DNA of 42,130 bases from a virus: positions 1 through 42,130 of the IMG/VR virus record IMGVR_UViG_3300006077_000007; one strand, written 5' to 3'. The notes beneath the pieces were generated by a model, which saw nothing but the letters and a program-made list of their open reading frames with translations, was not told the DNA's origin and searched no databases. Made by a program: the position numbers and the translations under genes. Of this stretch, positions 1-42,130 are shown piece by piece; positions within the stretch are counted from its first letter, which is position 1, and each line of letters starts with the position of its first letter.

Positions 1-513
1 ATAGTGAAAAATATGAAAGATGCAAAAAGGGTAATGAGAGTAAAAAGAAAAAATATAATAACTCAAGACTTCTTAAAAGAAAAGGGTGAAGATTTTAATT
101 CTTTAGATTCAGAAAATAGCTCCAATTCTGAGTGTATTAATTGTGAATTTTGTGATGAATGTGAAAATTGTGAAAATTGTTATTTTTGTATTGCTTCATC
201 TGGCTGTGTCGATTGTGTAAGTTGTGAATTTTGTAATAATTGTGAAAATTGTGAAAATTGTCACGAATGTAACAATTGCAAAATTTGTATATCTTGTAGT
301 AATTGTGATGACTGCGTTTATTGTGGTGGGTGTAGTGCTTCAGAAAGTTCCTACGATTGTTTTCACGTTTGTGATGAAAAAGGAGCTCAAAATAAAGGTG
401 TTTTAAAAGATAAAAGAGCTATAGATTTTTTCAAAAAATTCTCAAAAGAAAAACAAAAACTAGATAGAGCGAGACCAAAACCAAAACCAAAATCGTTCTT
501 TGGTTTATTCTAG
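1..513 (+). CDS. Cysteine-repeat protein, copy 1 (5' end outside window)
   Basis: I do not know the function. Most of the protein is a repeat in which every third residue is cysteine (CxxCxxC, with about 24 Cys in all), interrupted once by IASSG. A short Lys-rich tail ending in SFFGLF follows. The next gene is a paralogue whose matching segment (VKNMKDAKRV) is internal. The frame here is open to base 1, so I read this as a 5'-truncated gene rather than one starting at the GTG at position 4. The 3' third is almost identical in DNA to copy 2, which indicates a recent duplication or gene conversion. The regular Cys spacing could bind metal or form a narrow solenoid; both ideas are inference. Confidence 0.75.
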   Translation: MVKNMKDAKRVMRVKRKNIITQDFLKEKGEDFNSLDSENSSNSECINCEFCDECENCENCYFCIASSGCVDCVSCEFCNNCENCENCHECNNCKICISCSNCDDCVYCGGCSASESSYDCFHVCDEKGAQNKGVLKDKRAIDFFKKFSKEKQKLDRARPKPKPKSFFGLF

Positions 514-534
514 TAGAAACATTAAAGGCAAAAT

Positions 535-1179
535 ATGAAAAAAGAAACAAGTTTAAAAAAGATAGCTGAAACAGTTAGTCCAGTTAGTTCGGTTAATGAA
601 AATATTAATGAATTGATTATTGAAAAGGGAAAATATTCCCTTTTAGTGAAAAATATGAAAGATGCAAAAAGGGTAATGAGAGTAAAAAAAGAAAATATAA
701 TAACTCAAGACTTCTTAAAAGAAAAGGGTGAAGATTTTAATTATTTTGATTCAAAAAATAGCTCCAATTATAGGTGTATTAATTGCGTTAATTGTAACAG
801 ATGTCACAATTGTACTAATTGTGAATATTGTGACGGATGCCTCGATTGTATTAATTGTTATTCTTGTGATGAATGCCTCGATTGTACTAATTGTTATTCT
901 TGTGATGAATGTAATAATTGTAAAAATTGCGGTAATTGTTACGAATGTATCAATTGCAAAATTTGCATATCTTGTAGTAATTGTAATGACTGTGTTTATT
1001 GTGGTGGGTGTAGTGCTTCAGAAAGTTCCTACGATTGTTTTCACGTTTGTGATGAAAAAGGAGCTCAAAATAAAGGTGTTTTAAAAAATAAAGATTACAT
1101 AGATTTTTTCAAAAAATTCTCAAAAGAAAAACAAAAACTAGATAGAGCGAGACCAAAATCGTTCTTTGGTTTATTCTAG
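535..1179 (+). CDS. Cysteine-repeat protein, copy 2
   Basis: A 214-residue paralogue of the preceding gene, starting at ATG after AAAGG with a 21-base gap. Residues 1-75 are a Lys/Glu-rich N-terminal part. Roughly residues 80-160 contain about 27 cysteines in strict register at every third position, with two more just after. The tail ends in SFFGLF, as in copy 1. A 36-bp unit (12 residues, four CxxC steps) is directly repeated around bases 834-906, so the array seems to grow by unit duplication. There is no signal peptide and no membrane segment, so a cytoplasmic location is likely. I recognise no characterised family and assign no function. Confidence 0.8.
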   Translation: MKKETSLKKIAETVSPVSSVNENINELIIEKGKYSLLVKNMKDAKRVMRVKKENIITQDFLKEKGEDFNYFDSKNSSNYRCINCVNCNRCHNCTNCEYCDGCLDCINCYSCDECLDCTNCYSCDECNNCKNCGNCYECINCKICISCSNCNDCVYCGGCSASESSYDCFHVCDEKGAQNKGVLKNKDYIDFFKKFSKEKQKLDRARPKSFFGLF

Positions 1180-1191
1180 TAAAATAAATGA

Positions 1192-1231
1192 TTTTAAGGT
1201 TAGTTTAAGGTTATTTTAGTATAATTATAAT
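1192..1231 (+). promoter_or_regulatory. Early-type promoter P1
   Basis: TTTTAAGGTTA followed by TTTAAGGTTA about 11 bp later, a 6-bp TTTTAG spacer and TATAAT at 1220-1225. A second TATAAT follows at 1226-1231. The same architecture recurs in front of six other gene groups in the window. The predicted transcript leader carries a 7-bp hairpin (GAAACTG/CAGTTTC, 1246-1266) just before the ribosome binding site of the next gene. Confidence 0.75.
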
Positions 1232-1281
1232 GTAAAATAAGTTTTGAAACTGTATTTTTCAGTTTCTTATTTGGAGATATT

Positions 1282-1413
1282 ATGAAAAAAAGAGATTTTA
1301 ATATCCTCTCAGCTATAAAAAGAGAGATAAACCTTAGTACTAAATGTACGACACCAAATAAGAAAGCATATAATAGAAAAAAGAAGCACAAAAAGGATTT
1401 AAATGAAAAATGA
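1282..1413 (+). CDS. Small basic protein, 43 aa
   Basis: Begins at ATG 1282, 6-7 bases after a TTGGAG ribosome binding site, and overlaps the start of the next gene (ATG 1403), so the two are probably translationally coupled. The product is very basic. Its C-terminal half contains a NKKAYNRKKKHKKD stretch that suggests nucleic-acid or ribosome contact, but I recognise no family. It is the first gene after promoter P1 and is preceded by a small hairpin in the leader. The strong ribosome binding site, the promoter position and the overlap all support a real gene. Confidence 0.6.
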   Translation: MKKRDFNILSAIKREINLSTKCTTPNKKAYNRKKKHKKDLNEK

Positions 1414-1990
1414 AGAAAAATATCTAAATTTTTCAAGAAAAGCTCCAACAGAAATTTTATTTGCTCTCAAAGAGAAAAAAGCTCCTTTTGATGTTTTCAA
1501 AATAGCTGAAAAAATGGGTTTGAAAATTAAATTTGGATATATTAGTAATTGCCTTTTGGGAGGACAAATTCAATTATTAAACAAAGAAATAATAATAACC
1601 TTAACTACACAAATGGATAAAAGAGATAACTCAATCGTTTTAGCCTATCTAATTGGGGTTTTGGTGTATGAATTGTTTCCGAGAATAGAATATGGTGAGA
1701 CGAGCTTTAAAGAAGTTTATTTAGATATATTAGATTATTTTGGGTGCAATCCAATGAAATTAAGACCAATAAAATTTGCTGAAATTTTATTGATGCCATC
1801 ATTTTCTGTGCACGAAGAAGCTGATAAAATAATAAAGTTATATAAAGAAGATAGAGATGAAAAAATACCTCTTTCAATTTTATCAAAAATATTATCAAAT
1901 AAGTTTGAAGTTCCTGAAAAGATGATGGTTAAAAGAATAAAAGATTTACAAGGAAATTTAAAAATGGATGAAAGGAGGGAAAAATTCTAA
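1403..1990 (+). CDS. ImmA/IrrE-like protein lacking the HExxH motif
   Basis: 195 residues. The layout resembles ImmA/IrrE metallopeptidases: an N-terminal 'VFKIAEKMGLKIKFG' segment, a central beta region with GGQI and IIITLTTQ, a helix where the zinc motif belongs, and a later 'FAEILLMPSF' helix matching the family's AxELLMP segment. At the expected metal site the sequence is AYLIGVLVYEL, with no His-Glu-x-x-His, so it is probably not a protease. In this family ImmA cleaves phage repressors and IrrE controls stress responses. A degenerate copy could bind such a regulator without cutting it, which is inference. The assignment rests on motif layout only. Confidence 0.5.
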   Translation: MKNEEKYLNFSRKAPTEILFALKEKKAPFDVFKIAEKMGLKIKFGYISNCLLGGQIQLLNKEIIITLTTQMDKRDNSIVLAYLIGVLVYELFPRIEYGETSFKEVYLDILDYFGCNPMKLRPIKFAEILLMPSFSVHEEADKIIKLYKEDRDEKIPLSILSKILSNKFEVPEKMMVKRIKDLQGNLKMDERREKF

Positions 1991-1991
1991 A

Positions 1992-2069
1992 ATGACAAAT
2001 TCTGTAGATGAAAAAGAAAAAAGGAGACAGAAATTTTTAAAAAAGTTAAAAAGAAAAAACAATATGTAA
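1992..2069 (+). CDS. Possible 25-aa basic peptide
   Basis: A short ATG-initiated frame two bases after the stop of the preceding gene, encoding a Lys/Arg-rich peptide. A GGAGGG lies about 13 bases upstream, which is a long spacing, so expression is uncertain. It may be a real small gene or a chance frame in AT-rich DNA. Confidence 0.25.
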   Translation: MTNSVDEKEKRRQKFLKKLKRKNNM

Positions 2070-2115
2070 TTTTTTTAGACAATGGAAATCAATCTTGAAT
2101 ATATAAAGGGGAAAA

Positions 2116-2448
2116 ATGGAAATAGAATTTACACTGGCTTATTGGTGGATTATCGAGATAGTTCTTGCTATAATAGTGGGATTTTTATCTTCTAAATCTT
2201 TCAGTACATTTAGAAAAACGGATAAATTTGTAAATGGTTGGACAATTTCACTTGTAGTGGTTTTGTTTTTGGTATTTATAGCACCAATTAAAAAAGACGG
2301 AACAAATAAAAACGAGGTTGTTAGAAGTAATACTTCTTTAATTCAAAAAAGAAAACAAGATATACCTAAAAAGGTAGAAGATGACTCATTTCAACAAGGT
2401 GTTGATGATGTGTCACAAACAATAACAAAAGAAGACATTTTTGAATAA
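2116..2448 (+). CDS. Small membrane protein, 110 aa
   Basis: Starts at ATG after AAAGGGG. Two hydrophobic segments are visible, about residues 9-25 and 43-58, followed by a hydrophilic, charged C-terminal half. This suggests a two-span inner-membrane protein with a cytoplasmic or periplasmic tail. Its stop overlaps the start of the next frame. It lies just upstream of the SPFH lipoprotein gene, so a role at the membrane during infection is plausible. The two-span topology does not by itself identify a holin, and I assign no function. Confidence 0.6.
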   Translation: MEIEFTLAYWWIIEIVLAIIVGFLSSKSFSTFRKTDKFVNGWTISLVVVLFLVFIAPIKKDGTNKNEVVRSNTSLIQKRKQDIPKKVEDDSFQQGVDDVSQTITKEDIFE

Positions 2449-2650
2449 TATCTCTGAAGTTGATATAACACCAGTCGAGGAAAGGAGATGTCCTGAGATA
2501 TGCAAAGTATCCGACATAATGAGAAGACATAGAAATGGAGAGGGTGATATTGATACTTTGCTTAACCAAAGTTGGTTGGAGGGTTATACTAAAGAAGATG
2601 TAAGAAAAACGTATAATTTATTTAAAGATTTTTTTAAAACTGGAAAATAA
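2441..2650 (+). CDS. Hypothetical protein, 69 aa
   Basis: The frame opens with TTG at 2441, which overlaps the stop of the membrane-protein gene and suggests coupled translation. A shorter form from ATG 2519 would lack a well-placed ribosome binding site. The sequence contains DIMRRHRNGEGDIDTLLNQSW and a predicted helical C-terminus. I do not recognise it. A short A-rich stretch with repeated ATTATAAACA words (2651-2700) separates it from the next gene. Confidence 0.45.
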   Translation: MNNISEVDITPVEERRCPEICKVSDIMRRHRNGEGDIDTLLNQSWLEGYTKEDVRKTYNLFKDFFKTGK

Positions 2651-2700
2651 ATTATAAACAAAAATTATAAACAAAAAGATTATAAACATAAGGATAAATA

Positions 2701-3570
2701 ATGAATAAATTGAGAAAATTAATGGGAATTTTGATAGTTGGAATGGTGTTATTAATAAGTGGTTGTAAGGAGACAATTCCAGCTGGGTATGTAGGGAAAA
2801 TTTTAGATAATGGTGGGTTTCAACCAGAGGTTTATCCCCCATCAAGAATAACAATGCCGTTTTTGGGACATTCTGAACTAATTCTTGTGGAGACAACCAC
2901 TCAGAAGTTTGTAGAACCAATCAAAGTGTTATTAAAAGATAAACTAACGTTGAATGCTGAAATAGTATTCAGAGGAAGAGTGACACAAAATAAAGAAGTA
3001 TTGAATACAATTTTTAACGATATGAAAATAAAAGGCGAAAAAATACTGACAGAAGATGTATATTTTACTTATGGAAAAATGGTGATTTTAAATACAGCTA
3101 GAGAAGTGATAAGTAAATACAGTGTTGATGAAGTTAATAAAAATTATGGTAGAATAACAAAAGAATTATATAATGAATTACAACCAAAATTAGTTGGGTT
3201 GCCAATCGATATTAGTGATGTTACAATAGGGAACATTGAGTACCCAAAAATCGTAACAGAAGCAATTGAAAAAGCTAAACAAAGAAGAATGGCAATTGAA
3301 CAAGAACAAGCACAAGCTCAAATTGAACTTACTAGAGTTAGAGGGCAAGAACAAGTGGCTAAGGCTCAATATAGAATTAAAATGATGGAAGCTAAAAGAC
3401 AACACGATTATAACAAAATGATATCAGCATCTCTAACTCCAAGAATATTAAAAGCTAGAGAGCTTGAAATAAGAGAAAAATTAGTTGAAGCAATCAAAGA
3501 GAATAAAAATGTGATTTATATGCCTCACGAGTTTTTTAACAAAATGGGTGCTATGAAAACAATAAAATAA
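2701..3570 (+). CDS. SPFH/band-7 (prohibitin-like) lipoprotein
   Basis: 289 residues. The N-terminus has a short basic stretch, a hydrophobic segment (about 8-20) and a lipobox LLISGC with Cys22, so it is probably a lipoprotein. Residues ~25-190 match the SPFH/band-7 plan: PAGYVGKI near the start, a beta-rich middle and 'DVTIGNIEYPKIVTEAIEKA'. After this comes a long charged helix with EQEQAQAQIELTRVRGQEQ, typical of oligomerising SPFH proteins. Cellular relatives form large membrane rings and modulate AAA proteases or membrane order. A phage copy could remodel or protect the host envelope, which is inference. It follows small membrane-protein genes. Confidence 0.8.
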   Translation: MNKLRKLMGILIVGMVLLISGCKETIPAGYVGKILDNGGFQPEVYPPSRITMPFLGHSELILVETTTQKFVEPIKVLLKDKLTLNAEIVFRGRVTQNKEVLNTIFNDMKIKGEKILTEDVYFTYGKMVILNTAREVISKYSVDEVNKNYGRITKELYNELQPKLVGLPIDISDVTIGNIEYPKIVTEAIEKAKQRRMAIEQEQAQAQIELTRVRGQEQVAKAQYRIKMMEAKRQHDYNKMISASLTPRILKARELEIREKLVEAIKENKNVIYMPHEFFNKMGAMKTIK

Positions 3571-3642
3571 CGGAAGTTGTGGACAACATTTAACTGAAAA
3601 AGATTTGAGAGCATTAGATATAATTGACGCTCTCAACTTCTG
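3571..3642 (+). other. Possible structured RNA or decayed sequence
   Basis: Ends of this 72-base stretch can pair (CGGAAGTT with AACTTCTG, one G-U), and an inner stem pairs GAGAGC 3607-3612 with GCTCTC 3629-3634 around a 16-base loop. No open frame fits. It lacks tRNA landmarks such as a TTCRA loop. It could be a small RNA or simply the 3' region of the SPFH transcript. Confidence 0.25.
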
Positions 3643-3666
3643 AATACAGGAAAGATTTAATAAATG

Positions 3667-3697
3667 AGAGGGTTTTACCCTCTAAAATCATGATTTT
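3667..3697 (+). terminator. Hairpin plus AAAATCATGATTTT palindrome
   Basis: AGAGGG/CCCTCT hairpin (3667-3683) followed at once by a perfect 14-bp palindrome (3684-3697). The same hairpin-plus-palindrome arrangement occurs near 35255-35294 and 41421-41456. It probably ends the SPFH transcript. The palindrome runs directly into promoter P2. Confidence 0.55.
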
Positions 3698-3727
3698 AAG
3701 GTTAGTTTAAGTTTATTCAGATATAAT
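3694..3727 (+). promoter_or_regulatory. Early-type promoter P2
   Basis: TTTTAAGGTTAG, then TTTAAGTTTA 11 bp on, a 6-bp spacer and TATAAT at 3722-3727. It lies about 26 bases before the ATG of a membrane-protein gene. Confidence 0.75.
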
Positions 3728-3752
3728 AATGGTATTAATTTAAAGGATAAAA

Positions 3753-4025
3753 ATGAAAAAAACAAATTTTGTTGATTCGCAATTTTATGGAATTCCAGTG
3801 ATGATTTTATTTATTTTGCTTTGTGTCAATATTTTCTTTGGTATAGTAGTCACATCTATAATATCATCATTTATTTTATTAAACACCATTGGTGCAATTT
3901 ATTTAAATAGTTTATTTATTAAAAATAACTCTTTAATTGATAGATTTCATCAATGTTTTGTAATAGTGAATGTTATAGTCTTAAATTTAGAAGCCTTTGG
4001 TTGGCTTTTAGAAAATAAAATTTAA
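3753..4025 (+). CDS. Membrane protein, 90 aa
   Basis: A very hydrophobic small protein with about three membrane segments (roughly residues 13-34, 36-55 and 66-85) and few charges. It starts at ATG after AAAGGATAA and is the first gene behind promoter P2. The next gene, only 10 bases downstream, also encodes a three-span small membrane protein, so the two may act together in the host inner membrane. No family recognised. Confidence 0.6.
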   Translation: MKKTNFVDSQFYGIPVMILFILLCVNIFFGIVVTSIISSFILLNTIGAIYLNSLFIKNNSLIDRFHQCFVIVNVIVLNLEAFGWLLENKI

Positions 4026-4035
4026 AGGAAAAATA

Positions 4036-4326
4036 ATGGAAAGTTTATCTAAAAATTCAGGAGTTATAATCTCCTCGATTTTGGTTTCAGTGATAGTTAT
4101 GTTTGAATTAGGGTGGTTTCCAGATTTTGAAGCTTTTTTTAATTTTATTTCAATTTTACTATTGGTTTGTTTAAATGTGGTTAATTTTGTAAGAGCCGAA
4201 GAATGCAACAAGAACCGACAAAGTCCAGATGGGTATGGGATGTTCACATTAGCATTTGCTTTTGTTTCGTTTATACTAATTTTCGGATTAATGGTACATT
4301 GGGGTGGAATAACAAAAAGCTATTAA
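4036..4326 (+). CDS. Membrane protein, 96 aa
   Basis: Predicted three-span protein: hydrophobic stretches at about residues 9-27, 33-52 and 69-88, with a polar loop (EECNKNRQSPDGYG) between the second and third. It follows the preceding membrane-protein gene with a 10-base gap and AAAGG ribosome binding site, so they are co-transcribed. It could be a holin-like, superinfection-exclusion or envelope-modifying protein, but nothing in the sequence decides between these. Confidence 0.6.
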   Translation: MESLSKNSGVIISSILVSVIVMFELGWFPDFEAFFNFISILLLVCLNVVNFVRAEECNKNRQSPDGYGMFTLAFAFVSFILIFGLMVHWGGITKSY

Positions 4327-4337
4327 AAAGTTAGAAA

Positions 4338-4364
4338 TTTGAAGATGGATTATTCATCTTCAAA
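4338..4364 (+). terminator. Intergenic hairpin (TTTGAAGATG stem)
   Basis: A perfect 10-bp stem (TTTGAAGATG with CATCTTCAAA) with a 7-base loop follows the membrane-protein pair. There is no strong T-run after it, so it may be a processing or attenuation hairpin rather than an efficient terminator. Confidence 0.5.
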
Positions 4365-4407
4365 TAGGATAATAAATAATATGAAAGAAATATAAAAGGT
4401 AAAAATA

Positions 4408-4665
4408 ATGAGAGATAGAACTAAAGAAACGACAAAAGAAATTACTATAAAATTTGATGAAGAGTCATTAGATATTTTATATGAAACTGATTTAATACAC
4501 AGGGAGTCATTAATAAATTATGCTGTGAGATTGTTAAAAAATACTGATATGTATAAATCTTTATCAGTAAGTGAAGAAACTCCAGAAGACACAACACAAC
4601 AACCAACTCAACAAACACAACAACCAACTCAGCCAAAAGAGAATATGAATGTTAGTGGTTGGTAA
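4408..4665 (+). CDS. Ribbon-helix-helix-like protein with Gln/Pro/Thr tail
   Basis: 85 residues. The N-terminal ~50 residues look like a ribbon-helix-helix (CopG/MetJ-type) DNA-binding domain: a short strand (KEITIKFD), helix one (EESLDILYETD) and helix two (RESLINYAVRLLKN). The C-terminal third is a low-complexity QQPTQQTQQPTQP tail. Such proteins usually dimerise and repress promoters, often their own. The call is from pattern and length only. It starts at ATG after AAAAGGT. Confidence 0.45.
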   Translation: MRDRTKETTKEITIKFDEESLDILYETDLIHRESLINYAVRLLKNTDMYKSLSVSEETPEDTTQQPTQQTQQPTQPKENMNVSGW

Positions 4666-4687
4666 TTTAATAAAATAAAGGAAAAAT

Positions 4688-4996
4688 ATGAACATAATTG
4701 AGAAGATTTTGAGCGAAACGATTTTAATACAAGAAGACATAACAACGGAAATACCTATTTTTTACGACCCATTTAACAAGGGCGTTGATGGTGTAGAATT
4801 TTTATCTGGTGAAACGGTTGCTAATTCTGATTTTAATGCAGTAATAGTAAAAAGCGATGATGGGTATTTTGTTATCTATGAGAGTGGAAAGGCTAAACAG
4901 AAAACTTTAGAAGTAAAACACATTCACGAAATGAAGAAAACTTCCGCAACTCTTGCTAAAAAAGTTGAAAAAGTAATAAATTCTATAGAGGTTTAA
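4688..4996 (+). CDS. Hypothetical protein, 102 aa
   Basis: Starts at ATG after AAAGG, 22 bases behind the ribbon-helix-helix candidate. The protein has mixed alpha/beta character with a central strand-rich part (VIVKSDDGYFVIYESGKA) and a Lys-rich C-terminal helix. There is no signal peptide, membrane span or known motif. A short inverted repeat (AGAGGTT/AACCTCT, 4987-5001) overlaps its stop codon and may mark the end of the transcript. Confidence 0.55.
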   Translation: MNIIEKILSETILIQEDITTEIPIFYDPFNKGVDGVEFLSGETVANSDFNAVIVKSDDGYFVIYESGKAKQKTLEVKHIHEMKKTSATLAKKVEKVINSIEV

Positions 4997-5049
4997 CCTC
5001 TTTAGAACCTATAGTTTAGATATTATATAAATTGATAAAGGGTATGAAA

Positions 5050-5568
5050 ATGAAAAAAATAAAAATGAAATGGTTGTTAAAGATAGATGAACCACTATTT
5101 AACGGATACACTTATAAAAAAGAAATGGTTGAAACATTAATTAAAAACACCAAACTCCCTATCGCATTGTATGATTTTAGAGATTTCGTAAATGAAGAAT
5201 ACATTATTAATCCAGCTGATTGGCAAGAACAGATGGAAAAAGAGCCAAAGTCAATCATAGGTGAAGTAATTGAATTTGAAATGAAATCAAACTCACTTTA
5301 TATAATAGCTAACATAAATGAAAATAATTTAAATGAAATTACAGATAAAACCACTTTTAGTATAGCTATAATAGATGAAGATGGTGATTATAAATTTAAA
5401 AGAATTTATATATCAGATGAGCTTGTAAGAGGAAAAATAATTTCTAAATTATTAACTAAAAGTACAAAGGATAATTCACATTTAGATGATGAAACTCAAA
5501 AACGATTAGAGGTTGCAGAAAAACAACGAGAAAAAAATAGAGCTTCTAAAAAAGTTGCGAAAAAATAG
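5050..5568 (+). CDS. Hypothetical protein, 172 aa
   Basis: I place the start at ATG 5050, seven bases after AAAGGG; ATG 5044 is too close to that site, and a longer TTG-initiated form from 5032 would bypass it. The segment PLFNGYTYKKEMVETLI, then IIGEVIEFEMKSNSLYIIANI, loosely recalls the opening strands of phage prohead-protease-like domains, but I see no catalytic residues and do not press this. The C-terminal ~30 residues are Lys/Arg/Glu-rich and probably helical. Confidence 0.5.
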   Translation: MKKIKMKWLLKIDEPLFNGYTYKKEMVETLIKNTKLPIALYDFRDFVNEEYIINPADWQEQMEKEPKSIIGEVIEFEMKSNSLYIIANINENNLNEITDKTTFSIAIIDEDGDYKFKRIYISDELVRGKIISKLLTKSTKDNSHLDDETQKRLEVAEKQREKNRASKKVAKK

Positions 5569-5578
5569 GTGAAAATAG

Positions 5579-6136
5579 GTGAATAAATTGAAATTAAAAG
5601 AGTTTTTTAAGAAATATAAAAATTCCGAAATAATTATATACACAACAACACATTTCATAAAAAACTTTAAAAATAGAATAAATGGAAACGTTAAATTTGA
5701 AAAAAACAAGATAGTATTACTACACCAAAAATTCAAGGGTGATTTAGAGATAAACGATATCAAAGGGTTTATTGATATTGGTTTTGGTAAAGCTATCTTA
5801 AATGTGTATGAGAAAAACGGAATTTTATATGGTAAGGTTTTGACTGTACTAACTGATGTACAGTTGAAGTCTAGTGTAAATTTTAATTTTCAAGAGGAAT
5901 TTGGATATTTGCATATAAAAATAAAAGATATTAAGGCAGAAGATAAGTTTTTTGATATAACATATACAAATATTTTTAAACAAATAGATTTCAATGACGC
6001 TATAAAATATTCAAAAAATTATATTTTACCATCAACTAAAGAGGAATTTGAAAACGGTAAGAAAACAATGAATATAATAAACTCTGGCGAATATTACAAG
6101 ATAAAAATAAGAGGGGAATATTTCTTTATAAATTAA
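5579..6136 (+). CDS. Hypothetical protein, 185 aa
   Basis: Probably starts at GTG 5579, with AGG about nine bases upstream; TTG 5588 is an alternative. The N-terminus is Lys-rich and the rest is beta-rich with many aromatic residues. No membrane span or signal peptide is visible and I recognise no domain. It is 10 bases behind the preceding gene and ends just before promoter P3. Confidence 0.5.
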   Translation: MNKLKLKEFFKKYKNSEIIIYTTTHFIKNFKNRINGNVKFEKNKIVLLHQKFKGDLEINDIKGFIDIGFGKAILNVYEKNGILYGKVLTVLTDVQLKSSVNFNFQEEFGYLHIKIKDIKAEDKFFDITYTNIFKQIDFNDAIKYSKNYILPSTKEEFENGKKTMNIINSGEYYKIKIRGEYFFIN

Positions 6137-6141
6137 GTTTC

Positions 6142-6164
6142 TTTTAAGGTTATATTAGTATAAT
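6142..6164 (+). promoter_or_regulatory. Early-type promoter P3
   Basis: A single TTTTAAGGTTA block, TATTAG spacer of 6 bp and TATAAT at 6159-6164. The second phased block is weaker here (AAGTTTC further upstream). It lies about 28 bases before ATG 6192. Confidence 0.7.
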
Positions 6165-6191
6165 ATATGTATAAAAAAATAAAGGATAGAA

Positions 6192-6479
6192 ATGGTAATT
6201 TTAGAAATTTGTGGTTTTACAAATACATTAGTGAATATTAGTAAAGAAAAACTAACAACGATTGAATTAGTTGATAATACACTAGTGTTTAAATTTAACG
6301 AAATTGAAGTAAAAATAAATGATTTCGTTTCAACGAAATTTAAACAACCTCTTTTAACTCCACTTAAAAGATATAAAAAAATTTTAGAAGACTTTGAAAT
6401 TATATCTCAGCGAGAGTTTAGTGAGATTATGTTGAAGCCTGAAAGTCTTGATAATACATCAGATTATATCAAAGGATAA
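6192..6479 (+). CDS. Hypothetical protein, 95 aa
   Basis: First gene behind promoter P3, with ATG after AAAGGATAG. A strand-rich first half (VILEICGFTNTLVNI, TTIELVDNTLVFKF) is followed by a helical second half. No known domain. Its end carries the AAAGGAT ribosome binding site for the next gene, so the two are coupled. Confidence 0.5.
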   Translation: MVILEICGFTNTLVNISKEKLTTIELVDNTLVFKFNEIEVKINDFVSTKFKQPLLTPLKRYKKILEDFEIISQREFSEIMLKPESLDNTSDYIKG

Positions 6480-6483
6480 ATTT

Positions 6484-6969
6484 ATGATGGATAAAATTGA
6501 AAAATATAATTTAGAGATTTTGAATTCTTTTAACTTTTTTGGTTTAAATAAGAGTTGCGAATGTGTTGAAATTACGCTTTTCGTTAAAGATGGAAAAATC
6601 TATGCAACAAATCGTAATTGTGCTAAAAAAGATAATTGGGTTCGTGAAGTTTCTGGGTTCGATAAGGACTTTGATGATAAATTCTCACATATACTTTTCA
6701 CTAATGGTGAGAGTTACGAAATAGATAATGATGATGGCGAAGTTTTATCCACGATTTATTCTTGTTATAAGTGTAACAAATCCCGAGAGCTTTTAGTTAG
6801 TAAAAACAATGAAAATCCATTTGAAAAAAGTGATTTGATGAGAGATGAATCATTTGGTGATTTTTTCTTTATTGGAGGAACTGATGAAAATAAAACCTAT
6901 TGTTTTTATTACAAGGAAAGATTTCAAAATTTCAAGCTTCCAAAATGGAGAAAAGAATATAAAAATTAG
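6484..6969 (+). CDS. Hypothetical protein with CxC and CxxC motifs, 161 aa
   Basis: Start chosen at ATG 6484 (or the adjacent ATG 6487), 6-9 bases after AAAGGAT; the frame is open further upstream but without a good start. Cysteines occur as NKSCECVE near residue 19 and YSCYKCNKS near residue 100, which could form a metal site together. Family not recognised. Confidence 0.5.
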   Translation: MMDKIEKYNLEILNSFNFFGLNKSCECVEITLFVKDGKIYATNRNCAKKDNWVREVSGFDKDFDDKFSHILFTNGESYEIDNDDGEVLSTIYSCYKCNKSRELLVSKNNENPFEKSDLMRDESFGDFFFIGGTDENKTYCFYYKERFQNFKLPKWRKEYKN

Positions 6970-6972
6970 GAA

Positions 6973-7005
6973 TTTAAGGTTATTTTAAGGTTATGTTAGT
7001 ATAAT
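6973..7005 (+). promoter_or_regulatory. Early-type promoter P4
   Basis: The clearest example in the window: TTTAAGGTTA at 6973-6982, the identical block at 6984-6993 (11-bp period), TGTTAG spacer and TATAAT at 7000-7005, about 28 bases before the helicase ATG. Confidence 0.8.
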
Positions 7006-7032
7006 ATAAACATAAAAATAAAAGGCGTAAAA

Positions 7033-8325
7033 ATGAATATAGTTTCTCTCTTTAATAGAAAAGATGAAATCCTTAAAAAAATTAAAGATAAAAACACTGA
7101 TTTATTATCATTCTATGATTTAACAGATGAGTTGGATGAAATCAAGAATACTATAAAAGATGAAATTGTAGATAGTGAAGATATATTATTAGAGGATGAA
7201 ATTTCTTCAAGATTTGATGAATTAAAAGGATTGGATTTTCAAATTGATTTATATGTAGGTGGTACTGGAAGTGGTAAAACATTTAAAGCTATAACTGAAA
7301 ATGATAATTTTATAATTTCTGTACCAACTAGACAATTAGCATATGAAATTGGTATTGATTACGATAAAATCAATTATATTTCTACTGGAGAGTTCCACCT
7401 TGACGAAACTTCTGAAGATAATTTCAATGGTGTTGTTGTGTATGAGAGCCTATCTAATGAATTATTAGATAAAACAAGTACATTAATAATTGATGAAGCA
7501 CATTATTTAGAAGATGATGAAAGAGGAATAAAACTAATTAATAATATTATTGATGCTATTATATCTAATAAAAAAGTTATTCTTTTAACTGCTACAGATA
7601 TTTTATCAGATGAATTAAAAGAAATATTACATATTAATATTATTAATTTAAAAGTTTTTAAAAAGACTAAAAAAGTTGAATTAGAAAACTTTGAAGATAT
7701 TAAGAAACTAGCTCAAGAGGATAAAACTATATTAGTTTTTACAAAATATATGAGTACTAAAGAGAGTGCTGAATATTATGCTAATTTATTAGATATAGAT
7801 GTTTCAAAAACTGGAGTTATAAATGCTGATATACCGACTTCTGAAAGAATAGAAACTCAAATGAAATTTAAGAGTGGTGAATTAAAGCTTGTAGTTTCAA
7901 CAAATGCTCTTGCACAAGGTGTAAATTTTCCAGCTGATGTTGTAATAATTGAATATAATGAATATGACGATTGGGCTTTAATTGAGCAAAAAAAGGGTAG
8001 AGCTGGAAGACCGCAATTTTCTGATGTTGGATATTTTCACTTACATTTTTGTCCATCTAAAGAAGTTAAAAAACAAACAAATAAAAACACTAAAGTTGTA
8101 AAAGCAAAATCGTATAGAGGTGTGGATATTAGTTTTCTCAATTTAGAGGAATTTCAATTACCAACAAGCTTAGAAACTTATGGTGGTTTTAAATATGCTA
8201 AAAACTTATTAAAATATCTTGTGAAAAATAATCTAGCTAATAAAAAGGAAATATCGGCTTATACGTTTATCAAAGATGAAGAATTTAAAACTAAAAAAAT
8301 TATAGAGCATTATAAAAAGAGCTAA
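7033..8325 (+). CDS. SF2 DEAH-box helicase (Ski2/Hel308-like)
   Basis: 430 residues. Motifs in order: Walker A GGTGSGKT (76-83), SVPTRQLAYE (motif Ia, ~95-104), DEAH (154-157), TAT (186-188), VVSTNALAQGVNFP (motif V region, ~287-300) and QKKGRAGRP (319-327, motif VI). The motif VI form and NFP segment are typical of Ski2/Hel308-type enzymes rather than DEAD-box RNA helicases. It is shorter than Hel308 and keeps only the two-RecA-domain core with small flanks. Likely roles are remodelling replication forks or recombination intermediates (T4 UvsW does similar work but is not demonstrably orthologous). Expressed from promoter P4. Confidence 0.85.
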   Translation: MNIVSLFNRKDEILKKIKDKNTDLLSFYDLTDELDEIKNTIKDEIVDSEDILLEDEISSRFDELKGLDFQIDLYVGGTGSGKTFKAITENDNFIISVPTRQLAYEIGIDYDKINYISTGEFHLDETSEDNFNGVVVYESLSNELLDKTSTLIIDEAHYLEDDERGIKLINNIIDAIISNKKVILLTATDILSDELKEILHINIINLKVFKKTKKVELENFEDIKKLAQEDKTILVFTKYMSTKESAEYYANLLDIDVSKTGVINADIPTSERIETQMKFKSGELKLVVSTNALAQGVNFPADVVIIEYNEYDDWALIEQKKGRAGRPQFSDVGYFHLHFCPSKEVKKQTNKNTKVVKAKSYRGVDISFLNLEEFQLPTSLETYGGFKYAKNLLKYLVKNNLANKKEISAYTFIKDEEFKTKKIIEHYKKS

Positions 8326-8335
8326 AGGAGATTAA

Positions 8336-8971
8336 ATGAAAATTGTAGTTATAAGCGATACTCATTCAAAACATAATGAGATAAAAAGCTTTCCAGAAGC
8401 TGATTGTATAATACATTGTGGGGATTTTTCCCACAGTGCATTACAAGGTGCTGATTTCTTGCATTGGTTTTCCAAAACACCTTACAAATATAAAATTGTG
8501 ATAGCTGGTAATCACGAGATTTATTTTACAAATACAAATATTCAACGAAGATGGAAAGAAACTTTTAAAGACCACGGAATTCATTTATTATTCAATGAGT
8601 CAATAACTTTAGATAATATAAAATTTTGGGGTTCTCCATACTCTGTTGAATTTTTAAATTGGGCTTTTATGGAAACTGATGAAAAATTAGAGGAAATTTG
8701 GACAAAAATTCCTGATGATGTTGATGTTGTTGTCACGCACTCTCCAGCTTATAAAATTGGAGATAAAACTGCAACTTTGAATGTTGGTTCAAAAACGCTA
8801 TTAAAAAGATTAAAAGAGCTAAAGAAACTAAAGGCACATTTTTATGGACACATTCACGAAGATGCTGGTCTTCATAAAGCCGATTGGTTGAGTTTCAATG
8901 CGTCATATCAGCTTGGAGGGGACGTGTTACATAAATTTGAGATTAGTTCATCTGGTGTAATTGAAATTTAA
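8336..8971 (+). CDS. Calcineurin-like metallophosphoesterase
   Basis: 211 residues with the full metal-binding set: SDTHS (7-11), CGDFSH (28-33), AGNHE (57-61), THSP (134-137) and GHIH (171-174). The spacing fits the small soluble metallophosphoesterase family that includes MPPED-type proteins. It likely hydrolyses a phosphodiester or phosphomonoester with two divalent metals; the substrate cannot be read from sequence. Ribosome binding site AAAGGAG lies 5 bases before ATG, and the gene is 10 bases behind the helicase gene, so it belongs to the P4 operon and may serve nucleic-acid or nucleotide metabolism. Confidence 0.85.
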   Translation: MKIVVISDTHSKHNEIKSFPEADCIIHCGDFSHSALQGADFLHWFSKTPYKYKIVIAGNHEIYFTNTNIQRRWKETFKDHGIHLLFNESITLDNIKFWGSPYSVEFLNWAFMETDEKLEEIWTKIPDDVDVVVTHSPAYKIGDKTATLNVGSKTLLKRLKELKKLKAHFYGHIHEDAGLHKADWLSFNASYQLGGDVLHKFEISSSGVIEI

Positions 8972-8988
8972 TAAACTAGGAGCTTAGT

Positions 8989-9531
8989 TTGAAAACAACA
9001 AAGACAATTATAATAAACTTATTCGGTGCTCCTGGAGCTGGAAAATCAACTTCAGCTACGGAACTTTTTTCTAAACTAAAGAAGTTACACTTAAAATGTG
9101 AATATTTACACGAATATGCAAAAGATTTAATTTACAGTAAAGATGATTTTAAATTAAAAGACCAGATTTATATTTTAGCTAAACAAAGGCATCCAATTTT
9201 AAGAATGGAAGATAATAATGTAGATATAGTTATTACAGATGGTGCATATATCATCGGAAATGTTTTCTTAAATGATGACACATCCTTTGCAAAGGAATTT
9301 AAAGCTTTAAATCGTAAGTTATTCTGTATGCACAATAATATGAATTACTTCTTGAAAAGAACACACAAATTTGAAAAATTTGGACGAAAGGAAACTGAAA
9401 AAGAAGCAAATGAAAGAGGCTTAGAGATTAAAAATGAGTTGAGAAAATCAAATCAAAAATTTATTGAAATTGATTCAAGTGAAGCTGTTAATTATATAAT
9501 GAAAGATTTAAAAACAAAAGGAATAATATGA
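8989..9531 (+). CDS. P-loop ATPase/kinase-like protein
   Basis: 180 residues from TTG 8989, with AGGAG about 8 bases upstream. Walker A is FGAPGAGKST (12-21) right behind a hydrophobic strand, and a Walker-B-like DIVITDGAY strand follows at about residues 78-86. Between them is a YLHEYAKDLIY segment like that of NadR- or thymidylate-kinase-type P-loop proteins. A nucleotide or nucleoside kinase role is plausible and would suit a T4-like phage, but substrate residues are not identifiable. Its stop overlaps the next ATG (ATGA). Confidence 0.65.
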   Translation: MKTTKTIIINLFGAPGAGKSTSATELFSKLKKLHLKCEYLHEYAKDLIYSKDDFKLKDQIYILAKQRHPILRMEDNNVDIVITDGAYIIGNVFLNDDTSFAKEFKALNRKLFCMHNNMNYFLKRTHKFEKFGRKETEKEANERGLEIKNELRKSNQKFIEIDSSEAVNYIMKDLKTKGII

Positions 9532-10064
9532 AAGATTTAAAAGAAAACATTTTTAAAGATATTGATATAAAAGAGGTAATTAAAAAAGGGGCTGAATATG
9601 CTAAAATAAATTTAACTGATGGAGAAATTGAAGTACTCTATAATCGCACATTTAGTGATAAGGAAGATTTCACAAGTTTGGACTCGCTTTTACTTCTAGC
9701 GTATTCTAGCGATATTATGACTGAACTTCAAAGATATACTCGTGAATTAAAAGAGGTTCAAGAGGATGGTATGCTTAGTAAAGTGGTGGATGTTAAACTA
9801 AAAGTAAATGATATTTTACCAAAATATGTTGAAATTTTGGTTAGTGCATTAGGGAAAAAAGATATTAAAGATATGACAAAAACTCAAAAAAGAGAGCTTA
9901 CAAAAACTGCCACCAATATGTTAGAAGACACCAGAGATTTTATTATCTCTGACGCACAAGGTGAAAATATAAAGGATAAAAAAGATATTGAGAATGAGAA
10001 TAATAGGAGAAATTTTATAAAAGGAAATATTAAAAAACTTTTATCAGAAAATTCTCAAAATTAA
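9528..10064 (+). CDS. Hypothetical helical protein, 178 aa
   Basis: Overlaps the kinase-like gene by four bases (ATGA), so translation is coupled. The protein is highly charged and predicted mainly helical, with no Cys, no signal and no membrane segment. It ends the P4 operon, directly before promoter P5. No family recognised. Confidence 0.55.
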   Translation: MKDLKENIFKDIDIKEVIKKGAEYAKINLTDGEIEVLYNRTFSDKEDFTSLDSLLLLAYSSDIMTELQRYTRELKEVQEDGMLSKVVDVKLKVNDILPKYVEILVSALGKKDIKDMTKTQKRELTKTATNMLEDTRDFIISDAQGENIKDKKDIENENNRRNFIKGNIKKLLSENSQN

Positions 10065-10092
10065 GGTTATTTTAAGGTTATTATAATATAAT
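10061..10092 (+). promoter_or_regulatory. Early-type promoter P5
   Basis: TTAAGGTTATTTTAAGGTTA, TTATAA spacer and TATAAT at 10087-10092, starting inside the stop codon of the upstream gene. It drives the sliding clamp with an unusually long leader of about 200 bases. Confidence 0.7.
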
Positions 10093-10299
10093 ATATTAAT
10101 TTATTTTTAACAGAGCATTACCCTTAATTGGGTATGTAAGCCTCTAAAACAAATAAACATATGTTTAAATTCATAATTGTCACATTTACCAAATTGTTTA
10201 AAATATTACAGAATTGATAAAATGTCAAGAATGAAAATGAACATATGTTAAATTCAAAAAATTACTAAAGTTATTTTAGTAAAACACAAAAGGGAACAA
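10093..10299 (+). promoter_or_regulatory. Clamp-gene leader with repeated AACATATGTT sites
   Basis: No credible gene. It holds two copies of AACATATGTT(T)AAATTCA (10156-10173 and 10240-10255), each centred on a palindrome, plus a TACCC/GGGTA hairpin (10119-10134) and an 8-bp hairpin TTACTAAA/TTTAGTAA (10262-10282) just before the AAAAGGGA ribosome binding site. These could be operator sites, an origin element or translational control of the clamp. Confidence 0.5.
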
Positions 10300-11007
10300 A
10301 TGCTTACAAAGAAAACACAAAATCTCCTTAAGAGTGTCTCGTGTATTTCACAATCAGTAATTCTAAGCTACCCAATTACTACTGTTTCAGAAACAGATAA
10401 ATCAGTAATTGCATTTTTAGATTTAAGTGAAAGCGAACCAACGGAATTTGATAGAATAGGAATTTATTTTGTAAATGAACTTCTAACTCTAATGAGTTAT
10501 TTTGATGGTGAAAACACAGTTTCAGATGGGAAAAATCTTTTAATTAAAGGTGATGACGGTGAATGTGTTTATGAAACCACTGATTTAAAGATTATGGAAG
10601 ATAAATTTTGGGTGGAACCAGAAAAACTTGAAAAAATCAAAGAAGCTAACTCAGTTTTTGAGTTTGAAATTAATAAAGAGTTTCTACAGAAAATCAACAA
10701 AGTATCAACTTTATTACAACACCAAAATGCTGTAATAGATTTTAGAACTGATGAAACTGAGATTATATTGACAAATTTTACAGCTTTAGATAAGTATATG
10801 TCTCCATCAAAATTTAAACTTGGTGGTCAAAAAACACAAGACGGTGTGGCTGTATTAAGTATGGATACATTGAATTCAATACCTCCAAGCAATTATTTGG
10901 CTAAGATTATAGTATCTCCAAAAGGTAATTTTTCATTACTTTTAGAAGACCAATTAAACCCAATTCATTTACTTGTTTCAATATTGAAACAATTTCCAGA
11001 AGCTTAA
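10300..11007 (+). CDS. gp45: DNA polymerase sliding clamp (gp45-like)
   Basis: 235 residues, close to T4 gp45 (228). Two similar beta-rich halves are visible, with a late helix-strand segment SVFEFEINKEFLQKINKVSTLL matching the second-domain pattern of gp45. The C-terminal LNPIHLLVSILKQFPEA resembles the clamp's final strand and tail. In T4 three subunits form a ring that tethers the polymerase and also activates late transcription, which fits the TATAAATA late promoters seen here. ATG follows AAAAGGGA. No clamp-loader gene is recognisable next to it. Confidence 0.75.
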   Translation: MLTKKTQNLLKSVSCISQSVILSYPITTVSETDKSVIAFLDLSESEPTEFDRIGIYFVNELLTLMSYFDGENTVSDGKNLLIKGDDGECVYETTDLKIMEDKFWVEPEKLEKIKEANSVFEFEINKEFLQKINKVSTLLQHQNAVIDFRTDETEIILTNFTALDKYMSPSKFKLGGQKTQDGVAVLSMDTLNSIPPSNYLAKIIVSPKGNFSLLLEDQLNPIHLLVSILKQFPEA

Positions 11008-11036
11008 ACTAATTAAATTCAAGAAGATGGAAATAA

Positions 11037-11519
11037 ATGAAAAATAAAGACTATGAGCAATATTTGACTGACAAAGATAAAAAAATTCTGACAGTGATAC
11101 AAGCTTTAGATATAGACTTTAAAGATAAGTTAATCCACAACGTATTTGACTTTAGGGACATTTCGCCACAAGATATTTTAGACATTGTGTATGAAGATGG
11201 TAAAGTAAAGAGTATGGATGATGTATGTGATGTGGTGGGGTTAAAGACAGTTAGGAGAGCAGAGGAGCAGTATAAGGACAAACTAAGTGTGACAGTTGAA
11301 AATAAACAACTTGTAGGAACTTACTATAGACCAGTGGGACTGGCTCCATCATATCTAAATATGGAAAAAGGGGTGTTTATAGCATATGTTTTTAAAGTTA
11401 TGCTTGTTGGTAAAGAAGAGTCAAAGGTAAATGGGAAAGAATTAAAAGAGTTCGCATTTAATCTTTCATCACTTATGCGTGCTAAAAACAAAGAGATTGA
11501 AATAAACAATAAGGAGTAA
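11037..11519 (+). CDS. Hypothetical protein, 160 aa
   Basis: Lies 29 bases after the clamp gene; ATG is preceded by AAGATGGA. Residues ~40-75 (DILDIVYEDGKVKSMDDVCDVVGL) could form a helix-turn-helix, but the match is weak. The middle contains GTYYRPVGLAPSYL. In T4 the clamp neighbourhood encodes clamp loader, RegA and RpbA; I cannot match this protein to any of them. Its last codons contain the AAGGAG that serves the next frame. Confidence 0.5.
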   Translation: MKNKDYEQYLTDKDKKILTVIQALDIDFKDKLIHNVFDFRDISPQDILDIVYEDGKVKSMDDVCDVVGLKTVRRAEEQYKDKLSVTVENKQLVGTYYRPVGLAPSYLNMEKGVFIAYVFKVMLVGKEESKVNGKELKEFAFNLSSLMRAKNKEIEINNKE

Positions 11520-11522
11520 ATA

Positions 11523-11993
11523 ATAGAAAACTATTTAAACAAAAAACAGAAAAAACAAATTTTAACAGAACTAGTTAATTTCACAAGGAAACATAAAAAG
11601 TTTTTCTTTGGTGAGTGTCTAGCACAAGAAATCATATTTGGGACACTGTCAGGATGGGGAATACATCTAACTAAAAGAGGGGGGTTTCAAAGATGTAACA
11701 GTGGTTTGACATATGTTAAAAAAATATCTGATGAAAAATTAAAAGGAACGCTCTTAGAATTTCTTTATATAATTAGTCTCCATAAAAACAGTACATCTGT
11801 GACAAGAGAATTTCATCGTGATGTTATAAGTCTATATATTACAGCTAGAGGAAAGGGGATTAGAAATAGTCATTTGCAAGTAGAAAAACGATTAAAACAA
11901 TACAAGAAAAAGAGAATTAAGAGATTAGAGAAAGAAGCTAGAGCAAATAGAAAACTGGCAACAGTAGAACAACATAAGCAAGAAGTGGAGTAA
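11523..11993 (+). CDS. Hypothetical basic protein with apparent AUA start
   Basis: The frame is open without interruption from the upstream stop (11517-11519) to 11993, but contains no ATG or GTG at its start. The first TTG is at 11706. An ideal AAGGAG at 11511-11516 lies 6 bases before ATA 11523 (ATA 11520 is also in frame), so I infer initiation at AUA, or an ATG-to-ATA change. The encoded ~156-residue protein has a Cys (about 31) in a 'FFFGECLAQEI' helix and a long basic C-terminus (KKKRIKRLEKEARANRK). The shorter TTG form would lose the N-terminal 61 residues. Family unknown. Confidence 0.55.
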   Translation: MENYLNKKQKKQILTELVNFTRKHKKFFFGECLAQEIIFGTLSGWGIHLTKRGGFQRCNSGLTYVKKISDEKLKGTLLEFLYIISLHKNSTSVTREFHRDVISLYITARGKGIRNSHLQVEKRLKQYKKKRIKRLEKEARANRKLATVEQHKQEVE

Positions 11994-12006
11994 TTTTATC
12001 GTTTGT

Positions 12007-12029
12007 GAGATAGATAATATATCTATCTC
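12007..12029 (+). terminator. Strong intergenic hairpin (GAGATAGATA stem)
   Basis: A perfect 10-bp stem with a 3-base ATA loop lies in the 83-base gap between two unknown genes. No T-run follows, so it may stabilise or divide the transcript instead of ending it. Confidence 0.5.
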
Positions 12030-12076
12030 TGACAAAGAGTATAAAACAAAAAGCTAATAAAAATTAAGGTAAAACA

Positions 12077-12610
12077 ATGTATAAACCATATAAAAACAAA
12101 TGTAAGAAAATGGATATAAGTGGGTATATCTTTAACAAGGAGCTGGAGTATAATAAACTATACACGCCTGTTGAACGTTGCGACGAGGGTATAACCGTTC
12201 AGAGTTTAGACAAAGCTGTTAAAAGGTTATCAGACCATTTTGATTTTTTACACAATCAAATCGTAATGATAGGGTTAGTTGATAAAGACGGTGATATAAA
12301 ATACGAATATCCTGTTTTAATAACTAAAGTACATCCACAAGATGAAAATGGTAAAAATGTTTATGATATTGTACGTTTCGTATCTGGCGTAAAGTGTTCA
12401 TTTGTGTTGGAGACGCACGAGCTACAACAACATCTGTGGAAACTTTGTACTCACAGTGATGTACCAACGTGGGTAATTAATATGTTAGATGGAATGGTAT
12501 TTGGTGAAGCTGAGAATATCAAAAAAGAAGAGATTAAAATTGTAGAGGGAGACACAGTATATTACCCTCTAGTGAAAAGACAAACAAACAGCAAATGTGA
12601 AATTATTTAG
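12077..12610 (+). CDS. Hypothetical protein, 177 aa
   Basis: Begins at ATG after TTAAGG. The sequence is mixed alpha/beta, with 'VMIGLVDKDGDIKYEYPVLITKVHP' in the middle and a VLETHELQQHLWKLC helix later. It is the gene immediately upstream of gp32, a slot that in T4 relatives often holds replication or transcription accessory genes, but there is no sequence match to gp59, gp33 or DsbA that I can see. Confidence 0.5.
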   Translation: MYKPYKNKCKKMDISGYIFNKELEYNKLYTPVERCDEGITVQSLDKAVKRLSDHFDFLHNQIVMIGLVDKDGDIKYEYPVLITKVHPQDENGKNVYDIVRFVSGVKCSFVLETHELQQHLWKLCTHSDVPTWVINMLDGMVFGEAENIKKEEIKIVEGDTVYYPLVKRQTNSKCEII

Positions 12611-12678
12611 ACAAAAAATAGCAAAACAAGACAAGTAAAAAACAAACAAATAAAACAAACAAACAAAAGGAACAAAAT
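12611..12678 (+). promoter_or_regulatory. Unstructured CAAA-repeat leader of gp32
   Basis: This 68-base leader is nearly free of G and T: repeated ACAAACAAA words run up to AAAGGAAC before the gp32 ATG. In T4, gp32 represses its own translation by binding an unstructured operator on its mRNA. A single-stranded, repetitive leader is what such an operator would look like. Confidence 0.45.
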
Positions 12679-13671
12679 ATGGCGATTAATTTAAGTTGGG
12701 ATGCAATAAAAGAAAAAATGCCCTCTAATGTAAAACAAAAAAATAGTGATGTAGATGAAAGATTATGGGCACTAACAAAAGACAAAGACGGTAATGGTAG
12801 TGCGGTTGTAAAATTACTTCCAGGAAAAAGAATAAACGGAGAAGATACTGCTCCAGTTGTAAAATTATTCAAACACGAAATATTTTTGAAAAAAGCTAAC
12901 GGAAGTTGGGGTGTGTATAAAAATCTTTCACCGCAAAACATAAAACAAGATTGTCCAGTAAGTGATGCTTACAATGAACTAAAGGGTTCAGGAGTTGATG
13001 AGTATGAAAAACTCTCAGCATCAATAGGTAGAAGAACTCAATATTTAAGTAATGTTTATATTGAAAATGATATTGGTGCTTCAGCTAACTCTGGGCAGAT
13101 AAAAATATGGACTTATGGTAAAATGATTAGTGATCAGATTTGGGCTGAGCTTGAACCATCAGAACAACAACAAAAATTAGGAATTAAACCTAAGAATTTA
13201 TTTGATTTACCAGCAAGCGAGGGTTTAATTGTATCAGTTTCAGGAAAAAGATTAGATACAAAATTCACAATAAAAATAAATGAGAAAAAAGAATGGTGGG
13301 ACGAGACTAAAAGTCTTTCAATTTTAGAAAACGATTGTCATAATTTAGAAGAGTTTCTCGACCCAAAAAAATATAGCGATTATGAAACTTTGAGAAAAGA
13401 GTTCGCTAGAGCTATTTCAGGAACTTCAATTGAAAAGGCTTTGCTTGCTATTAATTCAAAAGTTATTACAAAACCTTATGCAAGAAATGATGGAAATAGA
13501 GGTTCAACAGCTGGGGCAATCCCAAGTTCAACAACTGAAACGCCTGTAAGTACAACAACTGAAACGCCTGTAAGTACAACAACTGAAACACCTGTAAGTA
13601 CAAGCCCAACAACTGAAACATCTTCAAATAAAGAGGAATTAGCAAACATTCTAAAGGGTTTAGAAACTTAA
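12679..13671 (+). CDS. gp32: Single-stranded DNA binding protein (gp32-like)
   Basis: 330 residues (T4 gp32: 301). The N-terminal segment (INLSWDAIKEK), the core with VVKLLPGK, 'FKHEIFLKKANGSWGVYKN', 'QDCPVSDAYNEL' and 'SNVYIENDIGASANSGQIKIW', and the later FDLPASEGLIVSVS fit gp32 in order. The CPxC-type zinc ligand pair of T4 is here CPVS, so the zinc site is probably degenerate. The C-terminus holds three TETPVSTT repeats (24-bp DNA units, about 13530-13604) before an acidic end, which in T4 recruits replication partners. RNase H and primase genes follow directly. Confidence 0.85.
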   Translation: MAINLSWDAIKEKMPSNVKQKNSDVDERLWALTKDKDGNGSAVVKLLPGKRINGEDTAPVVKLFKHEIFLKKANGSWGVYKNLSPQNIKQDCPVSDAYNELKGSGVDEYEKLSASIGRRTQYLSNVYIENDIGASANSGQIKIWTYGKMISDQIWAELEPSEQQQKLGIKPKNLFDLPASEGLIVSVSGKRLDTKFTIKINEKKEWWDETKSLSILENDCHNLEEFLDPKKYSDYETLRKEFARAISGTSIEKALLAINSKVITKPYARNDGNRGSTAGAIPSSTTETPVSTTTETPVSTTTETPVSTSPTTETSSNKEELANILKGLET

Positions 13672-13714
13672 AGGTTTAGGCGAATAAAAAGTATTTAAAC
13701 AAAAAAGGAAAACA

Positions 13715-14743
13715 ATGGTTATAATAGATTTTTCTCATCTAGCGATGAGAAACCTATACACATCAATCTTTAATGTAAGACCAAAAAAAGAAAATGGTGT
13801 ATATAAAACTGAACAATATATAAAATTATATATGCACCAAATGTTAAACTCTTTAAAGAAAATTAAAAGAGAGTTTGGTGGTGTAGATGAAGAAATAATA
13901 TTAGCAATTGACTCGAGAAAAAACTGGCGTAAAGAAGTATATCCAGATTATAAAGCACATAGGAAAGTTAATCGCGATAAATCTGAAATAGATTTTGAAG
14001 AATTTTTTAAATTCAATAACGAGTTAAAAGATACTCTTGGTGAAAACTTCAATTGTAAAGTGGTTGAAGTTGATAAAGCAGAGGGTGATGATATTATTTT
14101 TGTACTAGCTGAGAAATTTGGTGAAAAGGTTACAGTGATAACTGAAGATAAAGATATGAAAATAGTGGTAACTTATGGTTCCAAAATGTTTCAACCAATT
14201 AAACAAAGTTGGGTGAATTTAACAGATGATGAAGCATCTTTGTGGATAAAAACACACATTTGTCTTGGTGATGCTAGTGATAATGTACCTAACATATTTT
14301 TCAATACTAGTTTCACAGATGAATTCAAAGCTCATTTGGTTGGCTTGGAACACGAAATGAGTGAATTAGAATATGATTTACTAACATATGATGAAAGATG
14401 TAAAATAGAAGATACTTATGATTGTTGGTATTTGAATAGAAAGGGAGAAAATGTTGAAAAAAAGATTTTCAAAAAGGTAAAATTTGGCGAAAAGACTGCT
14501 GAAAAATTTGCAAAAGACTTGGTTTCAAATTTAACACTTCAAAGACCAATAAAAGATTTACTTCAAAGAAATTTTGAAAGAAATAAGGTGTTAATTCACC
14601 CATCAGGAATTCCATCTAATATAAAAGATGAAATTTTGAAAGAGTATGAGAATTCAACAAGCAAGAAAAACGTAAATGGTATAATGAGTTTTTGCTTAAA
14701 ATATGGGTTAAAAGAACATTTATCAACTACAACAGATTTTTAA
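13715..14743 (+). CDS. rnh: RNase H / 5'-3' exonuclease (FEN/PIN family)
   Basis: 342 residues, slightly longer than T4 RNase H. Conserved acidic sites appear in order: VIIDFSH at the N-terminus, LAIDSRKNWRKEVYPDYKAHR (~65-87), VDKAEGDDII (~120-129), VITEDKDMK (~142-150) and HICLGDASDNVP (~187-198). This is the active-site layout of FEN-type nucleases that remove RNA primers in T4 replication. It sits between gp32 and primase, a sensible replication cluster. ATG follows AAAAAGGAAAAC. Confidence 0.85.
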   Translation: MVIIDFSHLAMRNLYTSIFNVRPKKENGVYKTEQYIKLYMHQMLNSLKKIKREFGGVDEEIILAIDSRKNWRKEVYPDYKAHRKVNRDKSEIDFEEFFKFNNELKDTLGENFNCKVVEVDKAEGDDIIFVLAEKFGEKVTVITEDKDMKIVVTYGSKMFQPIKQSWVNLTDDEASLWIKTHICLGDASDNVPNIFFNTSFTDEFKAHLVGLEHEMSELEYDLLTYDERCKIEDTYDCWYLNRKGENVEKKIFKKVKFGEKTAEKFAKDLVSNLTLQRPIKDLLQRNFERNKVLIHPSGIPSNIKDEILKEYENSTSKKNVNGIMSFCLKYGLKEHLSTTTDF

Positions 14744-14753
14744 GATATAACAA

Positions 14754-15749
14754 ATGAAAACAATAGATAATATAGACAAAAAATATTTTTTGATGGCTGA
14801 CACGGCAATAAAGAAAGCCATCATTAAACCATCTGATATTACTATCTGTTGCCCTATTTGTAAAGAGGGTGGCTCTTGGAATAAAAAACAAAGATGCCAC
14901 CTTTACATAAAAAGCACATATGATAAACCTATGGTGCATTGTTACAATTGCGATTATCATTATGGGTTAGAAAGCTTTTTAGATTTAATAAATAAAGATT
15001 TAGTTCAAAGATATAAAACGGAAAAGTTTTCTGAGATTAAAAATATTTTTCAAAAGGGAAAACCTAAAGAGATAAAAAAAGTTTCAGAAAAAACAATAAA
15101 AATTGATGAACCATATACAAAATATAAATTAGATGATTTTAAGTTTTTGAAAAAAAGTTTAAAAGTTAAAGAGTATCTTAAAAGCAGAAACCTTTCAGAG
15201 TTTAGTGAATTATTTTTATATGCTGATAAGAATATAGAAATAAATAACAAATTTTTACCAATTTCTGACTCAATAATAACGCCACTATTTTGTAAAGACG
15301 AAAGATATGTCTATGGCTTCCAAGCTAGAAAATTATCTGAAAAAAGATTTTACAATTTCATCCCTGATGAAAATAGTGGTTTTAAGATATGGAATTTGAA
15401 CAATGTTAAAAAGGATGAACCTTTATTCATTTTTGAGAGTGTTTTTGATGCTCTATCCAGTGGTTTAAAAATTGGAAACATTTCGGCAATTTTAGGTAGT
15501 GATTTGGATTTAAAAAGATTTAATTTCAAATATCCAATATATGCATTAGATAATCAATGGGTTGATAATACCTCTATGAAAAAAACAAAAAAGTTATTAC
15601 AAACCGATTATTGTGTGGTTTGGGACAAGAAATTTAAAGTAAAAGATTACAATGAATTATTAAAACTAATAAATAAAGATAGCGTGAGAAAATTATTAAT
15701 TTCAGGGGTTGAAAAGGGCTTGTCTGGGATTGTAAAATTATCGCTTTAA
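14754..15749 (+). CDS. gp61: DNA primase (gp61-like)
   Basis: 331 residues, near T4 gp61 (342). The N-terminus carries a zinc ribbon: CPIC (33-36) and CYNC (63-66). The C-terminal half has a TOPRIM-like core with EPLFIFESVFDALS (Glu of the catalytic motif) and 'IYALDNQWVDNT', typical of DnaG-type phage primases. It makes RNA primers for lagging-strand synthesis with a partner helicase (gp41 in T4), which is not in this window. Starts at ATG 14754, 10 bases behind RNase H, with only a weak ribosome binding site. Confidence 0.8.
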   Translation: MKTIDNIDKKYFLMADTAIKKAIIKPSDITICCPICKEGGSWNKKQRCHLYIKSTYDKPMVHCYNCDYHYGLESFLDLINKDLVQRYKTEKFSEIKNIFQKGKPKEIKKVSEKTIKIDEPYTKYKLDDFKFLKKSLKVKEYLKSRNLSEFSELFLYADKNIEINNKFLPISDSIITPLFCKDERYVYGFQARKLSEKRFYNFIPDENSGFKIWNLNNVKKDEPLFIFESVFDALSSGLKIGNISAILGSDLDLKRFNFKYPIYALDNQWVDNTSMKKTKKLLQTDYCVVWDKKFKVKDYNELLKLINKDSVRKLLISGVEKGLSGIVKLSL

Positions 15750-15764
15750 AATTAAGGAGAACGG

Positions 15765-16064
15765 ATGAAAGAAAACTTCATTACAAAAAGCATTGACGAA
15801 GACACTCAAAAGATAAAGGATTATGTAAGTAAAATCCTCGTTTTAGAAAATGAGATAAAGGGACGTAAAGACGACATAAAATTTGTGAAGCAAGAAGCTA
15901 AAGAAGATGGTATTTTAACAAAAGAAATAAATAAAGCATTAGGTATTCTAAAAAGCAAAATGAAAGTAAATGAAGCTGATAAATTCATCATTGATAAATT
16001 TGTTGATATGTTGGAAAAGGATGATGATATTTTACAAGCTGTTGCTAATCTGATGGAAAAATAG
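15765..16064 (+). CDS. GapR-like (DUF2312) DNA-binding protein
   Basis: 99 residues, mostly helical. The segment ILVLENEIKGRKDDIKFVKQ, followed by EAKEDGI, matches the GapR/DUF2312 pattern (a helix with E..IK....DIK.v..EAK..G), and the rest is a second helical region. GapR of Caulobacter encircles overtwisted DNA and stimulates type II topoisomerases. That would suit a phage that also encodes its own topoisomerase 3.5 kb downstream. The match is by pattern and length only. AAGGAG lies 7 bases before the ATG. Confidence 0.6.
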   Translation: MKENFITKSIDEDTQKIKDYVSKILVLENEIKGRKDDIKFVKQEAKEDGILTKEINKALGILKSKMKVNEADKFIIDKFVDMLEKDDDILQAVANLMEK

Positions 16065-16075
16065 AGAATTAGGGG

Positions 16076-16104
16076 TTAGTGTTGGGTGTTGTGTCCAACA
16101 CTAA
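16076..16104 (+). terminator. Intergenic hairpin (TTAGTGTTGG stem)
   Basis: A perfect 10-bp stem (TTAGTGTTGG/CCAACACTAA) with a 9-base loop, then GTTTAT. It lies right after the GapR-like gene and before promoter P6 and probably ends the replication transcript. Confidence 0.6.
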
Positions 16105-16114
16105 GTTTATATAC

Positions 16115-16147
16115 TTAAGGTTCTTTTAAGTTTGTTTTAGATATAAT
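16115..16147 (+). promoter_or_regulatory. Early-type promoter P6
   Basis: TTAAGGTTCTTTTAAGTTTG, a 7-bp spacer and TATAAT at 16142-16147, about 33 bases before the nuclease ATG. Confidence 0.7.
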
Positions 16148-16180
16148 AACAATATTAAAAGAGAATTAAAAAGGGAAAAA

Positions 16181-16981
16181 ATGAATTACAATTTCGCACC
16201 ATATAGCTTTAGTAAGATAAGCCTATTTAAACAATGCCCAAAAAGATTTAAATTAAAATATATAGATAAGAAATATTTTAAATCAGAGAATAAGGCTCTG
16301 GAAAAGGGTGTATTTTTACATTCAATAATTGAAAAAGCTATAATGGATGAATCACTAGCACCACTTGAAGAATTTAAATTCTCTTTATCAAATTCTGAGG
16401 ACATCACTTCATATGTTAAAATATTAGATGACTTTTTTAAATCTAAACATTATAAGAAATATAAAAAGGGTTCAAATAAGATAACTGAACAAGGGTTTAG
16501 TCTAAGAGTAGAAAATGGTAATATTATAAGCGATACATATAAAAAGGCTTCTTTGATTAGGGGATATATAGATTTTTTATCAATTGATGAATCAAAAGAT
16601 ACATATCTTTTATCTAAAAATCCAGAAGCAAAAAAAGCAACAATTGTTGATTGGAAAAGTGGTAAATATAAAAAGGATATTGATAAATTACAAGTAGAGA
16701 TTTATGCTTTGTGGGCATTTCTGCATTTAGGAGTAGATGAAGTTGATTGTGAGTTTTGCTTTTTAGAGAGCGATTTACCTCCAGTTAAAAGACATTTTTT
16801 TAGAAATGATATCAATGATTTAAAAAAGATACTTCTTAAAAATGTCATACCAATAGAGGAAAGCACAAAATATCCAAAAAAGGTGACACCACTTTGTGAT
16901 TGGTGTGAGTATAAAACTAATGATTTATGTGATGGCGAAGAAAACCTAAGCCCAAAAATTACAATAGGTTGCAGTCTATAG
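16181..16981 (+). CDS. RecB/Cas4-type PD-(D/E)XK nuclease with predicted Fe-S site
   Basis: 266 residues. Nuclease motifs: GVFLHSIIEKA (His47), RGYIDFL (Asp131), TIVDWKSGK (Asp157, Lys159) and a following Gln171. Four cysteines in the Cas4/AddB arrangement, Cys19 (FKQCPKRF) and Cys239, Cys242 and Cys250 (CDWCEYKTNDLC), suggest an iron-sulfur cluster that clamps the domain. It likely degrades or resects DNA ends. Starts at ATG after AAAGGG from promoter P6 and is followed 23 bases later by the large helicase gene. Without nearby cas genes, a CRISPR role is unlikely. Confidence 0.8.
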   Translation: MNYNFAPYSFSKISLFKQCPKRFKLKYIDKKYFKSENKALEKGVFLHSIIEKAIMDESLAPLEEFKFSLSNSEDITSYVKILDDFFKSKHYKKYKKGSNKITEQGFSLRVENGNIISDTYKKASLIRGYIDFLSIDESKDTYLLSKNPEAKKATIVDWKSGKYKKDIDKLQVEIYALWAFLHLGVDEVDCEFCFLESDLPPVKRHFFRNDINDLKKILLKNVIPIEESTKYPKKVTPLCDWCEYKTNDLCDGEENLSPKITIGCSL

Positions 16982-17004
16982 ATAAAAATTTATCAAGGGT
17001 TTGA

Positions 17005-19548
17005 ATGAAAATTACAATATTTGAGAGCGATAATGCTTCAAAGATAGCTAAGTCTCCCTTTGAAAATGAAAACAAAGGGAAATTTAACTTTAGTACGGTT
17101 GATGTTCCATTAAATGAATTGAGTATTTTAATATCTAAAATGTATTATATGTCAAGACAATTTAATATCAATGGTACATACAATAAAAATAAAAAAGATT
17201 TAGAAGATAAACTATCAAAAGATATAGAATATATTATTTTAGATATAGATAAACTTTATTCAGAGCAAAATAAAAATGAAGTTATAAACTTTATAAAAGA
17301 TAAGGGATATCCTTGTATTATATGTAAATCTCGTGGTTATAATGGTATTAATAAATTCACACTCAAAGGTTTGTTTTTAGTAGATGGATATAATTCCACT
17401 TTAGGAATTAAAGAGTTTTTATCATCACTTCAAATGTTGGTGGGAAATATAGCTGAAATTGATTTAAGTGTTATAAGAACAACATCATATCAAGCACCAA
17501 CATTACAAGACAATGCGGTGTTGTATGAAAATTTCAGTGGTAAAAAACCATACATAAGAAATATTAGCAAGATTGAATATGATGAGATAAAAAGTGATGC
17601 GATTATTGTTAATACTGCTTTAACCAGAGCAAACACATTGGGTTTTAAAGTTGTAGATGAAAAGTCTGATTTATATGTTTTGAAACATCCAAATGAAAAA
17701 ACTCCAAAAGGGTATTTTATATTCAAAAATTATCCTTTTATCATACATCATTTTAATCCTATTAAAAGTATCAATATACTAAAAGATATAATTAATCAAC
17801 CTGAAGTAAGAGCATTTATAAAAAATGAAGCTGAAATCAAAAGGGAAAAAATCTTATTAAAAGAGTATGAAAGTAAAAACCATATTAAAGTAAATGAGAG
17901 ATTTTTAAAATCAGAAAACAAAATGAAATTCCTAGAAGACTTTTTACAAAATGGTGATATTCTAAAGATTAAATCCCCAATGGGGAGTGGTAAGTCTAAC
18001 TTAATTTTAGCACTCTTAAATATCAACGAGAAACGCTCGAAACCAACTAAAAAACGAATTTTATTTGTTACTAATCGTATTAGTATAGCAAAGGATATTA
18101 AAAAGAAATACACCAATTTAAAGCTGTATTTAGATGGGGATTGGCGTGTGGGTGATAATTTAATTTGTCAATTTGATAGTCTATGGAGGTTTGATTTAAA
18201 TAATTTTGATTTAGTGATTATGGATGAGTTTATGAGTTTATTATTACATTCAAGAAGTAACGCAAATGATAATCCTTTGAATAAAATAAAATTTTTCTAT
18301 GCTTTAAAAAAGAAATTAATTATAATAGACGCCTTTTTATTTAGATATGAAGATAATATATTAGATATAAATAAAAAAGTCTATATTATAGAAAATGAAT
18401 TTAAGGAAAAAACCAAACTAATAGAATATAAAAACGAAAATAAACTCATCTCAAAGATGATTGAAATTATCGAAAAGAGTAAAAAACCAACAACCATATC
18501 TTGTAATACAAAAATTATGGTGAATTCATTAAAGAAACTTTTTGAAACAAAAAATAAAAATGTTATCATAATTGACTCATCAGTTAATGAATTAGAGCGA
18601 GAGCAAATATATGAAACTTTTAAAAATGATGACGTTTCATATGATGTGTTAATTTATTCTCCAAGTTTGACTGTTGGTGTTAGTATAGATTTTGTGAGTG
18701 ATTATCACTTCCACATAGATACAAACAATACCATTGATGTGATAAGTAGCCTACAAATGTTAAAAAGAAATAGAAGTGCTAAGGAAATACATTTCTTTTA
18801 TAAAAAAATAGATAATGTTTTAAATTATAATTATGACACATTGTTAGATGAATTCAACAAAGAGATAAATAAAAAAGCTCTAAAGAACGGTATTTTGATT
18901 GATATTGATAATTGCGGAAATTTTAAAGCTTCAAATATTGCTGAATTTCAATTAAGTATTGAAGCATTATTTAATTTACTAATGACGAACTCATACAGAA
19001 CATTTAAAATGTTGTTAGATTTTCAATTTTTAAATGATAGTGAATTAAACATCGAAGTTGCTGAACCTTTTATGAAAATATATCGTGATGCTTATAAGCA
19101 AGAAGAGCAAAAACTTGGGGAGATGATTTCATTAAAAATAGATGCAAAAACGCCAAATAAAAGAAGCGAAGAGATAGAGCAATATTTTTTAGGGCTTACA
19201 AATGAAGAGTTAAGTTGGCTGGTTAAGGAAAGCTCGAAAAATAGAGGTATTGTATCACAAATAAATAACTTGAAAATATTTAAAAACAAAGAGTGTTCTC
19301 AAAGATATAACAGATTGAATTCAACCAACATAATTCAAGCTAATGAAAAGAAAAAATTAAGTTTTATGTCCTTTATGGAAAATAAACTAGAGATAAAAAA
19401 TAGATTTATAATAAATGATTTGAAAAAATTCAATGCACCATTGTCAGAATTAAAATCCCTATTATTATCTTTAGGATATAAATGGAAATATAATTCTTAT
19501 ATATTAGAAGATATTATTTTAAATTTGGTAGAAAAAATACACTATTGA
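17005..19548 (+). CDS. Large primase-like/origin-binding-type helicase
   Basis: 847 residues. The helicase core has SPMGSGKS (324-331), ILFVTNRISIAKDI (motif Ia, ~352-365), LICQFDSLWRF (~387-397), VIMDEF (404-409) and a later SPSLTVGVSIDF segment. This order resembles the herpes origin-binding/UL9-type SF2 helicases found in several phages and plasmids. The N-terminal third holds YIILDIDK (Asp80, Asp82), IICKSRGYNG and IDLSVIRTTSYQAPT, a layout recalling archaeo-eukaryotic primases but lacking a clear third motif. I infer an origin-recognition or replication-restart helicase. It is co-transcribed with the nuclease. Confidence 0.65.
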   Translation: MKITIFESDNASKIAKSPFENENKGKFNFSTVDVPLNELSILISKMYYMSRQFNINGTYNKNKKDLEDKLSKDIEYIILDIDKLYSEQNKNEVINFIKDKGYPCIICKSRGYNGINKFTLKGLFLVDGYNSTLGIKEFLSSLQMLVGNIAEIDLSVIRTTSYQAPTLQDNAVLYENFSGKKPYIRNISKIEYDEIKSDAIIVNTALTRANTLGFKVVDEKSDLYVLKHPNEKTPKGYFIFKNYPFIIHHFNPIKSINILKDIINQPEVRAFIKNEAEIKREKILLKEYESKNHIKVNERFLKSENKMKFLEDFLQNGDILKIKSPMGSGKSNLILALLNINEKRSKPTKKRILFVTNRISIAKDIKKKYTNLKLYLDGDWRVGDNLICQFDSLWRFDLNNFDLVIMDEFMSLLLHSRSNANDNPLNKIKFFYALKKKLIIIDAFLFRYEDNILDINKKVYIIENEFKEKTKLIEYKNENKLISKMIEIIEKSKKPTTISCNTKIMVNSLKKLFETKNKNVIIIDSSVNELEREQIYETFKNDDVSYDVLIYSPSLTVGVSIDFVSDYHFHIDTNNTIDVISSLQMLKRNRSAKEIHFFYKKIDNVLNYNYDTLLDEFNKEINKKALKNGILIDIDNCGNFKASNIAEFQLSIEALFNLLMTNSYRTFKMLLDFQFLNDSELNIEVAEPFMKIYRDAYKQEEQKLGEMISLKIDAKTPNKRSEEIEQYFLGLTNEELSWLVKESSKNRGIVSQINNLKIFKNKECSQRYNRLNSTNIIQANEKKKLSFMSFMENKLEIKNRFIINDLKKFNAPLSELKSLLLSLGYKWKYNSYILEDIILNLVEKIHY

Positions 19549-19574
19549 TAAAAGTTATTGATATACACCATTGG

Positions 19575-19607
19575 TTTAAGTTTTATTTAAGTTAAATTAG
19601 GTATAAT
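19575..19607 (+). promoter_or_regulatory. Early-type promoter P7
   Basis: TTTAAGTTTTATTTAAGTTA, a 7-bp spacer and TATAAT at 19602-19607, about 36 bases before the topoisomerase GTG start. The surrounding 95-base gap holds nothing else. Confidence 0.7.
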
Positions 19608-19643
19608 AAACCTTTAAAACGTTATTACTAAAAAAGGAAAAAA

Positions 19644-20372
19644 GTGAAAAGAAATATAAAAGTTTTAGATGAGATTTCTCACATATTATTACGTCCAAAT
19701 ATGTATGTTGGTTCGGTAAAATCTATCAAAGAGGAGAGATTTTTAAGGGTAAAAGATACATTTCAAAAGATTAATGTATCTTATGTTCCAGCACTTGTTA
19801 AAATTTTTGAAGAGATTTTAGATAATAGTGTTGATGCATTTGTTGATAATAATTTTAAAGGGAAACCAAAAATTTCCATTACAGTGGATGAAACGTCATT
19901 CTCAATAGAAGACAACGGCACTGGTATTCCAAATGAGAAGATTTTAAATGAAAAGGGAGAGGGAAAATATCAATGTGAAGTTGCTTGGGGTTCAACTAGA
20001 GCTGGAAGCAACTTTGATGATACTAAAAGAAAATCAGGTGGAGCAAATGGAGTTGGGAGTTACCTAACTAATATTTTTTCAAATGAATTTATAGCTGAGA
20101 ATAAAAATGGTGGTAAAAAAGTTATATGTCATTGGACAAACAATGCTGGTGATTATAAAATGAAAGAGAGTGTTATCAAAGATAGTGGTGTCAAGGTACA
20201 AGTTGAGCCTGATTTTTCAAGATTTCATAGAGGCACAAGAGCTTGTGAAAAATTTAATGCTGATGAGTTGAAAATTATCACTACAAGATTAAATCTATTA
20301 TCTATCACATATCCTGAAATAAAATTTGTTTTAAATGGTGATGTTATAGATGGTTCAAAAGTACAATTCTAA
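19644..20372 (+). CDS. gp39: Topoisomerase II large subunit, ATPase part (split gene)
   Basis: 242 residues from GTG, seven bases after AAAAAGG. This is only the GHKL ATPase domain: RPNMYVGS (~18-25), EEILDNSVDAF (~56-66), EDNGTGIP (~90-97) and KSGGANGVGSY (~133-143), the nucleotide-binding loop. The transducer and TOPRIM parts are in the next gene, 11 bases later. In T4 the large subunit is also split (gp39 and gp60), but there the ATPase and transducer domains stay together. The protein would have to assemble with its partner to work as a gyrase/topo II ATPase. Confidence 0.85.
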   Translation: MKRNIKVLDEISHILLRPNMYVGSVKSIKEERFLRVKDTFQKINVSYVPALVKIFEEILDNSVDAFVDNNFKGKPKISITVDETSFSIEDNGTGIPNEKILNEKGEGKYQCEVAWGSTRAGSNFDDTKRKSGGANGVGSYLTNIFSNEFIAENKNGGKKVICHWTNNAGDYKMKESVIKDSGVKVQVEPDFSRFHRGTRACEKFNADELKIITTRLNLLSITYPEIKFVLNGDVIDGSKVQF

Positions 20373-20383
20373 AGGGTAAAAAA

Positions 20384-21466
20384 ATGAAATACGGTAATAT
20401 AAAAAAAGACAACTTTATACTTGAAATTAAAGCTAATGATACTGATGATTTTCAACAATTATCAGTTATTAATGGTTTGAATGTTAGAAATGGTGGGACA
20501 CATATTGATTTTATTTTGGAAAAAATTGTTTTACCTATTAGAGATAAATTAATTAAAAAATTCAAAACTATAAAACCAGCAGATATTAAAAATAAATTAA
20601 AAATATTATCTGTATGTAGATTTTTCCCAGCTTTGGAATTTACTTCACAAGAAAAAATTGAAGTTTCTAACTCAAGAGCAGATTGGAATGAATTTTTTAA
20701 TACTGTTGATTGGGACAAAATAGTTAGACAACTTTTAAAAGATGAAGACCTAATGTTAAATATCACTGAATATTTTTCGCTGAAAGAAAAAGCAAAAGAA
20801 AATGCTGAAATAAAAAAGCTATCTAAAAAGGTTAAAATCAAATCAGACAAATATCTTAAGAGTATTAAAAGACAAAAATATTTGTTTTTGGTAGAGGGTG
20901 AAAGTGCATTAGGAGGATTACTTCCAGTGTTCGGTAGAGATGAAATTGGATATTATGTGTTAAAAGGGAAACCACTTAATGCTTATTCTAGTAGTACAAA
21001 GAAGTTTGCGGAGAATAAAGAGTTAAGTGAGCTTTTTAAAGTTATTAAAAATGAACAATATGACTACATCGTAACAGCAACAGATGCGGACTTGGACGGT
21101 ATTCATATAAATGGGCTTTTGTTAGCTTTTATTGAAAGATATTTACCAGAAATAAAAAGCAAATTCGGAAGACTTAACACTCCAGTGATGATAAGTAAAA
21201 AGAATAAAAAGCTTGTATCTTGGAGTTACGGTTTTGACAATAGTCCTAAAGCTGATGACGGAGAAACTCTAAAGTGGATGAAAGGGCTTGGTAGTTGGAA
21301 AGAAAAGGACTTAATACAAGTTGTTGAAACAGATACAATAAACAAGATGATTGAGTTATATAATTTTGATGATGTGGGGAGTATTGATGAATGGTTTAAT
21401 GACCAAAGAGCAAATGACAGAAAAACGCATATTGAAAATAATTCATTTGATTTAACAAAACTTTAA
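20384..21466 (+). CDS. Topoisomerase II large subunit, transducer and TOPRIM part
   Basis: 360 residues, ATG after AAAGGG. Residues 1-155 match the GyrB/gp39 transducer domain, including NGLNVRNGGTHIDFIL (~30-45), the GT-H segment, and LEFTSQEKIE. Residues 165-300 form the TOPRIM domain with FLVEGESA (168-175, catalytic Glu) and TDADLDG (233-239, metal-binding Asp residues). Together with the preceding gene it makes a complete large subunit. The C-terminal ~60 residues have no close motif. A promoter-like site overlaps its 3' end for the next gene. Confidence 0.85.
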   Translation: MKYGNIKKDNFILEIKANDTDDFQQLSVINGLNVRNGGTHIDFILEKIVLPIRDKLIKKFKTIKPADIKNKLKILSVCRFFPALEFTSQEKIEVSNSRADWNEFFNTVDWDKIVRQLLKDEDLMLNITEYFSLKEKAKENAEIKKLSKKVKIKSDKYLKSIKRQKYLFLVEGESALGGLLPVFGRDEIGYYVLKGKPLNAYSSSTKKFAENKELSELFKVIKNEQYDYIVTATDADLDGIHINGLLLAFIERYLPEIKSKFGRLNTPVMISKKNKKLVSWSYGFDNSPKADDGETLKWMKGLGSWKEKDLIQVVETDTINKMIELYNFDDVGSIDEWFNDQRANDRKTHIENNSFDLTKL

Positions 21467-21483
21467 GTTTAATTAGATAAAAT
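21462..21483 (+). promoter_or_regulatory. Weak early-type promoter P8
   Basis: TTTAAGTTTA, a 6-bp ATTAGA spacer and TAAAAT at 21478-21483 overlap the stop of the TOPRIM gene. The spacing matches P1-P5 but the -10 is off-consensus. It could add transcription of the medium subunit gene. Confidence 0.4.
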
Positions 21484-21510
21484 AATATATTAGAAAAATA
21501 AAGGTAAAAA

Positions 21511-22857
21511 ATGAGCACATTAAATGATTATGGGAACGATTTCCCAGTTGAAAAGGTTAGTAATTTTTTAAATAAAGAATTAGTAAATTACGCTTCATAC
21601 TCTACACTTAGAATGATAGGAAGTGCAATTGATGGACAAAAAAACTCTTCAAGAAAAGTCTTAAGAACGGTTTTAGACAAAAATATAAGAAATGAGATTA
21701 AAGTATCACAGCTTGGACCAAAATGTGCTGAATATACTGAATATCTCCACGGAAATATTGATAATGTTATAGTTTCAATGGCTCAAAATTTTGCAGGCAC
21801 TAATAATCTTCCGTTACTCTCAAGAGAGGGGAATTTTGGTACAAGATTTACAAATGAAGCTTCAGCAACTAGATATATTTTCACAAATGGTGAAAAGGAG
21901 ACATTTAAAATTTTCAAAAAAGAAGATGAAGATGTGCTTGAAAAACAATTTTTCGAGGGTAATGAAATAGAACCAAAATTTTATACTCCCACCATCCCAA
22001 TGATTTTAGTAAATGGTAGTGTTGGTGTTGCCACTGGTTTTGCTCAATTGATTTTATCAAGAGATGCAAAACAAATAAAAAACTTTTTAGAAAATAGATT
22101 AAAGGGAGATAAAAAACCTTTTAACCTATTACCGAGTTTCAATGGGTTTTCTGGTAATGTGAAAAATGAAGAAACTAACTCAAAATTCAGTATCTCTGGA
22201 TTGGTTGAAAAAACTAGTGCTGGAAAAGTTACCATAAATGAGTTACCAATCGGTTATGACTTAAAGGGTTACATCAAGGTATTAGATAAACTAGAAGATA
22301 CAAAAAAGATAAAATCTTATAAAGATTTATCTGATAAAAATTCATTTAAATTTGAAGTCAATTTATTATCAACAGAGTTGAGTAAATTATCTGATGATGA
22401 TTTAATAGATTATCTAAAATTAAAAAAGCTTGTAAGTGAAAACTATACTTGTGTTGATAAAGATAATAAAATCATTGTATTCAAAGATGTATCAGAAATT
22501 TTTGATTATTATTATGATGTGAGAATAGACTTTTACACAAAAAGAAAAAAATTCAGAATTAACGAACTTAATGAAAAAATAAGCTTTTTAAAAGATAGAA
22601 TAAATTTTATTCAAAATGTGAATGATGATAAGATTATTATCAATAAAAGAGCTTATGAAAATATTGTTCAACAATGTAAAGAAAATAATATAAAACATTA
22701 CGATAGTCATCTTAAATTAAACATATTATCTTTAACATTGGAAAGGGTTGAAGAGCTAAAAACACAATTAGGAAAATTTCTAAAAGAATTAGAAGTTTTA
22801 GAAGTAACAAAGGTTGAAGAAATTTGGTTAAGTGAATTAAAAGAGCTAGAGGTTTAA
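21511..22857 (+). CDS. gp52: Topoisomerase II medium subunit (gp52-like)
   Basis: 448 residues (T4 gp52: 442). The GyrA-like breakage-reunion domain is evident: RKVLRTVLDKN (~48-58), QNFAGTNNLPLLSREGNFGTR (~92-112), the catalytic tyrosine in EASATRY (Tyr122), and GVATGFA (~172-178). The C-terminal 140 residues are a long coiled coil with the NINEL/FIQN region expected in the tower. It cuts and rejoins both strands with the large subunit, relieving supercoils during replication. ATG follows AAAGGTAAA. Confidence 0.9.
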   Translation: MSTLNDYGNDFPVEKVSNFLNKELVNYASYSTLRMIGSAIDGQKNSSRKVLRTVLDKNIRNEIKVSQLGPKCAEYTEYLHGNIDNVIVSMAQNFAGTNNLPLLSREGNFGTRFTNEASATRYIFTNGEKETFKIFKKEDEDVLEKQFFEGNEIEPKFYTPTIPMILVNGSVGVATGFAQLILSRDAKQIKNFLENRLKGDKKPFNLLPSFNGFSGNVKNEETNSKFSISGLVEKTSAGKVTINELPIGYDLKGYIKVLDKLEDTKKIKSYKDLSDKNSFKFEVNLLSTELSKLSDDDLIDYLKLKKLVSENYTCVDKDNKIIVFKDVSEIFDYYYDVRIDFYTKRKKFRINELNEKISFLKDRINFIQNVNDDKIIINKRAYENIVQQCKENNIKHYDSHLKLNILSLTLERVEELKTQLGKFLKELEVLEVTKVEEIWLSELKELEV

Positions 22858-22860
22858 TAA

Positions 22861-23382
22861 ATGCTTGAAATACAAACTAAAATAAAAGAAGCTCTTCAAC
22901 TATTGGTTGAAGATGATAGGCTGGATTTTAGTTTTAAACAAGTAGGCGATGATTTCACAATAAGATATAAAAAACATAATTTAAGAATACTGTTCATTGA
23001 TGAATTATCTATGGTGTTTGGGGAGAAGTCTTTGAAATTAAAAGATATATATCTAAACAATGAAACTCCACAAATCTTATCTCAAAAAATTCTTAGCTCT
23101 TTAAGATATAAAATATCTCCGAGCAATTGTTTAAAAATATTCAATAAGTTAAAAGAAAATGTATGGAATGTTGAATGTGAAATTAAAATTTTACATTGTA
23201 GGCGATTAATAAATATATTTTTTAATGGGATGTGGATTATTATAAATTCAAGATGTCACTATAATATCAAAACAAAAAAGAAAACGCTTCAAGAAAATGA
23301 CATCAAAATTTTAGAAGATATAAGAGATATATTGAAAGAGTTTGGAACGCCTAAAATGCTAACTGTCGTTGGTCCTATATAA
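22861..23382 (+). CDS. Hypothetical protein, 173 aa
   Basis: Starts three bases after the gp52 stop, so it is translationally coupled to the topoisomerase operon; no ribosome binding site of its own is clear. Six cysteines or histidines are scattered, without a metal-binding pattern. The sequence has LRILFIDELSMVFGEKSLKL early and an 'IFFNGMWIIINS' strand later. No family recognised. A late promoter begins at its 3' end. Confidence 0.5.
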   Translation: MLEIQTKIKEALQLLVEDDRLDFSFKQVGDDFTIRYKKHNLRILFIDELSMVFGEKSLKLKDIYLNNETPQILSQKILSSLRYKISPSNCLKIFNKLKENVWNVECEIKILHCRRLINIFFNGMWIIINSRCHYNIKTKKKTLQENDIKILEDIRDILKEFGTPKMLTVVGPI

Positions 23383-23385
23383 ATA
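23378..23385 (+). promoter_or_regulatory. T4-type late promoter L1 (TATAAATA)
   Basis: Exact TATAAATA overlapping the stop codon of the preceding gene, 47 bases before the ATG of the small-terminase candidate. This is the first gene of the packaging and head region, as expected for a late promoter read by a gp55-type sigma factor. Confidence 0.65.
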
Positions 23386-23431
23386 TAATTAAACAAATAG
23401 TTTTAAACACTTAAATTATAAAGGGAGCGAA

Positions 23432-23989
23432 ATGCAAAACGATATTATAGTAGCAACAGTTGTTGGTAAAGAACCTACTAATCTTGGTGGGGACGATACA
23501 CAATTCAGAGAAGCAACAAAAATCACAAAAGACATTGAAAAAAGTAATGAAGAATTACTTAGGGAAAATAAAACTCCCGATAGAAGTATGGCAAAAAAGG
23601 TATCAAAAACTGAATTGAGTATTGACTTAGCACTGGCAGCCACAGCGAAGCAATACTCGCAAAAAATATTAAAATTTGAAACCTTTTTAGCAAAGATTGA
23701 AGATAAAATTTTCAATGATGAAACAATTGCTGAATTAACTAGTGGCGATTTATTAACATTATATACGAACACTAGATTGATGAAATCTGAAACATTTAAA
23801 ACATTACAAGCAATTAAAAAAGATATTGATTTTGATAAATTAGAGATAAATATCCTAGCATTAAATGCTAAAGATGAGAATTCATCTGATGACTCAACGC
23901 CATCTGATGTTAGTGATATTTTAGATAAAGTTATGGAAAATGAAAACTTTTTAGAGTTAGCTATGGACGCACAATTAGATGATAAATAA
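23432..23989 (+). CDS. Candidate small terminase subunit (gp16-like)
   Basis: 185 residues, ATG after AAAGGGAG. The protein is helical, with a central coiled-coil-like segment (SIDLALAATAKQYSQKILKF, then FLAKIEDKIF) and an acidic Ser/Asp-rich C-terminus. T4 gp16 (164 residues) has the same general plan, and the gene is immediately upstream of the large terminase, as in T4. The assignment is by position, size and composition; no direct sequence signature was seen. Expected role: ring that recognises phage DNA and regulates the packaging motor. Confidence 0.5.
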   Translation: MQNDIIVATVVGKEPTNLGGDDTQFREATKITKDIEKSNEELLRENKTPDRSMAKKVSKTELSIDLALAATAKQYSQKILKFETFLAKIEDKIFNDETIAELTSGDLLTLYTNTRLMKSETFKTLQAIKKDIDFDKLEINILALNAKDENSSDDSTPSDVSDILDKVMENENFLELAMDAQLDDK

Positions 23990-24000
23990 AAACTAGAAAC

Positions 24001-24023
24001 GAGTTAGGTTAAAAGCCTAACTC
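24001..24023 (+). terminator. Hairpin after small-terminase gene
   Basis: GAGTTAGG/CCTAACTC, an 8-bp stem with a 7-base loop, placed 12 bases after the stop. No T-run follows directly. Confidence 0.45.
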
Positions 24024-24028
24024 AAACA

Positions 24029-24095
24029 CACCTCTTAAAACACTACAAAAACACCTCTTAAAACACTACAAAAACACTTCAAAACGCTACAAAAA
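24029..24095 (+). repeat. Tandem 23-bp repeat between terminase genes
   Basis: Two exact copies of a 23-bp unit beginning CACCTCTTAAAACACTACAA (24029-24051 and 24052-24074) and a third degenerate 21-bp copy (24075-24095). C is present but G is almost absent on this strand. Lying between small and large terminase genes, it might be a packaging or regulatory site. Confidence 0.6.
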
Positions 24096-24118
24096 TATTA
24101 TTATATTTCATTATATAT

Positions 24119-24188
24119 AAAAATTAAATAAATAACAAACATAAAAATAACAGACAAAAAAATTTAAGATGTTATTTATTTAATTTTT
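24119..24188 (+). promoter_or_regulatory. Perfect 19-bp inverted repeat before large terminase
   Basis: Left arm 24119-24137 and right arm 24170-24188 are exact reverse complements, separated by 32 bases. The right arm ends in a T-run four bases before the AAGGAG ribosome binding site of the terminase gene. The structure could be a terminator, a translational switch or a protein-binding site. Confidence 0.6.
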
Positions 24189-24204
24189 TTGAAAAGGAGT
24201 ATCA

Positions 24205-26046
24205 TTGAAAAAAATAAGTAAAAATGAATTAAAAAAATTATATGATGCTTATGCTAAGGAAAAGGGATATGAAGAAACTCCACCAACTATAACGGATTTT
24301 ATCAATGATGATTATTATCTCGGTGAGTCATTTAGGAATGCATTATATCCCTTTTGGAAGAAAAAACTTGTTGATGTTTGTCCAACGCCATTTCCAGAAC
24401 ACAATAAAAAGAAGCTAGTTATTATGGACTCAGCGACAGGGACAGGAAAATCAACAGCTGCCACCATAATGTTTCTATATGATTTAGCAAGGCTTCTTTG
24501 CCTTGAAGACCCACAAGGATATTACAAATTACAGAAATCAGCAAAAATAGTAGGCGTTTTGATGAATTCCACTAAAGAAGCTGTGGAACAAGTGAATTAC
24601 GACCCAATGATAAGTTTAATCAGGAAGTCCCCATTTTTTGTTAGTAAATTCAACAACTCTACAAAGACATCTCTATTTATAAAAAATATTGATATTGTCA
24701 CCACTACAAGGAAAAGAGGGTTGGTTGGTTTAAATGCTATTACCTTTTTGATAGATGAGATAGCACGTTATGACTCAATTAAACGAGGACTAGCAAAGGA
24801 GCTTGTAACTGAAGCACTTAATAGAGTAAATTCAAGATTTCTTTTAAAAGGGGATAGGTGGCCATCGTGTCCTGCAATCATATCTTCAGCCGATACCGAT
24901 GGTAGTATAATTTCTGATTTAATGAAAATGGCAGAAGCTGGAGAATTAGGTATTAAACCTGATAAAATTCAAAGAATACGTGCTGCGAGGTATGAAGTTA
25001 AAGCTGGTGTCACAAAATATAGTGGTAAAAAGTTTTCAATATTCTTAGGGAATATGTCAGCTGAACCTTTTTTAATTCAAGAGGAAAAGGAAATGGAATT
25101 AGCTAAAAAATTAGCGTCTTCCACTGACGAGATAAGAGAAGTTCCAATTGAACATTTATCTGAATTTAGTATAGATATATATTCAGGTATTCGTGATGTT
25201 ATGGGAATTAATATCAGTGCTGATAGAAGTTTCTTTTATAGTAGAGATAAATTGAGAGAGGTGTTTTCACTAACAAAAATTATTCCAGAAGTAGTACAAT
25301 TAGAGAATGGGGGTGATTTATTTGACCTTTTCACAACTAAAAAGCTGGATTTACACAGGAGTGGTTCTCAAATGGTAATAGGTATGGACATAGCCTTAAA
25401 TGGCGATAGATTTGGTTTGGCTATGGGACATATACACGAGTTAGTTGAAGTTGGTGGAGTTAGAGAGAGTTTAATTTATATAGATTTTGTAGTTGGTATT
25501 GTACCAGCCACTGATGAAAAAATTAAACTCTCCGACATAAGAAAATTTTTATATAAATTACAAGAGGAAAACATTAATATCGCTCTTGTAGTAACGGACG
25601 GATATCAATCAACAGATATGATACAAACACTAAATGAAAATGGTATTCCTACAAAAGAACATTCGGTTGATAGGAAAAAAGATAGCTATTATGAGATAAG
25701 AAATTTAATTATGGAACAACACATTTTATTTCCAAATAATGAAATTTTGTTTAAAGAGTTTTCAAATCTTAGGGAAAATCAAAAGAAGATAGACCATCCA
25801 GAATGGAACCCAGACGGTACAAAGGGAAGTAAGGATTTAGCTGATGCTGTTACACAAGTTGTGTGGGGGCTTTTAAATGAAGTTGTATATAATGATATAG
25901 GTTCTGAGGGTTTTCTTAAAGATATGAAAGATGGAATTGAAAATTTTGAGAACCAGACTTTGATGGATGAATTTGAAGAATTTAGTGGGAAAGGGAATTT
26001 TTTAAAAAGTGGATATGAAGATTTGGATAAAATCTTTAATAGGTAA
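24205..26046 (+). CDS. gp17: Large terminase subunit (gp17-like)
   Basis: 613 residues (T4 gp17: 610). Start is TTG 24205, six bases after AAGGAG. ATPase motifs: DSATGTGKST (75-84, Walker A) and AITFLIDEIAR (~178-188, Walker B with catalytic Glu). The nuclease domain has the RNase-H-like acidic triad in VIGMDIALNGDRFG (~391-404), VVTDGYQSTD (~466-475) and SKDLADAVTQ (~553-562). It drives DNA into the prohead and cuts concatemers. Order small terminase then large terminase matches T4. The upstream intergenic region is unusually long and structured. Confidence 0.95.
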   Translation: MKKISKNELKKLYDAYAKEKGYEETPPTITDFINDDYYLGESFRNALYPFWKKKLVDVCPTPFPEHNKKKLVIMDSATGTGKSTAATIMFLYDLARLLCLEDPQGYYKLQKSAKIVGVLMNSTKEAVEQVNYDPMISLIRKSPFFVSKFNNSTKTSLFIKNIDIVTTTRKRGLVGLNAITFLIDEIARYDSIKRGLAKELVTEALNRVNSRFLLKGDRWPSCPAIISSADTDGSIISDLMKMAEAGELGIKPDKIQRIRAARYEVKAGVTKYSGKKFSIFLGNMSAEPFLIQEEKEMELAKKLASSTDEIREVPIEHLSEFSIDIYSGIRDVMGINISADRSFFYSRDKLREVFSLTKIIPEVVQLENGGDLFDLFTTKKLDLHRSGSQMVIGMDIALNGDRFGLAMGHIHELVEVGGVRESLIYIDFVVGIVPATDEKIKLSDIRKFLYKLQEENINIALVVTDGYQSTDMIQTLNENGIPTKEHSVDRKKDSYYEIRNLIMEQHILFPNNEILFKEFSNLRENQKKIDHPEWNPDGTKGSKDLADAVTQVVWGLLNEVVYNDIGSEGFLKDMKDGIENFENQTLMDEFEEFSGKGNFLKSGYEDLDKIFNR

Positions 26047-26049
26047 AGT

Positions 26050-26057
26050 TATAAATA
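26050..26057 (+). promoter_or_regulatory. T4-type late promoter L2 (TATAAATA)
   Basis: Exact TATAAATA four bases after the terminase stop and 41 bases before the portal ATG. Confidence 0.65.
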
Positions 26058-26097
26058 GTTTATACAATTTAAATAGATAAAATAAAAAGGATAATAA

Positions 26098-27576
26098 ATG
26101 GGATTTTTTGATGGGGTTTATCAAAGTTTTGAAACGATGACAAAAAATATTTTTGGGAATACGAATGGTTTTAATACTTCTAAAAGTTTTGCAGAAGCTC
26201 AAGCCTTTGCTCTAAGCAATAATCCAGATTTGGATGATAATATAAAAAATTTAGCTCTTAATTTTTTTAAAATTAGTGATACAAAGGAAGAGTATATTAG
26301 CCAACTCAACAATATAAAAGACTTCCATTTTACACAGCTGATAATTGATAGAGTAATGGAAGATGGTTTAAATCCATCTGTAAATAAAAATTTATTTTCA
26401 ATTAAGGTTAAAGATAGTAAAGGTAATAAAGACGAAACAACTTCAGCACTTTTAAACCAATTTGTAAGTGAAAATAACCTTACTAAAATAATTGTTGATA
26501 TTTCACACGACATTTTACTTTATGGCGAATACGCTTTGAGAATTGATGTGAATTCAGAAACCACTGGAGAAAAAATGAGAGGTATAACAAACATTCACGA
26601 TGATGTTAATATATCTAACATACTTCCAGTTTATAGTGGTGGTGAAATTTCTCACTTTTTAACCATTGAAGGAAATAAACTTGTATCTAAACAACCAACA
26701 GAATTTGTTTATTTTGCTCTTCCAGGAAATAGAATAAAGATAAAATTTGAAACTGCTGAAAATAAAGTATTACATTTAAGAATGGGAAAATCTTTAGTTT
26801 ATCCAGTAATTGGATTATTAAAAGAGCTAACATTTTTTGAAGAAATTGTACCGCAAAAATTCATAGATGGTCTTACCAAAACTAAATTATTAGGAGTTGC
26901 AGTTCCACCAAAAACGAAACCATCAGAAGCCATTGAAATTAGTAGAGCTTTTCAAAAATTGATAAACAGTACTCTTAAAAGAAGTGGTTCATTGAAACAA
27001 ACGGATACGCAAGTTTTAGATGATATAAAATCTAAAGTTGGGGAAGTTAAAGTTATACCAACATTCGGGGATAAGGGAAGTTTGGAGTCAATTGATTTTG
27101 ATACGGATGATAATTTTGAAGATATGTTTGAAAAGATAGCTGATATTAGAAAAAATATTTTAATGACTATAGGTATTCCTACTTCAATTTTGGATGAAGA
27201 GGGTAGTAAAGGTGATATGATAAAAGACCATATCAGATATACAAAGAAATTAAAATCTATACAGGGTGCTATCCAAGATGGCTTACAAACAATGATGTTA
27301 ATTCATTTAAGAAATAATGGGTTTAATAACTATGTAAAATCAGATATTGAAATAAATTTCTTAAACATTTTGAACACTGATGATTTAGAGAGATTAGAAT
27401 ATATTGACATTATGATTTCAATGATGGATAATTTTAAATCCTTTGTAGATGACTTTGAAGACAATGAACATATGGAATTAAATTATGAAGATATAATGAA
27501 ATTTTATAATACAAATTTTGAGAATTTGACTGGTTTTACTATTTTTACACCAAAAAATGAAGAGGATGAAGAATAA
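26098..27576 (+). CDS. gp20: Portal vertex protein (gp20-like)
   Basis: 492 residues (T4 gp20: 524). Fits the gp20 plan: N-terminal helical wing, 'ISHDILLYGEYALRIDV' (~140-156), a beta-rich stem region, and the long clip/crown segment with 'FDTDDNFEDMFEKIADIRKNIL' and GIPTSILDEEG (~360-372), typical of T4-type portals. Twelve copies form the DNA entry channel and nucleate the head. ATG follows AAAAAGGATAATAA. Its stop overlaps the next start by one base. Confidence 0.9.
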   Translation: MGFFDGVYQSFETMTKNIFGNTNGFNTSKSFAEAQAFALSNNPDLDDNIKNLALNFFKISDTKEEYISQLNNIKDFHFTQLIIDRVMEDGLNPSVNKNLFSIKVKDSKGNKDETTSALLNQFVSENNLTKIIVDISHDILLYGEYALRIDVNSETTGEKMRGITNIHDDVNISNILPVYSGGEISHFLTIEGNKLVSKQPTEFVYFALPGNRIKIKFETAENKVLHLRMGKSLVYPVIGLLKELTFFEEIVPQKFIDGLTKTKLLGVAVPPKTKPSEAIEISRAFQKLINSTLKRSGSLKQTDTQVLDDIKSKVGEVKVIPTFGDKGSLESIDFDTDDNFEDMFEKIADIRKNILMTIGIPTSILDEEGSKGDMIKDHIRYTKKLKSIQGAIQDGLQTMMLIHLRNNGFNNYVKSDIEINFLNILNTDDLERLEYIDIMISMMDNFKSFVDDFEDNEHMELNYEDIMKFYNTNFENLTGFTIFTPKNEEDEE

Positions 27577-28232
27577 TGAAATTTAAAGATGAAAGTGATA
27601 AAATTATTTATGAAGCTATGGAATTGGATGAAGCAACTATAATTAAAAAGCTTCAATTAGTAAAAAAGTCTATAGATAAAAAGAAATCAAGAGATGGTAA
27701 GAATAATTGGAGACGAAATAAAACTACCCTGAAAAAGGGTATAAAAAAGTGGCACAAATCTACAAACGGGAAACGTTTTCACAAGGCTCTTGGTAGATTT
27801 AATGCACTCAGAGAGAATGCTGGGTTAGATGTTATTACAGATGCCTTATTCGGTATAAATAGTATTGAAACACACTTGGTGTTGGAATTAAAATTTTATG
27901 AGAGTGATATAGAAGCCTTAAGTCAATTTTTGGAAATATTTCAACAATTCAATGAAAGTACAACGCTATTTAAACAAAATTTAACAGAAGCTTATACTTC
28001 AGGTGTTTTGAAATCCGATATAAAAGAGGAAATATCTGAATTATTTGAATTTTTTCTCGACCCAAAAATGTATTATTACACTCTAAGAGAATTAAATAAT
28101 AAAAGTAATAATATATTAGAAATAAAAAATGATGAAAAGGAAAAATTTAATTTAGAATTACAACATATAGATGAAAATTTATTTTCTGTTGAAATTTTTA
28201 ATTATATTGATGAAATTATTAGTAAAGGATAG
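27576..28232 (+). CDS. Hypothetical protein after portal, 218 aa
   Basis: Starts inside the portal stop (TAATG). Residues ~20-75 are very Lys/Arg-rich (KKSIDKKKSRDGKNNWRRN and KKGIKKWHKS), then the sequence turns helical and acidic. The basic segment and the place right behind the portal fit a head-core or portal-associated structural protein. No family match is visible, and an RNA- or DNA-binding role is equally possible. Confidence 0.55.
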   Translation: MKFKDESDKIIYEAMELDEATIIKKLQLVKKSIDKKKSRDGKNNWRRNKTTLKKGIKKWHKSTNGKRFHKALGRFNALRENAGLDVITDALFGINSIETHLVLELKFYESDIEALSQFLEIFQQFNESTTLFKQNLTEAYTSGVLKSDIKEEISELFEFFLDPKMYYYTLRELNNKSNNILEIKNDEKEKFNLELQHIDENLFSVEIFNYIDEIISKG

Positions 28233-28234
28233 TT

Positions 28235-28780
28235 ATGACAATATTAAACGAAACCGATGAATATAATAAAATTAGACAAGTGGTTGATGATGTGAGAAAA
28301 CAAGATTATGGCGACATAGAGGAGTTTATGTATATCAAAGGTGGTAAAGGTATAAATTATTCATATGATACAATAGATGCTAGAGCCATTGATGCGGGAT
28401 TTGAGTTATTTTGTCCACATACAAAAGAGGAGTATGATGTTGCTAGAAGATACATTATAAGCTTAGGGGAGAACTGTCTTGGACCACTCGGAATTCATCA
28501 CGATAGTGGTATAGACGGACAAAATTGGGGAAAGAGTTTAAGATATGTTCCTCTAAATTCAACGAATATGGCAGTACACGGAGTTAAAGTTGTGGATGGT
28601 TCTGCTGATTGGTGGGCTTGTGATTTAACAACTGTAACAGAACCAAATGGTGATTGGACAAAATACGCTTATTTGAATTTAAAATTTGATGCATTAGGTA
28701 AAATAACTTGGTATAATGACGCTAGTGCAAGATACTCATATTCGGATTATCTATGTGTTAAAAGAAAGGTAACTATATAA
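28235..28780 (+). CDS. Hypothetical beta-rich protein, 181 aa
   Basis: ATG is preceded by AAAGGAT within the previous gene. The second half is rich in Gly, Trp and Tyr with four Cys: GENCLGPLGIHHDSG, GSADWWACDLTTV, and a C-terminal ARYSYSDYLCVKRK. This composition looks like an extracellular binding or decoration domain, perhaps lectin-like, rather than an enzyme. I recognise no named family. Its stop overlaps the next start. It is unusual to find such a protein between portal and protease. Confidence 0.5.
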   Translation: MTILNETDEYNKIRQVVDDVRKQDYGDIEEFMYIKGGKGINYSYDTIDARAIDAGFELFCPHTKEEYDVARRYIISLGENCLGPLGIHHDSGIDGQNWGKSLRYVPLNSTNMAVHGVKVVDGSADWWACDLTTVTEPNGDWTKYAYLNLKFDALGKITWYNDASARYSYSDYLCVKRKVTI

Positions 28781-29286
28781 TGGATTTACACGAAAAAGCT
28801 GAAGCAATATTAAGTATTATTCCAAATGCAGATTTCAAAATAATAAATGGAACAGAATTTATTTGGAATGATGAAAGACCTATACCAAATGAAAAACAAT
28901 TAGCAACTGCTGTTTTCAAAAGAAAAATAGCAGAAGATTTAGAAGTGAGAGGACAGGAGTGTATGGCATTTATTCATTCATTTTACCCTCCTTGGAAACA
29001 AGCTTCTGATGTGGCTGATGAGTCATTCTATTTGACAATGAATGAGGTGCAAGGCGTTACAAATTCAAGGGTTTTAGTATATCAAATGATATTAGATTTT
29101 TTAGCTGGTGTTGATTTAAAGGAATGTATTGATAATCAAGTTGATGAAAATGATGTAACAAGATATTCATTTGAACAATTATTCAAAGTAGGTGTAAGAA
29201 TAATGTGGGTGCAGAATTGTAAAAAAGAATTTTATAAAGCTATTTCTGAGAAAAGAAATCCAGTTTATCCAAAATTTCCACTTTAA
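28780..29286 (+). CDS. Hypothetical protein, 168 aa (tail-fibre-assembly-like start)
   Basis: Overlaps the previous gene by one base. The N-terminal 'FIWNDERPIPNEKQLATA' resembles the short 'W.DERP.PTE.EL' motif seen in many phage tail-fibre or tail-assembly proteins, after which a helical region begins. The C-terminal half has KEFYKAISEKRNPVYPKFP. Together with the beta-rich neighbour it may form a structural protein and chaperone pair; that is inference from the layout. Confidence 0.5.
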   Translation: MDLHEKAEAILSIIPNADFKIINGTEFIWNDERPIPNEKQLATAVFKRKIAEDLEVRGQECMAFIHSFYPPWKQASDVADESFYLTMNEVQGVTNSRVLVYQMILDFLAGVDLKECIDNQVDENDVTRYSFEQLFKVGVRIMWVQNCKKEFYKAISEKRNPVYPKFPL

Positions 29287-29295
29287 AGGAGTAAA

Positions 29296-29490
29296 ATGTT
29301 AAAGAGAATAATAAATAAAATTGTAGAGGAAACTTCTTCAGGTGAAACTTCTGGTGATGTTAATGGTGGACAAGGGGATTTAGGAGTTGCTCCAAATATT
29401 GTTTTGGGTGTTGTTGATACTATAAATAAAAGTAAAGACCAAAGAAAAAACAAAATTAAAAAATTTAGAAACCTAAGGGATGATATATGA
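29296..29490 (+). CDS. Small head-core protein candidate (gp67 position)
   Basis: 64 residues, ATG after AAAGGAG. Residues 23-41 (NGGQGDLGVAPNIVLGVV) match residues 61-79 of the major capsid protein (NGGQSDLGVLPNVALDVI) closely, and IVE (9-11) precedes as FVE precedes in the capsid protein. The C-terminus is Lys/Arg-rich. The gene lies between portal and protease, where T4 encodes core proteins gp67 and gp68. I infer a prohead core component cleaved by the same protease. Its stop overlaps the next ATG. Confidence 0.6.
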   Translation: MLKRIINKIVEETSSGETSGDVNGGQGDLGVAPNIVLGVVDTINKSKDQRKNKIKKFRNLRDDI

Positions 29491-31541
29491 GTAAAGAAAA
29501 ACTATTTGAAAATTGGGATTGTGAATATTCACCAATTGATGTGAAAAACTCAGAAATTGTTGTTGAGAGTGGCAATACAAAACACAATGAGTCGATAATA
29601 GGAAAGATAGTAGGGAAAAGTTTTTTTGGTGACGCTTATAGTAGAAATGGCAGATTTTACCCAACTGAATTGTGGGAAAATGCTCTAGGAAATCCGCACA
29701 CCAAAAATATGTTAGAAAGAGGTTTAATGTTTGCTTGTATTGGGCATCCAGAAAAATATACACTTGATGAATTATTATCTAGTGGTGCAACTGCTGCGAA
29801 AGTTTCCAAAATAGAATACAAAGATAAAATCGGTATTGTTGAATTTGAAATTTTAGACACACCAGCTGGTAGAATATTAAACACAATTTTCAAAAGTGGA
29901 AGTAAGCCTTATGTTTCAACAAGAGCATTTGGGGAATTTTCAAAAGAAGTAAAAATCAAAGACGGAAAGAAATTTAAAGTTTTAGAAAAAAACGCTTTTG
30001 AATTAGAGAGCATTGATTTTGTCATAAATCCAGGATTTTTAGAAACTGATGTAAGTTTAGTTGAGAGCATTAAAGAAGACGCTATGACTTTAAAAGCAAA
30101 AAATATTAAATGCTCTGACGGTTTATGTAGTTTAAATCTTGCAGAAAAATTCAAAGAGGAAACTCCAAAGGAAAACAAGCTCGAAAACTTATCAAAAGAA
30201 AATCTTTTACAAATAATTAAATCAATGAAAGATGAAGTGAAATTTTTAACTGAAGAAACTACTTTAAGAGAGGAAACTGATGAATTTTCTACCTTTGATG
30301 CTTTAGCAAATAAAGATGAAAAAACAACTTTTAAGTTTTTTAAACAATTTGTTAATTATATAGATTTGCTCTTAAAACTTCTTAAATACGATATCACATA
30401 CATAAAAGAGTATGAAGATTTTATTATGTTATCAAAAAAGGATATTTTTTCAAAAGAAATTATTAATAAGATAAAAGATTTTTGTGAGAAAATTTTAGCT
30501 GATGAATTTGATGAGAGCTTAGGAGAAATTTGTAATTATATATTAAAAATAATAGAGTTAAATTCTGGTAAATCTCCAGAAACTTCTGATGAAAAATCTC
30601 CAGAAACTTCTGATGAAAAAGAACTTCAGGAGCAATTAGATAAATTCGACACAGATAAAATTTTGGAAAAAATCTTTGGAGTTGATAGACTTAAATCAGA
30701 AAATGAAAATATTTCAAAAAAGATTGAAGATTTAAAGAAAACTTCACAAAACTCTATAAATAAATTTATAACAACAAAACAAATATCTGAAAAATTAGGT
30801 GAAATTTTATCTAAAAAGGAAGCTGAAAATTTAAAAGATAAAAAATTAATAAAAGAGCTAGAAAACAAAGTGATTTTAAGCGAGTCAAAGTCAATTGACG
30901 CATTAACAATGTCTGAAAGAAAATTTTTAGATTTGGAAAGGGAAAGGAAGTCTTTTGAAAGAAAACTTTCAGAAAAATTTGATGTGGAAAAAGAAACTTT
31001 TAAAAAAGAGATAAGAGAACTTAAAATTAAAAATAACGAGTTGGATGAAGAGCTTGAAACAATCTCAAAAATACCATCTTTAAAGGAAACCCACTCATTA
31101 GACGCAATTAGTGAGCTTCAAAATACAAATAGTGAGTTGAGAAAACAACTAGAGGAAAGGGAATTTGAGATAACTTCACTTAAAGAAAAAAGAACTGAAA
31201 TTAAGGAAGACGCTAATGAGATAACTTCACTTAAAGAAAATTTAAAAGAAAAATATCAAGAGATAGAAGATTTAAAAGAAAAATTAACCAAAACTGAACA
31301 ACTTAAAAAACAAGAAAATAATGAAAAAGACTATAAAGTTAAATATTTTGTTGAGAAATTTAGAGTTCCAGAGGAAATAGTTAAAGAATTTATTAAATTA
31401 CATAAGAGTGATGCGGAAAATCAACTAGAGCGATATAAAAAAATAAATGGAACTTCATCTAAAATAAATAATTTTGATTTAAGGGAGGAGATTGTACAAC
31501 CAAAGGAAAAAATATTACTTAAAAGGCTCGTCAATCTGTAA
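29487..31541 (+). CDS. Prohead protease fused to coiled-coil scaffold (gp21-gp22-like)
   Basis: 684 residues, against about 210 for T4 gp21. Residues 1-195 are the protease: GDAYSRNGRFYPTELW (~48-63), FACIGHPE (His87), KPYVSTRAFGE (Ser144) and ESIDFVINPGF (Asp177), the His-Ser-Asp set expected of herpesvirus-type assembly proteases. Residues ~215-684 are Lys/Glu-rich and almost wholly coiled-coil, with a KSPETSDE repeat near 370, like a scaffold core. There is no separate gp22 gene before the capsid gene, so one polypeptide probably supplies both functions and releases itself by cleavage. Overlaps the preceding gene by four bases. Confidence 0.8.
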   Translation: MSKEKLFENWDCEYSPIDVKNSEIVVESGNTKHNESIIGKIVGKSFFGDAYSRNGRFYPTELWENALGNPHTKNMLERGLMFACIGHPEKYTLDELLSSGATAAKVSKIEYKDKIGIVEFEILDTPAGRILNTIFKSGSKPYVSTRAFGEFSKEVKIKDGKKFKVLEKNAFELESIDFVINPGFLETDVSLVESIKEDAMTLKAKNIKCSDGLCSLNLAEKFKEETPKENKLENLSKENLLQIIKSMKDEVKFLTEETTLREETDEFSTFDALANKDEKTTFKFFKQFVNYIDLLLKLLKYDITYIKEYEDFIMLSKKDIFSKEIINKIKDFCEKILADEFDESLGEICNYILKIIELNSGKSPETSDEKSPETSDEKELQEQLDKFDTDKILEKIFGVDRLKSENENISKKIEDLKKTSQNSINKFITTKQISEKLGEILSKKEAENLKDKKLIKELENKVILSESKSIDALTMSERKFLDLERERKSFERKLSEKFDVEKETFKKEIRELKIKNNELDEELETISKIPSLKETHSLDAISELQNTNSELRKQLEEREFEITSLKEKRTEIKEDANEITSLKENLKEKYQEIEDLKEKLTKTEQLKKQENNEKDYKVKYFVEKFRVPEEIVKEFIKLHKSDAENQLERYKKINGTSSKINNFDLREEIVQPKEKILLKRLVNL

Positions 31542-31542
31542 C

Positions 31543-31556
31543 TATAAATATAAATA
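31543..31556 (+). promoter_or_regulatory. T4-type late promoters L3 (two overlapping TATAAATA)
   Basis: Two overlapping TATAAATA octamers (31543-31550 and 31549-31556), just after the protease-scaffold stop and about 206 bases before the major capsid ATG. The doubled site suits the most abundant structural protein. Confidence 0.65.
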
Positions 31557-31761
31557 TATGTAAAATAATAAAGTAGCAAAAAATGCTTTACTTATTTTTA
31601 GACAACTTGGGAAAGTTAAATCTCAGTTTTTTCTTACTGTAAAAGGAAATGTATTTGGACAAGTTTAGACAAGTTAGACAAGTTAAATAATTAAGACAAG
31701 TTAGACAAGTTAAATAATTAAGACAAGTTAGACAAATTAAAAAAATTAAAAGGGAAATTTT
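31557..31761 (+). promoter_or_regulatory. Long leader of the capsid gene with 27-bp repeats
   Basis: No large frame. It holds an imperfect hairpin near 31573-31590 followed by TTATTTTT, and repeats of a 27-bp unit made of GACAAGTTA words (31668-31694, 31695-31721, partial 31722-31740). A 13-codon frame (31649-31690, ATG after AAAGG) reads into the first repeat and stops there. It may be a leader peptide or a chance frame. Confidence 0.5.
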
Positions 31762-33153
31762 ATGGAAAACAATAAAATAGAAAGAGAAGCCGCAAGATTA
31801 CATACAAAATATAGAGAGTATATGGACTTTTATGAAAGTAAATCTGTATTAGGAAAATCAAGAAGTTTGGTGAGCGAAGATTTTTATTCTTTTGGTAAGC
31901 AATTGGATAATTATTCTCAATGGCAAAGTTTTGTAGAGGCTAATGGTGGTCAAAGTGATTTAGGTGTTTTACCTAACGTGGCTTTAGATGTAATCGCAGC
32001 ATCAGCAACAACTTCAGTAATACCTATGTTTGCGTCTATTCAACCAATGGATGAAATTCAAGGTACTGTATGGTATAAAAATGTTGTTTCAAGAACTAAA
32101 AGAGGTGGTGTTGATAAAGGACAAACATTAGCATCTGCTATTAACGGAAGAGAAAAACTTGGCTCTCAATTTGCTGGTGCAGATATAAAAGGTGAGCTTT
32201 TCGCAACTGGAGATGGTACTGTTACTAAATTTTCAAGTAAATTATCTTATGGACCAATTTTAAAACGTTCAGTAAATTTTGAAGTAGTTGGTACGAAAGT
32301 AAAAGCTATTGATGATGGTGAGGGTAACTTGGTTGGTGTTGGCGTTTCAAAAGGTACAATTGATTATAACAATGGAGATGTTGTTTTAGATTTGAATGTT
32401 GCACCAATCCAAGATGCTAAAGTAAATGTAACATATGCAACTGATTTTGAAGATATGGAAGAGATACCTACTATAGGGACTGAATATACTTCTAAAGTAA
32501 TCAAGGCTAGAACATTTGCACTAAGAAGTGAAGTTGGTTTATTTAAATCATTCGCTATGAGTAAAAGATTTGGAACTAATCCTGATGAAATAATTGCTCA
32601 AGATTTGGTTCAAGAAATAAATGCTGAAACTTCTAATGCAACCGTTGTGGCTGCCTATGCTGCGAGTGTGGGGAAAACTATATGGAATAAAACATCTCCT
32701 ACAAATGTTGGTTACACAGAACATAAATTAACATTTCTTGATGCTTTAGCAGATGCAGAGGGAGAAATCCTTAAAAATGCTGGTAGAATGAGTGGTGCGA
32801 ATATTCTTGTAGTAGGCTCAAAAGCCGCATCAATGATATCAACTCTTGCGGGATTTGTGGGTGTACGAGACAAAAATGCTATATTAGGAACACATTATTT
32901 CGGTAATTTAGACAATAGAGTTATAATAAGAAGTTTAGCAATGCCTGATAATGAAATTCTTTTAATTTCAAAAGGTTCAAGTTTCTTTGACTCGCCAGTA
33001 ATTTATGCTCCATATTTACCTCTTTATGTGACAAATATGATGGATGGCCAAGACCATAATCCACTTAAATCACAAAAAGGTGTTGCGGTACAAGCTGGTG
33101 TTGATGCTCCAATAGGAACATTGATGACTAAAATAGAAATAGTTGAAAAATAG
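31762..33153 (+). CDS. gp23: Major capsid protein (gp23-like)
   Basis: 463 residues (T4 gp23: 521). The N-terminal ~59 residues form a removable segment; FVE followed by ANGGQ puts the likely processing site at Glu59, close to Glu65 of T4. Behind it, SVIPMFASIQPMDEIQGTVW (~83-102), the E-loop and the later 'NILVVGSKAASMIS' fit the gp23 shell fold. It starts after AAAAGGG with a promoter pair far upstream and is closed by a strong terminator hairpin. It forms the icosahedral head shell. Confidence 0.9.
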   Translation: MENNKIEREAARLHTKYREYMDFYESKSVLGKSRSLVSEDFYSFGKQLDNYSQWQSFVEANGGQSDLGVLPNVALDVIAASATTSVIPMFASIQPMDEIQGTVWYKNVVSRTKRGGVDKGQTLASAINGREKLGSQFAGADIKGELFATGDGTVTKFSSKLSYGPILKRSVNFEVVGTKVKAIDDGEGNLVGVGVSKGTIDYNNGDVVLDLNVAPIQDAKVNVTYATDFEDMEEIPTIGTEYTSKVIKARTFALRSEVGLFKSFAMSKRFGTNPDEIIAQDLVQEINAETSNATVVAAYAASVGKTIWNKTSPTNVGYTEHKLTFLDALADAEGEILKNAGRMSGANILVVGSKAASMISTLAGFVGVRDKNAILGTHYFGNLDNRVIIRSLAMPDNEILLISKGSSFFDSPVIYAPYLPLYVTNMMDGQDHNPLKSQKGVAVQAGVDAPIGTLMTKIEIVEK

Positions 33154-33164
33154 ATAATTTTTAT

Positions 33165-33185
33165 TGAGAGGAGAACCTCCTCTCA
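33165..33185 (+). terminator. Terminator after major capsid gene
   Basis: A perfect 9-bp stem (TGAGAGGAG/CTCCTCTCA) with AAC loop, then an AT stretch with six Ts (33193-33198). It is the strongest terminator candidate in the window. Confidence 0.75.
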
Positions 33186-33215
33186 CAAATTATTTTTTAA
33201 AAAAGGAAAAAATGT

Positions 33216-33800
33216 ATGTTTTATAAAGAAATGGAAGCAAAAAATATTTCAGAAGATGTTTTAGAAATAATAAAAATAAATGGTGAAATATTAAATTTAT
33301 CTCCAAAAAAATCTCTAAAATTTTCTTATTGTGATAATGATATTATATCTTATAACAGTTCATTAGAAATAAAAGAAACTGGAAAAGTTTTGAGTTTAAA
33401 TGGTAATTTATTAGTAACTTATAAAAAGGATGTTGTTAGTGATATAATCACAGTTGAAGATGGCGTTGATTTGAAAAAATTAATTTCAGACACATTTAAC
33501 GATATGGATGAAACTACAACTGAAACAAAAGCTGAAAAAGAAGCTAAAAAAGAAGCTGAAGTAAAAGCTGAAAAAGAAGCTGAAGAAAAAGCTGAAAAAG
33601 AAGCTGAAGTAAAAGCTGAAAAAGAAGCTGAAGTAAAAGCTGAAAAAGAAGCTGAAGTAAAAGCTGAAAAAGAAGCTGAAGTAAAAGCTAAAAAAGAAGC
33701 TGAAGTAAAAGCTAAAAAAGAAGCTGAAGCAAAAGCTAAAAAAGAAGCTGAAGTAAAAACTAAAAAAGAAGCTGAAGTAAAAACTAAAAAGACTAAGTAA
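33216..33800 (+). CDS. Protein with long Lys/Glu/Ala repeat tail
   Basis: 194 residues. The start is ATG 33216, nine bases after AAAAGG; ATG 33212 is out of frame and stops at once. Residues 1-105 are a small globular domain with strands (SLEIKETGKVLSLNGNLLVTY). Residues ~106-194 are repeats of EAEVKAEK-type octapeptides, encoded by a 24-bp DNA unit repeated about ten times. The tail would form a long charged helix. Its place behind the capsid gene suggests a head-associated protein, perhaps a DNA- or shell-binding one, but this is not proven. Confidence 0.6.
   Translation: MFYKEMEAKNISEDVLEIIKINGEILNLSPKKSLKFSYCDNDIISYNSSLEIKETGKVLSLNGNLLVTYKKDVVSDIITVEDGVDLKKLISDTFNDMDETTTETKAEKEAKKEAEVKAEKEAEEKAEKEAEVKAEKEAEVKAEKEAEVKAEKEAEVKAKKEAEVKAKKEAEAKAKKEAEVKTKKEAEVKTKKTK
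33531..33790 (+). repeat. 24-bp coding tandem repeat
   Basis: About ten copies of a GAAGTAAAAGCTGAAAAAGA-type 24-bp unit inside the preceding gene. Copies differ mostly by GAA/AAA and GCT/ACT changes, suggesting expansion followed by point mutation. Copy number may vary between isolates. Confidence 0.75.
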
Positions 33801-33808
33801 TTTTGTAT

Positions 33809-33840
33809 CTATGAGTAAAAAGTATTTTTATTACTCATAG
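33809..33840 (+). terminator. Hairpin CTATGAGTAA/TTACTCATAG
   Basis: A perfect 10-bp stem with a 12-base loop rich in T, ten bases after the repeat-tail gene. It probably ends that transcript. Confidence 0.6.
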
Positions 33841-33907
33841 CTTATATCTATGCGTATAAAAAAATTACTTACTTATAGATATAATCTATCTGTAAATAAG
33901 ATGTGAC

Positions 33908-33915
33908 TATAAATA
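33908..33915 (+). promoter_or_regulatory. T4-type late promoter L4 (TATAAATA)
   Basis: Exact TATAAATA, 39 bases before ATG 33954. It also argues against the longer GTG-initiated form of that gene from 33903, which would place the promoter inside coding sequence. Confidence 0.6.
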
Positions 33916-33953
33916 AAATAAAGCGTAAAAACTTTATATTAAAAAGGGAAATT

Positions 33954-34484
33954 ATGAAAGAAAAATTAGAAAAAATAAAATTATTAACAGATGCTTTAGG
34001 AGTTCCGTTAAAAGAAGACAATGGTGTGTTGATGATAGGTGAAGAAAAACAAGACATAAAGCAAGAGAATTTCTCTCCATCATTAGATGATGTATTAAAA
34101 ATTTATGGTGCTGAAAAAGCTGGTGATGTAATAACGGTTACAACTGTTGGGACTCAAACGCTACTTATGGTGTTAAAATCGCTTTTTTGTCAGTATGATT
34201 TTGAAGTCATAGAGCAAGGAAAAATATCTATCAATCAAATAAGTAACGAGAAAATCCAAGACAACCAATCAAGTCAATCAAGTAAATCTGAAGAAGTTAA
34301 GGAAAGAGATTTCACAAATCTTGCTGAAAGGTTAGATAATGATTTTACTGAAATAGAAGTTTTTGAAGATAAACTTGAAATTTTAGGCGAAGATAATGTT
34401 CTTGAACAAATGGCAAAACTTGCAGAAAAAATGGATGAAACTCTTGAGATAGAAGTTCATACTAAAAAAATAGTTATTAAATAA
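33954..34484 (+). CDS. Hypothetical late protein, 176 aa
   Basis: Start set at ATG 33954 behind AAAAAGGG; the frame is open further upstream but runs through the late promoter. The protein is acidic, with 'KEKLEKIKLLTDALGVPLKE' at the N-terminus, a central hydrophobic segment TVGTQTLLMVLKSLF, and an acidic C-terminal half. It is transcribed with late structural genes, so it is likely a virion or assembly protein. No family recognised. Confidence 0.55.
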   Translation: MKEKLEKIKLLTDALGVPLKEDNGVLMIGEEKQDIKQENFSPSLDDVLKIYGAEKAGDVITVTTVGTQTLLMVLKSLFCQYDFEVIEQGKISINQISNEKIQDNQSSQSSKSEEVKERDFTNLAERLDNDFTEIEVFEDKLEILGEDNVLEQMAKLAEKMDETLEIEVHTKKIVIK

Positions 34485-34501
34485 ATTAAAAGGGAAAAAA
34501 T

Positions 34502-35251
34502 ATGATTACAGATAAGAGAAAAGCAGTTTTAGAAAATTTCAGTGAAGAGTTTTCTATTAATAAAGCAATTGAAGTTTTAGAGGGTTTAGGATATCAAGTA
34601 AAAAAAGAATTTACATTTGAAGACGCTAAAGACATAATTGAAGAAAATTCACAAATAGTTATGAGTGTAAAAGAATTAGAGGAACATTTATCAGATGCTT
34701 ATGATGAATTTTTAGAAGATTTCAAAGATGAACATTTGGTTATTGCAAACTCAAAAGTTGAAGAAGTTGAAAAAGCTTTTAAAGATGAGATTGTTGGTGA
34801 TAAAATTTTATTAACTGAGGACGAGGGTAACAGAATAATTTCTCAAGTTGAAAGACAAACTAAGCAAGAACTAAGAGATGAAATCTTAGAAGAATGTAAA
34901 GATGAAATTTTAGAAGACCATAAAGATGAGATTTTAGAAGACTTTACTAGAGGTAAAATAATCCTTGATGAAAATGAAGTTGAAGAAGTTGATGCTGAAT
35001 TGAAAAAAATCATAGCTGAAAAAGTAAAAGCAAAACTTGAAAAACTTGGTATTTCTGAAGATGATTTAGATGATGATTTAGATGATGACGATGATGACGA
35101 TGATATTCTTGATGACGATGACGATAAAAAATCTGAGAGTGTTAAAAACAAAAAAAGACCACGTCTTTATGAAACTCTAATTGGTGGAAACAAATTAGAA
35201 AAAGTTTCAAAAGAAGCAAAAGGCGAAGCCCTTTATAAAAAATTAGTATAA
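34502..35251 (+). CDS. Highly acidic late protein, 249 aa
   Basis: ATG after AAAAGGG. Residues ~125-150 repeat DEILEECKDEILED-type units (27-bp DNA repeat), and residues ~195-215 are a run of aspartates broken by Leu and Ile. The C-terminus turns basic (KNKKRPRLYETLIGG). Such alternation of acidic and basic segments is common in scaffold, core or internal head proteins. With gp22 apparently fused to the protease, this could be an additional core protein; that is inference. Confidence 0.55.
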   Translation: MITDKRKAVLENFSEEFSINKAIEVLEGLGYQVKKEFTFEDAKDIIEENSQIVMSVKELEEHLSDAYDEFLEDFKDEHLVIANSKVEEVEKAFKDEIVGDKILLTEDEGNRIISQVERQTKQELRDEILEECKDEILEDHKDEILEDFTRGKIILDENEVEEVDAELKKIIAEKVKAKLEKLGISEDDLDDDLDDDDDDDDILDDDDDKKSESVKNKKRPRLYETLIGGNKLEKVSKEAKGEALYKKLV

Positions 35252-35254
35252 AAA

Positions 35255-35294
35255 TTATAAGGCTCTTTAGCCTTATAATAAAAATCATGATTTT
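35255..35294 (+). terminator. Hairpin plus AAAATCATGATTTT palindrome (copy 2)
   Basis: TTATAAGGCT/AGCCTTATAA, a 10-bp stem with CTTT loop (35255-35278), then the 14-bp palindrome at 35281-35294. Same module as at 3667-3697. Confidence 0.6.
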
Positions 35295-35296
35295 AA

Positions 35297-35344
35297 CAAA
35301 GTACAAACGAAGTACTAACGAAGTACTAACGAAGTACAAACGAA
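35297..35344 (+). repeat. 11-bp tandem repeats (CGAAGTACTAA)
   Basis: Four units of 11 bp, CGAAGTACTAA or CGAAGTACAAA with a first divergent CAAAGTACAAA, starting right after the palindrome and ending 21 bases before the next ATG. An 11-bp period puts each unit on the same helix face, as expected for a protein-binding array. Confidence 0.6.
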
Positions 35345-35365
35345 TTTTTGAATTAAGGAAACACA

Positions 35366-35953
35366 ATGACTATTGAAGAATTAGATGAATTTTTATTTTT
35401 GGGTTCAAATCAATTTTTCTTGGGATATGAAAATATAGAAGTAAAACGTCCAGTTCTTGATGGTATAGTGAAAAAAGCCCTTATGTATTATGGGAATTAT
35501 AAGCCTTTTGTTTATAAAAAAACTGGTTTTGAAATTAAACAACAAAACTATCAAATGAAAATAAAAGAAATTGATGGGAGAAAAATACAGAATATTAGAA
35601 ATTTCTTTATTTTAAATCCAGCTTTTAATATAGAACCATTTCCAAGCACTTCTTGGGAATATAACACAAGAACGCACACATTATGGACAATGGTTGGTGG
35701 TACATTTTCAGTTGATTTTATAGTTCGTCCAATTTTAGAAGATATTACCTTTGAAGATGAGTATTTTTTAGAAATGTGTCAGGGCTTGTATTTAATGTAT
35801 ATTGGAGGTGCGAGAAAAGCATTTACTTTGGACGGATTACCTTTTGGAAATGATGCGTCTGAACTCTATTCAGATGGTAAAGAAATGTTTGAAAATGCAT
35901 TAGAGAACTTAAAAGAGGAAAATTCATCTTGGTGGGAAGCTATAGTCATATAA
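35366..35953 (+). CDS. Virion structural protein, neck candidate, 195 aa
   Basis: ATG after TTAAGG. The protein has PVLDGIVKKALMYYGNYKPF near residues 29-48 and a C-terminal LYLMYIGGARKAF, then DGLPFGNDASELYSDGKE, a pattern I associate with virion structural proteins in contractile-tailed phages. Because the genes run from capsid to sheath, a neck or head-completion role is reasonable. No direct similarity to T4 gp13 or gp14 is obvious. Confidence 0.55.
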   Translation: MTIEELDEFLFLGSNQFFLGYENIEVKRPVLDGIVKKALMYYGNYKPFVYKKTGFEIKQQNYQMKIKEIDGRKIQNIRNFFILNPAFNIEPFPSTSWEYNTRTHTLWTMVGGTFSVDFIVRPILEDITFEDEYFLEMCQGLYLMYIGGARKAFTLDGLPFGNDASELYSDGKEMFENALENLKEENSSWWEAIVI

Positions 35954-35965
35954 GGGGAGAAAACG

Positions 35966-36223
35966 ATGAGAAGATTATTATCAGCAAAGGTTGGTGGGCG
36001 TTTATCTATGAATTTTAATGTCGGGAACGATAATGATTTATATTTTGAGTTAGTCTCGGGAAATAATAAAATTATTGCTTTCATTCCAGTTTTTACAGTA
36101 GAGGGTGCGGAAAGTATGTATATGAATTTAACAAATAAAAAATTTGGGAAAGCTATGCGAACATATGTGTTGAAATTGGTTGGGGCAAAAAATAGAATGT
36201 TACAATCTCCTGACAAAAGGTAA
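35966..36223 (+). CDS. Hypothetical structural-operon protein, 85 aa
   Basis: ATG after AAGGGGAG, 12 bases behind the preceding gene. Small, basic at both ends, with strands 'LYFELVSGNNKIIAFIPVF' in the middle. It is inside the neck-to-tail gene run and ends three bases before the next gene. No family recognised. Confidence 0.5.
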   Translation: MRRLLSAKVGGRLSMNFNVGNDNDLYFELVSGNNKIIAFIPVFTVEGAESMYMNLTNKKFGKAMRTYVLKLVGAKNRMLQSPDKR

Positions 36224-36226
36224 AAT

Positions 36227-36862
36227 ATGCAACTAATAAATTCTATAAATTTTTCAGGTATTGTAGGTAACACAATTACAAATTTGGAAAAAATGTACGG
36301 TATTCAATGCGAGGTATTTTTACCTCTCCAATATGATGGTAGAATACAACACGGTGACATTAAATATAATGATGAACCAATAGTGACTAGAAAATTACTA
36401 ATAACTAATTATATTCAAAATGTTGCTCCTAGTGCTGGTTTTAAATCATTTGATATGAGAGAGGAAGAATTGGAATGTTATCTTCCTGCAGATGATAATC
36501 TTACAATTATACAAAAAAGAAGTTTAGTCATATTAAAAACAGCACACGGTGAGGAAAAATATGTTATAACTCACATAGAAGCTTTACAAGGTGATAGACA
36601 AACTTTCCTTTTGAAATGGATTTTAACACCATCTTCAATTGAAATTGAAAGTGATGAAGAGATTGAAGAAGCTGAAGAAATTGAAGAAACACAAACTGAA
36701 CTATATGCTGAAGAGGACGCGTCGGTGGATAGATTAGTATTTAGAATGGACAATACGCCAGAAACTCCTAAAAGTGTTAATTTAGAGGATATTGAAAAAA
36801 CGGATGATAAACCAAATGAAATAAAAGTTAGAGTTCCTGATGATGTTGAAATAATATTATAA
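36227..36862 (+). CDS. Hypothetical neck/tail-completion protein, 211 aa
   Basis: ATG after AAAAGG, three bases behind the preceding gene. Residues 1-140 are beta-rich (CEVFLPLQYDGRIQHGD, KYVITHIEALQGDRQTFLLKW), followed by an acidic, low-complexity C-terminal third (EEIEEAEEIEETQTE). The folded part could be a head-closure or stopper protein as found between portal and tail in other phages. This rests on location and size. Confidence 0.5.
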   Translation: MQLINSINFSGIVGNTITNLEKMYGIQCEVFLPLQYDGRIQHGDIKYNDEPIVTRKLLITNYIQNVAPSAGFKSFDMREEELECYLPADDNLTIIQKRSLVILKTAHGEEKYVITHIEALQGDRQTFLLKWILTPSSIEIESDEEIEEAEEIEETQTELYAEEDASVDRLVFRMDNTPETPKSVNLEDIEKTDDKPNEIKVRVPDDVEIIL

Positions 36863-36884
36863 GGGATAATTATAAAGGATAAAA

Positions 36885-37637
36885 ATGAAATCGTTATTAG
36901 AACCAATAGAAGTTGCTTTTTTAAAACAACTAGAAAAACCACTAAAAGAAAATGGATTTGCCGTTTCTTTTAATTATTTTGAAAATGAAGTTAAAACAGG
37001 ATATATAGATACAAAAATTCAAGAGTTAGGGAATAAAGCTTCAAAGAATACAAAATCAGCTATTGTTTTATATAGAAGAACCTCCACAATTAATAAAAGT
37101 GACATATTTGGTTCATCAGGGCTTCCAAAGAAATTAACTGCAGTAAATAATAAAACTGGAAATGGTTTTGAAAAAGAATATATTTTGGCTGAATGGGAAT
37201 ATGATTTCAATTTAATTTCCAGAGGAAGAAATAACGAAGAATTAATAGAATTTATTTTTAATTTTATTATTAGAAAACAAAAGTCTTTAAATTTCATTTT
37301 AAAAATTAAAGATTTTGAAATACCTTTTAGCTATTCTATTGAAATGGGAGATTTAGGAGGTGCTGAAAAATTAGATGAGAATTTAGCTGATAATATTTAC
37401 AATGTCTCCTTTTCGATGAAAATAAGTGGTATGGTTATGTCACCTTTTAGTGAAGAAACTTCAGTTGGTATATTGAATTTTACAGAATTTGAAAACTTTG
37501 AATTAATTTTATTTGGAGAAAATACTAAATTTGATTTAGATAAAGAACCACACGAATTAGTTGCAACAGTTGAAACAAAAGATAATAATATAAAATTTTC
37601 AGAGCCTTTGATAAATTCTAAAAAAGATAAAACCTGA
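36885..37637 (+). CDS. Candidate tail terminator/completion protein, 250 aa
   Basis: ATG after AAAGGATAAAA. Contains 'FLKQLEKPLKENGFAVSF', LYRRTSTINKSDIFGSSG and 'EWEYDFNLISRGRNNEELIE', then a beta-rich middle. The short helix, sheet, helix arrangement and the place two genes before the sheath fit tail terminator or sheath-stabilising proteins (T4 gp3 or gp15 role). I could not confirm orthology. Confidence 0.5.
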   Translation: MKSLLEPIEVAFLKQLEKPLKENGFAVSFNYFENEVKTGYIDTKIQELGNKASKNTKSAIVLYRRTSTINKSDIFGSSGLPKKLTAVNNKTGNGFEKEYILAEWEYDFNLISRGRNNEELIEFIFNFIIRKQKSLNFILKIKDFEIPFSYSIEMGDLGGAEKLDENLADNIYNVSFSMKISGMVMSPFSEETSVGILNFTEFENFELILFGENTKFDLDKEPHELVATVETKDNNIKFSEPLINSKKDKT

Positions 37638-37655
37638 AAAATTTCTTAAGGGATT

Positions 37656-37663
37656 TATAAATA
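37656..37663 (+). promoter_or_regulatory. T4-type late promoter L5 (TATAAATA)
   Basis: Exact TATAAATA followed by TATATGTAAAG, 73 bases before the TTG start of the small gene ahead of the tail sheath. The downstream TATATGTAAA word is shared with L3. Confidence 0.65.
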
Positions 37664-37735
37664 TATATGTAAAGAATATTAAATATAAATGATGAAGTTA
37701 TAATTAAAATTGAAAATTAGAAAAAAGGAAAAAAT

Positions 37736-37924
37736 TTGAAAAAAGTTACAATTTTCAACTTGAAACCATATAATATCTTTATTGATGTTGATGGAAATAA
37801 AAAAACAGATGATACGATTGTGTTGGGAAAGGGTGGAACAGAAACCATCTCAATACCAAAAGACAGAGTGGAAACTCTTAAAAAAGAATTAGATGGAATA
37901 GCAAAAATAACAGTAAAAGGATAA
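37736..37924 (+). CDS. Small protein before tail sheath, 62 aa
   Basis: TTG start seven bases after AAAAAGG. A beta-rich domain with 'VTIFNLKPYNIFIDVDG' and GKGGTETISIPKDR. It ends three bases before the sheath ATG. Location suggests a tail or sheath assembly accessory. No family recognised. Confidence 0.5.
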   Translation: MKKVTIFNLKPYNIFIDVDGNKKTDDTIVLGKGGTETISIPKDRVETLKKELDGIAKITVKG

Positions 37925-37927
37925 AAT

Positions 37928-40882
37928 ATGGCTGGAAAAGTAATTGTACAAGAATACGACTTCTCGAGCTTTGTACCAGCAATGTCTGGAATAAAGGCGT
38001 CGATAGTTGTAAATTCTTCAAAAGGTGAAATAAATGTACCCACATTTATTACGGATGTAGAACAATACATTGCGAAATACGGAGAACCACATCCAAGTAG
38101 AGGTGTCTCAGAATATTCAGCAATAACATATCTTACATATGGTGGACCAATGTATGTAGTTAGGAGTGCTCATAACACTAAACAAGGGAAATTAAGTGGA
38201 AACGACCCAAAATACCCTTGTGCTTTAGTGAGAAGTAAAATTGATGCAATACCAGCTTCAAATGTTATTCCTGACCCAGATTATGTTCCGCAAAAAGTTT
38301 TAGAACCTTTAGATGGTTTAACACAACACGAGTTAGATGCATATAATTTCTCATCTTATAGTACTCATAGAGAATATGAATATAAAGATATTGGAATAAT
38401 GAAATCAGTTTTAAAATCTAAAGAGATGAAAGTTTTTAGCTTTGCAGATTTGGAAAAGGGTGATAACGTAAGTTTTACACCAACTATATATGTAAAAACA
38501 GCAGTTTCAAAAGGCTCAAAAACAATAACAGTCAATGATACTTCTTTTTGTAATGTTGGGCAAAATATAGAGATACTTAACACAAATCTAAAAATATCAG
38601 CAGTTGATTTTACAAAGAATATTATAACTTTGGAATTTGCTTTAGAAATGGACTTATCAAAAGATTTTCCAATTCATATTGTACCATTTGATAAAAGTGC
38701 TAATTATAAAATAGAAGCTTTAGAGGAAAAAACAATAAATTATGATTTATTGACATTGAATAAAGCATTGACTGCAGATAAAGCTGAACCAGTGAGATTG
38801 GTAACAATAGCTGAGAAAACTTTAAAACAATTAGATGCAACTTTTAGTGATGTTGAAGTGGTGAGTAAAATTGATGATAAAACAATAGAAGTCAATACGG
38901 TAAATGGGATTGTTGCTAAACATACATTAAAAATTGATGGCAAGGAATATGTAGTTGAGAGCGTTGATGCTAACAATAATAAAATCGTTTTTGCTTTAGC
39001 TAGTACCCAAACACTTGTAGCAACAGCAAAAGATGCCGTCACTTTGATGGAGAGAACATATAAAGTATTTGAAGACCCAGTTTTCGTGGTAAGAAGTATA
39101 AAAGCTTCCACTCAATTAATTGTCACAAATTCTGATTATATCAAAAATGGTGAAATAATTGCTTTGGGTTCAGGACTAACAACAGCAGAAGACGAGACAA
39201 AGTTGATTTCTAAAGATTTATACAAAGAAACTCAAAAATGGGTAACTTTAGATAAACCACTTGTTGCTTATACAACGTATAGAGCTTATAAAATGACTCA
39301 TTCTGAATTTGAAGAAAGAGATATATTTTTAGTACATTCAATAAATCAAGGCGTATGGGGAAATGAAATTGAATTAAAAATTTCTGACTCAAAGATAAAA
39401 GACGCCTTTCATTTAGAAGTATATAAAAATGGCGTAACAACTGGAGAAAAATTCCATTGTTCAATGCAATATAAAAAAGATGGTTTTGGAAATCAGCTTT
39501 ATATTGAGTCAGTTATAAACGGAAAATCAGCTTATATAGGTGTAAAAGTAAATTCAGCAAATGTTGATGATAAGAATGTTAAAAATAATCCATTAACAAA
39601 CAATTACAGTTTGTGGAGAAAAGACCCAATTGATATTTTTTCACCAATAAAACCAACAAGTGTTAAAATTGAAGAGGATGTAATTTTAGGCGATGTTGAG
39701 ATAATGGTGAGTGAAAATAGTGTTTTCAAATTAGGTAATAGAATTAAATTCGAGGGCTTCCCTGAAGAATATAAAATTTTAGATGTTACAACAGATGTAA
39801 ATAATAACAAGGTTATAAAACTTGATAGAAAAATCAAAGCTAACAAAATACCTAATGACACAACAGTTTTAAGATATGACCATACGCAATATTTTGCTAT
39901 AACACAATTGGAAAAGGCTTATTTAGGATATGAAGCTCCTTGTGATTTTATTTTAGCTGGTGCAAGTGGAAGTTTAATAGATGCTGGTGTAAATAACTTA
40001 AGAGGTGGAAATTGTGGTTCAGCAGTAACTATAGGTGATTTGATGGTTTCAGCAGACACTTTAAACCATTCAAGATTTAAATTCCAATTATTATTAGATG
40101 GTGGTTTTTGTTATCCAGCTTATGCTCAAAAACTTGTTACAATAGCAGAAGACATTATGACTTGTTTTGTATATCTATCTACAGATATTAATGCTGAATT
40201 AAGTGTAAATTATGTGAATGATATTATAGACTATAGAAATAAGACTGGTATAAATTCAAGTTGGGCTGGTATTTTTACTCCACACGTGAAAATTTATGAC
40301 CAATATAATCAAATGGAAGTGTGGGTGTCGCCTGAAGCCTTTGCTGCGAGCAAACAAGCCTTTGTTGAGAGAAGCGTTGTGATGTGGATGCCAGCAGCTG
40401 GGTGGAAGTATGGTAAAATTTTAGTTTTAGATTTAGTACAGAAACTAAAACAAGGTGAGATTGATTTACTTAATGATGAACATCAGATAAATTGTTTGAA
40501 ATATGAAGATGGTGATGGTGTTGCTATTTGGGGAAATGAAACTATGCTAACTATGCCTAGTTATCTTCAAATGAGACATATTAGAATGCTTTTGATTTTA
40601 ATTGAAACTGGTTTAAAAGCGTTCTTGAAATATGAGACATTTCAATTAAATGATAGTGAGTCAAGAGATATAATTATCTTTAAACTTAACAAATGGTTTG
40701 AGGACTCAATAGCAAAAGCAGTTTATGATTTCCAAATATTGGATGTTACAAACGATAGCAATGTAAGTAACAGAGAGGGAGTTTTCAGAATTATGTTCAG
40801 CCCTAAAACATCAATGGAAAAAATCGTTTCTCAAGTTGTTGTTACTTCTAAGGGCTTTGATTTTGGTTTAGTAAATATATAA
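37928..40882 (+). CDS. gp18: Contractile tail sheath protein (gp18-like), enlarged
   Basis: 984 residues, against 659 for T4 gp18. The N-terminus (VQEYDFSSFVPAMSGI, ~7-22, and 'YLTYGGPMYVVR') and the C-terminal ~330 residues (from 'CDFILAGASGS' ~672, through QMRHIRMLLILIETGLKAF and 'VVVTSKGFDFGL') follow the conserved sheath core. Between them are about four beta modules of 55-65 residues (~188-240, 308-362, 385-446 and 578-640), each with a pattern like ITVNDTSFCNVGQNIEI and ending in NIITLEFALE. These are probably surface insertions on the tail. The tube gene follows. Confidence 0.9.
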   Translation: MAGKVIVQEYDFSSFVPAMSGIKASIVVNSSKGEINVPTFITDVEQYIAKYGEPHPSRGVSEYSAITYLTYGGPMYVVRSAHNTKQGKLSGNDPKYPCALVRSKIDAIPASNVIPDPDYVPQKVLEPLDGLTQHELDAYNFSSYSTHREYEYKDIGIMKSVLKSKEMKVFSFADLEKGDNVSFTPTIYVKTAVSKGSKTITVNDTSFCNVGQNIEILNTNLKISAVDFTKNIITLEFALEMDLSKDFPIHIVPFDKSANYKIEALEEKTINYDLLTLNKALTADKAEPVRLVTIAEKTLKQLDATFSDVEVVSKIDDKTIEVNTVNGIVAKHTLKIDGKEYVVESVDANNNKIVFALASTQTLVATAKDAVTLMERTYKVFEDPVFVVRSIKASTQLIVTNSDYIKNGEIIALGSGLTTAEDETKLISKDLYKETQKWVTLDKPLVAYTTYRAYKMTHSEFEERDIFLVHSINQGVWGNEIELKISDSKIKDAFHLEVYKNGVTTGEKFHCSMQYKKDGFGNQLYIESVINGKSAYIGVKVNSANVDDKNVKNNPLTNNYSLWRKDPIDIFSPIKPTSVKIEEDVILGDVEIMVSENSVFKLGNRIKFEGFPEEYKILDVTTDVNNNKVIKLDRKIKANKIPNDTTVLRYDHTQYFAITQLEKAYLGYEAPCDFILAGASGSLIDAGVNNLRGGNCGSAVTIGDLMVSADTLNHSRFKFQLLLDGGFCYPAYAQKLVTIAEDIMTCFVYLSTDINAELSVNYVNDIIDYRNKTGINSSWAGIFTPHVKIYDQYNQMEVWVSPEAFAASKQAFVERSVVMWMPAAGWKYGKILVLDLVQKLKQGEIDLLNDEHQINCLKYEDGDGVAIWGNETMLTMPSYLQMRHIRMLLILIETGLKAFLKYETFQLNDSESRDIIIFKLNKWFEDSIAKAVYDFQILDVTNDSNVSNREGVFRIMFSPKTSMEKIVSQVVVTSKGFDFGLVNI

Positions 40883-40905
40883 AGATAAAAATATAAAGGA
40901 AAGAT

Positions 40906-41397
40906 ATGGCTGGATATGATTATGCTACAATAAGTGGTAATATAAAATCAGTTTTAACTGGTGAAATATGGAAAATTGGTTCTATCGGCGACCTTGCTAT
41001 TAATAAAGCAATAAAAAGTGTTGATGGGTTACCAAAAGTTGAGATGCAAACGCACGAAGTAAGCTATAGGAATAAAATTTTAAAGTTCCCTAAATATGGT
41101 AACACATTTGGGGAAATTACTATAGTTATCATAGAGAATATGGACTCAGAAATGAGAAAATCCATATGGAACAATGTAGAGTTAAAGACCAAAGATGGTG
41201 TTAAAAAGGATTACAAACCAGCTGGTACTGTAGTTTTGGAGTCAATGAAAAATGCAGATGGAGATGTTTCAAGAACATATACCCTAAAGGGTTGTATCGT
41301 CTCTGCAATTGATGACTCATTAACATTTCCAGAAGCTGATGGAATGCCATCGGAGATAACTTTAACAATATCATTTTCAGATTTTGATATAAAATAA
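40906..41397 (+). CDS. gp19: Tail tube protein (gp19-like)
   Basis: 163 residues, the same length as T4 gp19. It starts with ATG after AAAGGAAAG, directly behind the sheath gene as in T4. Beta-rich sequence with 'ILKFPKYGNTFGEITIVIIENMDSE' and a C-terminal EITLTISFSDFDI, as in tube proteins of contractile tails. Rings of six subunits stack into the inner tube through which DNA passes. Confidence 0.8.
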   Translation: MAGYDYATISGNIKSVLTGEIWKIGSIGDLAINKAIKSVDGLPKVEMQTHEVSYRNKILKFPKYGNTFGEITIVIIENMDSEMRKSIWNNVELKTKDGVKKDYKPAGTVVLESMKNADGDVSRTYTLKGCIVSAIDDSLTFPEADGMPSEITLTISFSDFDIK

Positions 41398-41420
41398 AAA
41401 AGGTTTTAAACCAACTAAGG

Positions 41421-41456
41421 GTGCTCCTAGAGCACTCATAGTGTAAATCATGATTT
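41421..41456 (+). terminator. Hairpin plus AAATCATGATTT palindrome (copy 3)
   Basis: GTGCTC/GAGCAC hairpin (41421-41435), then AAATCATGATTT at 41445-41456 running into a T-stretch and the AAGGAG of the next gene. Same module as at 3667 and 35255. Confidence 0.6.
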
Positions 41457-41470
41457 TTAAGGAGTTAAAT

Positions 41471-42061
41471 ATGGGTTCAACAAAATTTTCAAACTATGCT
41501 ATGAAAGCTCCTGCAAGCTCTAGTTATTGGGACTTCAAGTTTTTAGATGATAATATTTTAAACACTGTCACACTGGCAAATGGTTCAACTACAACTCCAA
41601 TTTTAGATATTACTTTAGATTTGGGGAGTTTAAATTATGAAGAGATTAACATATTTTCAGATAAGATATTTTTTATCAAAAACTTAGCCAACAAAAATAA
41701 AATTTCAGCCACTTTTTTAGATGATGAAGCATTAACAGTTTCAAAATGGCATTATGAATGGATTTTCAAACAAGGTAAAAGTTCAAAGGAAAAGAGTAGA
41801 AAAGAGCTAAAATTCTCAAGAAGTTCATCTCCAGATATTCTAAATGATTTCGCAAAAACAGTTTTAGTAAGGAAATATGCCTCGGATTGGAAAACAATTG
41901 TTTTTGAAATGAAAGCAAAGGTGATACCAGATAATTCAATATATTTTTCATTTGATTGGAATGACTCAATTATGACTAAAGTTTTCTCATATGAGGTGTT
42001 AAAAATAGAGAACATAGAATTTTTTGGAAATATAGATTTAAAAAGTTTTTCAAATATATAA
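41471..42061 (+). CDS. Tail protein candidate, 196 aa
   Basis: Start set at ATG 41471, seven bases after AAGGAG; an upstream in-frame ATG at 41450 lies inside the palindrome and would hide that site. The protein has FSNYAMKAPASSSYWDFKFLD near the N-terminus and a later 'WHYEWIFKQGKSS', with a beta-rich C-terminus. It could be a second tube-like or baseplate-tube junction protein (T4 gp54 role) by position. The last 69 bases of the window are AT-rich and hold nothing recognisable. Confidence 0.5.
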   Translation: MGSTKFSNYAMKAPASSSYWDFKFLDDNILNTVTLANGSTTTPILDITLDLGSLNYEEINIFSDKIFFIKNLANKNKISATFLDDEALTVSKWHYEWIFKQGKSSKEKSRKELKFSRSSSPDILNDFAKTVLVRKYASDWKTIVFEMKAKVIPDNSIYFSFDWNDSIMTKVFSYEVLKIENIEFFGNIDLKSFSNI

Positions 42062-42130
42062 ACATATTTTTATTAAATTTTTTTATTTATTTCTTTATAT
42101 ATTAGAAACCTCTTTTTTATTTTTAACATT

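Follow-up and report, generated by a model that had tools for sequence, protein, structure and literature searches.

Phage proteins with CxxCxxC arrays: a family with a predicted cysteine-core beta-solenoid

The window analysed here is a viral contig of 42,130 bases, the whole of IMG/VR record IMGVR_UViG_3300006077_000007, and it begins with two adjacent genes whose products carry cysteine at every third residue. Arrays of this kind form a real, large, scattered and widespread phage family, which is apparently undescribed; the array itself is most likely a variant of an already known fold, a beta-solenoid with a core of cysteines. The sequences indicate a kept register, core-type substitutions, turnover of units and modular C-terminal domains, and models predict the beta-solenoid fold and a rung of 12 residues. 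On balance, we lean towards a protein in which a thin, right-handed beta-solenoid with inward Cys lies between an N-terminal cap and a C-terminal region, and which would serve as a swappable arm of variable surface.

Two array genes at the start of the contig

The features of the array region are the following.

1..513, + strand: array gene copy 1 (P0002), 170 codons, 5' end missing; 81% identity to copy 2
133..333, + strand: Cys array of copy 1, 7 + 15 Cys; one period-3 position is taken by Ser66 (nt 196-198)
524..528, + strand: possible ribosome-binding site AAAGG, read from the sequence, 6 bases 5' of the copy 2 ATG
535..1179, + strand: array gene copy 2 (P0001), 214 aa; PHROG 15341 match, E 6.8e-15
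685..774, + strand: copy 2 N-terminal cap, aa 51-80; suggestive likeness to a cap found in other phage arrays, NGVs.eFa...N.tN.GCwNC
775..1011, + strand: Cys array of copy 2 with 27 Cys over aa 81-159, period 3 throughout
838..909, + strand: 36-bp direct duplication, equal to 12 residues, four units of the CxxCxx repeat and one predicted rung
1009..1038, + strand: CSASESSYDC, where the array register goes on with Ser and Ser at Cys positions, then Cys
1012..1176, + strand: C-terminal region of copy 2 (aa 160-214); a low-confidence model has a helix at 186-204
1153..1176, + strand: C-terminal PKSFFGLF, the same in both copies

The 5' end of copy 1 is missing because the record begins there; since it begins within sequence common to both copies, further upstream copies are plausible and the assembly may have broken at this point. 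The cysteines of copy 1 lie in residues 45-63 (seven) and 69-111 (15); the break between them, CIASSGC, has Ser66 at a period-3 position, so that the register itself is continuous. The CSASESSYDC tail is in register in both copies. The first-pass annotation had described about 27 unbroken cysteines in copy 2, which agrees with the count over aa 81-159, and an array of 160 residues, which has to be corrected to 79.

The two copies are adjacent paralogues with near-identical 3' ends and differing arrays, as first described: the 55 aligned C-terminal codons show 7 base differences, and changed codons amount to 3/55 in the C flank, 8/44 in the N flank and 27/67 in the array. Their arrays differ by an indel of 12 residues (36 bp). 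The 36-bp direct duplication already noticed was found again as two units, 838-873 and 874-909, with a single base difference, within a tandem repeat of period 36 and 2.9 copies (809-911). Duplication and indel each correspond to four triplets. The turnover of units that had been proposed is visible.

The C-terminal region of copy 2 (aa 160-214) gave no database match. The PKSFFGLF ending occurs in 2 of the 49 plus-strand frames, namely the two array copies; we take this tail, speculatively, to resemble the T4-type sliding-clamp-binding peptides.

A widespread phage family

Searched with twelve Cys codons in register as the pattern, IMG/VR gave at least 120 matching stretches; another pattern, which favoured Asp/Asn ahead of Cys, likewise gave at least 120. 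Many raw matches were simple 9-bp repeats in the DNA, read in a frame of no relevance; after a filter that demanded diverse xx residues, 151 distinct arrays at 112 loci remained among the matches listed, with a median of 26 Cys per array. Several arrays in one phage are common (four in each of two loci). One further locus holds eight array paralogues in 6.6 kb, which mostly share the N-cap type and differ in arrays and tails.

Arrays are present, annotated as hypothetical and so far unremarked, in the isolated Campylobacter phages CP220, CPt10, CP21, CP20, IBB35, CC_R7 and CJLB-14 and in Flavobacterium phage FL-1, and also in Vibrio phage 1.238, whose depositors annotated the product as an insect antifreeze protein (IPR016133). 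Among cellular genome records, those of Helicobacter bilis and Erysipelotrichales are examples with arrays. A tblastn search of plasmids gave no array match, and searches of IMG/VR by peptide patterns returned no close relative of P0001.

The profile searches proposed in the first-pass annotation led to no characterised Pfam family (no match over the curated cut-off for both window proteins and 11 relatives), but they connected the copies with PHROG 15341, of function unknown (E 6.8e-15 and 2.1e-10); all eight arrays tested match it, and the array is thus not restricted to the window phage. This PHROG is a cluster name, for which no fold, function or paper was found. In Pfam, NCBIfam and the literature searched, whose coverage was partial, the arrays have no description; no account of them was found in the literature on the repeat, on Caib/baif in Campylobacter phages or on antifreeze in phages. 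In the CP220 genome paper the word cysteine is absent from the main text (PMC2853527).

That the arrays are a low-complexity DNA repeat translated by chance is largely refuted. The raw matches to simple 9-bp repeats speak for it, but the arrays kept have diverse xx residues and conserved caps, they match a PHROG, and their register survives substitutions. In the window, the + strand contains 34 occurrences of six in-register Cys codons, against 0.00 in 100 dinucleotide-preserving shuffles. The third base of the Cys codons follows the GC of the locus (rho 0.59, p 9e-16, 151 arrays), which is counted as support for translation. The initial assumption of a real coding array was right.

Evidence for a solenoid fold

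According to the proposed model, an N-terminal cap would precede a beta-solenoid of C-x-x triplets and a C-terminal region would end the protein. Each rung would comprise four triplets (12 residues), with Cys inward and both x residues placed outside and in turns, so that thiols, about four to a rung, would form a column in the interior; the variable outer surface would change by gain or loss of triplets or of whole rungs.

Across the 151 arrays, with related and phylogenetically non-independent arrays counted as independent in this as in the other array statistics, successive Cys are 3 residues apart in 3952 cases; of the 95 wider gaps, 72 are divisible by 3 (p 3e-17). The residue that replaces Cys in register is Ser in 35/68 cases, Leu in 8/68 and Phe in 7/68, and seldom Tyr or Arg, although these are one base away; replacement mostly by Ser, Leu or Phe with the register kept points to a buried, register-locked position. 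Position +1 after Cys is S/T/R/I/K and position +2 is D/N/G, which fits a short strand followed by a turn. The identity of xx residues is in modest excess at a lag of 4 units, or 12 residues (z 5.6; 3.0 without arrays that contain a recent duplication); this signal, together with the 36-bp duplication and the 12-residue indel, is taken as support for a 12-residue rung.

The AlphaFold model of copy 2 has strands at 98, 110 and 122, with pLDDT about 70 for aa 81-120 and poor values elsewhere (mean of the whole model 41.9). Its best structural match is the Tenebrio antifreeze protein (AFP) 1ezg (Z 7.5, 2.9 A, 73 residues, aa 80-157), where a Z below 8 may, by the comparison tool's own remark, be a common arrangement; the next unrelated chain has Z 4.4. 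Since AlphaFold may have learned 1ezg, this agreement is not fully independent. The PDB sequence search gave weak matches alone, the best again being 1ezg (E 0.025), and Foldseek of the copy 2 model against the PDB gave no match under E 0.001 (E 0.18). The model of a relative, L110, built with 23 sequences, has strands at 89-92 and 101-104 with array pLDDT 27-47, and its structural comparison returned no chain at Z >= 5.

The Tenebrio antifreeze consensus is TCTxSxNCxxAx, with residues 2, 5, 8 and 11 of 12 facing inward and a Cys2-Cys8 pair across each rung (PMC8038014). The Tenebrio and Dendroides AFPs (1EZG, 1L1I, IPR016133) are thus 12-residue right-handed beta-helices with every third residue inward, like the predicted phage array. 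In contrast, their inward residues are C-S-C-A, while the phage arrays have Cys at nearly all inward positions; moreover, the insect proteins have a Thr ice face and are secreted, whereas the phage arrays have neither TCT ranks nor an evident signal peptide. TCT is absent from P0001 and P0002, as read from their sequences, and the copy 2 N-terminus MKKETSLKKIAETVSPVSSVNEN has, by eye, no hydrophobic stretch and no apparent signal peptide. Ice binding was rejected, as Thr-x-Thr ranks are absent; the phage proteins probably serve a different purpose from the beetle one. The novel solenoid suggested in the first-pass annotation stands as a solenoid, which is the best reading, but its geometry has a precedent in the beetle antifreeze protein (PMC8038014).

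Thiol chemistry of the core

Cys occupies 98.3% of the 4045 period-3 positions, a figure inflated because the loci were found by unbroken Cys runs. Packing alone would favour more Ala, Val and Ser, which makes a role of thiol chemistry probable. Zn, Cu(I) or an Fe-S center may be bound by every rung or set of four Cys, the array being a store, a buffer or a conductive column; we consider this possible, though rather doubtful. The near-total Cys occupancy exceeds the need of packing, and a predicted rung, with its four inward thiols, would be suited to a metal, but Ser, Leu and Phe are tolerated at Cys positions with the register kept, and Cys counts follow no multiple-of-4 rule. No ferredoxin or metallothionein match supports it either: the bacterial ferredoxin pattern CxxCxxCxxxCP does not occur, as Cys-Pro is absent, and the window proteins match neither Pfam Fer4 nor any Pfam metallothionein. 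To our knowledge, the CxxC spacing of the arrays is far stricter than in any metallothionein. Metal binding and the solenoid fold are compatible. A bolder form of the same idea, in which a continuous thiolate column forms the core and encloses a filament of stacked metal or iron-sulfur sites, one in each rung, in phages of many hosts, is unlikely; if true, it would be a new metal-protein architecture, a genetically extendable wire or store.

Another possibility to which we give little weight is a disulfide-laddered solenoid, like the beetle AFP, oxidised in the virion or after lysis to a very stable rod. The predicted geometry is the same as that of the Tenebrio protein with its Cys2-Cys8 pairing (PMC8038014). 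However, a signal peptide is not apparent in P0001, odd Cys totals are frequent, and two crossing disulfides in each thin rung would look crowded. Joint loss of Cys affects neighbours only (lag 1, P 0.001), with none at lag 4 or at lag 2, the across-rung distance (P 0.60), hence fixed disulfide pairs are not indicated.

Precursors of RiPPs, heterocycloanthracin-like or ranthipeptide, would combine a leader with a modified Cys-x-x core; this origin is disfavoured and very improbable. CxxC repeats mark TIGR03601 (PMC2674419), the heterocycloanthracin/sonorensin family, which shares with the arrays the Cys-Xaa-Xaa repeats after a leader; a Bacillales array, L198, taken as control, matches it with 42.1 bits over a cut-off of 35, and copy 1, but not copy 2, has a freyrasin-like (NF037957) match below cut-off (19.2 bits versus 30). 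TIGR03601 matches neither window copy, however, and its members are short, with the array at the C-terminal end, and need YcaO-type enzymes; the phage arrays differ, and many of them have folded domains after the array. YcaO was found in 0/35 array-bearing records, which are possibly incomplete, with control genomes positive, and radical SAM in 7/35, five of them Campylobacter phages, with none in the 42-kb window record; these absences make a RiPP role unlikely. The five Campylobacter phages have 6-11 radical SAM domain matches per genome, far above other array-bearing phages. Four short Bacillales proteins, L198 among them, consist of a leader and CxxC repeats and represent a convergent use of CxxC.

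Caps, C-terminal domains and possible function

N-caps fall into several types: WxDxNGNxW...EA..xS..L.NC, with W, D, N and N almost invariant; NGVs.eFa..hPd...N.GCWNC; and PKGN..S..SQ.eAda, LLNNEI.tiDe.yNIN and KEEILKM. The window cap compared with the NGVs type gives an hhalign probability of 91% with the first three Cys and 4.5% without them, so its likeness is mostly due to the inclusion of the first cysteines. C-terminal regions include IGSR..QTT.Y..CGCF.G.L.eF, IHQ.vYeA..WHTC.tTHCRAGW and GL...Y.I.N...s.EEY.

The L110 C-terminal domain matches phage 'beta solenoid', hexapeptide and pentapeptide proteins with probability 1.00. Read directly, the proteins of MA9V-1, phiAGATE, BF766P1 and phiKSUM are hexapeptide solenoids with the IGSR/CGCF domain, and that of LWP01 is pentapeptide-like with the same domain. 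Many Cys arrays have the C-terminal IGSR..TT.Y..CGCF.G domain in common with such phage solenoids (phiAGATE, MA9V-1, BF766P1, LWP01), but the repeat of these solenoids is xGNAxV or A(D/N)LxX, whereas that of the arrays is Cys-based. Because one domain ends both Cys arrays and other solenoids, phages seem to swap the solenoid type before it.

CPR-bacterial proteins ending in GLrhKxYxIxNxxYsxEEY are also CxxC-rich, and their terminal motif matches some phage array caps (hhalign 97.7%); unlike phage arrays, they have period 3 only in part and long non-Cys stretches. A Campylobacter phage relative is annotated as Caib/baif. Six loci encode bacterial proteins (Patescibacteria and others) with Cys partly at period 3 and the GL..Y.I.N...EEY cap shared with some phage arrays.

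Many array relatives end in the C-terminal domain of phage hexapeptide and pentapeptide solenoids; by analogy with the apparent use of those solenoids, we infer an accessory phage protein, a swappable solenoid arm whose variable and mostly acidic outer face would be offered to a partner inside the infected cell. The tandem paralogues, with similar flanks and changing arrays, fit such an arm. On the other hand, the IGSR/CGCF motif is absent from the window's own tail, which matches none of the relatives' C-terminal domains; the domain-swap argument thus rests on relatives and not on the window's C-terminal region, which weighs against the arm.

The acidity could alternatively reflect a DNA-mimic inhibitor, comparable to MfpA/Qnr on gyrase, with a host nuclease or topoisomerase as target, which appears improbable. 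Pentapeptide solenoids do mimic DNA (PMC8145042), and the window arrays are acidic (net charge -9.8 and -16 per 100 aa), but acidity is not uniform in the family (median -5.5, top tenth above +1). Compared with pentapeptide repeat proteins, the window proteins contain no A(D/N)LxX repeat and have no Pfam match.

In the small number of neighbourhoods that were read, the array genes have ordinary phage genes around them: portal and DNA ligase on either side in Campylobacter phages, a clp-like gene and thymidine kinase nearby in IBB35, and a DNA-binding gene nearby in Vibrio phage 1.238. Judged by gene content, the window phage is T4-like, with T4-type ssDNA-binding protein, helicases, topoisomerase II, terminase, head protease and tail sheath. 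The tail sheath (37928-40882) is unusually long, 984 aa, and nearest to Cobetia phage Carin-5 and Yersinia phages YerA41/GN1 (36-39% identity), and the topoisomerase is nearest to Vibrio phages, then Campylobacter phages; with these neighbours, an assignment as a Campylobacterota phage was not demonstrated. A lipoprotein-type gene with a phrog_200 match (2701-3570) lies near the array genes. At 33529-33790, a tandem 24-bp repeat (10.9 copies, 95% matches) lies inside the frame 33216-33800, which ends in EVKTKKEAEVKTKKTK and codes for a basic repeat protein.

Implications

PHROG 15341 gains a testable identity, and its members occur even in Campylobacter phages that are much worked with. Should the model hold, phages and beetles would have reached the same 12-residue coil separately, and the role of dozens of inward thiols in one thin coil would become a sharp chemical question. 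For protein design, these arrays are a useful natural collection of solenoids that vary in length and surface by triplets.
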